A stretch of 64,000 nucleotides of DNA from Isoetes taiwanensis (taxonomy: Eukaryota; Streptophyta; Lycopodiopsida; Isoetales; Isoetaceae): NCBI GenBank assembly GCA_021234155.1, contig JAJEKV010000053.1, positions 7,269,424-7,333,423 on the forward strand, read 5' to 3'. Shown piece after piece: positions 1-64,000 of the stretch (positions are counted from its first letter, which is position 1; every line of letters starts with the position of its first letter). A program made the translations under genes and the position numbers. The notes beneath the pieces are model-generated. The model was given only the letters and a program-made list of their open reading frames with translations, had not been told where the DNA came from and made no database searches.

Positions 1-143
1 TGGATTACAACATCAAAGGGATCAGGATAGAAGAGGATGGGATTCATAGCAACGACATCAAACCAGTCCTGAAGTTCTATTTCTAGCTCGCGGCACCTGC
101 AGAGGTCCGCATGGTTCATCTTGCAGGTAATAGAATGTGCCAT
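1..143 (-). CDS. Partial ORF running off the window's left edge
   Basis: On the minus strand an ATG at 143 opens a frame (MAHSITCKMNHADLC...) that stays open to the window edge. It is rich in acidic and aromatic residues and includes LQDWFDVVAMNPILFYPDP. It lies downstream of the other minus-strand coding segments of the ParB/methyltransferase-like locus, so it may be a further exon or a neighbouring gene. An alternative exon start follows the AG at the CTGCAAG just upstream of the second ATG. No family is recognised. Confidence 0.35.
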   Translation of the reverse strand, partial: MAHSITCKMNHADLCRCRELEIELQDWFDVVAMNPILFYPDPFDVVI

Positions 144-407
144 AATAACAAGCAGAAGGCGGAGGCCGAAGCCGATGGTTCGCCAATTTCATGCATACCT
201 ATTTATACACACCTAAATTATTGACGGTATATACATACAAATTATTGCAAGTATAGCAAACCATACACATAATATAAAAAAACAACACGTACACAGAACC
301 AATAATGCCGATATATAAACACAATATATATTCGAATGAGGTTGGTGTAAAGTATATATTTCATATTCAAAACTTTTTGGAAAGTGTATTTCCTGTATAC
401 ATATATA
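144..407. other. AT-rich spacer, no feature seen
   Basis: AT-rich sequence with several TATATA stretches. No gene, tRNA or clear repeat was found. Confidence 0.5.
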
Positions 408-839
408 TCAAAAAAGTTCCCTTTCTAGAACGATTTTCTCAAGGTCCCTGTCAATTTCCCCTGTTCGATCAAGTTGCGGGTATAGTGTTTGTATCTCTTC
501 GACCGTTTTTCCTGAAGCTATTTCATGCAAGACACTAACAAAACGAAGCAGGAAGTCATCTTTGTCAAAATCTTGAGGATGATAGGGTGGCGGATTCAAT
601 GACTGTGACTGATTGAAGCAACACTTTAGAGCGTCATCATCCACCATGATCATGCCTTCCTTATCCTCAACACCTAGGGCATCCATCATGTTGCGCAAGC
701 ATTTCACAAATATCTTTTTACCTGTCAGTTCTTTAGGGTTTGTGAATGAAGCACATTTGCTTTGATCCCAGATGGACGCCCAATTTCTATTTAGCTCAGG
801 CACTACTTTCAAAACATCCTGTATATTTCTATGCTCCAT
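408..839 (-). CDS. Unrecognised 143-aa ORF, likely part of the ParB/MTase-like locus
   Basis: A clean 143-residue minus-strand frame beginning MEHRNIQDVLKVVPELNR. It is acidic in its second half and has no signal peptide, membrane segment or familiar motif. It shares strand and composition with the coding segments upstream at 1139-5815 and could be a 3' exon of that gene or a separate small gene. The start codon is the first ATG and was not tested against splice sites. No function is proposed. Confidence 0.45.
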   Translation of the reverse strand: MEHRNIQDVLKVVPELNRNWASIWDQSKCASFTNPKELTGKKIFVKCLRNMMDALGVEDKEGMIMVDDDALKCCFNQSQSLNPPPYHPQDFDKDDFLLRFVSVLHEIASGKTVEEIQTLYPQLDRTGEIDRDLEKIVLERELF

Positions 840-1340
840 AGATGACCAAATTGCACAAACGAAAACGGATCAAGGCCTGGTCCAACATCTCCAACCGGAT
901 AAGGGGGCGGGTAAACATATTTGATGCGTGTCTCAAATGGTTGTTGTTAAGATACCATGACTTTTCAAAAGCGTTGCTCTAGGTAACGTTCTACATAGCA
1001 CACCATTCAAATCAAAGACCATTACTTTTGGGGAAGCCAAATCATTTACGTAAGGAGAACAATAACGTATGAGATGAAAGAAATGGAAAACCAAAAACGC
1101 CCAGGCGCGATTTCATTAATGATGCATGTCAACATAATTTAAAAATATGCTCTAGGAAACTCTAAATCGCGCCAGGCGCGATTTCTATATGCTTGTAGTT
1201 TGTAAAATGCATGGATATCAAAAAAAGGAACATTGTCACGATACCTTTCTTCTTCATCATTCCCCGTGGTCTCTTCTTCTGTTGCATCTTTATTCTGAGT
1301 TGCCTCCGGTCTGCTAGAAGCACCAACCACATCAGTTGAG

Positions 1341-1661
1341 GGGTAAAAGCATGTTAGGGTGTCCCTTAAAAAGTATTATTTAGTGACCAAAAAAGTACCT
1401 AAAAAGGTACCCAGGACTGGGTACTGGGTACTTGTGTAATATCTCAATAAAAGGTACATTCTAGAACTTTTATATATATTTTGGTCTCCAGTAGCATTAT
1501 CTTTATCTTAACTTTGAATATTAATGCGTCCTTGACTTTTATTTTGGACTTTTGTACTAGTTTTAATGAAAATAAAAATGAGAAAGTACCCAGTTCTGAA
1601 GTACCTAGTGTATGTACTTTTGCAGGTTCCAAAAGTGGTACACCCTAACATGCTTTTACCC
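1341..1661. mobile_element. 321-bp MITE with perfect 22-bp TIRs and TGAG target duplication
   Basis: The termini are perfect 22-bp inverted repeats (1341-1362 and 1640-1661) starting GGGTAAAAGCATG. They are flanked by direct TGAG at 1337-1340 and 1662-1665. Inside are subterminal GTACC/GGTACC motifs in both orientations, so the element can fold into a long hairpin. No coding capacity. It interrupts a minus-strand exon; removing it and one TGAG keeps that exon's reading frame open. Confidence 0.9.
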
Positions 1662-3645
1662 TGAGATCTGTACAGTGTGAACTATGCTTGATAGTTCATT
1701 ACTCTTTACGCTAACCTGGCTAGTGTTTTCAGATTTGGAGTCTGCTTCATCGTCATTATTGTTATCATCATCCTTGTTATTGTCATCCTGGTCTATATTT
1801 CCACTGTTAAGGATGTTCACAGGCATGTCGATAGGTACTTGGTGATCTGCCTGCTCGTCCATGTCATCCGTGAAGTTGGAGCCATGCAATGCCGGTCTCA
1901 TAATCTCCCGTTCCTTAAGCAAATCTGAAGGTATTTCGGCCTTAGAGCTAGAAGCTTTGTTTTTTGCACTGCCGATTGGTCCCCTAGGTGTTTCCTCTAG
2001 TACTTTCTCAAAGAAGAGGTCCAAGAAATTTTTGGCTCGATCATCGGAGACGACGCTCTGGCATTTCCTTGCTAACTTCAAAGCTTCTCTACCGATGTAA
2101 CCTCCAACGTGAAGTTCCCAGCAAGTTGTTCCCAATGGACAAAATGCTTCAATGAGATACTGGGAAAGGTCCATAGAGAACCCGTTCTTGTTTAGCTTCC
2201 CCTTATGTGAAGTTAGGAGCTCATACTTAATGTGGCCCACAAGAACTGGGTCGTCCTCGTTTTCTTCCTCTTCTTCCTCTAACTCTTCCACGACCTTGAC
2301 ACCCTTCCCCTTGTCTTCTTGTTCCAGGTAGAAGACGTTTCGCAGGATGCGTTCATCTAACTGATAGCACTGCCGCTAGTTTGTCTCCATCTGGTTTTCC
2401 CTTAAGCCTTTCATATTCCTTATCATCCATCATGGCTATCATTATAATAAGCACATGAGAAATTTTACTTGCTGTGCTGAACCCACTGTCCTTGTTTTCA
2501 TCTATGAGGATCGCCTGTCGTATGACTTTCATGCATTCTAAGTCATTTGGAGCAGTTAGAGCATATGCATAGGACATGTCGGAGGGACATATAGTGACAA
2601 TTGTGTAGTTCATCTCCGTCGTGAAACCATTGCATATGTTGAAGAACGTATTATAGTCATCAAGCAACCATCTGGTGCCTCGGCTATCAAGCACGAAGAG
2701 TGTGATATCATGGGCACCTGCACCCACTTCTGGCAAGGCACACTTGAAACCAGTGGACACTTGATAAAAAAAATGTGGATTCCGTCTCCGGGGTCTGCTT
2801 CACCAACGCGACTTTTCGTTTCAAGTCGGATGCAACTTTAGTGTGAATCCCACTGATCTTTGCAACGTTCTTCAACTTCTGCTGCTTGACAAAGTCCTTG
2901 GACCAAAATACATACTTCTTTAGGTCGTCGTTGGAGACGTTATACTTTTGCATGAGTCCTAACTCCGACAACGACCACTCTGATGTAAGCCTTTGTAATT
3001 CCTCACCAACTGCCTTCTTGAGCACTCTAATATTTTTCAGCTCGTCACATGCATCTTCAAAGGATTCCATAGCCTTTGTTGCTGAGATTTTCTTGTAAAG
3101 GATTTCCTTTCTGATTAACCTATCCAGGACTGAGATGAGTTCTTGATCGTCCAATCCCTGGGCCTTCCTCAACTCTGTTATATGGATATCAAAAATTGAT
3201 GTGTCAATAGGAGGAAATCTTCCTTGTGAATCTGGCAACTTCTTCTCGACGTATGCATCCCAGAATTCATTCCATTTCTCCCATACTGGATCTGAAGCAA
3301 AAACTATCTTGCAGGCATCCTTGGGTACAGTTGGTTCTTCGGCAGCATCACCCTTTTCATCTCCTTTTTTTTTCTTTGTTCTGGTGCTCTTGGTCTTGTC
3401 CTGTATTATAGTCTGACTAAGTGTCCTTTCCAAAGAACTTGAATTGGAAGCTTTTGGATGGCCCCCTGTCCGGTCGGCATTGGCTTCCCATATTCAATCC
3501 CTTCGGTTCCGAGCATGCGAAGTTGCTCTATATAGGGACTGCAAGGAATAACTTCGTTAGCTTCATAATCGTGAATTCAAACAATCCTTCTAGTTTTAAA
3601 TCGCGCCACGCGCGATTTCATATTAGAAGGCAAATCGCGCCTGGC

Positions 3646-3998
3646 TCTAAATAGCAAAGGGTTTTTGGAATGGTAGACGTTTCTCGTCATATAAGCAAAA
3701 CGCGCCTGGCGCGATTTCATATTACAATGCTAAACGCGCCATGCGCGATTTGCCTACTTTGAGGAGAAACGGCTATCTTCAAGGACAGCCATGTCTCCTC
3801 AGACTAGGCAAATCACGCGCCACGCGCGATTTGCCTACTTTGAGGAGAAACGGCTATCTTCAAGGACAGCCATGTCTCCTCAGACTAGGCAAATCGTGTG
3901 TGGCGCAATTTGTATTCTAATATGAAATCGCGCCAGGCGCGATTTGCTTATTTGACGAGAAACGTCTACCATTCCAGGAACCCTTTGCTATTTAGAGA
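3646..3998. repeat. Foldback structure with nested 81-bp tandem duplication
   Basis: Arms at about 3646-3726 and 3915-3998 are inverted copies of each other, sharing the stretch around AAATAGCAAAGGG and GGTAGACGTTTCTCGTC. Between them an ~81-bp unit is present twice, at about 3744 and 3825. Each unit carries its own small inverted repeats (TGAGGAGA/TCTCCTCA outside GGCT...AGCC) and is bounded by the GCGC palindrome. The whole 350 bp could form a branched hairpin. Confidence 0.8.
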
Positions 3999-6089
3999 AG
4001 GCAAATCGCGCTTGGCGCGATTTGCCTTTTGCAAATACGAAAAAGAAAAAATGAGGGAAGAGAATTACCTTTTGTATAAGAAAGTTTTTCCCATGTCATT
4101 CAGGAGTGCGCTTATTTCGGCTAGTTCGGCAGGTGTTGTTGAGCCTCCAGAACCGCGATTTCGGCGGAGAAACAAATTTTATAGAACAACCGATTCCCAA
4201 GATGTCGCGGCCTTCTTGATGAGAACCTTCGGGCCTCTATTGAATGTCGGCCATCTATTATCATAAAATGTATGTCTGGGTTCTCGATGAAGTCCTCCAG
4301 CTTGCTCCAAATGATTACCTTTTTTGTTCTGGTATCGTATGGCACTACATCTGCAGGCATTGGCACCTGCCCTGGATTTTCGATCATGATGTTCAATATC
4401 TCCAAGGAGTGCTGCTTGTCATACCTTCTGCTGATATAAATAGCTTTAGTGGACCTGAAAAGCCTATCCACGTTGACTGGATGGGTGAAGCTCAGGTCCA
4501 GTGGATACTTATCGGCATATTTCTTCAGTTTGCTCATTGCCTCCAACTGCCTGGCCTTGTCATCGTCACTTGTAAGGCCTGCTGTCACTTCTGTAGTTTC
4601 CCTGCCTTTAGAGCTAGCTTCTTCCTTATCCTTCACTGCCTGTAAGTAGACACTGCCCGAGGGCCTCGTGCTAATGGCTCGTCGAACAACTGTAAGCCCC
4701 TCGCATATTCGTTTAGGAGTCAATGGCTCGCCAACTTTCCAGCCAAATTTGAAGAGGTTATCGGCCATGTCGTCTGATCTTAATGCAGTCTCTTTAAAAG
4801 AGCTAGCACTGCATCGATTGATCTTCTTTAGGCTCTTCTTATTTTTTTGGCCCACTTCAACTATCGTCCTGTACTTCGCATGTGATAAGAATTCCCTGCT
4901 TCTTCATTTGATCAGTCTCTCTTACCCTATACATGAATATGAGGTCTGTCTTCCCACCAGTTTTAAAGATCTCCACATACTATTCTGACCCCTCTACAAG
5001 ATCTTCTTCTGGACATGGAGGTTCTACCTGAGCCTTTATTATTCCGGATGTATCTTCTAACGTCAATACATTTGCAAGTCCAGAATAAATAACATCTTAA
5101 TACGTCCTTTGCTTTTTCTGGGCTGAAGAGGTCTCGCCTTGCTTGGTTCTCCTTTTGATTGCCTTTTGTGATCCTGTAAAATTACAGCACATATGCTAAG
5201 TCGAAACATATGCAACAAAAACGCGCTTGGCGCGATTTGAAAGAATACAGAGCAAGTTCATTTACTTAATTGGAGCTAACAAAAACGTGCTTGGCGCGAT
5301 TTCAAAAGAATACAGAGCAAGTTCATTTACTTAAAATGCTCAGGACACAACTAACTATAAAAAATACAACTTAAATTGTCGAATCTACATCTCAAGATAT
5401 AGAAACTAATGTAATGCCTTATTCAACTGCGGCTTTGACACAAATAACTATAAACACCACAACTTAAAGAGTTGAATCTTCATCTGAGGACCCAACTAAC
5501 TATAAAAAACACAACTATCTACTGAATACTTTTTAGCCACACATTAAGCATTTATTTGCATACATTTTTAGGACATATGAACTCAAATATTAGAGGACAC
5601 ATGCTTCTTATCGGATAATAACTCTACTATTACAGAAAAACATCCTAAAAACCAGAAATCAATTACAGAACAAAAACAGATCAATTACCTGAGGCGCTTG
5701 CTGGAATTGTGCTTTCTGCTTGTTCAGAAACCTCCAGGCTTTGCATTTGTGCTTTGGCCTGTCGCCCACCTCTACCTGCGCCTCGGCCGCGGCTGTCAGA
5801 TCCTCTAGACGCCATAGAACTGCAAGTGCGGATAATATGAGACTGGGGTTTTGGTTTAAACTTATATGTATGCGTTTATAATCTAGGCCGTCAGATTTAC
5901 AACCGTAAATTCAAATTCGCGTCCTTTTCAATTATACCGCCTTAATTAACCATCCGTCCCGCTCATTTACAAATTTAAAAGGTGTTTTTCTTTTCAATGC
6001 AATTTCAAGAAAACAAATAATTATTATTTTCAAGAAACGCATATGTGGCAATCTACTACCACCTAATCCACCACCTACTATCAGAGCGC

Positions 6090-6325
6090 CCTCAATCGAC
6101 CCAAGATCAATCGGAGCGCCCTCAGACCCGTCCTCAGAGCGCCCAAGATCAAGATCAATCGACCTGTCTAGAGCGCCCAAGATCAATCGATCGAGCGCCC
6201 AAGATCAATCAATCCCAAGATCAAAACGATGTCTGCTGAACTAAGGTGAGTGTGATTCCATTCCGAATTTATTTTTCGTCCTTTATTTTTCCCAATTCGT
6301 CCTTTATTTTTCTGAATTCGTCCTT
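6090..6325 (+). repeat. Two short tandem repeats around the start of the plus-strand gene
   Basis: From about 6090 to 6220 a unit like GAGCGCCCAAGATCAATC recurs imperfectly in the 5' leader. From about 6262 to 6335, inside the first intron, AATTCGTCCTTTATTTTTCC recurs three times. Both look like local slippage expansions. Confidence 0.7.
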
Positions 6326-6612
6326 TATATTTCCCAATGCCAATTCTAGCATTCTGGTTCTTTATCAGTGTCGGAGAAGAATGCTATCTTTTAACAGCAA
6401 ACTTGAAGCGCCGAGTAGGATTATGTAAAATCGAAGATCTGAATCCAAGTTCTATGTGTCATGGTGTTCCTCTTGGAAACAGTTTCTCTAAGATTTCCAT
6501 TATAAATTGCAATTATGAAGATGAGGCTCTTCCACGAAGACATCCCGGTGGCGATACAGTTGGTGAAAGCGTGGGCACATTTGTAGCATGGCCAAAAGAA
6601 CGTCTGAAAAAG
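6229..6612 (+). CDS. Spliced plus-strand gene with HGVPLG...VAWP motif, transposon-associated type
   Basis: A tiny exon (6229-6245, MSAEL + AG) ends at a GTGAG donor. The next exon (6369-6612) follows TTTATCAG and ends AAAAAG|GTATGT, and the two join in phase. The product reads SVGEECYLLTANLK ... MCHGVPLGNSFSKISI ... GGDTVGESVGTFVAWPKERLKK. This HG-x-PLG then VG-x-FVAWP pattern resembles a small domain seen beside plant CACTA/En-Spm-type transposon genes; that link is from memory, not a search. Later exons were not found. The gene is divergent from the ParB/methyltransferase-like gene, with 413 bases between the two ATGs, so the two may share a bidirectional promoter or one mobile element. 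Confidence 0.5.
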
Positions 6613-7007
6613 GTATGTATATTTGGATATTCAAAAAAAAAAAAAAAGAATATATCATAACATCTGCGTGATGTTGTGAATTTTGAATTCTTTGATGTTC
6701 TTTAGCCAGTCTTATCAACCCCATGAAACTACACGTTAATGAAAATATGTAGTTTTTTGGGGTTGGTCATACTGGCTGGAGGGCATCAAAGGATTCAATG
6801 TTTTCGACATTGCATAAAAATGAAAAAGCATAATAAAATAAGCGTGACATAAAAGTATAAGCTACAAAATTGCGCCAGGCGCGAGTTTGTATTTATAATA
6901 AAACAAAATATACATTTTTCCATCTGTGAAAATGCGCCAGGCGAGAGTTCTTCCTATCTCTACAAAACGTCACATAGGCCCACTAACATAGCTGGCTGTA
7001 CATATCT

Positions 7008-7379
7008 CTACAAAATGTCACATAGGCCCACTTCATCGGCCCAGTACCGAGTAAAGTCCCACCTGTACCACTCTGATATGACAGGATCCTCTTCGTCCCT
7101 GCGAATGTCGAGTCTCCACATCATAGTGTTGTATCGATACTTGATACTCCTAATCAAATCCCCGTATTTATTTGTTGGCATGAGCCTTACTAAGAGCATG
7201 AGGAGCCGCATATGGCCAGTGATGCGATGGTAGCATTCCCATGGCTCGTCATACAGACTGTCATATGGCTTCTCCAGCTCTCTGTGAATGTTTTGAACAG
7301 CACAATTAAGTAGTATCTTGTACAGGGTCCAGCGTTGATGGTCGTCCAAGGGAAGTATATTTGAACTAGAAACAGCCAT
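7008..7379 (-). CDS. Unrecognised 123-aa ORF, intact
   Basis: A single uninterrupted frame beginning MAVSSSNILPLDDHQRWTLY. It is helix-rich and ends WYRWDFTRYWADEVGLCDIL, with many Trp/Tyr/Arg residues. No signal peptide or membrane span. GCGC palindromes flank it on both sides (6930 and 7464), as for the other genes here, suggesting it belongs to the same locus. No family is recognised. A spliced partner upstream cannot be excluded. Confidence 0.45.
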   Translation of the reverse strand: MAVSSSNILPLDDHQRWTLYKILLNCAVQNIHRELEKPYDSLYDEPWECYHRITGHMRLLMLLVRLMPTNKYGDLIRSIKYRYNTMMWRLDIRRDEEDPVISEWYRWDFTRYWADEVGLCDIL

Positions 7380-7594
7380 GTGTATGCACTAGAACGAGAG
7401 AAATTAACTAATTAGCGAATGATATTCCTCTCCCCAGAAAACGATTCTAAATATACAAAATTCAAAACGCGCCAGTACAGATCTACTTCACACGCGCCTG
7501 GCGCGATTTGTATAAAGCAGTATGAAATAGAAAGGCCGAACTAGAAACGCGCCTGGCGCGATTTGATTAACCTAGTGGGAAATAGAAAGCCAAA

Positions 7595-7875
7595 GGGTCA
7601 AAGCATGGAGGTGGGGGACACTTTTTGTGTCAGCGACACATGGTGCTTAGTGGGTGCTTTTTGGGGTTGTTTTCTTTGTATTTTTGAAAAATATTTTTCT
7701 TTTATTTTTTTGATATTTTTCCCTGAAACGCATTCATATTACGCCTTGGAATACAAAATTTCAGCTTCATCGGAGTTATAGAAAAAAAGATAAAAATAAA
7801 TAAAGTTTTTAGCATTAGGTGCTTAGGGGGTGCTTGGCTGGCGCAAAAATGCCCCCCAGCTCCATGCTTTGACCC
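7595..7875. mobile_element. 281-bp MITE, ~39-bp imperfect TIRs, CAAA target duplication
   Basis: The left end GGGTCAAAGCATGGAG and the inverted right end match over about 39 bp with a few mismatches. Direct CAAA lies at 7591-7594 and 7876-7879. It is non-coding. It shares GGGT...ACCC ends and a 4-bp target duplication with the MITE at 1341-1661, although the rest of the ends differ. Confidence 0.8.
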
Positions 7876-7969
7876 CAAACCAGATATGCGCCAAGGGCGA
7901 CTTCGCCCATTGTAACATATCATTCTATAGAAAAAAAAAATGCATAAAAAAACATATCTACTTACAGGC

Positions 7970-9120
7970 ACAGAGCAGAGAGCAGAATGAAGAATGCAGA
8001 ATGCAGATTGCAGAATGCAGAATATGAAGTCAGTGAATATGAAGGCAGTAGAATAGAATAAGAGCCAGTAAAATAGAATATGAAGCCAGGGGAATAGATA
8101 GAGCAAATCTAAGAGCAGATAGAGCAGAATAGAGCAGATATAGCAGATAGAGCAGACAGAATAAGAGCAGATAGAGCAGATATATAATAATAATACTTCT
8201 TGTTTAGTTCATTATTTAGTTCATTGTTTTAGTTCATTATTTAGAGCAGATAGAGGAAGAGCTAGTGAATTAGAATAAGAGCAGATACAGCAAAATCATA
8301 TAAGCAAGATCATAGAGCAGATAGATCATAGAGCAAGATCATATAGGCAAGATCATAGAGCAAGATCATATAAACAATAGAACATGTTTATAAGCAATAG
8401 ATCTATATATGAAGGTGCTAGGGCAGTATAGGACTGATGCATGTAAAAGTCTAAGGCAGAAAGCACTCCCCTTGATTAACCCTGAAGCTCATATACTACT
8501 TTAAGTAAAGAACAGGAAATACTAACCTATTTGTGTTCTGTACCCGAGATTTGAGCCTTTGCCTTTGAGCCGAAACCAAAAATTGAAAACAAAAGTTGAT
8601 TTGAGCCAATAGCAGATGATTTGAGCCTTAAGAAGCCGAGAAGAAGCAATAGCAGATAATTTGGAAACCGAGAAGCCGAGAAGCTTTAACACAAAACCAA
8701 AAAACCTGAAAACTTTGTTATTGCAAGCCGAAGCCAAAAAACCAGAGAGATTGTAGAGAGCCGAAACCTTTAGCCGAATGCTTTGTTTAAACCTTCGAGC
8801 CGAAAAACCTTTGAGTGCGAAAGCGCAGATAAAAGCAGATTGAAGCAGATTGAAGCCGAGAAAGATAGAAGATAAGATAATATTATCTCCTCCTTAGGTC
8901 ATGCAGCAGATAGATTGAAGCCGAGAAGCAGATAGAAGCCGAGAAGCAGATAGATGCCGAGAAAGATAGATTGAAGCCGAGAAGCAGATAGAAGCCGAGA
9001 AAGCCGAGAAATTGGAAGCCGAAATTGGAAGCAGAAGCGCCTGGAATGCCTGGAATTGGAAGCAGAAGCGCCTGGAATTAGAAAAGTTCGAAAGTGTGAG
9101 AGAAAAGTTCGAAAATGAAT
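7970..9120. repeat. Degenerate AGCAGATAGA / GAAGCCGAGAAG low-complexity tract
   Basis: About 1.1 kb made of imperfect short repeats. First come AGCAGATAGAGCAGA-like units (to about 8400), then GAAGCCGAGAAGCAGATAGA-like units (8700-9060). It is strongly purine-biased on the plus strand. Open frames here have no protein-like composition. Confidence 0.75.
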
Positions 9121-9179
9121 GCTAACTTGAAATAATAACTGCTTTTAAAATTTCGTACCGCGCCATTATAACTTCCGCG

Positions 9180-9480
9180 AAAATTTATTACAAGGTTAAT
9201 TGTTTTAAGGACAATGGTTTTATTGTTTTAAGGACAATTGTTTTAAGGGTTAATTGTTTTAAGGGTTATTAAGTTTAAAAGTTTAAAAATTATGAGTTAT
9301 AAGTTTATATGCTAGTTTTAAGTTAATAGTTAAGTTATAAGTTTAAAAGTTCATGAATTAGAACTTCTAACCTTAAAACTTTCCAACCTTAAAATTTCTA
9401 ACCTATAATAAACTTCTTAACCTTAAAACTGCTAACATATAATAACCTTAAAAGTTGTTTCTAAGGTTATTATAGGATAC
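9180..9480. repeat. TTTTAAGG/CCTTAAAA-rich low-complexity tract
   Basis: Repeated TTGTTTTAAGG and, further on, AACCTTAAAACTT motifs. The two halves are partly complementary, so the tract could fold. No gene seen. Confidence 0.55.
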
Positions 9481-9664
9481 AAGTTAGAAGGTTATAAGTA
9501 GAGGGTTTTATTTATATATAATGTTGAGGAAAATAACTTGGAGAATCCCATTATATTAATAGAATGATCAAATAGAATAAGACATATGAGGCTTTCATTT
9601 ATGAACATGTTAGTGAGAGGTTATTTGGATATGCTAACTTACTATATGTTTTTATGCATTCTAG

Positions 9665-12600
9665 GTCAATGGCATGCAAAATGCTAAAAAAAAGCCCCCA
9701 ATGATGCTGATCAAGGCAAGGAAAAATCCCCAACTAATGAACATGATGGCCAAGGAAAGGAAAATACCTCAAATGATGTTGATGATGGCAAAGGAAAGGA
9801 AAAGACTCCAAATGATGTTGATGATGGCAAAGGAAAGGAAAAGAGCTCAAATGAAAAAGATGATGCCAAAGGAAAGGAAATTGTACTTTATACTCGGGTC
9901 GATTGGAAAAACAAAAAGGTCAAGAACCCGCATGCATGCAATGAGAGGCAAAGATGGGAGAAGGGATTATTGTTCTAGCAGATCCTATCAATGCAGTGAA
10001 TGATGAAAGATTAGGGGAGGACAGGTTAGGTGTGGCAATCTCAAAATTATATGACAATTGGAAGGAAAAGGGTTCAGGCAAACAAGAATGCCTTGCTTGT
10101 GTGAAGCAACTAGAAGTTCCAACTATTGTTGCATGGCCTAGGGACGATTAAACCTGAGGGGAACTACATGTTTTCTATAGATGTAGAACCATTGTCAATA
10201 ATGTTCACACAGTGTAGCAAGAGGCCACTTCCAACTTTCAAACATTATCCCACCAAAAGATGCAAGTCAGATTATGATTGTTCTCCTGAAGCCCTGATGA
10301 AGGTTATAGGAAGTGAATGTTGTTGGGCCTCCCCAGATTAGAATGTTCACAATAGAAGAGATGGTGGTAGCAAGAGCTACATATCGGAACATAAGTGTGA
10401 TATCGGGGAGGAATTTCATGTACACCATATTTGGCTATGCAATTCGGGATGAAAGATCAAAGAAGAAAAGATTCCCATTGAATGGAAAGTGGATATGTTC
10501 AAAAGCATGGATGGCTATACATGGAATTCCAACCTCTTCTTGGCACAACTGGCAAAAGAGACATGAAAATGGTAGTAAAATTGCATTGCATGGGAACACC
10601 GGCCCGGTAAGGCCTACCTCAAGAACTATAGCCGCAAGGAAATATTTGAAAGATATGTGGATTTCAATGCGAGAAAAAACATGCCGCATAAGAGTAAGAA
10701 GGATGAACAGGGTAGAGTTATTGTTGAAAAGAGATTGCCATCCCATTGTACCCAGAAGAGCATATTAGAGGAAATAAATGCATTGCTTCGGGAACTTGGA
10801 GTGGCCTCTATATCCCAGCCCAGTTTTAGTAGGCTATGGAATAAGCATTTCAAGCATGTGACCATAGCAACTTCAAACAACTTTGCCAAGTGCAATTTAT
10901 GTGCTAAGCTGAAGGAGACACTAGATAAGACTGTGCAACCAAGTCTAAGGGCAAAGATAAGGGAACATATGAAGGACCATATGACCGATCAACTATCATG
11001 TAGATCAACTTATTCGATGTGGAGGACCTTATCTGCAATGGAACCTAATAACTATCTATGTATTATACATGATAAAATGGACCAACAGAAGACTTGTCTT
11101 CCACAATTCAAGTACATTCCTAAGTCATGTGGAAGATCATACCCTTTGCAGATTTCAATGACTGGGGCAATATTGCATGGGCAGTCTCAGACCTATTATG
11201 GCCATTTCAGTTTAGAGTTGTGGAGTGATGGTCCAGATTTTCACATTGGGAGTCCCGGGGGATTCACCTTTCATTAGCATATAACCCATGAGAGTTCAAC
11301 GGAGGGGTGTTTTTTTAGCCATTTGCGTACGTATACTTAGGGGTTAGGGGTGTTTTTAGGCACTGATCTAGAGCAATATCTATACATATAGGGGTCAAAT
11401 TGCGTTTTAAAGATGTGTATACAAGGGGGGTTTTTTGCTACCCTCCGAACGCAGATGCCATACCCCCTTTATATATAAGTGCATCCCCCGGGTTGGGAGT
11501 ATCATGAGGTGTTTAAGAAACTATGAGAGGGTTACAATGGTCACCTACAGGATCCTACTAATGAACATGTTGGAGCTTCAACATCTCGTGCTAAACCTCG
11601 ATATCTGCCCAGAAAGCTCCTCTTGCAACTAGATAATTGTGCTGGTCAAAATAAGAACAGGTGGATGTTTTCTTTCCTATCCTACTTAACAGCTGTGGGT
11701 ATTTTTGAAAGAGTCAATTTGGGGTTCCTAATGCCCGGACATACTCATGAGGACGTGGATGCATTGTTTGGAAAATATAATCATGTATTGAGACAGCAGA
11801 CAGTTACCAACTTTCCCAGGCTATTGGAAATATTTCATGGATGTACAAATCCATCTCCTATAAAGTGCCTGATTGGAAGAGTTTTGTGGATGGTTATGCT
11901 CTCGACATGGAAGGTCATTCTAGACCTCTTCAATTCACTTTTTGGGTGAGAGAAGGGATTCCAATCATGCAATGGAAAATGAGACCTTCAGAGGAGAAGT
12001 GGAGAGGTGGGCCAGAAATTTGGCACAGGGATGCAAATGGCAAGCCTATGATACCTCCTGGTCAACCAAAAGCTCTAAAACCAACTGAAGAAGTCAAGCA
12101 ATTGGGATTGACTAAGGATGGCATCAATGACTACATCAAGCATTGGCAAACTAATTCAGATGAGACTAATCGTGCATTGATAGATTATTGGAAGAAGGTG
12201 ATCAACTTGTTGGATGAGGTAGACACATCCTCAGAAGAGCTGAAAGAAGGGTGGTTCCCTAAAAGTAAGTGGAAAACATTAGCTGGTGCTGATGAAGATG
12301 ATGGTACCATTAGTAGCATTGTGAAGGCATATGCTCCTCCTCAATCTGATAAACACTATGTTGGTCCTAAGAAGGATAGGCCAAAATATCTAGGCATGGA
12401 TTGTTATGAACCTTCTACTGACGTGGAGTGCCACCAATTTGTAGTAGTAAAACCAGCTGATCTAGAGACCTATCCAGTGTGGTTGGGATACACTATCTCG
12501 GATATTTACAAAGAAGAAGGTGATGTTAACTTCAATAAGGTGCGCGTGGAATGGTGGTGTCCAGTACATCAGTTGAGTAATGTCACCGATAAAGAAAGAT

Positions 12601-12722
12601 ATTCAGATTGTTGGACAAAGAGGTGGACAAAAACTATTCCTAGTAAAACAGCGAGAGTTACAATACCTCAGGATGTAAGGAATAAGGTTCTCATATCCTT
12701 GGGGATGCTGGTGGAAAAATGA
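9665..12722 (+). pseudogene. DDE-transposase-like gene (DUF7869 type), interrupted
   Basis: The N-terminal part (9700-9880) is an acidic ~33-nt tandem repeat (NDVDDGKGKEK units). Next come a segment containing CLACVKQLEVPTIVAWPRD, HGNTGP then RPTSRTIAARKY, a Cys-containing segment (FAKCNLCAKL), HDKMDQQK and MTGAILHGQ. After a MITE the reading resumes with QLDNCAGQNKN and PGHTHEDVDALFGKYN. The C-terminal part (11841-12722) is intact, with FVVVKPADLETYPVWLGY and VRVEWWCP, recalling the small beta-barrel tail of these proteins. Acidic residues in HDKMDQ, LDNC and HEDVD fit an RNase-H-like DDE core. Besides the MITE, several frame changes are needed, so this copy is dead. Terminal inverted repeats were not found. 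The family name is recalled, not searched. Confidence 0.6.
11254..11492. mobile_element. 239-bp hAT-like MITE with 8-bp target duplication
   Basis: The ends CCCGGGGGATTCAC and, inverted, CCCGGGGGATGCAC match at 13 of 14 positions. The element is flanked by perfect direct TTGGGAGT at 11246-11253 and 11493-11500. An 8-bp duplication is typical of hAT elements. Taking out the MITE and one duplication joins GPDFHIGS to IMRCLRNYERV in a single frame, so it landed inside the transposase gene. Confidence 0.9.
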
Positions 12723-12872
12723 AAAACAGTTACTATGTATCAATCACAGTTAATAAAAGTTGTGTACTACTTGAGTTTCATGATATATGATTTTGTAATT
12801 TGAAGTTAAGTTGTGAATTTATATTAAGGTGTGTGATTATATGTTCAACATATTGTGACTTTTATCAAGTTA

Positions 12873-13825
12873 CTAAAAAACTTGCAATATGAAATTTGTC
12901 CCAAAATCAAGACATAATCCCAATTTAATTGAATGATGGTTAATTGTCTTTTCAGCCAACATTTTGACAAGAGCACAAGCTTTCTGGTTTACCCTTCCAG
13001 CATCTGCTGACTTAGTGCTGATAAAGTCTTCATCAAACACCGCTCCCATGTCACTAAATATCAAATAATTCACCATGAACTTCTTCCAAGCATGGTAATT
13101 ATTATTAGTGAGCTTTGCATTCTGTGAGAACTTGAATGGATCCATGAATTTCTCCGTTTTCAGCAGCTAAAAAGATGGTTGAGAAAACAAATTCGTCAGC
13201 AAACAAAGCACCCACTAGAAAAGTTGAATCTTGAATTTTGTCGCCAAAAAATGTCTTGAAAAACTCGAATGTCACACCAGAACTTGTCGAAAAGTTCGAA
13301 TCTCTCTCCCAAAACACTTCCTCCAGGCCAAAAAGCAAGAATCTTCTCCAATGCTGCAAATGAGATTTTCCACCACCAAATCTCAGCCAAAGAACTTCTG
13401 GAAATAATGGTCAATCCAATTTGGATGCTTCTCCAATAGCTTGCTCTATTCTTCCCTCAAGAAAGCGTCTGATACCATGATAGAACTAGTGCAAAACCAG
13501 TACAAACCCTGCAAGATCGACTCAAGAGATAGAATAGAAGAACAAGAATAACTCTATTGAGAAAGCAATGGGAAATACAATCTCTACTTCTGAGCATTGC
13601 ATAGTACATAACGTACAATCAATATATACAACTGGTGAGACTAAGAATAGTAGTCTACCGTTTAACCACCATCCACTAATTACGGCACTGATTTAGGGTC
13701 GGTGCTCAGTGCTGACAAAGTGTTGCCTTCTGTACATTTTAGCACCTTCTCAGCACCTGTGTGCTAAGTGCTGAACCACTGTTGTTTCAGCAACTATGCT
13801 TAGTCAGCATATTTATATTCCAACA
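12873..13825 (-). mobile_element. Copia-type LTR retroelement remnant (LTR plus gag start)
   Basis: A 348-bp LTR (13478-13825) has TG...CA ends (TGTTGGAATA... on the minus strand). It is followed at once by a primer-binding site of the TGGTATCAGA type, complementary to initiator Met-tRNA. Downstream is a leader, then a gag-like start MDPFKFSQNAKLTNNNYHAWKKFM, matching the plant Copia NYxxWKxxM pattern. Only the 5' end of the element is present; pol and the second LTR are absent. It is a broken fossil. Confidence 0.75.
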
Positions 13826-14832
13826 AATTGATACAAGCGACATATGTATGCATGCTCCAACAAACCGAAGAAGATAATGTTCCAAACCGGCAGATCGCTT
13901 CAGAGATGGAAAGCTTTCGAGAAACGTAGAGATCGAAGACACATGCTAATATCCACATCAGAAAATTGCCGAGCAACTGTGGACATGAGGTCGAATTGGC
14001 ATGGCCTCCATGCAAGCCCTAACTTCTAAGCATCCATCGTGGAAGCAGAGGAAAGAAATAGTGGCAGTTATGCGGTAACAAACTTTCCCACTAGAAAATC
14101 TGGACCACTAATTCACATTACCAGAACCTGCTTTCCTCCTCCATATAACTGCAAGAAACAAACAAGAAAGTGTTAGAAATACCTAAGGAAACTTCAATCC
14201 ACGAAAAAAGTAAAAAAATTACCTTAAGAAGCTTGAAAACTCGCAAATCTTCTCGCCACAACTCGCTGAAAGTTTTCGCCACGGAAACTCCTCCCCGTGG
14301 CTCTAATCCCTAGAGGGATCAAAAATCCAATAACTAGACAAATGGCCGCAACGATCTACAAAAGAAAAATGAGATGGCTTCCAAGCTTATGACCGATTAT
14401 CAACAAGCCAAAATAGGCGTTGAAGACTTATGATTCAAGTCCAGAAAACTGCGACACTGGAGAAGCATGAAGAAAAAGCCAAAAAAGAGAGGTACGAGAG
14501 GACTTACTAGTGATGGCCATATGCATTGTTTTAGGAAAATGCACCCTCTATTTTGGAGGTAGAGGCCCCCATTTCTGTGCGGACCATTTTTTTGGATGTC
14601 TTGACTGCTATTGTTAACAGGCCAGTTACCTGTTGTTAAGAGATAGAAGCCGAACGGAAGAAGAAGATTGAACAACAGTTTCTCAGTTGTTATCTCGGGA
14701 GGCCCTCCTTAAGATTGGATGCACAACCCTCTCTCGTATCAGAATCGTCTACGGAAGCATATATGGAGGCTGCCAAGAAACCTTGGCATGTGGCCAGGCT
14801 TTTCAAATCAAACCCAAACTCCCAGTGGGTAG
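13826..14832. other. No gene recognised
   Basis: Mixed sequence with short frames lacking family motifs. No repeat structure seen apart from the hairpin that follows. Confidence 0.4.
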
Positions 14833-14944
14833 AGTGCATTATACAGCCCACCTCCTCTACGTGGCTGATATCTAGCCGTCCATGCTTGAAATGGAGGGCT
14901 ACGATTGAGCCACGTAGGGGAGGGGGCTGTATAATGCTCCCGTC
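14833..14944. repeat. Compact inverted repeat (foldback MITE candidate)
   Basis: Arms of about 37 bp, GCATTATACAGCCC ... CTACGTGGCT on the left and its inverse on the right, match with few mismatches around a ~35-bp loop. Flanking target duplications were not identified. It may be a very small foldback transposon or a small-RNA precursor. Confidence 0.65.
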
Positions 14945-15289
14945 CCCCGGCATTTCTCTATCCGCCATTGATTTCTCTAAGCCCCACTGACCAAAAAAAA
15001 AAAGAAAAAAAAAATCGTCATGCAAAAGAGTTCCTGCTTGCGCACAAAAAGGCCAAGAAAAGGAAGAAAACCAAGCCAAAAAGGTGCACTACGAAAATTC
15101 GTCCTTTTTTTGTTTTCTGGGAAGTAAACCCTAAATGAACTAAACCCTATAAGTGACTAACACTTGGGGTGTTGATTGCACAATCGCAAACCAACGTTGT
15201 AAATGTCGGACGTGGGCATGTTATAGCTAGCCTTAAATAGCAAAAAATCCGCTAAGTCCACATAAACGTCGTTTTTTTTTTTTTTTGCC

Positions 15290-16045
15290 GTGGCTATAAC
15301 ATGTCAAAGGCACATGTCAAAGACACGGATATACTATAGATATGCCTATGGCTATAACATGACGGCGTCCGATATATACAGTGCAATGGCAAATACCAAA
15401 GCTAGAGCTGTTGATTTGACTTTTCTTGGAACATGCAACCTGCTTGCTGTCGCCGAATCTTATGTTGTTTAGATCTTGATTGTTATCTAACTTGGGATCG
15501 TTGTGTCCTAAGTTTTTCAATGCAAATTGTTGTTCAAATTGTCAGTGGGGGCAGTGGAAAAAGCTCCTAAATGTAAATCTCCAAGAGCTTATTGCCAGTG
15601 GAATGCATGATATTTTCATTAGATATTCAGATGGTCTTGCATGCACTCTTGCTAGGAAGACGGGCGAGATTCGCGTGTTTAATCGATTCAAAGCTGCCAA
15701 GGTCGTTCTACTTCCTCCCAAGGATGTTCTACTTGCAAGGATGCGTACTGATAAGTTCTACATTGTGTCTCATTCTTTCAACTTTGACTTGCTTGCTAGT
15801 AGCTATCTTATCATTCTTACCATCCTTAATGTTGGGTGGGTTGGATATGGCGCAATGGAGAATATTACCTTGCCATTTATCGATCAAGCACTCATGCATG
15901 GAGAAGAACCACATTCGTTGTAGCTGATTTTCGTAGTGGGGTTCAAACTTGCATTGGAGATTCTAGTTTTAGATCATGGAAGATAACTCCATATTTAAGT
16001 ACAGCTTTGCTGAAGACTCCTGGTCCAAAAAGCCGATGTGTATAG
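15290..16045 (+). pseudogene. Unrecognised coding fragments, possibly exons of one decayed gene
   Basis: Three protein-like stretches lie in order on the plus strand. The first contains AVDLTFLGTCNLLAVAESYV. The second reads WKKLLNVNLQELIASGMHDIF ... YSDGLACTLARKTGEIRVFNRF. The third reads EYYLAIYRSSTHAWRRTTFVVADF and ends PGPKSRCV. Composition and codon use look coding, but the frames differ and no clean set of splice sites joins them. No family is recognised. It could be a retrocopy or an old host gene. Confidence 0.35.
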
Positions 16046-17830
<1,785 letters not shown>

Positions 17831-18026
17831 CTTTAGTTGTAAAAATATTTACACTAGATATGAGACACCCACTTGATTGATGACGGAACAAGGTGGTTCC
17901 CATATATAAACAGGGATAGATTCAATACTGTATACATTTTATATGCAATACATATTATTCAAAAGATACGACACAAATTTAAAGTATAATATGTAAATTA
18001 ATATGGCAAAAAACATTTCTAGCATC

Positions 18027-18215
18027 GAGAAATTTTCGCGTAAGCAAAACATTACGCGAAACCATTTCAGTTTCGCTTACGCTTCAGTTTTGCTTACGTG
18101 ATGCGATACAGTTGTTTCGCTTACGCGAAAATTTTTAAACTTCGCGTAAGCGAAACTACGCGAAAATGTTTTCATGTAAACGGAACAGTTGTTTCGCGTA
18201 TGCGAATATTTGCAA
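18027..18215. repeat. Subterminal palindrome array (TTCGCGTAAGCGAA type)
   Basis: Within 190 bp the words TTTCGCTTACGCGAAA, TTCGCGTAAGCGAAA and close variants occur about eight times in both orientations. Lying some 440 bp before a BED-finger transposase start, this matches the subterminal binding-site clusters of hAT transposons. Confidence 0.7.
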
Positions 18216-18651
18216 AGCATTTTAGGGCATTTTGTTAAGGGAAAAAAAGTTTTTGCGCCATTGTTTGGTCTGTTTTGGGCAGGTATATTATTATATATAA
18301 GGAAAACATGTTTAGCCTTAGAATTCACCTCGAACGTTGGCTACCAGATTGAGTCAACATACTCCTTGGAAATGGTCAGCTGAGGTGTGGGTTTTGTGTT
18401 CGGGGCCTGACGCCGAAATACGTGAAGTGAGATTACTCCTTCCCATAGTTTTTCGACCTTGGGTTCCTACCTTGTTTCTTAGAGACATATAGGTTCTTGT
18501 CCTTCCCTCCTTACGCTCGAACAAAACGTCGATGTAACATATGTGTAGTGAGCTTGCACCGTCGCATATATACACGTCGGTCTTTAGTTCGGACGATTCA
18601 GGAGTCTTTAGAATAGCAGAGCAGAGACAGTAATTTTAGATAGTAGCAGGA

Positions 18652-19522
18652 ATGGCAGCTGGTCATGCATCTACATCAGGCACCGCCAGTGGTCATGCAT
18701 CATCATCTGGGGGTGCGAGGGCGTCGCGTGGTCATGGCAGGGCCAGGGGGGTTGCAGCAGCGCGTGGAAGAAGTGTATGTCGAAATACTGGTGGCCGAAG
18801 GAGAGGTCCAGAGTGGGCATTTGTGAAGGAGTTTGGTCAGAATGAGTGGCAATGTGTATTTTGTGGGTACACGCCAATAAATGGATCTCCGACAAGAATT
18901 CGAGCTCATATTTTATGGGACTCTAAAATTGAGGTGCAAACTTGTACTGTATCTATCGACCTACGACAAGATGCAATCAAAGTGTTGTCTCGAAAAAAAA
19001 GAACATCAGCAAAACACACAGCCAAGGGATAGTCAAGAACCGTGCAAAGCAGAAGAGATCAATTACACCACCCCTTCTGCAGCTCCAATGTACCAACCAG
19101 AGGATGGACTAGGGTCAATAGGGTTAAGCACGAGCAAAAAACGAATGGCAGAGACAATTGAAATAGTGGAAAGACAAACTAAGCAACAGAGGGTTAACCA
19201 GTGTTTAACATCAGAGCAACTGAAGAAGACACAATTGAAGGTCATAGAGGCATTTTTATATGCCGGATTGTCTCCACATGTCTTAGAATACAAAGCAATG
19301 AAAGAAGCCTTCCAAGAAGTTGCCAAAACGGGGTTGGCTTTCAGGTTGCCTTTATACAAGCATGCCAATAACAAAATGCTCGATGAAATACACGGGAAAA
19401 TGGTCGAGAGGGTGAAGTTGTGTCGTGTTACTGAATCCAGGCCGGCTTCACTAGTGACTGATAGTTGGAGCAATGTAAACAAGGACCACCTTATAAACTT
19501 CATGAAAGTCGCATTTAATTAA
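18652..19522 (+). pseudogene. hAT-type transposase remnant (BED finger + DUF659-like)
   Basis: The frame from 18652 opens with a Gly/Ala/Ser-rich leader. A BED-like zinc finger follows: WAFVKEFGQNEWQCVFCGY ... RIRAHIL, with two Cys and a His. The frame then shifts, and from about 19040 a second frame gives LTSEQLKKTQLKVIEAFLYAGL and, at 19430-19520, RPASLVTDSWSNVNKDHLINFM, the start of a DUF659/RNase-H-like core (TDSWSN). The catalytic middle and the hATC dimerisation tail are missing. A palindrome array precedes it. This is a dead DNA transposon truncated at its 3' side. Confidence 0.7.
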
Positions 19523-20211
19523 AGTGGATCTCATTCCATTCCCACTTTTTTTTGGAACCCTGTTATTTTACACGAAAAGGATGAGGGAAACTTTTAAAAC
19601 CGCATTATTGCTTTAGAAGATGCCGTGTGAAAAAAATGTTAAGGAAAATTACGTGGTCTACTTTTCTCGGTTAGCGAGTCGAGAAGATAAAGAGCACAAC
19701 TAAAACCAATGAAAATGCTATCTCTCTGTAAACAAAGTGCTGATCTGCCCTAAATTTTTATTCATAAATAATTTCATTACATTGTATTTTACAATGGTTG
19801 AAGATACCATGAACGTCGGGCTGACACAAATATTACATCATCTTCGCACACAGACCACCTACTGGGAACAGCATACAGAGCAAGGTCTGAGGTGTTCCAA
19901 GTCACAAGAGCAACTTGAAGAGAATAGAAATCTGAACACGCTAGCCTGACCAATGCATGTCAACAACCTCTTCTCGTCCTCTTTCCTCAATGAACAGGCC
20001 TTTCCATGGCTCTCGATCATGTCCTTTCTGTTCGTGATCTGTGCCGGGAAAGGCAAAATCAAGTTAATGCAAGTGATGCTACGGACAATACAAATAAGAA
20101 AACAACCAATTCTAAGGTCCACTTCTGAAGATTGTAGGTCTGAGGCCCTTTCTCGACTCTCTGAGGTCGCGAGTCGAGAAATGTAGCTTAGATCCAAAAA
20201 AAAAAAAAAAA

Positions 20212-21907
20212 AAAACCTTTAAAAACCTGTACTGTCCAACAGTCCAGATCTATTACCTAAGTACAGTCTTTGCAAGAAAGTACCAAGGTACAATTGGCAG
20301 CCCAAGACTTAAATCAGGTATACTCTAAGCCAAGGCCATGTTATGGAATCCAAATATGCCAAATGCCAATATATTAAATACCTTTTCCAAAAAATACATA
20401 TTTAATTATCTTCTAAGAAGATCCAAAATAAGATTTACCTTAGATTTCAGCAACATCAATACATATATTCATGCTATTTTTCTTACAGCAGAATTTGACA
20501 ATAAATAATGCCTAAGTTGTCAAAATATCATAAGATCTTGTAGTATTGTCTTCAAGCATTTAGCCAAATTGACCATCCTTATCCAATAGCTTCATATAGA
20601 ATACATAGACAAGTAGCAAGGAAGCCTGTTACCTGCAGTAGAACCATAGGTAAGTTAGCCAAATATGGGTAAAAACCTAAGCTACTAGCAGGTGTCATGG
20701 GCTTCCTTGAGGTTATCCCCCATCACCTTGCTATTATTCAATTGAAAACATCATCCTACATTAACTAGACATCCTAAACCCTGATAACATAATTTGCCAA
20801 TGCCTTTGTTACCCTTTCTCAGATCTGGAATGCCCGAAATCTTCAATGTCCCTATAAACTAACAATTGCATATTCTGTTCTATATGAATTCAAGTTAGAT
20901 CTAGATCAGCAATAATGTAATTCTATAACCAGTGCAGATCTACAAAACTCGTACAAATCTTCTAAAATTGTGATAGTCAGCTGCTGTTATAAATCTACCC
21001 AACTTGCTTCTTAATAGTAAGATTAAACACTTTTCATAATGCTCACAACTTATCCCGATATCCTGCATTTATCCATTAGCTCTAAATTCTGAAATAGACA
21101 AGCACATTTATCCCCCGGATACATCGATCTGGACCCTTTCAAACTTATGAATTAACAAAATATGTATTCAAACCTTAGATTGACGCGGTACGGTGGTGCA
21201 ATCTCCATCTTGTGTATCTCTTTCGATTCTTCATTTGCCATATGCTTATTGCTCCTGGCTCCATCTCCACAATTGTAAGCCATAGGATTTTCTTCTACCA
21301 AATTTGCTGGTCCATCACTTTGTGCATTGCTTTTCTCCACTACATTGGCTGCTCCTTCATCAAAGTTACTACTGATCTTTTGCTTATCAAGAGTAATCTT
21401 TGCCCCTTCAACTGAGAACTCCTGAATTGAAAAATCTTCTTAACACTACTCTCTTTCTTTTCTTCTGCCATTCTTTTCCTAGTGGCCATGTTAAGATCCC
21501 CCTTCTTTCTTGTCATGGCTAAGTCTGGGAGCAGCCTAAGGCCGCTTGCAAATCCTTGTATTCTTTTTGCTGTGCTCTTCCTTATAAGCACATCAAACCC
21601 TAGAAGGATGTACCTATTACCGTCATGTTTTGGGGCCATCCCATCTTCACTAAGCATTGGTCGTGGGCATGTCCTTACCCGATGCCAGCCATATCTACCG
21701 GTCTCCACATGCTCGTCCACATTCGCAATCTCCAACAGTATGCCCTAAAAATCGACATCTCCAAAACTACTGTATATTGTTCACCTTTATTATTTTATGT
21801 AAGTTCCCCAATTACAACCTTACATCATATAACATCTTATTTTTATTTTCTACTATAATGACCCTTATCCCATCACATGCCATGGTCCAAATAGTAACAT
21901 TATCTTA
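20212..21907 (-). repeat. Downstream copy of the 1.7-kb direct repeat
   Basis: Matches 26064-27758 almost base for base in the same orientation. The few differences are clustered in short stretches. It ends on the outer side in an A-run next to a palindrome array. Confidence 0.9.
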
Positions 21908-22051
21908 TAATAAAAAACCCTGCCTCCTTCCGTAGGTCGGGTGGCCAAGATATGCTAACAAATAGAATGCAAGGTATCAACAAGGAGAGTAGGGCCTTGT
22001 TGTACCATCAAGGCCCTACCCCTCCTATATTGCTCTACTCATTCATTGTAT

Positions 22052-24130
22052 TTATGGGAATCTATTCTCCAGCATTCCCTTAAGAAATCTGATCATGTCA
22101 TGTATGTTATATAGTATACCTGGATACATCTCCTGTTGTAGAGTATTCAGCACCATATTGGATATTTTAATTCTGCCAAACCCATTAGAAATAAAGGCCT
22201 CAATTAGTTCACATATATCAGTAGCAGCATTGAATGCATCAGAATGTGCATATACATATGGAAGTATTTGTGAAATTATAACCCTGGAGGCTTGTCCATA
22301 TGGCCTGCAACTTTCTGCACTAATGAATTTGTTAACTTTAAAGGGCAATTTCTTCCTTTTGTCATACCTAGTCATTAAAAATATCCCTCTGCTTTTGTCA
22401 GTCACCTTAATGGATATATTCAGAAAATTGCATTCAATGCCACAAGGAGTAACCCCATCGTTGCCATGTCCATATATTGTTTCATCTTTTATGCTTAGGT
22501 ACGTAAGGTTGTAGATTGCAAACTCACTTTCTTCATTAAAGAATTCCCTGATATCTCCTGCATTTATAATATTCAAATCATCAATGTACCTGGCTGCATT
22601 TTGAAACCTGTAAATGTCTTTCATTCTTCCATGGTAGGCCAGTTTTAGAACAAATCTTAGTTCAAACCATGCTAAATAGAGGTTGCACCATGCTGGACTG
22701 CATGCAAACCCCATAGGAATACCCCTGACTTGTTTCCATATGTCTTGTCCCATTTGTAAATAACAGTTGCTTAACAGCCATGCATTCATATTTTTAAAGT
22801 TAGCTCTAGAAATTAGCCTCCAGCTAATGAACTCTTTGTCTTTGCCATTCCTGGCCCACTTGACTAGTGTTTTTCCACCTTTATTCTTGATCAGTAAATC
22901 AAAGCAGGTATTTTCCTCCATCATATGGGTCCATACCATATCAGCTATTTCATTAGTTACTTCAATAATTCCCTCATCTCCAAATATGGGAATGTTTTCA
23001 TAACATTTTGTTATGTCGGCAGAAAATACATCATAGATACGGTTGGGTAGATTTAAAGTAACATCATAGGCTGAGTTCACGAGCCAACATGCATTAATTT
23101 TCTTGGGGTTCCAAAATTTGTATTTGGCTGTCATTTTATAGCATATCTCTGGCCATACCTCAATAAAGCTATTTAATATGCTTGTCACTAAGGTAGCAAT
23201 ATCTGTATACAATATATTGAAGGCGTTGGTCAGCCACCTGTATTCTCCTTTGTGTGCCTTGAATGTGGCCATCAAGTATGGTAAGTTTTTATATTGAGTC
23301 TGCCCTTCCCCAATGAGAGAGGAAATATCCTGCTGACATTTATCCTTAATGGCCTTAGGTGAGTCTGAACTTTTCTGAAAATCATGACTTGAGAGCCTGA
23401 TTCTTGCCATTTCTTCCATGTGTTTAGGGCAAATGAAGGCAGCGTTATTAGCAGCCTTGTCCAGCCCTGCAACATACAGATTGTCATTTATCCAGGTAAT
23501 ATTCTTTATTACCTCCTTATCTAACCACAAAAATTTCCTTTGTGGTAGCTGCCTTTTAAAGTCCACAATTTCTGCATATGCAATCTTTTGTAGTAATAAA
23601 CAAATATTCTGAATGTCTTCCTCTGTGAGATCCAGCAGATCATACTTATGGACCAAGAAAAACTGTTGGCATAATGCTTCAAATTCTTCCATAAATTGTT
23701 GGATACTAAAGCTGTGATCAGGTATATGGTTTAGGCCATATGCAAATGCATTTCTTAATTTTTGACTGTGTATGATCTCCAGATTAGTGGTACGTATGTG
23801 TCCAATCTCGGGATCTATGAATCTTTTGAGATTCGGATTATTACATGGGCATTTGTTAGGAACCCCACTAGCAAAAACCCTGTATGGCTTATAAACCTTG
23901 TCCCTAATTTGCTCAATATATTTCCATGCAAATGTGGTGTTAGCAACCAACATTTCACCCCTTTCTTGAAAAATCTCATAAAGCACAGTTTGAAAGATAT
24001 TTCTGATAGAGAATTTATCCAGGGCTTTGGAAAGAAACTTCATATGTACTACCTTTTTGTCTTCTTCCATCTTATCAGAGCATAAATGCCTATTCTTGTT
24101 AATATCCATTGATATGCTTCTGCTCTTCAA
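22052..24130 (-). CDS. Reverse transcriptase, Penelope-like, no endonuclease seen
   Basis: A 692-residue frame. An N-terminal ~230 residues precede the fingers (GLDKAANNAAFIC, like the PADKxxNxVVVC of related RTs; LPYLMATFKAHKGEYRW). Motif A is FSADITKCYENIP, motif B is GIPMGFACSPAWCNLYLAWFE, motif C is RYIDDLNIIN with the catalytic DD. Then come ECNFLNISI and TRYDKRKKLPFKV, typical of this RT group. No GIY-YIG domain follows, so it resembles the endonuclease-lacking Penelope-like class (Athena/Coprina) or a relative. Expected role: copying the element's RNA, possibly primed from free 3' ends. Exact subclass needs a phylogeny. Confidence 0.75.
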   Translation of the reverse strand: MKSRSISMDINKNRHLCSDKMEEDKKVVHMKFLSKALDKFSIRNIFQTVLYEIFQERGEMLVANTTFAWKYIEQIRDKVYKPYRVFASGVPNKCPCNNPNLKRFIDPEIGHIRTTNLEIIHSQKLRNAFAYGLNHIPDHSFSIQQFMEEFEALCQQFFLVHKYDLLDLTEEDIQNICLLLQKIAYAEIVDFKRQLPQRKFLWLDKEVIKNITWINDNLYVAGLDKAANNAAFICPKHMEEMARIRLSSHDFQKSSDSPKAIKDKCQQDISSLIGEGQTQYKNLPYLMATFKAHKGEYRWLTNAFNILYTDIATLVTSILNSFIEVWPEICYKMTAKYKFWNPKKINACWLVNSAYDVTLNLPNRIYDVFSADITKCYENIPIFGDEGIIEVTNEIADMVWTHMMEENTCFDLLIKNKGGKTLVKWARNGKDKEFISWRLISRANFKNMNAWLLSNCYLQMGQDIWKQVRGIPMGFACSPAWCNLYLAWFELRFVLKLAYHGRMKDIYRFQNAARYIDDLNIINAGDIREFFNEESEFAIYNLTYLSIKDETIYGHGNDGVTPCGIECNFLNISIKVTDKSRGIFLMTRYDKRKKLPFKVNKFISAESCRPYGQASRVIISQILPYVYAHSDAFNAATDICELIEAFISNGFGRIKISNMVLNTLQQEMYPGILYNIHDMIRFLKGMLENRFP

Positions 24131-24345
24131 ACTCTGAACCTACAGAAATACTGTAAGTCAGAATGTAAATAAATTTACTAAAGACTCATTTATTCGAAAA
24201 CTAGATATATGTATTAATCAAAAATTGTTTTTTGGCCAAATGGCTACAGACATGATATATGTCTTAGTTACAACTCATATGAAATATGTAGTAAAAACTG
24301 GTAAATTATGTCAGGTGACTATCTGGCTGACCATATGTCAAACGC

Positions 24346-25935
24346 CTAGATAGATTCCTCTACATAATCCAAAATTTTAGGAGTGCTGTCCCCAAGAGAG
24401 ATTTCCTTGCTGCCTCCTTTGGTTATGTTGTTCTCATCATTGTGTTTCATGTTATTGCAAATAGCCATTGTAACAGTGCTGGTGCTATTAACCTTTTTTG
24501 GATCCATAGTAATTCTGGGTGGCAGCTTGGGAGAGATTTTACTGCCAGATATTGACCTCTGTGTATACCTGCCAACATTAGATTTGTCCCAGAAAGCTTT
24601 TTTGTTGGCAGAATTGCAATCTTTCAGAAATTTGAGAGGCTTGATCATTTTTTCGGCTACATCTGCCATTTTGTTGTTTCCAAACATCATCTTTAGGTTG
24701 CTGTCAGGATTTTTCGCATATGCAAGAGTCATATTGACCATGTTTTCCCTAACCTCCAGATATGAGACATAAGCCAGTACAGCAGGTCTTAATACATTGG
24801 TCAATAGCTTTGATAAAATTACCATTCTGAGCATAGGTGATGCTCCTAGATGTATCAGATCCATGTGGTTGATCAGATACCATATTCCCTGATCAAACCA
24901 GATAATCCCACAATCACATTTGTCTTCTGCATTTTTCTTGTGTGTGAATTTATTTTTTTCACACGGGCATCTGAAGTATGGGCAATGGGTCCTCCATATC
25001 CTCTTTAGGAAATAATCATTCCTTTCAATGTTTGGAAAGGCCATGTGACCTTTCTGACTTACTACTGCCTGCCCACTTTTAATACATACTTGTCCAAAAA
25101 ATTCCATATTGAAAGGCAACATGGTATCCAGTGTGTCTAATGTTTTCTCCAACTTATGAGCTGCTATCTTAGCAGCCTTAATATCTTCAATTGTAATAGC
25201 TGCAAGTGCCATCCATGTCTCAAGATCAATAGGAGCTAGAGCCCCGAAGTTTTGGCTTCTCCATATTGCATGTTCTTGTATTGCAGCACAGCTTTCCACT
25301 GTTTGTTCAATTATAACTGGAAAACAAGTGGAATTGGATAATGTAAGTTCAGGAACAGTATCACCATTACTGCTATCAAATTCTGCTGTCAGGCTATTGA
25401 TTATAGGGCATTCTCTTTTGTAATTGGTATAGCCAAGATCTTCTTCAGTGAGGTCCAAATCAGAAAAAAGACAATCCTGTATATTTACTGCAGTATTGAC
25501 TGAAATCTCGTTGCTATTGGTCTGCTCCTTTTCAAATGATAGAGGTTTAATGTCATTTGCTTTTTCCAAAGCCATGATTCCTGTAACAAATTTGACAGCT
25601 GCCTCATCTTCTTGACATGTTCTTTTATATATAATGTTCTCCATATCATTGTAAAGGGCATTCAGAATGTCTTTGCTCTTGGTATATTCAAAATTGACTT
25701 TCTTCAACTGCTGGAATATCTTGAACCATCCACTAAATCCGAGATATGACACTGGAGAAAGATTCTTATCACTCATGTTTACCTCTTTAAACATGATAAA
25801 GGAGTGGATATCTTTACTTCTTATGCATCCAATTATGGCCTGCACCGCATAATTCGGGCTGATAATATTGCACTTATCGTACTCCAATAGTAATAATTCC
25901 TTGATCCATTGATTATATATATCAGCATCTTCCAT
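24346..25935 (-). CDS. 529-aa ORF with Cys/His cluster, upstream of the RT
   Basis: A long open frame 215 bp upstream of the RT on the same strand. The N-terminal half is acidic and helical (MEDADIYNQWIKELLLLEYD). In the second half lies CPYFRCPCEKNKF ... DKCDCGIIWFDQGIWYLINHMDLIHLG, a cluster of Cys and His residues that could bind zinc. The C-terminal tail is basic and Ser/Thr-rich. No known domain is recognised. By position it is likely a nucleic-acid-binding accessory protein of the retroelement. The intervening region has no clear splice pair, so it is probably a separate product. Confidence 0.6.
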   Translation of the reverse strand: MEDADIYNQWIKELLLLEYDKCNIISPNYAVQAIIGCIRSKDIHSFIMFKEVNMSDKNLSPVSYLGFSGWFKIFQQLKKVNFEYTKSKDILNALYNDMENIIYKRTCQEDEAAVKFVTGIMALEKANDIKPLSFEKEQTNSNEISVNTAVNIQDCLFSDLDLTEEDLGYTNYKRECPIINSLTAEFDSSNGDTVPELTLSNSTCFPVIIEQTVESCAAIQEHAIWRSQNFGALAPIDLETWMALAAITIEDIKAAKIAAHKLEKTLDTLDTMLPFNMEFFGQVCIKSGQAVVSQKGHMAFPNIERNDYFLKRIWRTHCPYFRCPCEKNKFTHKKNAEDKCDCGIIWFDQGIWYLINHMDLIHLGASPMLRMVILSKLLTNVLRPAVLAYVSYLEVRENMVNMTLAYAKNPDSNLKMMFGNNKMADVAEKMIKPLKFLKDCNSANKKAFWDKSNVGRYTQRSISGSKISPKLPPRITMDPKKVNSTSTVTMAICNNMKHNDENNITKGGSKEISLGDSTPKILDYVEESI

Positions 25936-26063
25936 ATCCTAAAAGAGAAAGCAATACTGCCATTTAGTATTATGAAATATAATAATAATAATAATAATAA
26001 TACCTGATCATGTAGGATTCCAGAACAAGGTAAATGGTAAAACCAAATAACTGAATTTAGGGA

Positions 26064-27752
26064 AAAAAACCTTTAAAAACCTGTACTGTCCAACAGTCCA
26101 GATCTATTACCTAAGTACAGTCTTTGCAAGAAAGTACCAAGGTACAATTGGCAGCCCAAGACTTAAATCAGGTATACTCTAAGCCAAGGCCATGTTATGG
26201 AATCCAAATATGCCAAATGCCAATATATTAAATACCTTTTCCAAAAAATACATATTTAATTATCTTCTAAGAAGATCCAAAATAAGATTTACCTTAGATT
26301 TCAGCAACATCAATACATATATTCATGCTATTTTTCTTACAGCAGAATTTGACAATAAATAATGCCTAAGTTGTCAAAATATCATAAGATCTTGTAGTAT
26401 TGTCTTCAAGCATTTAGCCAAATTGACCATCCTTATCCAATAGCTTCATATAGAATACATAGACAAGTAGCAAGGAAGCCTGTTACCTGCAGTAGAACCA
26501 TAGGTAAGTTAGCCAAATATGGGTAAAAACCTAAGCTACTAGCAGGTGTCATGGGCTTCCTTGAGGTTATCCCCCATCACCTTGCTATTATTCAATTGAA
26601 AACATCATCCTACATTAACTAGACATCCTAAACCCTGATAACATAATTTGCCAATGCCTTTGTTACCCTTTCTCAGATCTGGAATGCCCGAAATCTTCAA
26701 TGTCCCTATAAACTAACAATTGCATATTCTGTTCTATATGAATTCAAGTTAGATCTAGATCAGCAATAATGTAATTCTATAACCAGTGCAGATCTACAAA
26801 ACTCGTACAAATCTTCTAAAATTGTGATAGTCAGCTGCTGTTATAAATCTACCCAACTTGCTTCTTAATAGTAAGATTAAACACTTTTCATAATGCTCAC
26901 AACTTATCCCGATATCCTGCATTTATCCATTAGCTCTAAATTCTGAAATAGACAAGCACATTTATCCCCCAGATACATCAGATCTGGACCCTTTCAAACT
27001 TATGAATTAACAAAATATGTATTCAAACCTTAGATTGACGTGCAGCTGGTGCAATCTCCACTGCTGTGTATCTGCTCGATTCTTCATTTGCCATATGCTT
27101 ATTGCTCCTGGCTCCATCTCCACAATTGTAAGCCATAGGATTTTCTTCTACCAAATTTGCTGGTCCATCACTTTGTGCATTGCTTTTCTCCACTACATTG
27201 GCTGCTCCTTCATCAAAGTTACTACTGATCTTTTGCTTATCAGTAGCACTGCTGCCCTTCACTGCAGAACTCCTGAATTGAAAAATCTTCTTAACACTAC
27301 TCTCTTTCTTTTCTTCTGCCATTCTTTTCCTAGTGGCCATGTTAAGATCCCCCTTCTTTCTTGTCATGGCTAAGTCTGGGAGCAGCCTAAGGCCGCTTGC
27401 AAATGCTGTATTCTTTTTTGCTGTGCTCTTCCTTATAAGCACATCAAACCCTAGAAGGATGTACCTATTACCGTCATGTTTTGGGGCCATCCCATCTTCA
27501 CTAAGCATTGGTCGTGGGCATGTCCTTACCCGATGCCAGCCATATCTACCGGTCTCCACATGCTCGTCCACATTCGCAATCTCCAACAGTATGCCCTAAA
27601 AATCGACATCTCCAAAACTACTGTATATTGTTCACCTTTATTATTTTATGTAAGTTCCCCAATTACAACCTTACATCATATAACATCTTATTTTTATTTT
27701 CTACTATAATGACCCTTATCCCATCACATGCCATGGTCCAAATAGTAACATT

Positions 27753-27758
<6 letters not shown>
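26064..27758 (-). repeat. Upstream copy of the 1.7-kb direct repeat
   Basis: Same-orientation partner of 20212-21907. On the outer side it ends in a ~27-base A-run on the plus strand. It carries the small ORF at 27023-27586. Confidence 0.9.
27023..27586 (-). CDS. Small ORF in the direct repeat of the retroelement
   Basis: 187 residues, beginning MEIANVDEHVETGRYGWHRV. It contains a segment rich in Arg/Pro/Gly (RTCPRPMLSEDGMAPKHDGN), then a very basic stretch (RKRMAEEKKESSVKK) and an acidic/Asn-rich tail. It is the first ORF of the element in sense orientation. No family is recognised. The matching ORF in the other repeat is not open over its full length. Confidence 0.5.
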   Translation of the reverse strand: MEIANVDEHVETGRYGWHRVRTCPRPMLSEDGMAPKHDGNRYILLGFDVLIRKSTAKKNTAFASGLRLLPDLAMTRKKGDLNMATRKRMAEEKKESSVKKIFQFRSSAVKGSSATDKQKISSNFDEGAANVVEKSNAQSDGPANLVEENPMAYNCGDGARSNKHMANEESSRYTAVEIAPAARQSKV

Positions 27759-27786
<28 letters not shown>

Positions 27787-28125
27787 TTTATCCAGTTTTT
27801 TGAGGGCCTTTCACGACAAGGCTCCTCCGATGGCCTCTCTCGAACGCAGGTCTCTGGGCCAATTCTGTGGAAAAAGGCAGGTCTGTAAGACTTTTCTCGA
27901 CTCGCGAGTTGAGAATAGAATAGCCCCTCTAATGGCCTTTCTCAACTCCGAGTCGAGAAACGTAGCTCAGTGCAAAAAAAAAACTTTTTTTTTTCCTTTT
28001 TTTTTAACTAGGAAAAAAAAAGTTTTTTGAGGGCCTTTCTCGTCGAGAAAGACCCTCAAGGCCCCGAGTCGAGAAAGGCAGCTCAGAGTGAAAAACGCAA
28101 GTCTGAGAGCCTTTCTCGACTCGCA

Positions 28126-31100
28126 ATCTAAACCAATATAAACCTAGGCATTAAACCTATGAAAGATATACATTAAAAATATGTAAATCTATGTAATATA
28201 CCTATGAAAGCACATTAAAATGATTAAACGAATGTAAACTGTGCATTAAACCTATTAGACCTATGCATTAAATCTATTAATATGTAAACCTTACATTGTG
28301 TTAGGAACTATAGAGGATGACCATGTGCATCAAATAGTACTTGCCCCCATTTTGTGTCTTAAACCTTCAAAATGGGTTAAACAAGGTGTAAAGTATATCA
28401 TGATCTTTGAAAAGTTAAATTTTTACCTTAGAATAAAAATATATGCCTAGAAAACGTGCACCATGGCAATATAATGTTTAACGTGTAAACATAGTAGCGC
28501 ACACATAAAAAGAGAATTGGGGACGTATAAATAAACGTCAAAATATAATCCTATTGTAGCATTTATTTTACACTTTTTTTTCAACGTATTTTTTTATCCC
28601 GCTTTTTTCTAATACCCCGCCTTTTTTCCCCGCCCATGCTTGAAATTTAAAATTTGGTACATACCTTTGAGAAGATCCTTTGTACCACTTGGACTCTTTG
28701 TTTCCAGAAGAAGATCCCATAGCCATAGCTCCCACCGGAATTGACCCGCAACGAAAAACTTCACAGCTATGGAGAGTCGAGATCCAAAAATGCAGAGCAA
28801 AGGACAGAAAGAAGGAGGCAGATGAAAGAATGCAGATGAAAAGGATCCGGCAGATTCGTCCATTCTTCTCGGATTTCCAAGCATTTCTGAACCTAGCATG
28901 CATACTCTCCTCAAATCTGATAAATTCAGCCTGCCATAGGCCCGATTTTCATTGATCCAATCCTTCACAAGCTTTTAAATTCTCATCCAAGCACTTTCGA
29001 CCTGCCACAAGACCGATTTGCACAAAAAGCCGCACGTGTGAGATGATGGTTCGGTCTCCCTGTTTCTGTATCAAAGGTTTTGGAGATGGCACAATGTTTT
29101 AGGTTGGTTATGGCCATATGGTAGCACACAATTGCTAATCTACTCATAGACATGCCATCGCTGCAATAAGCAAAACACGGCAATAAATACTGGATCCCAA
29201 ATGTTCGTGATATAACATCAGCCTGACATGGCATGTTGTTAATTAGACAGTCCTCTTCATTGGATCTCATGCGTCCAATGATGTCTGTCACATAGAGCCA
29301 ATTTTTATGGTAGATATACCCATTGAAATAAAGACGTAGAATTCCTCATTTATCATATCAGCATAGGTATATGCATTCAATGAAAAAATTTAAGTACCTT
29401 TTTGCAACCGAAACATTCGATCATTGAGATCGGTACCTGAGTACAATCAAGATGGGACCATATTTAGGTTTTGGAGCATCAACATTGTAGCATTGATATG
29501 GACAACGTGCATAAAGATTCATGCAGCTATAAAGTGGCTAGACAGAAATGAAATAGGTTTTATGATAATGCAACTGTATGCAATCTCAGCCATGTTTTGG
29601 CATCCCAAATGCCTTAAAATACTAATGCCACCATGAGTGAACTTTGTGAGCTGATAACTAATCCTCTTCAAATCCAAAGATGAGCTGGCCAGACATTTAT
29701 TGCAGCAGAGCATAAGGCCTTAGTAATGTGGCCCAGTAGGTACAGTAATAGAGGTCAGTTTTTACATAGTGAAATTGTTTTTGTTCATCTTTTCTTCAAA
29801 TTGTCTTTGTTGGTTTTGAGTACCTCCAAATTCCTTTATTTCTCAGTTCCATTTTCATAATTATGAAGACCACTAACCATGCCTTATTGTTTAGGCTTTG
29901 AAAGATGAATACTGTAGCAAGACATATCTATTCATCCTTGGCTTGTGAAATGTGGGCCAACGACACATACCTATATCTTTCCCATATTTTCAATCATTGG
30001 CCACGTCTTTGCTTTCTGAAATATCATAACATGCATCAGTTGGCAAATACACTGGAATTAGCTCATGCTAATAGTCATTTGATGCAAATCAACCACCACA
30101 TATGTCTGCTGCAAATTGACAGAGCTTACTGTTACACTGCCACAAGTATATGATCTCCCATGAAAAAGGAATTTCAGAATCATTATATAGAAAAAAAACT
30201 ACACATGATGCAGAAATGTCCTCTCGTAAATTCTTCCTCCAACGTATACCTTTAGCATGGTCTGCTCACACACTTTCTGAATCCTCAGCAAAGTCAAATG
30301 TTGTATGGGTGCAAATGGATACACATAATCTTTATTCCACTTTGACATGCCTATCAGTATGTCTATCATGTTATTTGATATTCCTCTTGATCAACATTTT
30401 AAAAAAGCAACCAACATCCTCAAGCTAACAAAAAGACAAACAGGCCATTCTGTGGCTAACAATGTGTCGTCAAGAACCTCTACCAGAATGATTTTTCAAT
30501 GTGATAAGAACATATAGTTGCAAGTCCAACTCTCCAATATTTGCATAATGCTAATGTACAGGATCGCAAAGTTTAGTACCAACATAATTGCAAAGTGCAG
30601 TACTGAATCAATTTTAGAAGCTCAACTCCAAGCTTTGAATATCTATCAACATTCTTTTCTAGAGAACAGTGAACTACCTTAATATCAAATAATATCAGAG
30701 AGGTCAGTAAAAAACTGTTTCCACATGCTTAGATGTGTCAATTTGGATTCAAATCTTAGAATTAGACCTAGCAACAACTCCAGTCTTTGAGGATTACAAA
30801 TAGTGGGTAATATACTTCCCTTCCCTCTAGTGCTCTGTTGTGTTCTATACAGATACCATAACTACAAGGAATCTCTAAAACACCAACACAATCATGCACT
30901 AACATAACCTGCCAATTCCTCCAAAGATGCAGATTGAAGATCTTACCAATTGTAAAAGGAACAAAGATAGGAAGATAGAGAGCCATATTTGGCATTCCTT
31001 TCTGAAGTCATAATATCAGCCCAACTAAATAGTCTCACAATGGAAAATTTTCCAAAACTTATGGTGCACTACTCACATTAACTAGAACAAAAAGAGATAG

Positions 31101-31268
31101 ACACTTACTTTGCTTTGCTAATAACTGTATGATTTGTTTTAAGTCAACACTAATCTTTCATCTCATATTTGTGAAATCAGTATAGTGTTGCTGATATTGT
31201 TGTTTGTGAACTGGGCAACTATATCATGTTTGGATAATGGACATTGATATATTAAAGCTTTATTTGGC
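28126..31268. other. Long stretch without a recognised gene
   Basis: AT-rich. Around 28130-28300 a loose repeat of ATTAAACCTATG/TATGTAAACC recurs. Short frames at 28.6-29.3 kb and 29.9-30.4 kb show no convincing family motif. Nothing else was supported. Confidence 0.4.
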
Positions 31269-31328
31269 ATGCTTAAAGAAGTGAGAGGGATAGCATGGGC
31301 TTCATCGGGTAAGATGCTGAATGTGTGT

Positions 31329-31480
31329 ACCTCCCGAACTTCTCTAGAAAAGAGTGGCTCAACTCACACAAGCATTTTGACTAGATGCCTGGAACTTGAG
31401 ATTGTTCTTGGGACTACAATCATATGTAGCAAATGCATAAGTTTAGAGGATGCACAGAAGATGTTTATGAGATGCCCTAA
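31329..31480 (+). pseudogene. PPR protein fragment
   Basis: The reading SILTRCLELEIVLGTTIICSKC then ISLEDAQKMFMRCP matches the plant PPR repeat pattern (xSGLExDVVVGTTIIxMYxKCGSLEDAQKMFxxMP). About one and a half repeats remain, with no upstream or downstream PPR array, so this is an isolated relic, perhaps from a retrocopy. Confidence 0.6.
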
Positions 31481-32039
31481 AGGATGCACATAAGATGGTT
31501 ATGAAAGAACACAGTGTTAGGGACTGCAATTATTGCAATCCATGGTCATCGTGGCAAGGAAAATTGATCCTTAAGCTTTTTACTAAAATGCAGCAGAATG
31601 ATGCAAGACTCGACAGTGTTCAATTCTTTTCATTATTTGTGCATGCAGTTATGCATGCTTGCTAAATGATAACTTTCACATTTAGAACTTCCAAATATTC
31701 CTTTCTTTTTAGGATGCTTTGGTACAACATGAATTTCAAATCTATAATTGACCCTCTTGGAGGTATTAGCTAAATAACTCACCTCTAAGCCTAGTCCTGG
31801 AGTTCTCCCTACGAAGTTTATTCTACAATGCATGCAAAAGATATCATTCATCCATAAATCAAATTTTTGAGGCCAGCACATAAGGCGATTCTCACCTTTT
31901 AGCATTGGAAGATATGAATGTTTCTATATATGAATTTTTCCAGTTTGTGTGAAAAAATTTCCGCTTCATTGTTCATATTCGTGTTTGCCTATTTGTTATG
32001 GCTAGGGTTCGGATCCTCTTCTATCTTTTCCATGTATTA

Positions 32040-32480
32040 TTTCATTGCGTAGGAGACTTTTTTAGGCCCAGATTCTAACTGGTATCGCAATTAGCCATGT
32101 AGCATCAAATGCCTTAAAAAAATATCTATCGTAACCTGATGTTTGATTCCATCACGGCAAAGATAGTTCTTCCACAACAAGATCTACTTCGTTGTTCTGA
32201 TTCGTGTCAAGATCCAGAGAGTGGCGATTGTTGTTGCTGCAAAAAAAAGACGGGAGGAATCCCCTGATAGTTAAGCAGCTACTTATAGCATCCACATCCT
32301 CATCCGAAGCAAAATCTGATGCTCAAATACCTCCGATAATGGAATCACAAAGAAGAAGATACATTTTGGATGCTCGAATAAGATTGGCCCATCTTCAACT
32401 TCCAGGCGTCAATTTTGACGCCAGTGGAATCTGGGCCTTAGATGATTTCTTCATCGTCATATCTACCTAGAAGTAGATAC
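32040..32480 (+). other. Possible LTR-element 5' remnant, weak
   Basis: ATTCTAACTGGTATCGCAATT near 32071 resembles a degraded Copia LTR end plus Met-tRNA primer-binding site. An 88-residue Arg-rich frame follows (32204-32470) without a clear gag motif. If real it is an old fragment. Confidence 0.25.
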
Positions 32481-33012
32481 CAAATTGTAAGAATCTCCAA
32501 AAAATGAGAAGCAATATGGATTCTCTGCAAAAATTTCCTCGCTCGGAGTTGCTAAAAGGCACCAAACATCGATTCTGCCTCACTGTAAGATTCTTCTATT
32601 TGTAGTTTAAAAAAATGAAGAGTTAAGTGCAAATACGATGCGATTTCATTTCAAACAAAATGGATTCAGGGAATCATTAGTCTTTTATTTGGACGTTTCC
32701 AGTTATATGATTCTGACTAGATGCTACACATCATCAATGATGTGTGGACATAACTGCTATATAAATGTGCAGCTACAGGCTACAGAAGAGAAGGGAAAAA
32801 AGTAAGCATCACCCATATGCCAAAGAGACGGCGCACACTTTCAACCTATCAGATGGCATTCAGCTTGTACATTCTCTCGACCCTTGACGGCTATGGTTTC
32901 AAAAGGCATCTAAAAACAAGACCACATACTTCAGAAAGTTTTTAATCAACCTCTCTTCTAACATAACCACCTCTGTTTCTAACTCTCTCACATTATCAAC
33001 ACCTCCAACACT

Positions 33013-34090
33013 ACAACATCCACATCTCAAATTGTTGTATTCTAGAAGAAATTATCCATCATAGCAGAGTGTGTGAACCCATATAGATATGTGCAAAATA
33101 TCCCCCTAAACATATATTTCTTCAGGAGGATACTTCCTGGCGTTCCATTGGAATTCAAGAAGTAATTGACAACATGTTGAAGAAAACCAGAATAACATGT
33201 TGAAGGAAACCGGAATCCAAAAAGCAAAAGTTTAGAATGAATCCATAATTAATAATACTAGACTTCGAGTGACAATTTACTACGGGCACGCATACTCATA
33301 CCCCCATTCAATCTAACAACTTGTCCATTAAGCCACTCACCTTCATCACTCACGGCATACGGCATACAGAACAAATTCTGCAACATCCTTAGGTTCTCCT
33401 AATCTTCCAAGAGTGGTAGCATCAATAATAGCCTGAATGAACGAACCACTCTTTCCTGTAAAATACAGCTCTGTTGCTACAGGACCAGGAGCTACACAAT
33501 TTGCAGTAATTCCAGTTCCTTTAAGTTTTTGCCAAGACCTTGGTCATGGCCTCCACACTAGCCACATAAGAGCCATAGCCAGGAGGCAGAATAACCAGAG
33601 CACTGGTTGAAACGTTCAAAATCCTTCCCCCTTTACTCTCACAATTCTTCTTGCAGCTTCCCAAAATACCAGAAATGCACCTCTTGAATTCACATGAGAA
33701 ATTTCACCCCAGTCTTCTATGCTTGTATCTTGAATTTTAGGGTAGTGCGGATGAAGCATACCACATCTCAAACTGTTGTATTCTAGATATCTATCATAGC
33801 AAAGTGTGTGAGCCCATATAGATCTGGGCAAAATATCATATGCCCTAAACATATATTTCTTCAGGAAGTATCTCTTCGTGGCATTCCATTGGAATTGAAG
33901 TAATTGACAACATGTTGAAGGAAACCAGAATCCAAAGAGCAACAGTTTAGACTGAATTTTCTTCAGGAAGTATCTCTTCCTGGCATTCCATTGGAATTCA
34001 AGAAGTAATTGACAACATGTTGAAGGAAACCGGAATCCAAAGAGCAAAAGTTTAGACTGAATCCATAATTAATAATACTAGACTTCAAGT
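33013..34090 (-). pseudogene. Decayed SDR copy with duplicated flanking repeat
   Basis: 33285-33760 aligns to the C-terminal ~160 residues of the SDR genes at 34118 and 44323 (for example HYPKIQDTSIEDW, NSRGAFLV, REP-like and PPGYGSYV stretches) but has several frame changes and lacks the N-terminal NAD(P)-binding part. A ~240-bp flanking sequence (ATATTTCTTCAGGA ... CAACATGTTGAAG) occurs at about 33013-33262 and again, partly doubled, at 33768-34090. Each copy lies beside SDR sequence, which points to an old tandem duplication. Confidence 0.75.
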
Positions 34091-34117
34091 GCCAATTTAT
34101 TACAGGGAGGCCATTTC

Positions 34118-34891
34118 TCAGATACTCAAACCCCCATTCAATCTAACAACTTGTCCATTAAGCCACTCACCTTCATCACTCACAGCATACAGAACAAATT
34201 CTGCAACATCCTTAGGTTCTCCTAATCTTCCAAGAGGGGTAGCATCAATATTAGCCTGAATGATGGCATCACTCTTTCCTGCAAAATACAGCTCTGTTGC
34301 TACAGGACCTGGAGCTACACAATTAGCAGTAATTCCCGTTCCTTTAAGTTCTTTTGCCAAGACCTTGGTCATGGCCTCCACACTTGCTTTGGTAGCCACA
34401 TAAGAGCCATAGCCAGGAGGCAGACTAACCAGAGCACTGGTTGAAACATTCAAAATCCTTCCCCCTTTACCTCTCACAATTCTCCTTGCAGCTTCCCGAG
34501 ATACCAAAAATGCACCTCTTGAATTCACATTAGAAATCTCATCCCAGTCTTCTATGCTTGTATCTTGAATTCTAGGGTAGTGAGCATGAAGCATACCTGC
34601 GCTGTGGACCACGATATGAATTTCCTTTCCGAAATGTTGCTCTGTTCCGTCGAAAAGCGCCAGAACATCTGATTCTTTGCTAACATCTGCCGCCATAGCC
34701 AGCGCAGAACCGTCGCCATTAAGGGCCTCTATTTCTGAAACAACTTCAGCTGCTTTGGACGCGTTGCCTTGGTAACTTACTACCACCCTGGCGCCATGGA
34801 GGGCAAGCGTAAGGGCGATTTCCCGACCGATGCCTCTGGATGCGCCTGTAACAATTGCTACTCGTCCATCAAGTTTCTTTCCACTCGCCAT
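34118..34891 (-). CDS. Short-chain dehydrogenase/reductase, classical type, intact
   Basis: A single-exon 257-residue protein, the usual length for classical SDRs. TGASRGIG at residues 15-22 binds the cofactor. HSAG (96-99) replaces the usual NNAG. The catalytic set is N123, Ser in NVSTS (150-152), Y164 and K168 (YVATK). APGPVATE follows, then the C-terminal LNGQVVRLNGG. It resembles plant NADPH-dependent aldehyde reductase-like proteins, so an NADP(H)-linked carbonyl reduction in cytosol or plastid is likely; no transit peptide is evident. The start is the ATG of MASGKK, as in its paralogue at 44323 (about 93% identical). A decayed third copy lies just downstream. Confidence 0.92.
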   Translation of the reverse strand: MASGKKLDGRVAIVTGASRGIGREIALTLALHGARVVVSYQGNASKAAEVVSEIEALNGDGSALAMAADVSKESDVLALFDGTEQHFGKEIHIVVHSAGMLHAHYPRIQDTSIEDWDEISNVNSRGAFLVSREAARRIVRGKGGRILNVSTSALVSLPPGYGSYVATKASVEAMTKVLAKELKGTGITANCVAPGPVATELYFAGKSDAIIQANIDATPLGRLGEPKDVAEFVLYAVSDEGEWLNGQVVRLNGGLSI

Positions 34892-35029
34892 AGCCGCTTT
34901 GAATTGAATTGGGTTTTTTCAGAACTATATACCTTTTTCACATCAAGGTTGAAAAAGACCCACAAGTATGGATGGCCTGCCCTGCACACTGCTAATTTCG
35001 GTCGCCATGGCTACAAGTCTTAAGCTTCC

Positions 35030-36400
35030 TCTATTTTCGCAGATCTTCTCGTTTATATAAGAATAAATACTCGCCTTCACATTTAAAAGACGGCCCAAAT
35101 CCGGCCACATCCCCTCAAAAGAATTCTACCAAGGAGATCGGTGACCTCTAATATGCTGCCACGCCTGCATGGTTTTTTACGTCCTTGGTTTTGTGGTTAA
35201 TTGTTGGCGTGCCCTACCTTGGGCAACAATTATTGTGTCTTTCCTCTGTTGTTTCCCCCACCTCAATCGATTCTTCCTAACATTTGTCGAACACTTTTGC
35301 CAATTTACCGCGAGCCCTCTAAAAGTTACACTGGCGACCAGCCTATGGAATCTTGATATGCTTGATGTGGGGGGAGGGAGAATTGCATTGTGTCTGCTTT
35401 AGAGTGCATCAAAGAGTGTGAACTTAAAAAAAACGTATTATTACATTGTTATACTTAATCTGCTTTATACTTAAATGTAGATCCATTCTAGTGTGGAACA
35501 AAAAGGTAAAAGCTCTCATTTGATATTGATCTTTACTTCGGATACTTAACCTTCACGAACCACAGATTACTTGAGATTATAGCTATTTTTAGTTTTAAGT
35601 AATTCTTGGGTGTTTTTTCTAGCGGCAGTTTAGCGGCGCCGCCAACAGAGTTTTCAAACAGCCCGTCTGGAAAGGGCTCTGCCATAGCTTGGCCGCATTT
35701 TCACTTCTTTGCCATAGCTTCGCTCGGATGGCTCTGTTTTGCGAAGCAGTTCTTTGCAGTTCTGTAAGCTCTTTCATGCCGTAGCCGGACTATTTTATGT
35801 CCTGAGCCATTCTGTAAACTGTTTCATGGCATAGCCAGACTATTTTATGCCCTGAGCCATAGCCAGAAGCTTGCAAGCTCTGCATCAACTGCCATAGCCG
35901 ATCTTCGCCAAAAAAATCAAGATCGACCTAAAAATCAAGACAAGAAACAGGGGATTCAGATGGCATTCGAGCTCTGATACTAACAAAATCGAAAAACAGG
36001 GGATGCAAGGTAATCTGTGTTTCGTGAAGGCCACGTATGGTCATACTTGGCCTTCACGACCCGCGTAAGGCTCGTGGCGCCGCCGCCGCCAGGTTTCTTC
36101 CATAAACCTTCAAGTAGAGTAGGTTATCTTATACAAAATGTGAAAGCATGCTCTATCATTACTTTAAAAAATCTATAAGCAACATCAAGATTGAATCTTT
36201 AGTAGCCGACCAAACAAGTTGTTGAACCAGATCACAAATATAAGAGATTTTTTTTTCTTTAGATGCAGGCACTGCTGAAAAGGTGATGGAGGAAAATGTG
36301 ATATCGCCAGATAAAGATATGCAAGAATATTATTCTGGCGGCATATTGCAACTTAGCAAAAGGCAAAAATTTAACCACACGGAAAAATATGCCAATATTA
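35030..36400. other. Intergenic with a 50-bp tandem duplication
   Basis: A 50-bp unit (TCTGTAA..CT.TTTCATG ... CTGAGCCAT) is present twice at about 35760-35860. GCGGCGCCGCC-type palindromes occur near 35630 and 36075. No gene was recognised. Confidence 0.5.
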
Positions 36401-37203
36401 GAAGGAAGGAAGGAAGGAAGTATATTTTAACGTCCGCGGAGGCCAAACTTGACCTATGAGACGGTATATGCAGTACACAAAGCAGATAAAACCACACCAA
36501 AAAGACAAATGCTACTATACAATGTGTCCCTACTACTGGGATGAAAAAACCCCCACATGGGAGGAAAAACCCTGGAAGTAGGCTCTCAGAGCCCTTGTCC
36601 TGTAAGGGATTCTCTAACGGTAGAGACTTGCAAAATGTAGGATGCGAGACGTGCAACCATTGGCGATGCCAGCAATTAATGCAGCGGTGCCTCAGAGCAT
36701 CTAAGATCAGCATGTGTTGCTCGGATATGCGTATATGCCGGACACTCTTGCAGAGCATGGTGCTCATCCTCTACTGTCCGCATGTGGCAACACTGGCATA
36801 TTCTCTCATGCCGGGGGATTCTCTGCCCTCCATCTGTAGTCCAACGACCTGTTTCAATTCTGAGATGATGGGACCCCGTCCTCACAGAGGCAATAGCTCT
36901 CCGTTTCTTCATAGATATATGCGCTTTCAAGTACTGGTGTGGGCCATGTTCCAGTGTTGGATTAACTTGCGTGTGGTAGTGCTCTGTTTTAGGCTTTGCA
37001 CGAGTGGTTGCATCCCACAGAGTGGTGGCAAAGCGCTCATTCAGGTGTGCAGCATGTCCCTGGGCATCATGCATAGCCACAATCTGCTGGTAGTCTATAG
37101 ACCACGTTGCGAACCACCCCTGACAGTGCTCCTGCCATACCCTCTTCAGTCGTTGTGGCTCTTGTGCTATGGACATGGATCTTCGGGAATTGAGAGATGT
37201 CAT
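36401..37203 (-). mobile_element. LINE 3' fragment ending in a (CTTC)n microsatellite
   Basis: The 3' part of a non-LTR retrotransposon. The frame 37203-36676 has RRAIASVRTGSHHLRIETGRW, then ERICQCCHMRTVEDEHHALQECPAY, the Cys/His tail typical of plant LINE ORF2. The 3' UTR holds a GGTTTTTCCTCCC...GGGGGTTTTTTC hairpin-like motif and a CCTCATAGGTCAAGTTTGGCCTCCGCGGACG-like block in separate pieces. It ends in GAAGG repeats at 36401-36420. The 5' part is missing (5' truncation). Confidence 0.8.
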
Positions 37204-37439
37204 ATTTAAGAGTCATGGCTCATTTTGGGACGTAGATAGCGATCCTGGTTTGTGGATAGCGCTGCCACATGTTGCGATATACTATATAGCAAGAATAGTG
37301 AGACATTATAAGATTTGAAACAAATATACTTAATAGTATTATTTTCATACACATATTGGACACACTGCGCCACCCCTCGTGTGAATATACACCCAAACAA
37401 AAGGGGTTTTAGAGGAAATTTAATTATAAGTACAAGCAA

Positions 37440-38300
37440 TTTATAGCGGCAGGGCCGCCGCTAACATTTCTTTTGTTCAACTCAGCACAAAAGATATTAA
37501 GTGTAAAACATACTTGGTGCAAAAAAAGAAATAATGCAAAATGTAGTCACTACAAAAGAAAGTTCGTGCCAGTTTAGTAACTATGTTAAGCATCCCAGTG
37601 TTCAAGGTTGTAGTCACATTATCTATAGTGCATGATTATCTTGTATCATGTTCCATCTTAGGCTAGAGTATAATGTATACAAAATTTGAGGAGACCAACT
37701 AGTCATCTACCAAAGAAACCCAACCGCATGCTATTAATAGTTAATTCCTTAAGCAGGGCAATGTTACTTTTTAATACACAACTTTTTTGTATATTGAAAA
37801 TAACAAATATAGAGTGGATAACTTTCCGGACACCTCTAGCTTTATATTGCGAATAGATATAAGGATGCAAACCTGCTTGGCAATAATTCTGTTATAACAT
37901 AGTTTGAATTTTGAATGTTCAAATAACACAACAATTTTGCTTTAGTTTGGAGGTTACAAGTTAGGTCATGTTGTCTTAGGTTCTAAATTATTATTAAATT
38001 GTTGAATGTTCCATTTAGAGTGGAGATCTTAACATCTTAGGCATGGAATTAGGTCATTCTCGAAAAGTTACTTGATTTGGTGGAGAGGTGTTGTTTTGCC
38101 CATGGATGGGAATAATAGTACATGTAGTTCAGCACTACTTGCACCTCCCCAAAAGTTTAAGGAATTCATTGCCGCAGTTTGTAATTTTGTGTCTAGTGGT
38201 AATGATAGAACGATGTGAGAATGCATGGAATAAATGCATCTATCCCAAAAAAGATAGTGGCTTGGTATGTTTGATCTCAAAGTTCATGAAAAAGTCCTCC
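37440..38300. other. Intergenic, no gene seen
   Basis: AT-rich. A GCGGCAGGGCCGCCGC palindrome sits near 37444. Nothing else was supported. Confidence 0.45.
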
Positions 38301-38884
38301 TTTTCCAAGTTCCTTTGGCGTGTTTTGTTGGGCTATGTACGCCATTTGGAATGCGCTTGCTGGTTTAGCCATAGAAGCATTGTATTGCTTTTGGAAAACC
38401 TGCAATTATCTTGGCCTCTTTTCTACCCCTTTCAGTCTTCCCCGCATGCATCTCCTTTTCTTAAAGGCCTACTCAAGGCCCACCAAACTATCAAGTCTCT
38501 AGTGGCCATTGATCTATGGACTTCTTTCAGATCTCTCCGCCCTTCTCGTGGGTTCCTTTTAGTCATCTGCTGCTTGTGGATTTTTTGCATTCAAAGGCTC
38601 AGAATCGGTTGTAGGATGCTGGAATTTCTATACTAAACACATGGTACTCGTTTTTGGCCTGAATTTCGTGAAAGATATCATTTAAATTAGTGGGACTTTT
38701 ATGTATGGAGCAGATAACATCCCACTTCAGTCAAACCACACAGAAGAACAAATTGGTTAAACTAATGGAAATAATTCATTTAGGAAAAAATTTTGTGTAT
38801 CACTGTTATAGAATATTGATAGCCCCTTTTCCAATCCCCCCCCCACCCCTTTCCCAGGCCCCATCTTCACATTAAGTGCTCTTG

Positions 38885-39440
38885 CAGGTGTGTCATGAAA
38901 ATATTCACAAAGGCAAGTACTTTATGAGATCAGTATATCGCCTTCTTTTAGCACCACAGCCCCTCCAGTTGCCAGATGGGTGGCACCTACAGGTTCCACA
39001 ACCCACTTTGTGTCGTATATGGTGATGGCTTTGGGATAGGTTGCTCCACCCTAAAGTCTCCGTACTATGGTGGCGGTGTTATCCACGGTGTGCCTCGGGT
39101 TAATGCCTTCGACATCGCTATGATCCTCGTGATATCTGCGTAAGATACCCACTTTGTCTTTCAGACGTTGAGACTCTTGAGCATTGTCTCTTTGAGTGTC
39201 CTGAGGTTCAACAAGTGTGGTCCTGGCTACAAGGTTTGTTTAAGAGTACACTGGACTGTCGATGCATCCTCTTGGCGTCCTATCCCAATGCATGGCCTGC
39301 AATAAACAAAGGTCATTCTATCTTGGTTCCGGTTGGCTCCTATGGTCGATATGGGAGCGTCGCAGACACCACATCTTTTAGGGCATTACTTCATCTGCAC
39401 GTGGTGTTATTACGGTGGCCTAGAAAAAGATATTGACAGC
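38885..39440 (+). mobile_element. LINE ORF2 C-terminal fragment with zf-RVT
   Basis: Frames on the plus strand give a Tyr-Arg-Leu-Leu segment, then LHPKVSVLWWRCYPR. A Cys-rich part follows with DVETLEHCLFECPEVQQVWSWLQ. This is the zinc-binding domain (zf-RVT) found after plant L1-type reverse transcriptases. The reading is broken and no RT core is left upstream, so it is a relic. Confidence 0.7.
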
Positions 39441-39499
39441 CTATGAGTGTTCCTCTCTTGATTCAAAAATTATGGAATGCATCTGGATTCGGTATCTTC

Positions 39500-39846
39500 G
39501 AATTGATTCTTATCATTAGTCTCTTATGCGACCTGGCCTGCCCCTGCACGAGCTACTCAGTATGCCGTCAGTTCGATCCCTTGGCTCCTACCTCCAGGAG
39601 GTTTTGGATCTGCGGACTCACCACCTCGCCCCGGGAAACCACCGAGGTGCGAGGAATTCATGTGTATATGTATATTTATGCAATTTACCCGGCTTGGCTT
39701 GTTCTTCGCGGCCGGTTTTCCCTCCTAAGGGCGGGTTTTTTAATCCGGGTAGCAACGGGCTTGCTGCACCCGTGTAATTTGGGTCCCATAGGCCGATTGG
39801 CCTCCGCGGACGATAAAAGAACCTTCCTTCCTTCCTTCCTTCCTTA
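39500..39846 (+). mobile_element. LINE 3' tail ending in (TTCC)n
   Basis: Shares the 3' UTR blocks of the fragments at 36401 and 62475: a GGTTTTCCCTCC...GGGCGGGTTTTTT hairpin-like motif, GGGTCCCATAGGCCGATTGG, then CCTCCGCGGACGATAAAA. It ends in TTCC repeats (39822-39846). Little or no coding sequence is present. It lies directly after the zf-RVT fragment and is probably a separate insertion. Confidence 0.7.
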
Positions 39847-40484
39847 TTCTGGAGTAAGTACATTGTGCTCCAGGCTCGTGCTCCTGTGGCATCTTTTTGT
39901 GCTTACACGGTTAGATGAGACATGTAAATTTTATACATTTTATCTGAGTAATAAACTTTTTGGCTTTCGTCCTTCAAAAAAAAAAGCATTAAATCTTTAA
40001 AATTACTCAATTCTTGTCAAGATGTGACTTATATCCATCACAATAGATGCGGACCTTATCATATCCTGCCCCCAACCAGCTTACATAAATGCTACATAAT
40101 GCTTTTCATTTTGACCTTGAACTTTTCGTTATCAGTTTAAAACGAGGTTTTCCAGTTTCACATTTTCATAAAAATATTTTGGATGAAGTATTAGTTTGTC
40201 AAGGTAGTCTTAGATTAAAGTTCTAACTATAATCAAGGAAATATAGAAATCCTCAAAATGTACGATTAGTTATGAAAGTCATTCTATTCTATTCATTGGC
40301 ATTCTCATAAACTACCTGCCTTCTCAATAAGCTACTAACAATGGATGGCCATTGTACTCTTGATTCTTGATTATATATCAGATTTTCACATATTTCTTGC
40401 ATATTTTTCAAGTATTTTCCTTGTTTCCGAGTAGGTTCATGTCCGGCTTCCCTTTTCCGGCTTTGGGCTTCTCTAGTACCAATA

Positions 40485-41523
40485 GTTGAAATGTGTGATT
40501 CTTATAAGTATTTAGGACTTGTTTTTAGCCGCAACCATAGATGGAATACTTGTATCACTCAGAGGATTGATGGGGGGCAACGAGCCTTGTATGCATTGCA
40601 GAGCATGTGCAGGAGATCACATCTTTGGTCATGGCATTTAAAGGTAAAATTGTTTCATTCTCTCGTACAGAGTATGGTGCTCTATGGATGTGAGATTTAA
40701 ATGTGTCTCCCACAATGTTTATGGGATGATATTGAACAGGTCTTGAAGAAGTTCTTGAGACTAGAATTAGGGGTCAAAGCTCAAACACCATATCCCATGA
40801 TGCTAGTGGAGAGTGGGCTTATGCCCCTAGAAGGGGAAGCAATTGTGAGATGTATTTCGTATCTTAAGAAGGTGCTAGGTATGGATGATTCAAGAATCAC
40901 TAAAAAGGCCTATTGCATGATGTAACGAAGTGGCTTGGAAAGTGGGAAATCCAATGGGAGGAAATAATCCAAGTGGACTCGGATTTGAGACAATGGATAA
41001 TGCAAAGAGTGCATAGGAAAATGTGGAAGCAACCAAAGACCAAAATGATCTTGTATAGGCGAAGAATATCAACCCCGACATGGGAGAAGCTAGACACGAG
41101 GGACAATATATCTATCTGAAGAGACATGCAATTTGCGGGGATAAGGCTTAGCTCACACCACTTGGGTGTGGAGGGGGAGATGGGGACACATATTACCTAG
41201 ACATCCGAGATATTGCAAATTATGTAACACAAAGACAAGTAGAAGGCGAAGACCATACATTGTTACGATGTAGTGCTTACGAGGAACTCCGAGCAAAATA
41301 TGGAATTCAGTATGAGGGCCTCCCTTCATTCTTTATGCTACATGCTGACATCATAGGGAAGTATCTGATTGAGTTGCTACAAATTAGAGATACATATCTA
41401 GAATCTCAACCAGTTGATGTAGATATGGAAATTTTGTGCGAGAGTGATGAGCTAGATGAGGACTCGGAAACTCATCTATTGTTTTATGACATTGTGTAAT
41501 TTTTGTTGTCTAATAGGCCCTTG

Positions 41524-41601
<78 letters not shown>
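40485..41601 (+). mobile_element. LINE ORF2 C-terminal part, followed by (CT)n
   Basis: MCDSYKYLGLVFSRNHRWN matches the YxYLGxxF motif after the RT core. It is followed by LYALQSMCRRSHL, LFHSLVQSMVLYGCEI, a RLELGVKAQTPYPMMLVESGL segment and HTLLRCSAYEELRAKYG (final C-x-x-Y/R motif), the order seen in plant LINE ORF2. Several frames are used, so it is not functional. A (CT)n run at 41526-41601 begins just after the last stop, like the microsatellite tails of the other LINEs here. Confidence 0.7.
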
Positions 41602-41603
<2 letters not shown>

Positions 41604-41809
41604 ATGCTTTGAGTTCTACATGACTATTTTGCTTCCCTCTCTCTTTTTCCTCCAACATAGCAGGTTTTGCACGGTTGTGCAAGATATCCTTGGTAATTTG
41701 CTTGACGATTTGTGTTTTTCTAGATTCCAGCTGCAAATCTTTCTAGACACTGTCAACCTATACTTAGTTAAAACCTTATACTGAAACAACAGAAGGGTTG
41801 TCTTAACAT

Positions 41810-44270
41810 TTCAATAAGACAAAGCCTTTATTAAATTCTACAATGGAACAACAGTGTTGGCTTGTCACTTCTGCCTATATGTCTATCAGAGAAATAAGTT
41901 CCAGAAATAAGTCCTAACAAAATCAAATACTTCTTCTTATGCCCAACATTTCTGAATCCTTCTTCAATTCATTGTCAAAGTTATTCTACAAGCTAGGTTT
42001 ATGGTTTGAGTTTTAGCAAACAAGCCTTAAATTATTTAAAACAAATTTGCAAAAGCCAGCATCATAATTCTGTTGCAGTAATTGTATCACAGCTGGCAAA
42101 TGTAGGATCTTTGAATTATCGAGAATTTCCATGTTAACAAAGGCCAGACACGGTCGCAAACTATTATGATCTTATCTTACACACAAAATAGAAATTTCAA
42201 AGCTGCATTCCAATTAGAGATATGCTACCAAAAGTCATTACCTCTAGATTTAATTTCTTTGAATTCTGTGGTTGTAATTTATGTTGAATCCAAGATGTAC
42301 AAACAAAGCTTTCTGGGCAGCATGCTTGTTAATGTATGTGGTGAATGTAAAGACGTGAATACGAATCTAAATGTGCTGCATTGGCCCCTAGAACAACCAA
42401 TTGATTTGTTTGTTACAAAAAAGATATCTACAAAGAATTACAACAGTTGCAAAGAACACTTTAAAAAATATGAACTAATAGTATTTGCCATGATTTTGAT
42501 AGATGCCCTTCCAATGTCGAGATAATCATTAGGGCAATTTCAAGCAGAAGAAGGAACAATTTAAGAACCATTTGGCCAAACCTTGCACATTAACATCTAT
42601 GTTTGAGCAAATAAGTTCAAAAATGTGTTCGATGATGCCTATTTCCAATTAATCTGATGAACCTTGATAGTTGTGATGTTTGTTAGTATCATCTGCGAGG
42701 AATAAAAAGGAAAGTAACCAACTAGTTCAACAAGCACATGCGCCCAAATAAGGGGCTGCTACAAGAGCGAGAAATGAACAGGAGAAGTGTAATGACCGAA
42801 CCGCTCTCTGTGCATCTTGACTCCAATACTCAAATTGTATAAGGGAGCTTCTGATCTTCAGAGGTAATCTAAATCATCGGACCTCTCTTACCTCCTATTC
42901 TTCTCGATCACATCAAGCATTTCTGAAGTCTAGTTCAAAGTCCTAGAATTGTTTCTAAAAATATGGAAATCGCGTATACACGTAGAAAGATATTTTGTAA
43001 ATTTAAGGCAGTGAACTTGGCACGGGGATAATAATTGTTCGATATGGGGTGAAAAAGATTTGCTACCGAACGTGTATAATAAAACCTGGATTAGGCACGT
43101 TAGTGCCAAAAATTACTAATGCCCTCGTATTATATTTTACCAAAAAATACAAAGGGGCCTTTTGGAGACCCTATATTATTTCTAATGGAATTTTCAGAGA
43201 GATCTTGGCACCAAATTTCCTAACCATTGTCATGCAGGTCAAAAAACATCTGTGAAAATATGAAGATCCAAAATACCATCATTGAAAAAATGTTCTGGGA
43301 CCATTGAAGATCAAGAAAAAAATCACAGTGGGAATACAATCCCGCCATAGCAAGACCAAGAAAAACCTAAATGGTGGATGAATGCCCCATTCAGGGCCAT
43401 TCCTAGGGTTTGAAATTAGGGCGTCTCTAAAAAATCCTAAAAAATTTCCAATAATTTCCGGTAATCTCTGTCATTTTTTCAGGCCATTTCCAGAAAAAAT
43501 TCTAGGACTTTTATGAAACACATTACAATTTCAAGTATTGAACTGTGGTGTGGCCATTCCCATTCATTGACGGTCGCACAAAATTTATTGAGGATCGCTT
43601 GCGCCACGTTATGTGGAACGAGAAGGGGGAAGCAAGAATGGCTGACCCCTTCTTGTTCCATGACGTCAAGGCAAGCTGTTAACCTGATTCTGCAGGTTTT
43701 GCATAGCGATTTGCTATTCTTGATATGAATGGATTGAAAATCTTCCGGAAGGCGGACCCACTTGCCTTGACGTTTAGGATTTTGAAAAAGACACAGATTG
43801 ATGTGTTGTGGCGAAAAGCGTGGAATGGCCATGTCAGCCACTAAAGCTGGCCACGTAACCACGTCACCATTCCACTGGAATAGAACACATGTCCATTTGT
43901 GTTCTATTGGGCGATCTATTGGCGAGGGTCTTGTTTGTGGCTTGCTTTGTACGCTTGTGATCTATGTGAGTAATCGTGATTCTAAGACCTTATCTACTAA
44001 TTCTTGGGTAAGAAATTCAGTGTGAGTTTGGGCATCTTTTTTCCATGCCTCTCAGAAACAGGTTCGGGTTCTTGTTCCTGCATGAAATGCGTCATTTCTG
44101 AGGTGGTGGATGCACAATTTTGTAAGCCAAATGGCATGGCAATAGTCTAACTTTAATCTTCTTTCATGGCAGATGTCAAGGACGTCGTTTTTAGTCTTTA
44201 CTCATGTGGTTTGTGCAGACCATTGAATATCCACAGGCATTCTAAACAAAAATAAAATGCAATCCATCAT
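41810..44270. other. Intergenic, no gene recognised
   Basis: Frames at 42166-42525 and 43479-43862 are open but carry no known motif and have no convincing splice context. No repeats were identified. Confidence 0.4.
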
Positions 44271-44322
44271 TAATAATACAGGATATTCAGTGGCGATTTA
44301 TTACAAGCAGGCCATTTTTCAC

Positions 44323-45096
44323 TCAGATACTCCAACCCCCATTCAATCTGACGACTTGTCCATTAAGCCACTCACCTTCATCACTCACAGCATACAGAAC
44401 AAATTCTGCAACATCCTTAGGTTCTCCTAATCTTCCAAGAGGGGTAGCATCAATAGCAGCCTGAATGAGGGAATCACTCCTGCCTGCAAAATACATGTCT
44501 GTTGCTACAGGGCCAGGAGCTACACAATTAGCAGTAATTCCAGTTCCTTTAAGTTCTTTTGCCAAGACCTTGGTCATGGCCTCCACACTTGCTTTGGTAG
44601 CCACATAAGAGCCATAGCCAGGAGGCAGACTAACCAGAGCACTGGTTGAAACGTTCACAATCCTTCCCCCTTTACCTCTCACAATTCTTCTTGCAGCTTC
44701 CCGAGATACCAGAAATGCACCTCTTGAATTCACATTAAAAATCTCATCCCAGTCTTCTATGCTTGTATCTTCAATTTTCGGGTAGTGGGAATGAAGCATA
44801 CCTGCGCTGTGGACCACAATATGGACTTCCTTTCCGAAATGTTGCTGGGTTCCGTCAAAAAGCGCCAAAACATCTGATTCTTTGCTAACATCTGCCGCCA
44901 TAGCCAGGGCAAAACTATCGCCATTAAGGGCTTCTATTTCTGAAACAACTTCCGCTGCTTTGGATGCATTGCCTTGGTAGCTCACTACAACTCTGGCACC
45001 ATGGCGAGCAAGTGTAAGGGCGATTTCCCGACCGATGCCTCTGGATGCGCCTGTAACAACTGCTACTCGTCCATCAAGTTTCCTTCCACTTGCCAT
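44323..45096 (-). CDS. Short-chain dehydrogenase/reductase, second intact copy
   Basis: A single-exon 257-residue paralogue of the gene at 34118, differing at roughly 19 positions. All functional residues are kept: TGASRGIG (15-22), N123, the NVSTS serines, and Y164/K168 in YVATK. Changes include L31R near the cofactor fold and a W near the C-terminus (NGGWSI). Upstream flanks are also similar, including the AACTGGGTT-like leader and ATAAATATACCTTTTTCACA, so the duplication took its promoter region. It likely reduces carbonyl compounds with NADPH, as for the first copy; substrate unknown. Confidence 0.92.
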   Translation of the reverse strand: MASGRKLDGRVAVVTGASRGIGREIALTLARHGARVVVSYQGNASKAAEVVSEIEALNGDSFALAMAADVSKESDVLALFDGTQQHFGKEVHIVVHSAGMLHSHYPKIEDTSIEDWDEIFNVNSRGAFLVSREAARRIVRGKGGRIVNVSTSALVSLPPGYGSYVATKASVEAMTKVLAKELKGTGITANCVAPGPVATDMYFAGRSDSLIQAAIDATPLGRLGEPKDVAEFVLYAVSDEGEWLNGQVVRLNGGWSI

Positions 45097-45645
45097 AGCC
45101 GCTTTAAATTGAACTGGGTTCCTTCAGGCTCAGGATAGTCTTACGTTTCTTCAGAGCTATAAATATACCTTTTTCACAACAAAGCCAGTGAAACTTCCTA
45201 CAAACTAAAAACACGCCTACCCTTTTGGTTTGGGACTTGCATGTCTCATTCTCCACCATTCACTGAAAGGCTTAAAACAACCGGACTTATTTGTTTACAC
45301 CCTTACACATGCATTTTAACTATCTGGACAATTTATCATGTTAAGAACCAAAAACTTATCGTGTTGCATAAACAATAATCAACTAATGATCAGTCTAACT
45401 AAGTTGTTTCTAGTCAAGATATCCTCAGGCATGTGGTTGCACATGTAAACAATGCCAATACTTTGACAGCCATATGCACATGACTTGCAACAATTCAGAC
45501 AGTTTAGAGAACACATGATTATTTTACCAAAAATTTGTTATTTCCATCTTTCACATGTTGAAGATGCACATTTTCTGACATAGCTCCTTTGCATGATATC
45601 CTGCTTGAGCTATTTATTTCTCCAAATGAAAGAATGTGTTACCAG

Positions 45646-47556
45646 CTAACTGAAAGCTAGATTTTCACTTTCAGTTGCCTCTTCCAGTTTGAATTCGGCT
45701 GCTACCTGAAGAAGGTGAGTTCTTTCATCTTGTCCCAACCACCGCGAGAGACAGAGAGTATCCTTCTGTAAAGATATATCCCCCAACCAGATCAACTTAT
45801 TGAAATTGCATCCTTCCTGTTTCAATTCTGCATATTCTTGCAATATTTTCCTTAAGGCATTCCACCATATTGGTTCAGAAAGCCGAACAAACTGATGCAA
45901 TGCCTTAATTGGTAGAGGAATAGATCCCATCAAAACCTCTCCAGGAGATCCTGTCCCATGAAAATCAGAACCTCCAAGCATTAGAAGATCATAACAGCTT
46001 GCTAATTCTGCAAATCCTGCAAAGAATTTCAAAATGCTATGTCAATCTTATTGGGCAAAAGGAAAACAAAAAAATGCAAAAATTCTATGCTTGACATCCA
46101 CGTTGGAATGTGAAAATATAGATATAGACTTGATCATCCGAGGCTAATCCATCCCTCTCTTTCTTCCAAGTACCCTTTCCAGAATGTTTACTAAGTGCAA
46201 TTTGACATAGGAACCTACTTACTGAACCTTGCAACCAGTCCCTTTCAATAGACTTGACAAAGCCTGATCTGGCATGTGGTTTATCAATTCTTATTCTTTC
46301 AATAACTACAATACGTCTTCATCTTCTGCTTCTATAATATCATAGGCCCCACTAAAGCCATAGATCCTATAAGCTAATGGGAGAAAATTTATAGCCAACT
46401 AAACAAGTAGTCACAATATTAAAACTAAAATCTTGCATGCAAAGCATATCATCCGAGTTTGAACCAACATCCTAGATTTAGCTGGCAACAACTTTGATAA
46501 ATTTCCTTCTAGAAGAGGACTCACCTGCATCTTTACCATCTGACTTGTACACTTCCATTGCATGTAGACCAACTTCCTTTAGGCCTCTGATAACAGGGAT
46601 GGCATGCTTCAATCTCCATGGATGTGCTAGTGTTGCAATTCCTCCAGTACGAAGAATTAATTTCACTCCTTCCTCTGCAGAAACTTCATACCCACTGCAG
46701 CTCAACAATCAGTACAGAGGCACCCTTGTAGAAGTGTACTGAACATCATCAACTGAAAAAAACCTGGAATAAGCAGGTCCGCCATCGTAGAGATACTTAT
46801 CAAAAGCCTCCCTAATATTATTTATATGGCCTGCTTCTAGAAGGGCACGTGCAACGTGAGGTCTTCCAGGAGCAGTATCCTTTCCAGCCAACTCTAAAAC
46901 CCTATCCAAGGTTATATGCTTTCCCAGCATCTGCAGTTTGCACACCATAGATTGTGCTCTAACATATCTCCCTTCTCGGATCCTCATTAAACTCTGTTCT
47001 AGCTCTCCTCTTCCACAAGGACCACAACAACCATAGTACCCTAATATATGCACCAATTCTCTGCAAAGCAATCTCTATACCAAGACTGTCACTCAAAAAA
47101 AAATGAGTGGGCCAATATAAAACAGGCACTTACCCTTCACCAAAAGTTGTGCTCATTTCCACGCCAGGAATTAACCTAACTCCATATTTGTGGGCAGCTT
47201 CCACTGCCTCAGGAATTCCTGCCATGGTATCATGGTCTGTCAAGGCTAGAACTTTCACCTGCTAATTCGATCTTATATTTAGCGTCTCCGACATAAAAAA
47301 AAGATCAAAAAACTGTTCAAGGTTTCATTATACATGAACTTACTCCTCTACCAGAAGCCTTCTGCAACAATTGAGTTGGCGTCAATGTGCCATCACTAAA
47401 CGTGCTATGAGAATGTAAATCAACTAAAAGGGCACCGGTAGTAACTGGGTCCCTTGAACACCACTGCGTAACATATTCGAGAGCTTCTCGTTCTTGCATA
47501 TTCCTGTTTTTGTTGGATGTTTTCTTCCTCCTCTTCTTGTTCTTATTGGGCGCCAT
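45646..47556 (-). CDS. PHP-domain phosphoesterase, five exons, intact
   Basis: Exons 47556-47344, 47258-47134, 47060-46764, 46694-46525 and 46016-45646 join in phase at GT-AG borders to give 391 residues. A lysine-rich N-terminus (MAPNKNKKRRKK) precedes the PHP metal motifs: DLHSHSTFSDG (I), LTDHDT (II), PGVEMS (III), LAHPW, and GGSDFHG (IV). A helical insert (GRGELEQSLMRIREG ... GPAYS) sits between III and LAHPW, as in YciV/RNase AM-type proteins. Family members hydrolyse 3',5'-nucleoside bisphosphates or trim RNA 5' ends; that function here is inferred. The lysine-rich start could be a nuclear or organellar signal. The ATG at 47556 is chosen for its ACCATGG context; one at 47568 is in frame. 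Confidence 0.88.
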
Positions 47557-47674
47557 GGTGCGAATCACATGTGCTATTTTATTGCCAGGCTTGATATAAT
47601 GGGTGAAAGGGCAATAAAGCTCCCAAAAATGTGAAAAGCTTATTGTATTTTACATAAGATTATAAAGATTATAA

Positions 47675-48566
47675 GGGTGAAATCACACTACGTTCCCTCC
47701 CCTTCTTTTAGTTTTTATTGTCCAATAAAAGAACGCCACGTTGGCGAAGGTAACCCAAGGCGTATCACACTTGCGCCTTCCCAAGCCTCGTCAGCACATC
47801 ATTTAGGGGCAGTCGAGGGATGGGCAACCTCGGCTGCCCCTCCGCGTTCCTCGGGCACACGTCACTCTATAGTCCGATTCAGCATTCTTCCAAGAGCTTC
47901 ATACGGCAGAAATGGCCTCCGGCCTTGTCAGAATAGCGTTGGAATGCGAAAAAACTCCAGATCGGGGCAAGCTGCATCAAGAACTGTGAATCGGTACAAG
48001 ACTGTGAATCGGCTCATCTACGGCTCATCAACATTTTTTTGTCTTGTTCTGGAGGTGGGCTATGGCGTCAAGATGTTCTTGAGAATCTTTGAAGCTCAAG
48101 GTCGGATTTTTGAAGCTTAAAGCCTAATTTTTTGAATCTTAAGGTCGGATTTTTGAATCTTAAGGACGGATTTTCTCGAATCAGGGATTATTTGAAGCTT
48201 AAGGCTGGATCTTTGAAGCTTAAGGTTTGCTTAAGGATTTCGGATTTGAAGCGTTTGCTTAAGGATTTCGGATTTGAAGCTTAAGGCCGGATCTTCGAAG
48301 CTTCCCAAGACTGTGAATCGGCTCATCAACGCTCATCATTCCTTGAATTGGCACCCGTTTTGAAAGGGTAAAGACTCTGAAGCTCTGTATATGCCTAATC
48401 CTGACTGTTGGTTCCCGCCACGACTCATCCGATTCTCATCCACCGTGGACTCCGTCGTGGCATCTCCATCTTCGATAGTGTGATACGGTCGAACCAATTT
48501 GCTAGCCTTCCCGTTTCCCTCATTGCCACATCAACAAAGGGGAGGGAATGTAGTGTGATTTCACCC
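47675..48566. mobile_element. 892-bp non-autonomous DNA transposon, ~32-bp TIRs, TAA target duplication
   Basis: The ends GGGTGAAATCACACTAC match as inverted repeats for about 32 bp with one mismatch. TAA flanks both sides (47672-47674, 48567-48569), as in PIF/Harbinger elements. Inside (48085-48310) is a degenerate ~22-bp repeat, TTTGAAGCTTAAGGTCGGAT. No transposase is encoded. Confidence 0.85.
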
Positions 48567-48600
48567 TAAGATTGTGAATGGTTATGGCGGTATATAAGTA

Positions 48601-49022
48601 GGGGAGGGTGCCCATAAAGCACCCACTTAAGGGTAAAAATTATATTATGATGGGTTTAATTGTTTTTAATCACCTATTTTGATATAACACAATAAAATTT
48701 CCATGTTTAGCTTTCAATTTGTACTAAAACCGAGTTTTTTTTGACGAATCTAAAGCTCGCTATGAAGATTTGAAGTTCTATCCTTATTTTGACCCCAATA
48801 GACCACTAAATGCCCTTCAATGGACCACTTAAAGGCCTTCAATGGACTACCAAATGCTCACACTTGACCTTCATTGGCCCACAAGTGCCCATTAATAGAC
48901 CATGCATTTACTTTAATTTTTAGTACTTTTTAAGGTGGGCTATTGTAGGCAAAGGTGGGCTATTAAAGGGCAAAAAGTGGGCCATCAAAGGGCAAAAAGT
49001 GGGCCATTGGGGCACCCTCCCC
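48601..49022. mobile_element. 422-bp MITE, GGGGAGGGTGCCC ends, TA duplication
   Basis: The ends GGGGAGGGTGCCC and its inverse match for at least 13 bp, with a partial match (CCCACTT) extending further inside. TA flanks both sides. Internally the right half has AAAGTGGGCCA(T)CAAAGGGC repeats. It starts 34 bp after the previous element. Confidence 0.75.
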
Positions 49023-49287
49023 TATTTATTTTCGTATGATGCTGATGGTGGATGGGCTGGTTTGACCCAAGGAGATGCCTTTATTGAAATTGCTATTTTA
49101 GCTTGTAGAAAATGTCACATGGAGATGTTAAAAGAAGATGACGTGGCATGTTACTATTTAGAGACTTTCATATTCGTGATGTGGTGTATTCTGGTGTATT
49201 CTATTTTAAGTATTTTGGTTTAGGTCAAGTGTGGAGCAAGGAACAGGGGCGCAGGGCGGCGTGCACATGGCGGGATTAGATCCGCTA

Positions 49288-50110
49288 TTTTTTTTTTTTT
49301 TTTTTTTTTTGACATAATGCAGGTTTACATATCCAGGCAAAATTTTGAGATCGAAGATCTCCGGAGCACTCAGGAAGAGGGAGACCCAAAAGGAATATTA
49401 GATGCCGGAAGCCAAGCTTTGCCCTGAATAAAACTTTCAATACTGAACTTCTCAACATCAGAGGCACAGATTTGAGAAGATCAAGGAACTCTTCCAGCAC
49501 TGCTACCACCAGGGCCAAAGCTTTGAAATTCAGCAAAGAACACAATATCAAGGGCAAAACTTCCGCTCCAAGCAAGCCACCCATCTGAGTGGATCAATTC
49601 GCCCATAAAGCTGTTTAAAAAAACAGATATGGAATAGAGCTTCCAAGGTCGGCCCAGGTAAGCCCTATGCTTGTTGGGTTCAGCGTGATATTGATCCATA
49701 TAATCTTGGGTTCCTTGGATTGAGCAGTTTTTAAAGACAAATCCGATGGCTTGTGCAGGATCTATGCATCCATGTGCAGTTACAGAACTAAGTCCAGCGC
49801 CTGGGTGGCATTTGCGTATGAAGATGTTGCAGTTCTGGAAGTATGTGGCTGCATTTCCAAAGATAAAATCTATGGTGCCTATGATTGTGCAGTCTTTGAA
49901 GTAGTGGCGCAATGTGCGAGAATATAGTGTGTCTTGAAAACTTGTGAAGGAACATCCATGGAAGGCTGCTTCATCTCTGTCTAGAGTTAGTGCCACTGCT
50001 TGATGTAACTCTGGTCTTGCTATGTTTTCAGCTGCGCTTTTTTCCTTGGATGTTTCGAAGCTGGCGGTTTCTTCAAGGGTTTTCTGGTGTTTTGTTTGCA
50101 GCGGCTGCTG
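49288..50110 (-). pseudogene. Pectin methylesterase processed pseudogene with poly(A) tail
   Basis: The minus-strand reading gives ENIARPELHQAVALTLDRD, FQDTLYSRTLRHYF, GTIDFIFGNAATYFQN, YLGRPWKLYS and SFGPGGSSAGRVP, the ordered PME core. QDTLY, the aspartate in GTIDFIFG and RPW (active site) are present. The C-terminal end (ESFIQGKAWLPASNIPF) is in another frame, so there is at least one frame change. A 3' UTR of ~60 bp runs into an A-run (49288-49312 on the minus strand). The N-terminal part of the catalytic domain is missing or unreadable. The tail and 5' loss fit an mRNA retrocopy. Functional PMEs demethylate cell-wall pectin; this copy should not. Confidence 0.8.
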
Positions 50111-50249
50111 GTAGCAGAATAATACTTTATTTTCTTAATGCTATGTTCTTGTTGTTGCTTTGTTCTTTGTGTTTTGCGGGTCTGCCAATGGCAGGAGGGT
50201 TCAAATCCCTCAATGCCCTTCTATTTTTCTTTAAAAGTTTGACTACATA

Positions 50250-52430
50250 GCTGACTTGTGGATCATTGGGAGGAAATCATATGCTAACATGGAAATGTCA
50301 GTTTGACCCCATCAAGGGGTCAACTGACGACTGTGGTGTCTCCATTTGGAATATGATATGGAATATTCCCCATATCAATGGCTGAAAATGAATAATAAAG
50401 AGAAATGAGCGTAAAGTGACTAGATTATTATCATCATGTTTAATAGATGTCTAAAACCCTAAAAGCTCTTATATAAGAAACTCTACGCTGTCTCGCACTG
50501 GAGAGATATATGTTCTAAAATTAGTGTGTTACTACTAGCCTAAAAGCCTAGGTGCATTATATATAGACATGTTTTTGGCCTGCTGTAGAGTCTCTGTGGA
50601 CTTAAAATAATATCTGTCTATCTTATCCTTATGTCTAAGTGCTTTCTTTGTATTTTTGGGTTGCCCCTAGGGGGGGGCAAACCCTCGCTTATGTGGGTTT
50701 GTGGCATATCCTAGGTATATGCTGGAATATACCTAAGATATTCTGCTAACTGCTCCAAACCTACTCTTGGCTGTAAACTGGCGGTCGCAATTGTTGTTGG
50801 GCGGCTGGTGTGGAAACTGGCTAACCGGCACCGCCATGGTTGTTCTGTACCTCCCAAGCCATGGGAGCATTTCTGATGTCCAGTGTGCCCAATAAGATTA
50901 TGATTTCATGGCCCGAAAACAACAAGCAAGAAGACCATTATTTCTTCAAAGTCAAGGACATGCACGCCGATCTGATATTAGAGTCCGGGGCTTCCTACTT
51001 GACGGATTTTCCACATTAAGCTTTGCTACAAAAGGTTGGATTTTCTGGAGCATTTGTGCTTGCAAAATTTTTGAAGACTTTGGGCTTACTACATGGCGGA
51101 TTCTTAAAGATCTTCAGCAGATAACTGTGTCATATTTTTCTTTCTTTGTGAGCAAGCAATAATCCAAATCTCAACATGTTTGTCATTCAGGATTCAAGAT
51201 TTTTGCCAGGCATTTTCCTTGCAGGCCGTTCTTCCACTTTTTATTTGAGGTAAAAGACTTTTGGCATGACACAATGCCATTTCTGCTTTTATGTTTTTAT
51301 TACTTGGTGTTGTTTACGTGCCATTTTCTTTAAGATCTAGGTATCTAAGCATTGGTGCAAAAAAACAACCTTCAAGTTCTGGTGAAGAAATGATTTTGCA
51401 TATGGGTGCTCCATAGATGGGTACATGGAAGAGATATGGAAATGGTATATTGCTTCTGACTCTCTTCAATTCTACTGATGTATCTTCATTTATATGATAC
51501 GCCTCTGTTCTACCTTTTTAAGTTTTTTAAGTTGTTATTGTTCAACTAGCTATTGTATTATTCTTCTTCAATTGCATGTGCAGGGTAAGAGACAGTTTGA
51601 GCTGCCTGTCTGAATGGTAGAAAGCACAAGCCATTCTTTCCTCTGCTCCCTTTCTGGATCAGAATGAAAATATGAGGAACTCTATGATGAGGACGTGTAA
51701 TACTTTTGTGGGTGCCATTTTGTGCAAACAGGCTTTCCTTCATAGGGCAAGTATCATAAATAGTATGTATTCTTGCAAACCCAAAGTAATGTAAAGTCTG
51801 CCAAAATGCTCTGATATTTCAAGTTATGAACAAATGTGTCACAGTCAAAGCGTCATGTGGGCGACCGTATAGAAACCGAAATGTTCTATCATTCGGACAT
51901 TGCAGAGACTCTGAAATGGCGATTCGACTTTGCCACATCATCCAAAATGATGAAATTATCCTAAGGACCAAGTTATACCATTCATTTTGCAAAAAAAAAA
52001 GAAACACTTACGCCTTACATGGCAGTATTCAGCATCCACCTCCTAGGCCAATTGACTACGAGTGTGCTGGAACGAACTCCGTGGCATCGCATCCTCGTTC
52101 TTGATCAGCAATTGGATTGACCATCTCAGACAAATAAATTGCGCTCTTATCCTCGTAAGACAGCTCCGCATCACGAAACTTCCAGGAAAGGAGAAACAAC
52201 TCGCTATAACCCATTTTTTAGCCGCAACTTTATCTTTTTATGGCATCCTGCATCAACTCTCTGCAAACAAGACTGCTTGTTGCAGCTATCCTCAAATTGA
52301 CGAAGCCTTTTCATTCCTTTTATCCTTATTTTGAGCTTTATGTGCTTCCGCTCGCCATCAATGTTCTCTGCATTTTCTTACACTATTCTCATAATATTGA
52401 CCATCATAACCAGTATGTTCCGAGACCCAA
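50250..52430. other. Intergenic, with a 14-bp stem hairpin at 50297-50330
   Basis: GTCAGTTTGACCCC and the inverse AGGGGTCAACTGAC face each other across a 4-bp loop. The remainder is AT-rich with a CCCCTAGGGGGGG tract near 50670. Frames show no recognised family. Confidence 0.45.
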
Positions 52431-52434
52431 GGAT

Positions 52435-52735
52435 GACAGAGAATCTACTATTGTCAATCTTCTTTAAAGATCTGGACACATAATTCCAAGAATAAGATCT
52501 TTGGCCTCCTCTGATACTGCCAAAGAATTCCATTTCAAACATGTAGAGACAATATCTTCTCCCAACTCAAGCTTCCGAAGAATTTCCTTCATATGCAGTT
52601 GCGCTGACAAGGACATTTCGGGACTTGAGATCCCTATGAACCACGCCCATGTCGTGCAAATCCTGCACAATTCTGGCCAAATAATAGATAAGCTTATCTA
52701 TGTGAAAATGGGAAATCCCTGACGAAGCATAGTCT
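52435..52735 (-). pseudogene. Protein kinase fragment, CDPK/CRK-like
   Basis: One frame gives IVQDLHDMGVVHRDLKSRNVLV, containing HRDLKxxN of subdomain VIb. Another gives VSEEAKDLILGIMCPDL followed by RLTIVDSLSSLGL, matching the subdomain X-XI region of calcium-dependent-type kinases (EEAKDLIxxML..DPxxRLT). The DFG-APE part between them is deleted and frames differ, so this is a pseudogene relic of about 90 residues. Confidence 0.75.
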
Positions 52736-54057
52736 GATTTTGTTGATGTTGGAAAAGATGTAGATTCTCAGGTTGCAAGTCGAGAGAGCACCCTGTCAGT
52801 TAAATTGGATAAGCAGAAGCAAATTATAGTTCGCGAGAGATTGATGAATAAAGCACATGCCAACGGTCTGTACCTTTTGTTGCCCCACCATCTCAATTTC
52901 TCTTCTCTGTTGAGTCACCATCTGTACCCTTCATAATGCAGTCCTTTTGGAATGTCCATTATCCAGGGTGAAGCATTCTAGTACCGATTTGGTGGGGTTC
53001 AAATCCCTATGCTTCCCTTCTTTTACATGCTTTCTAGTCAATGTGCGAGGTGTTTGATTTTGTACTGCCTGCTGTCACAGGCAGCCAAGTCACTGAATTC
53101 TACACTATAGTTCAGTGTGACTTGGAAATTGGAGAGGCCAATCTTGATTTCCAAGTGACGGGGGTACTTTTTATTTTGCAAGCTATGGGGAAAATACTTT
53201 AGCATCATGCTCCGTTGATTTGGATCATCGATGCACAATATATTTGCAGTAATACATCGTTGCCCTATGAGCATCTACCATCCATTTGTTCACGTTCTCA
53301 GCATCTATGACCTATGTAATCCACCTGACACATATCCTTTTGGTAGGTTTAGAGATATTGATGAACAACCACCCACTTTGAATATGACTTGGCATATTTC
53401 AAAATTCAATGGTCAAATTTATATGATTTGTACCCATCTTTCAAATCCTGCTACTTACATTTAGTTATTGACTTATAGTTAGCAGATGAAATCCTAGTTC
53501 TTAATGTTGACTTTTCGATCAACACATCATAAAACTTTAGTCATTGATTTCTAGTCATTGGCTTTAACTGATACATTACTGCTTTCGTCAAGGATGATTG
53601 GGGCGAGGAAGTAAGAGAATTGTACATCTCAATCATAAGTAAAAAAAATTGTACGATATCAATCATAATGTAGCGTTCAGTTCTTTTATTTTTTTATCTA
53701 TGAGGGCAAAAAAAGAAGTAAAAGTATAATCAAAATAAAATAAAAAAAAGTATCGTTGCAATCCCACTGGGGTTATTTGACATTACCTTCATATTTCATA
53801 CTTATAGAACTTCTCAATGGACCTTCATGCACCTTCTTTGTATCTGGCTCATATAATTCTCTACCATTTGAGATGATAGGAGGGGCCAGGTTTCCACTCC
53901 ATGTCAACATGGATACTAGTGTTGTCACAATACATTGACAATGTTATTTGAAATAACCTTTCATGCTATTTTATTCCGATACCTTTAAGAGTTTTGTTGC
54001 CGTTCTAAATTAATGTGATGTCCACTATCATTTTGTGGCCAACTCTTCAATTATATA
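52736..54057. other. Intergenic, no gene seen
   Basis: AT-rich sequence with A-runs near 53640-53750. No supported gene. Confidence 0.4.
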
Positions 54058-54130
54058 CAAATTTAATTTCTCCACTAATAAACGCATGCCCGGCGCTGCC
54101 GGGCTAATGCCCTAGCATGTGTTTTTACTC
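54058..54130 (+). repeat. GCCCGGCGCTGCCGGGC hairpin, Helitron-end-like
   Basis: AATTTCTCCACTAATAAACG then a 17-bp palindrome (GCCCGGC-GCT-GCCGGGC) resembles plant Helitron termini. A related, inverted block ends in CTAG at 60600. A degraded second copy of the following sequence (GCTAAT...TGTGTTTTTA) occurs near 55160. Confidence 0.4.
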
Positions 54131-54216
54131 GGCCTTTAATAATATGTGGAAATTCTTCGACAACATGGTGATACTGGCAAGAACGGATATGATTTGCTTT
54201 TGTAATTATTTTTGTT

Positions 54217-55070
54217 ATTTTTTTTTTTGTTGAAGGACGTCAGACTTTATTCAATCAAAGAGTCAAATACAAGTATAAATGCAGAGACAGGAATAAAATC
54301 TCAGCGGATAAGCGGAGACCCACCGAGTGAAGCAACCTGCCTAAGCATAAGAGTGCACATCCAAAAACTCCTCAAAAATCAATCGCCTCTTGCGAGGGGC
54401 AAGTGAAGAACAATGATACGACTTTACAATGTAACCTTGAGCTTCTTGGAGAACACGATTATCCGCCACATCCGGACCTTTGAAGATTACCAATCTTCGT
54501 CTTTTTCCAGATAGTCCAAAGCAACCATCCCGCTGCTAGATGAAAAGCCCGGCCTTGTAACTCTATCCGTGTACTTGGGTAAATTGCCAAAAGCGGTTGT
54601 TGACTTGTTAGTGAAACCCGAAAAAGGGAAAAAACAACCGGTCCCATAATTGTCTAAGGTGTTCACACATGAAAAAGCAATGCTCAATGGTCTCAGATCC
54701 ACGCTTGCATACTTGGACATCGATTTGATATTCTAGGGTTAAACTTATGGACAAGCACATTAACCCCATGAGACACCTATGAAGAATCGCCACCAAAGAA
54801 GCGCCACTTTAGGATGAAGTAGCTTGTCCCATGCCCAAGACCACACCTTCTGCCATTGAAGAGGAGGAAGTTGAAGAGACCACTTATTAGACGGAGGAAG
54901 AATATCAGTATCAAGCAACAACTGATACATAGAGTTCACAAGTTTGCACTCCTTAATTTCTTCATGACAAACCCATACCAAAATATCTTCTTGGTGTGGC
55001 AGAATAGGCTGTAGAAAATCAGCAACTTTTTGCCAAAGAACTCTATCCCATCGCCCCAATAGAAACTTAT
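54217..55070 (-). mobile_element. LINE 3' end with zf-RVT and poly(A) tail
   Basis: The minus-strand frames give LQWQKVWSWAWDKLLHPKVALLWW and then QVCKRGSETIEHCFFMCEHLRQLWD, the zf-RVT domain after L1-type RTs. The 3' UTR ends in an A-run (54217-54231 on the minus strand). The coding part is broken between the two segments and the RT core is missing (5' truncated). Confidence 0.8.
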
Positions 55071-55089
55071 TTTTGTTATTGAAATTGTC

Positions 55090-57015
55090 TAATGACAGCT
55101 ATCACCAATATGTTAGCTTTGTGTTCATCATCAGTAAATGTGTGTCCAGTGTTGTCGTGCTAATATAGGAGCTTGTGTGTTTTTATCTGCCTTTAACCTA
55201 AGTTAGTACTCTAGTGGCGAATCATGTTTGTTATAATGCCACATATAGTTTTTTCTGCCTGAATGAAACTCATTTTTGAAATGCATGTAGATAGACTGCA
55301 AAGTATTGTTCGTGTTCTAAACATAGTATTTTTTTATTTTATTTTTTATGAAAATTCACATGTTTATGCAAGTAGAAAGTGCACATCTTAAGATATCTAT
55401 TTCAGAATTAGAAGAAATCACGTTTAATTCACTTAAATTGAAGTCCTTGATACATGTAAGAAAGTTCATATTGAACTTCTACTATTTGCATTTGTAATAT
55501 TTTAAGAAAAATCATGCTATTTTGCTTATTATGTTCACATTTTGCAAGCTGGGTGAAATCTTAATGTTGGTGTCATCCTGTGCCTCCTGTATCTTCAAGT
55601 CTTCAGAGCCAAACATGCAATGTGGTATTGACTGCAACAAATTGACCCGCTCTCAAATTCTGATTTTTCAGTCTCATCCATCTTTAAGGATATCATATGA
55701 AGCCAACTTGGGTAATATAGAATTCAAATAAGTTGTCTTATTGCTAATAATTGGCTGCATAATTGTATATAATGTCCTCTTATGAAGTTTAGAGACTACA
55801 ATATTCTTAAAATACTATAATATTCTTAAGGTAGTGGACACCACAAATTAAATGAGAAAAAGCAACACTTTAGCATTTGGTACAATATCCTCAGACTACA
55901 AAACACAAAGAAGATAAATATCTTATCCCGACATTGCAACATTGAACAATATTAAGGCAGTCGGCTATCTTTAGCACCATAGATTAAATGATGGGTTTTT
56001 TTTTTTTTTTTTGGGGGTTGGGGGGCAAGGGCTTGGTTTTGCAGAGATTTTCTGGATCCTAACGAGGGCTGTGAAGGTCCAAACCCTCTGGCTCTGGGCA
56101 AAAGAGCCTGTTTTGGTCAGGCTCACAGCATATCTACATGCTTTGTCCTCGGCAGATTTTGCACCATATTGTTACTCGCATTTGGTTCAGCATTTCGGCT
56201 TAGTCTAGAGGGTCAAGGTTGGTTCAGGCTGGGTGTGATTTTGGTTAAGGGTTTTGTGCTGCTACCGCAAAATCTACAAGAAATTTAAAGCTTTGATGAG
56301 GTCGTTCGTGGCCTCGAGGTTCGACTCCTCTGGCCTCGCTTACTGCTGACCCGAGCTTCTGGCCTGTGTGGTTGCTTTGTGACAGACGTTCAGGCCTTTT
56401 TTAGTTTGTGGAGATAAAACATCATGTTTTTGGATTGTGAATATGATGTTTTTGTATGTTGTTTAATTGTCCATATTTGCACCATTGGAACGTGCACATC
56501 AAATTTTGATTAGAAATTCGTTAGCCCTTGATCTGGCATAAATACAAGAATATTCTTCAAATCAATGCTCAAATATATCATGCCACAAAGTTTAGGACAA
56601 TATCATCAAATTTGTGATTTTAAAATTTAAAATGCACATAGTATACTTACCTCTCACATCCGTAACAGTAACAATAGTATTCTAAACGAGGTGCATCTGG
56701 ACTACTACAATCGTCGAATCCGTCGATCCTACGACCCAGATCGCATGTTGGGGCCTGTGAGCACATCTCGTTTCGCTTATAGCATCGATCCGAGCCATCG
56801 GATCGCCATTCTGGGGAGGGACGAGCCACTATATAAGGCTCTTTCCCCTTCAGCACCGGTTATCGGCGTCTTCTCACAGCAGCTTCCTTCCTTCTCCGAG
56901 CTTCCCTCCCTTCCCGCCCTGCTCAGGGGGACACTTCTGTTTCATGTTGTTCACTTTGCATTTACTATAATAATGTTTTTTGCGTCACTATCATGTCATT
57001 TGTCATATGTTGTTT
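55090..57015. other. Intergenic, no gene recognised
   Basis: AT-rich with a T/G homopolymer stretch near 55996-56025. A short frame from 56011 is open but has no motif. A G+C-richer block at 56650-56930 precedes the tandem repeat and may be part of the same element as 57018-57170. Confidence 0.4.
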
Positions 57016-57017
57016 TT

Positions 57018-57172
57018 ATTTCCACCTTGAGGGTGATGCTATTTATTTCCACCTTGAGGGTGATGCTATTTTTTTCCACCTTGAGGGTGATGCTATTTTT
57101 TCCACCTTGAGGGTGATGCTATTTTTCCACCTTGAGGGTGATGCTATTTATTTCCACCTTGAGGGTGACGAT
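57018..57172 (+). repeat. ~27-bp tandem repeat, six copies, with CACC...GGTG hairpin
   Basis: Units CCACCTTGAGGGTGATGCTA plus a variable T-run occur six times. Each carries the short inverted repeat CACC-TTGAG-GGTG. Copies differ mainly in T-run length. A partial unit (CCACCCGATGC) follows at about 57182. Confidence 0.95.
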
Positions 57173-57299
57173 ACTTAATTTCCACCCGATGCTTTTTCAC
57201 CTCTCGGGTCTTTGATTTTATGTTCTAATTTGCTCTTCTTTTGGGGATTGATTGTGCGGCTTGCCTTGTCCATGCCATGCATGTTAGTTCCTTCTAACC

Positions 57300-57780
57300 A
57301 TTTATGGGTATTTTTGGGGTTCTTTTGAGCTGCTGCAGGTTTTTTGCGGTCGTTTGGGGGTCCTGCTTTTTCGACTCCGCCATCGACATGTCTCCTTCGT
57401 CTCTCCAAGGCCCCGCCATCTTCTCGGGGTCTTGCTAGATTGGTGTTCGCCAGCACATCATCTTTTTCGGTTCTCCAGGCAACATATTCGGGGCTTCTGC
57501 CGTCCTCTAGGGTCCTGCTATTTTTGGGTTCGTCGTCCCTCCATCTTCTTCGGTTTTCCAGGCATCACATTCAAGGTTGTTGGCGACCATTTCTCATTAG
57601 GGTTTTCCTCGAAAACCCGAAAGGGCGGGGTTTTTTATCCCGGTGAGAAGTTGTCGCCATTACCCTTCTATGTTGCATGTGCACATTTCTTTTTATGGGG
57701 TAGTCCGATATTGTTCCTATGGTCGGCTACCCCTCTCTATTCTTCAAACCATTGTATACTGCTGCTGTGATGAATGACAA
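57300..57780 (+). mobile_element. Probable LINE/SINE 3' region, weak
   Basis: CGAAAACCCGAAAGGGCGGGGTT then TTTTTATCCCGG at about 57608-57645 resembles the GC/T-rich 3' motif of the LINE tails at 36.5, 39.7 and 62.6 kb. No RT sequence or microsatellite tail was seen, so this may be a non-autonomous relative. Confidence 0.4.
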
Positions 57781-59030
57781 GCCTATCTATTATAGTCATT
57801 TATGATTGGACGCGCCTATGGTTTTGAAATATGAAATACAATTTCACCTAAAGTTTTGAGGGAATATCGAACCTCTATACGACTTTGCCTAAGATTTCAG
57901 AATATGAAATACGGGGGCTCGAACCTCTACCAAAATATAACTCAATATCCTAATAAAACTACTTTAACCAATATGCCCAGTGAGCTAATGTGATTATTTT
58001 TTATCTTGAATCTATGTTTTTTTTTATAACAACCCATTCAATTGTTTTAGGGATATATGGTCTATGGTCTATGGTTTAAGGGGGATTTTAATTTAAATGT
58101 GTTAAATGCAATGGTTTGCGTTAATAATGTTAATGGTATTTGTGTGTTGATTGTTATATTAAAAAAAATTTTGGGCCCTTCGGGCCCTAACAAAAGCAGA
58201 TAGATAAACTTTAAGGGCCTAAATCGTTAAACAACCTACTCGTATGAACAGCAGTTTAGTTTTACTAATGGCAACGAGATTTGCCATTACTTGGGGCTTG
58301 TGCTTTTAGTCCCAATTAAATAGAAGAGCCACTTGGAAATGAGAAGGCTTCCTATTCTGAAATGTAAATATGAAGCACAACAAAATTGAAACTAAGTATG
58401 TAACATATAACATATAATCAAATAATCATATAACATATGATCATGTTATTACCAAATAACATATAATCATGTTATTACCAAATGGTTTGACCGTGCAATT
58501 TACATTCTCAAATAAACGGGGAAGACATTATCACCCCGTAAACCCTTCTTGAGCCATAGTGTTATCTAAGTTGCAACAGGCAAAAATGAATCTTTTAAGC
58601 AAGGGCAAAATTATGCAATCCATTGTCTCTTATGCATCTCCAGATTCTCACAAGCACTTGATGCAGAATCATCGATTGTTTGCCAAGCTTCCCAAGGAAA
58701 ATATTTTGACACCGGCAAAAGCGATACACCAATACAAACCGCAAGAGAGGTACAACCAATCATCCAATGCAACTTGTTTTGCCTCAATCGTCGATATGTG
58801 TAACGAGAAATCTTTGCAAATGAGAAAGAGATCTATGTGAACAAGCGTAAAAGAATAGATCTTATAAAACCACCTCAATAAACATGACAATCTTCCGTGA
58901 TTATCTTAATCTGTTTCCAAACATACCATAAACAGTGTTTTAATGCAACTCTCAGGCATCACCCATCTCATTAATAACTTATTCAAATAATATACGAAAT
59001 TTATTGCAGATTGCCTTTCAGAAACTAAAT
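57781..59030. other. Intergenic, short tandem repeat and GC hairpin
   Basis: GGGCCCTTCGGGCCC at about 58173-58187 is a strong short hairpin. AACATATAATCATGTTATTACC-like units are repeated at 58400-58490. No gene recognised. Confidence 0.5.
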
Positions 59031-59036
59031 TACCAA

Positions 59037-59440
59037 TCAATAAAAACTTGCATAAAGGGTACAATCCTTACCAATAGCCTTGACAGCCCCCTTAGCTATA
59101 GAGCTTGCAACCAATCTTGATATAGCCAACCGTTCATTTATCTTAGATGACCAATCAACCTCATTACTCTGCTCTTCATTTATTGCTGTCTTCGGCTCCT
59201 TTAATCCTGAATCATGCATCGTAACTCCGTGTAAGGACAATCCAACTTTTGAAAGCCTTTGTGCAATGTCATGATGTTCTTTGTATCAAAGTTTCTAATG
59301 ATATACGCCTTCTTGCATTGTTCAATTTCCAATTCAAGTTGCGACAAACTTGTGCACTCATCATAAATCTTGAACCTCCCAGATCCTTCATCCGTTTGTG
59401 AGCCATCATCGGAACTTGCATAACCTTTTAACATGCAAAT
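59037..59440 (-). CDS. Unrecognised coding segment, possible host exon(s)
   Basis: The minus-strand reading gives MLKGYASSDDGSQTDEGSGR, then SLSQLELEIEQCKKAYIIRNF. In a neighbouring frame it continues as IAQRLSKVGLSLHGVTMHDSG and WSSKINERLAISRLVASSIAKG. The amphipathic, charged composition looks protein-coding, but a frame change or unseen intron lies near 59265. No family is recognised. It could be a decayed host gene. Confidence 0.35.
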
Positions 59441-60559
59441 AGATTTTTGAGAAATGAGGCAAGAACTAAAACAAGTAAAAAGGGTAAGGGCGTACTTGGA
59501 GCAGAGCTGTGGAGTAGAGGTAGGGCCTGGAGTCGGAGCTCTGGCTCCTTCGCAAGAAAAAAACAAGAACAAAAAAGCAAAAGCTGAACCTGCCAGAATG
59601 TGCCTGCCATAGAGAAATGTGAAGCTTGGAGCCGAGCTCTGCATCTTCGCCGGACTTTTTTCTGCTCCTCCTTCCCTAAAGCTGCCGTCAAGGATTTTGT
59701 GTAAAAATGGATCGCTAACTCCTTCTCGAACCACTATATTAGCACCTGAACTACATTATTTTGCTGGAGACTGGTCAGATGTGCATCTTGTGTTATCACA
59801 AGTAGGGCCTGACGAATGTGGGAAGATAGAAAATGAAAGCAGTGAGTTTAACTTTAGCTTTGCCGACAGAGATTCCTCTCGTCCATCCACTCCAACTACA
59901 CCACCTACAGATGTAGACAGTATGCATGACAGAAGCTCTGATGTCCCAAGCCATCGAAGAATTAGATCGAGGAAGAATTAGATACTGTTTACTCTTCATC
60001 TTCACTGCCCTGAAACCCTAAACCCATCAGAACCCTAAAGTCGAACCCTAAATTCATTACAACCCTAAAGTCGAACCCTAAAGTTGAACCATTGCAAAAC
60101 TATAGATAAAATGCCATTCAAATATGAGAATCCAGTGTGCACTCTAGATATACTGATTAGTATGCCTCGTGGAATACGCCCATGAAATCATATAAAAACC
60201 ATGCCAAAAAGCGTATAAAATCACAAAAAAAACCCCATGTTATAATGCTACATATTATTAAAACTTGCTTGAATGTGAATAACACCCTTGGGTATTCTCC
60301 CACGTTTACCTCCACATAGATTACTAATCTTTCTAATGAGTCTTGGCGTTGTTCCCATTTCCATGTATGAGAATAACAGTTATTATATGGGATTGGAAGT
60401 GATTTACAATTTCGCCAACTACACACTCTATTAAATATATTCCAAGACAACCATGTCAAGCACCCTCCACCTCTTAGCATTCCATTCATCTTCATTACAT
60501 TGCGCCTGCGAAATATAACCCTAGCCCCATATGTACATGACTAACTCTAATCCTACACA

Positions 60560-60600
60560 TCCATGACTAATGCTCGGCATCGCCGGGCACGCGTTTCTAG
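60560..60600 (+). mobile_element. Probable Helitron 3' terminus (hairpin + CTAG)
   Basis: GCTCGGCATCGCCGGGCACG forms a GC-rich near-hairpin and is followed by CGTTTCTAG and then T, the usual Helitron 3' end (hairpin, short spacer, CTRR, inserted before T). The 5' TC end is not certain; a candidate lies near 54060. No Rep/helicase gene is present, so any element would be non-autonomous. Confidence 0.45.
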
Positions 60601-62175
60601 TTATGGATTAAAACGGCATTAACATGTTATACTCCGGATGATAGATGTCTAGTTTATACATTTATCATCCACTCTCTTCTCACCGTTTAATCTATCCTCG
60701 AAATGACCAAGGTTAGCATGATAACTTTGTTCATATGCAACAAGATTAAAAGGAACAAAAGAACTTTTATTTGTTCCTTCAAATTGTCAATCTTACACTT
60801 ACATGTTGCTATTTCATCCACTTTATTTTCCAGCACACAAATAAATTCAATGCAAATACTTAGGTCATTTTCAAGCTCTAATCATACTTTACTGTGAGCA
60901 AAGATATTAGCCATTGGCCGAATGTATGGCAAGTATTTGAAAATGGAAAAATCTTGCATATCTCATGATGGTTAAGTTGCAATAAACACATATCAAAGTG
61001 TTCAAAGGCATTAGAATGAACGCTCAACTAGAAACAATATTATTTTGAGAAAATTATTGATATGCATACACACATCCACTATATTACAAGTATGAACATT
61101 GCATCTCAACTCTCACCCACATCAACATTTGACACCTGGGGATAACGCTGGGCATCGTCGGGTAACATTTCACACTTGCGGATAATGCTTGGCATTGCAC
61201 TACACTTTTACATCAATTATGATGTTAGCTGTAGAGAAGAATCAAAGATATCATGAAGCATCCACAAAAGAATCATGAAGATATCATTAACATATTAAAG
61301 CAAAACCCACCACTGCCTCTTTTCGATCAAACTTTACATCTCAAAGTTTGGCCAAGTTGTAGCAAAACAAGCAAAGGGGGAAGTTTTTCAATGTTTTGGA
61401 AGTAGTGCTTAAACTGTTAAAATTACTAAAGACAAAATAATCGGCACAGTTTCAAACACAGCCTTTTCAGACACAATTTAATTTTGGGTGCAATTCCTTT
61501 AAACACGATTTCAAAATTGGAAAGGACAAATTAAATAATTTGTTGATGAAGCTAAGTTTTGCTGAAAAGTTTCATTTTGCCGAGGCATGGAAGTTGAGTC
61601 TGTTATTATGGATTAAAATGGCATTAACATATTATACTCTGGATGATAGATATCCAGTATATACATTCATCATCCACTCTCTTTTTACCGTTTAATCTAC
61701 CCTTGAAATGACCAAGGTTAGCATGATAACTTTGTTCATACACAACAAGATTAAAAGGAACAAAGGAACTTTTATTTGTTCCCTCAAATTGTGAATCTTA
61801 CAATTACATGTTGCTATTTCATCCACTTTATTTTCTAGCACATAAATAAATCCAATGCAAATACTTAGACCATTTTCACGCTCGAATCATACTTTACTGT
61901 GAGCAAAAACATTAGCCATTGGACGAATGTATGATAAGTATTAAAATCCTGCATATCTCATGATGATGAAGTTGCAATAACACATATCAAAGTGTTCAAA
62001 GGCATTAGAATTAACGTTCAACTAGAATTAACTTACATATATACAAAATATGATTTTGAGAAAATTACTGATATGCATGCATACGTCCACTATATTACAA
62101 GTATGAACACTGCATTTCAACTTTCATCCACATCAACATTTGACACATGGGGATAATGCTAGGCATCGTCGGGTC
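60601..62175. repeat. Pair of ~0.56-kb direct repeats
   Basis: 60601-61163 and about 61602-62175 are the same sequence in the same orientation, roughly 90% alike by eye (TATGGATTAAAA(C/T)GGCATTAACAT ... CAACATTTGACAC). Each copy ends in a GGATAA(C/T)GCT(G/A)GGCATCGTCGGGT block related to the Helitron-end hairpin. About 440 bp of AT-rich sequence without a gene separates them. Confidence 0.8.
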
Positions 62176-62474
62176 ATGAGGCATCACGGAAAGTTCAAAT
62201 GTTGCTATTTGCAGTTCTCAGTTGCCTTATCACATGTGAGTAAACCTCCCAAGAACTTGGTGCAGACTGCCTTTGGATGGATGCAGAGTGGATTGTGTAG
62301 AATGGACATAGCTACAAATTTGGAGCAGGAAGGATATAGTGCTTGTGGGTAACCCAAGGTGCCATATTGGGCCTTCATAATAATTTGGAAGAATCAAAAG
62401 AAAAAGATATTAAGATTGAGGCAGTCTGCAGGCGTTATCAATTTCTTCCAAATTAAGCTGCAAAAACATACATG

Positions 62475-64000
62475 TTAGAATAGAATAGAATAGAATAGAA
62501 TAGAATAGAATATGATTTTATCGTCCACGGAGACCAACTGGCCTATGGGACCCAAGTACAAAGAGAGAGCAGTAGGCGTATTACTACCAGGATTAAAAAA
62601 CCCCCGCCCCGAAGGGTTTTCGGGGGAAAAACCTTAGTAGCAATAAGGATCTTCGACATACCGCATATACATAATCACAAGTACATATTGAGGTTAATGC
62701 CCGGACGGGGGGCATAATCGAAGTCCACAGATCCATTACCTCCCTGAGGTAATGATCCCAACAAGCCCTACAGAGGCCGTGCTCGGTAGCTCATGCAAGG
62801 CCCGATGGGGCACAACTAATCGAAAGCATACCGAGCCGGATATGCCGGTATGCACGGACAAAGCCCGAGGGCGTGACTTTCATCCTCAATGGCCTCGTTG
62901 ACAAAGATCGATGGACTCGTCCTCCACGCGGCTCGAATCCATCTCCCTGTGTCTCAACGCGGAGGTGGTGTGCACTGCGGTGAATGGAAGCAATCACCCG
63001 CTTTTCATGGGTAGATGGGTGCACGTGTAGTGGTGTGGGCCCCTCGTGAGCATGGGATTAACCTCATTGTCGATAATTTGCCACCTTGACATGTGATGGG
63101 CCTCTCAGATCCCAAAGCTTGGCCATGAAGCAAGCATCCAAGTATCGCTTCAAGGCAGCGTTCCTTCGGTGTATGCACGGTCCACATCCGTGTGCCCGCA
63201 CATTCCATAGCGAGAACCACCGGGCTTGCTTGTCTTTCCAAAGAAGCTTTGAGTCGCCAAGGGCCCATCGCCCACGCCAAAGCAAGGTTGGGCAGCCGGG
63301 CTTCATCCATAGCCACCACCCTCGGAAGTAAATAATGTGACGTTCCAAAGCGCAGCCCTCAGAATGGAAGGAAGCCTGTCTCCTGGAGCAAGATCTCGAT
63401 ATGGGACCGTGGATTTCACTCCCGGTGCCCGGGCCAAGAAGGCCTTCGTACACACTCTAGATCGTTCCAAGTGGTGAGGGATATCACCGCCCCCACACTT
63501 CGCCCCATAGAGGAGGACCGGTTCAACCAAGGCCCCTGAACAAGTGTGCTGGTGACCCCATGCATACTCACGCTTTGTGATTGTTGTTTTGCATTGCATC
63601 TGTGGCTTTCCAGCCTGCAAAGTGACCCGTAACGATGGATGCATCCGATGTCCGCGGTAGTAGAAAACTCAATGCCCAAATACTTATAAGATCGAGCCAC
63701 CTCCACTACCCCCGGGTAAGTGAATGAGGGAAGGCGTGGGTGCGGGATGATGGGACCAAAGAAGCACCTTTGTCTTGGCCAAGTTAACTCTCATGTCGAT
63801 TGAATTGGCGTAAAGTGTCCAAAGCATCCGTGGCGTTGCATGTCCTCCGGGGGTATATGCGAGCAAGTCAACATCATCGGATATATGAGTTGCGGATTCG
63901 TGGTGCATCAATGGAAGCCCCCCGTGCTCAGCCTAGCCATTCTTCTAGCTGGTCAATGTACAAGCCGAAGAGCCGCCGGGGATAGAGGGGCAGCCCCCGG
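62475..64000 (-). mobile_element. LINE 3' half ending in (TTCTA)n, continues beyond window
   Basis: Starting from the window edge on the minus strand: LFGLYIDQLEEW (RT motif B region), DDVDLLAYTPGGHATPRMLW (motif C), VNLAKTKVLLW, SYKYLGIEFS, PVLLYGAKCGG, LRGPSHVKV and RVIASIHRSAHHLRVET. The 3' UTR has the GGTTTTTCCCCCGAAAACCC hairpin-like motif and the CCCATAGGCCAGTTGG/TCCGTGGACGATAAAA blocks. It ends in TAGAA repeats (62475-62511). Several frames are used and one motif C residue pair reads DD after an altered first position, so it is inactive. Confidence 0.85.

Follow-up and report, generated by a model that had tools for sequence, protein, structure and literature searches.

The window analysed here, a stretch of 64,000 nucleotides from the lycophyte Isoetes taiwanensis, carries a 7.6-kb retroelement on its minus strand. 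We interpret this element, with a probability of about 0.7 for the explanation as a whole, as a recent insertion belonging to a multi-copy Penelope-like retroelement (PLE) family. In the sense direction it reads as a long repeat of 1.7 kb (R), ORF1, a reverse transcriptase (RT) gene and a second R. The two LTR-like direct repeats, as delimited by alignment, are the 5' copy, R5, at 26063-27757 and the 3' copy, R3, at 20209-21917; their start-to-start spacing is 5,851 to 5,855 and they are 98.2% identical over 1,713 columns. A-runs on the plus strand flank the element at 27758-27785 and 20196-20215, corresponding on the sense strand to T28 at the 5' outer junction and T20 at the 3' outer junction. 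Between the repeats lie ORF1 (24349-25938; 530 aa, with a Cys/His cluster) and ORF2 (22055-24139; 695 aa, with a CxC motif at residues 98-100 and the Penelope-like RT). A third ORF is found within R at 27023-27595 (190 aa from stop to stop) and is split in the left copy of the repeat. A preliminary description of this DNA had noted long direct repeats, a Cys/His-cluster ORF upstream of the RT and the RT motifs RYIDDL, GIPMGFACSP and GLDKAANN, in what it took to be a plant. The repeats and the upstream ORF are present, the motifs and their coordinates are correct, ORF1 and ORF2 are open on the minus strand, and the plant host is supported.

Within its own genome the element has at least 57 matches to the internal part and at least 52 to R, counts for which 40 candidates were scored in each of two first-look sets (1,099 for the internal part and 900 for R). 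Among the matches listed, the internal part is between 94% and 66% identical to that of the window copy. Twenty stretches of ten kb were taken from the same genome for comparison, and the R-ORF1-ORF2-R layout was found in 12 stretches (L012, L013, L015, L016, L017, L018, L019, L025, L030, L031, C952 and C922). Solo repeats also exist, an example being the single R on C1018 (L036), which has T24 on either side, and C952 has the tandem arrangement R-internal-R-internal-R. The array in C922 was considered as a product of tandem retrotransposition and rejected in favour of a 12-kb segmental tandem duplication that includes 3.3 kb of DNA from outside the element. Both ORF1 and ORF2 are conserved among the genomic copies. 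Of 27 sequence pairs, 13 allowed dS to be computed and gave dN/dS of 0.06-0.13, values that are rough in nine of the 13 (dS >1.2); the other 14 pairs, all with L026 or L030, gave no dS. These ratios indicate that the ORFs are under purifying selection. No relatives were found among viral contigs, where one candidate (L001) was rejected as a chance match to phage. Prokaryote contigs yielded two pieces of mussel-symbiont MAGs, one of them informative (L002) and the other matching over only a few residues (L003).

By sequence comparison the RT is of the Penelope/TERT type. The reverse TRANSCRIPTASE of the window matched Pfam RVT_1 weakly (1.1e-4; 22.4 bits against a cut-off of 29.6); RVT_1 was the only Pfam family found for ORF2 at 0.1, and it was matched by all nine copies (best 4.7e-7). 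A PADLOC model for a prokaryotic, CRISPR-associated RT also matched ORF2 (9.4e-5). The set used for comparison consisted of a PLE-type fragment from the mussel-symbiont MAG, which is presumably host DNA, the TERT of the same genome and eight gypsy ORFs. ORF2 matched the MAG fragment with an E value of 2e-7 over 61 aa and TERT with 4.8e-5 over 61 aa, and the best of the gypsy ORFs reached only 0.14, which is not significant. A family profile gave the same ranking (2.1e-9, 5.4e-6 and 0.077, respectively), and hhalign with TERT returned a probability of 44 and an E value of 2.3e-4 over 60 columns. Much higher similarity was obtained with a Naiad-like consensus (BLASTP identity 29%, 9e-34; hhalign probability 99.5), but weight is placed on the real sequences above. 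The placement of the RT near Penelope-like enzymes in the preliminary description is thus upheld, and the grouping with an LTR clade that it had named as a refuting outcome was not seen with the eight gypsy RTs.

The remaining domain searches were largely negative. In agreement with the preliminary description, Pfam matched no GIY-YIG domain, N- or C-terminal, in the R ORF (one sequence), nine ORF1 members or nine ORF2 members. Integrase, protease and RNase H likewise had no Pfam match in the three window ORFs. The ORF1 members gave only weak, sub-threshold Pfam matches, for example to DUF4528 (0.029), Metallothio_PEC (0.033) and Sen15 (0.095), and an endonuclease too divergent for Pfam could be hidden in this ORF. 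Neither ORF1 nor ORF2 had a match with an E value of 1 or less in PDB profile searches, matches in PHROGs were weak (0.063 and 0.28), and AlphaFold predictions were of low confidence (mean pLDDT 34 without and 36 with the family alignment). A phmmer match to an immunoglobulin receptor chain (0.025) was taken as chance. The CxC motif of ORF2 is CPC and is present in all eight alignment rows that cover the site.

The preliminary description counted three ORFs. All three are present, one of them inside R, but they are probably better read as exons of one spliced gene with its first exon inside R, a reading that is based on the conservation of splice-like sites among copies. The predicted first coding exon in R5 (MTRKKGDLNMATRKR..., 113 codons) occupies 27029-27367 and ends at a phase 0 donor, AAG|GTTTG; in the R3 copy (21174-21516) its frame is broken. 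The ATG is at the same R column in 16 of 16 R rows, which come from 15 stretches, the window supplying two. The donor is in phase 0 in the 10 rows that are open to it, and the other six are frameshifted earlier; a further AAG|GTTTG, also in phase 0, is present at nt 138 in L017 and L018. ORF1 starts directly after an acceptor-like TAG in all 14 aligned copies, mostly behind a pyrimidine-rich run, and ORF2 starts directly after TAG (TGTAG in the window) in 13 of the 14, the exception being L018. Neither start has a conserved ATG. Both acceptors are in phase 0, so that splicing of the R exon to ORF1 or to ORF2 would keep the reading frame. Since all 14 copies share the position of the ORF1 stop codon, expression of ORF2 by alternative splicing is more likely than read-through. 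A donor-like CAGGTA precedes ORF1 in all 14 copies; it is not assigned as the donor for the ORF1 acceptor, because in L015 and L016 it is 22-27 nt from the acceptor, too short for an intron. A stretch of 47 or 48 nt between two splice-like sites follows R5, and its inclusion as an exon would disrupt the phase. This stretch and the CAGGTA spacing in L015 and L016 leave the exact splicing uncertain.

The ends of R are shared by independent copies. R3 begins, with T5 to T7 and usually ATTAT, directly after a stretch of the CCTACGG-AGGAGGCAGG type (21918-21943 in the window), which is found with small variants in 17 of 17 rows and is purine-rich and can form one side of a possible hairpin B. R terminates in AAAGG followed by T7 or so. 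All 15 copies have a T-run of at least 8 at the 3' outer junction, although the run in L030 is interrupted by A. At the 5' outer junction, a clean T-run of 11 or more is present in nine of 14 cases (the window, L013, L015, L016, L019, L030, L031, C952 and C922) and is short or interrupted in three (L017, L018 and L025); of the remaining two, L012 aligned elsewhere and L020 had no match. Beyond these 14, 5' T-runs were seen in L014 (T28) and at the solo R (T24). The background is 37 T-runs of 10 or more in 215,003 bases of these stretches, junctions included. When the flanks of the window element were joined, they aligned with a score of 110 to a neighbouring target copy that holds a plain A-run, the highest score among 200 shuffles being 52.5. 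As judged from these junction sequences, the outer ends lie mostly in A/T tracts.

R5 and R3 are mutual best matches in seven of nine two-R elements (the window, L012, L015, L016, L025, L030 and L031), in which their identity is 93.7 to 98.7%, compared with 73.0 to 94.3% to the next element; identities were summed over BLAST pieces, with matches of 900 columns or fewer unranked. The exceptions are L019, whose repeats are slightly closer to the R of L020, and L018, whose repeats are closer to those of L017; these are near relatives or segmental duplicates. The mutual best matches argue that R is probably synthesised anew upon insertion, as happens with the repeats of LTR elements and the pseudo-LTRs (pLTRs) of PLEs. 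Outer ends aside, the mismatches between R5 and R3 of the window are confined to five short patches, which lie between about 27,000 and 27,420 in the right copy. All five are at CAG/CTG sites, and similar garbling is seen at CAGGTAACAG in several other copies. The I. taiwanensis assembly (1658.30 Mb; 204 scaffolds and 909 unplaced contigs) was made with nanopore 9.4.1 flow cells and Illumina polishing (PMC8566536), and the differences look like nanopore consensus errors, for which reason the identity was not turned into years. Their real divergence may be close to zero, and the insertion may be recent. The recent activity that had been proposed from the near-identity of the repeats is therefore probable, the differences being in error-like patches.

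Two RNA structures show covariation in the aligned copies. One is a 141-nt block in R, at 20600-20740 in R3 and, placed by adding 5,854, at 26454-26594 in R5. In 24 rows chosen from 43 distinct ones, 98.9% of 528 cells were paired, a choice that favours pairing in that the omitted rows include near-duplicates and rows whose 3' arm was read differently; pairing was 94.1% in all 43 rows, 87.8% in the 19 omitted rows, and 55 and 60% in the two rows of L017. Changes on both sides were found in 53 cells, compared with 20.6 in shuffles, and covariation was 0.281 against 0.131 and far above slid versions of the block, but the number of further pair types was not above shuffles. The other structure is an 8-bp hairpin with a TNT loop just 3' of R5 (26001-26053), which ends in the conserved CAGGTA. 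In 12 distinct rows it was 96.9% paired with covariation of 0.473 against 0.163, but pairs changed on both sides were not above shuffles. Predicted hairpins between the RT stop and R3, among them the strong hairpin A (21976-22034), are conserved in 17 rows. Rfam gave nothing at gathering score and no hammerhead. Sub-gathering matches (mir-3202, SNORD77 and others) were rejected; the place of the mir-3202 match is that of hairpin A. A hammerhead core pattern had four matches in the window against 6.2 expected, none of them in the element.

Chlamys/Naiad PLEs are said to have an N-terminal GIY-YIG domain, a CxC motif before the RT and an insertion-in-fingers domain. Reportedly they also have pseudo-LTRs, tandem copies and insertion in simple-sequence tracts, and are present in the green lineage. 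To our knowledge, a hammerhead occurs in the pLTR of many PLEs and is lacking in Chlamys/Naiad. With the Chlamys/Naiad PLEs the Isoetes element has in common the Penelope/TERT-type RT, the CxC before the RT, pseudo-LTRs, tandem copies, simple-tract insertion, the lack of a hammerhead and a host in the green lineage. Unlike them, it has no recognisable N-terminal GIY-YIG, and it has ORF1, a coding exon inside a repeat of 1.7-2.1 kb, constant repeat ends and an apparently intron-bearing gene. The CxC, the tract targeting and the missing hammerhead suggest an endonuclease-lacking relative of the Chlamys/Naiad PLEs, which fits better than an Athena element; the missing endonuclease is the main difference, and we therefore do not claim membership in the Chlamys/Naiad clade. 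An ordinary Chlamys-type PLE with an N-terminal GIY-YIG, whose endonuclease is on another exon or too divergent and cuts A/T tracts, would agree with the CxC in ORF2, the tract targeting, the failure to find a hammerhead, the tandem copy in C952 and the reported occurrence of Chlamys PLEs in spike mosses. Chlamys PLEs have also been reported in Ectocarpus (PMC12477816). However, the R ORF and the nine members each of ORF1 and ORF2 yielded no GIY-YIG match, and we regard this explanation as possible but somewhat unlikely.

In the favoured explanation, propagation of the element would run as follows. The transcript would start in R5 and be spliced so that the R exon joins ORF1 or ORF2, giving two proteins. 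Unspliced RNA would be the template, because the intervening stretches are present in the aligned genomic copies. The RT would start cDNA synthesis where a genomic A-tract has been nicked or broken and its 3' end pairs with oligo-U at the R 3' end (..AAAGGUUUUUUU). Joining at the opposite end would involve the oligo-U at the R 5' end (UUUUUUAUUAU), the A-rich cDNA end pairing with the same tract, and both R's would derive from a single template through tandem synthesis or template switching. A fuller proposal, which we advance only tentatively and consider unlikely in its entirety, is that of a distinct PLE lineage in which the endonuclease was lost, insertion is chromosome-internal by oligo-U/oligo-A pairing at both repeat ends, the repeats are LTR-like without LTR enzymes, two proteins come from one spliced gene starting in the repeat, and a conserved RNA structure replaces the hammerhead in template processing. 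A PLE family that has no recognisable endonuclease and yet occupies A/T tracts at a distance from contig ends suggests an alternative to priming on exposed chromosome ends that can be put to the test, namely priming by base pairing at homopolymer tracts.

Endonuclease-deficient PLEs are described as largely confined to chromosome ends, as they prime on exposed 3' ends (PMC3846280), and have been reported from Selaginella (PMC12477314). The Isoetes element resembles these PLEs (Athena, Coprina and the Selaginella elements) in that no endonuclease was found and a lycophyte host is known. It differs in that its copies are in A/T tracts, with no telomere repeats found. The sequence (TTTAGGG)2 was absent from the 19 sequences scanned, in which pairs and not single heptamers were counted, and all 20 ten-kb stretches are at least 176 kb from contig ends. 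The window has a telomere-like array (AACCCTAAACCC..., 2.3 copies) at 60014-60082, 32 kb from the element. A PLE of the Athena/Coprina type, telomere-associated and endonuclease-deficient, whose copies have spread into chromosome interiors could be reconciled with this array, with the Selaginella elements and with the failure to find an endonuclease, but in view of the scan, the distance from contig ends and the T-runs at the junctions it is improbable. The Athena analogy of the preliminary description, which had proposed a search for copies near telomere repeats, was thus not supported.

No TG/CA ends were present on R, and no tRNA primer-binding site, including one beginning TGG at the R5 end, was seen by inspection; the preliminary description had listed both as refuting signs and neither appeared, although the constant ends of R are more LTR-like than it had assumed. 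A true LTR retrotransposon with a captured or evolved Penelope-like RT, tRNA priming and a polypurine tract would explain those ends, the homogenised R5 and R3 and the purine-rich GGAGGCAGG exactly at the R3 start, but is improbable given these absences, the three ORFs' lack of Pfam matches to integrase, protease or RNase H, and the ability of the purine tract to pair as one hairpin arm.

As a PLE, the Isoetes family is of interest for having LTR-like repeats although its group lacks LTR enzymes, and for a coding unit that apparently bears introns and begins within the repeat. No description of it was found in the open-licence literature searched, and the word "Penelope" is absent from the main text of the Isoetes genome paper (PMC8566536). 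Like canonical Penelope as described in PMC3846280, it has direct repeats that include the coding start, palindromes near the pLTR 5' end and tolerance of introns, but its repeats are about eight times longer than the 218-bp pLTR reported there. Also unlike canonical Penelope, it has no C-terminal GIY-YIG, and inverted copies of R were absent from the 17 stretches examined, the query being the stretch's own R in 15 cases and that of the window in two. The PLE pLTR is usually 5'-truncated (PMC8969392), and the ends of the Isoetes R are more constant than this. Dryad elements, endonuclease-containing PLEs of conifers attributed to arthropod-conifer transfer (PMC9370799), are, like the Isoetes element, PLEs in a land plant, but differ from it in containing an endonuclease.

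Several insertions have flanking words in common: GTCCRGACTAGTTATGTCCGG precedes the T-run in the 5' flanks of the fetched stretches L025 and L031, and GAGGGYAAG follows it in the 3' flanks of L017, L018, L030 and contig C922. Some of the targeted tracts are therefore parts of repeats and may be the poly(A) tails of retroposons. Adjoining the element insertion in the window is a foldback-rich repeat (27861-28140, with CTCGACTCG/CGAGTCGAG) that is similar to the empty target. On C922 (231000-270999; L021-L024) the element lies in a 12-kb segmental tandem array, which also includes 3.3 kb of non-element DNA.

Mismatches between the repeat copies of the window element (27000-27420 versus 21170-21570) cluster at CAG/CTG sites, as they also do in L016, L019, L031, L027 and L052. 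This pattern suggests that the nanopore consensus of this assembly is systematically wrong at methylated CHG sites.

A short telomere-like array with AACCCTAAACCC was located at 60014-60090, 32 kb from the element. The TERT gene of this genome and a second Telomerase_RBD match were found in L056 (contig C1056) and L057 (contig C1062). Two similar intronless short-chain dehydrogenase ORFs (34118-34918 and 44323-45123) are apparently a local duplication. Two long ORFs at 10579-12722, for which Pfam gave no match, perhaps represent another mobile element.
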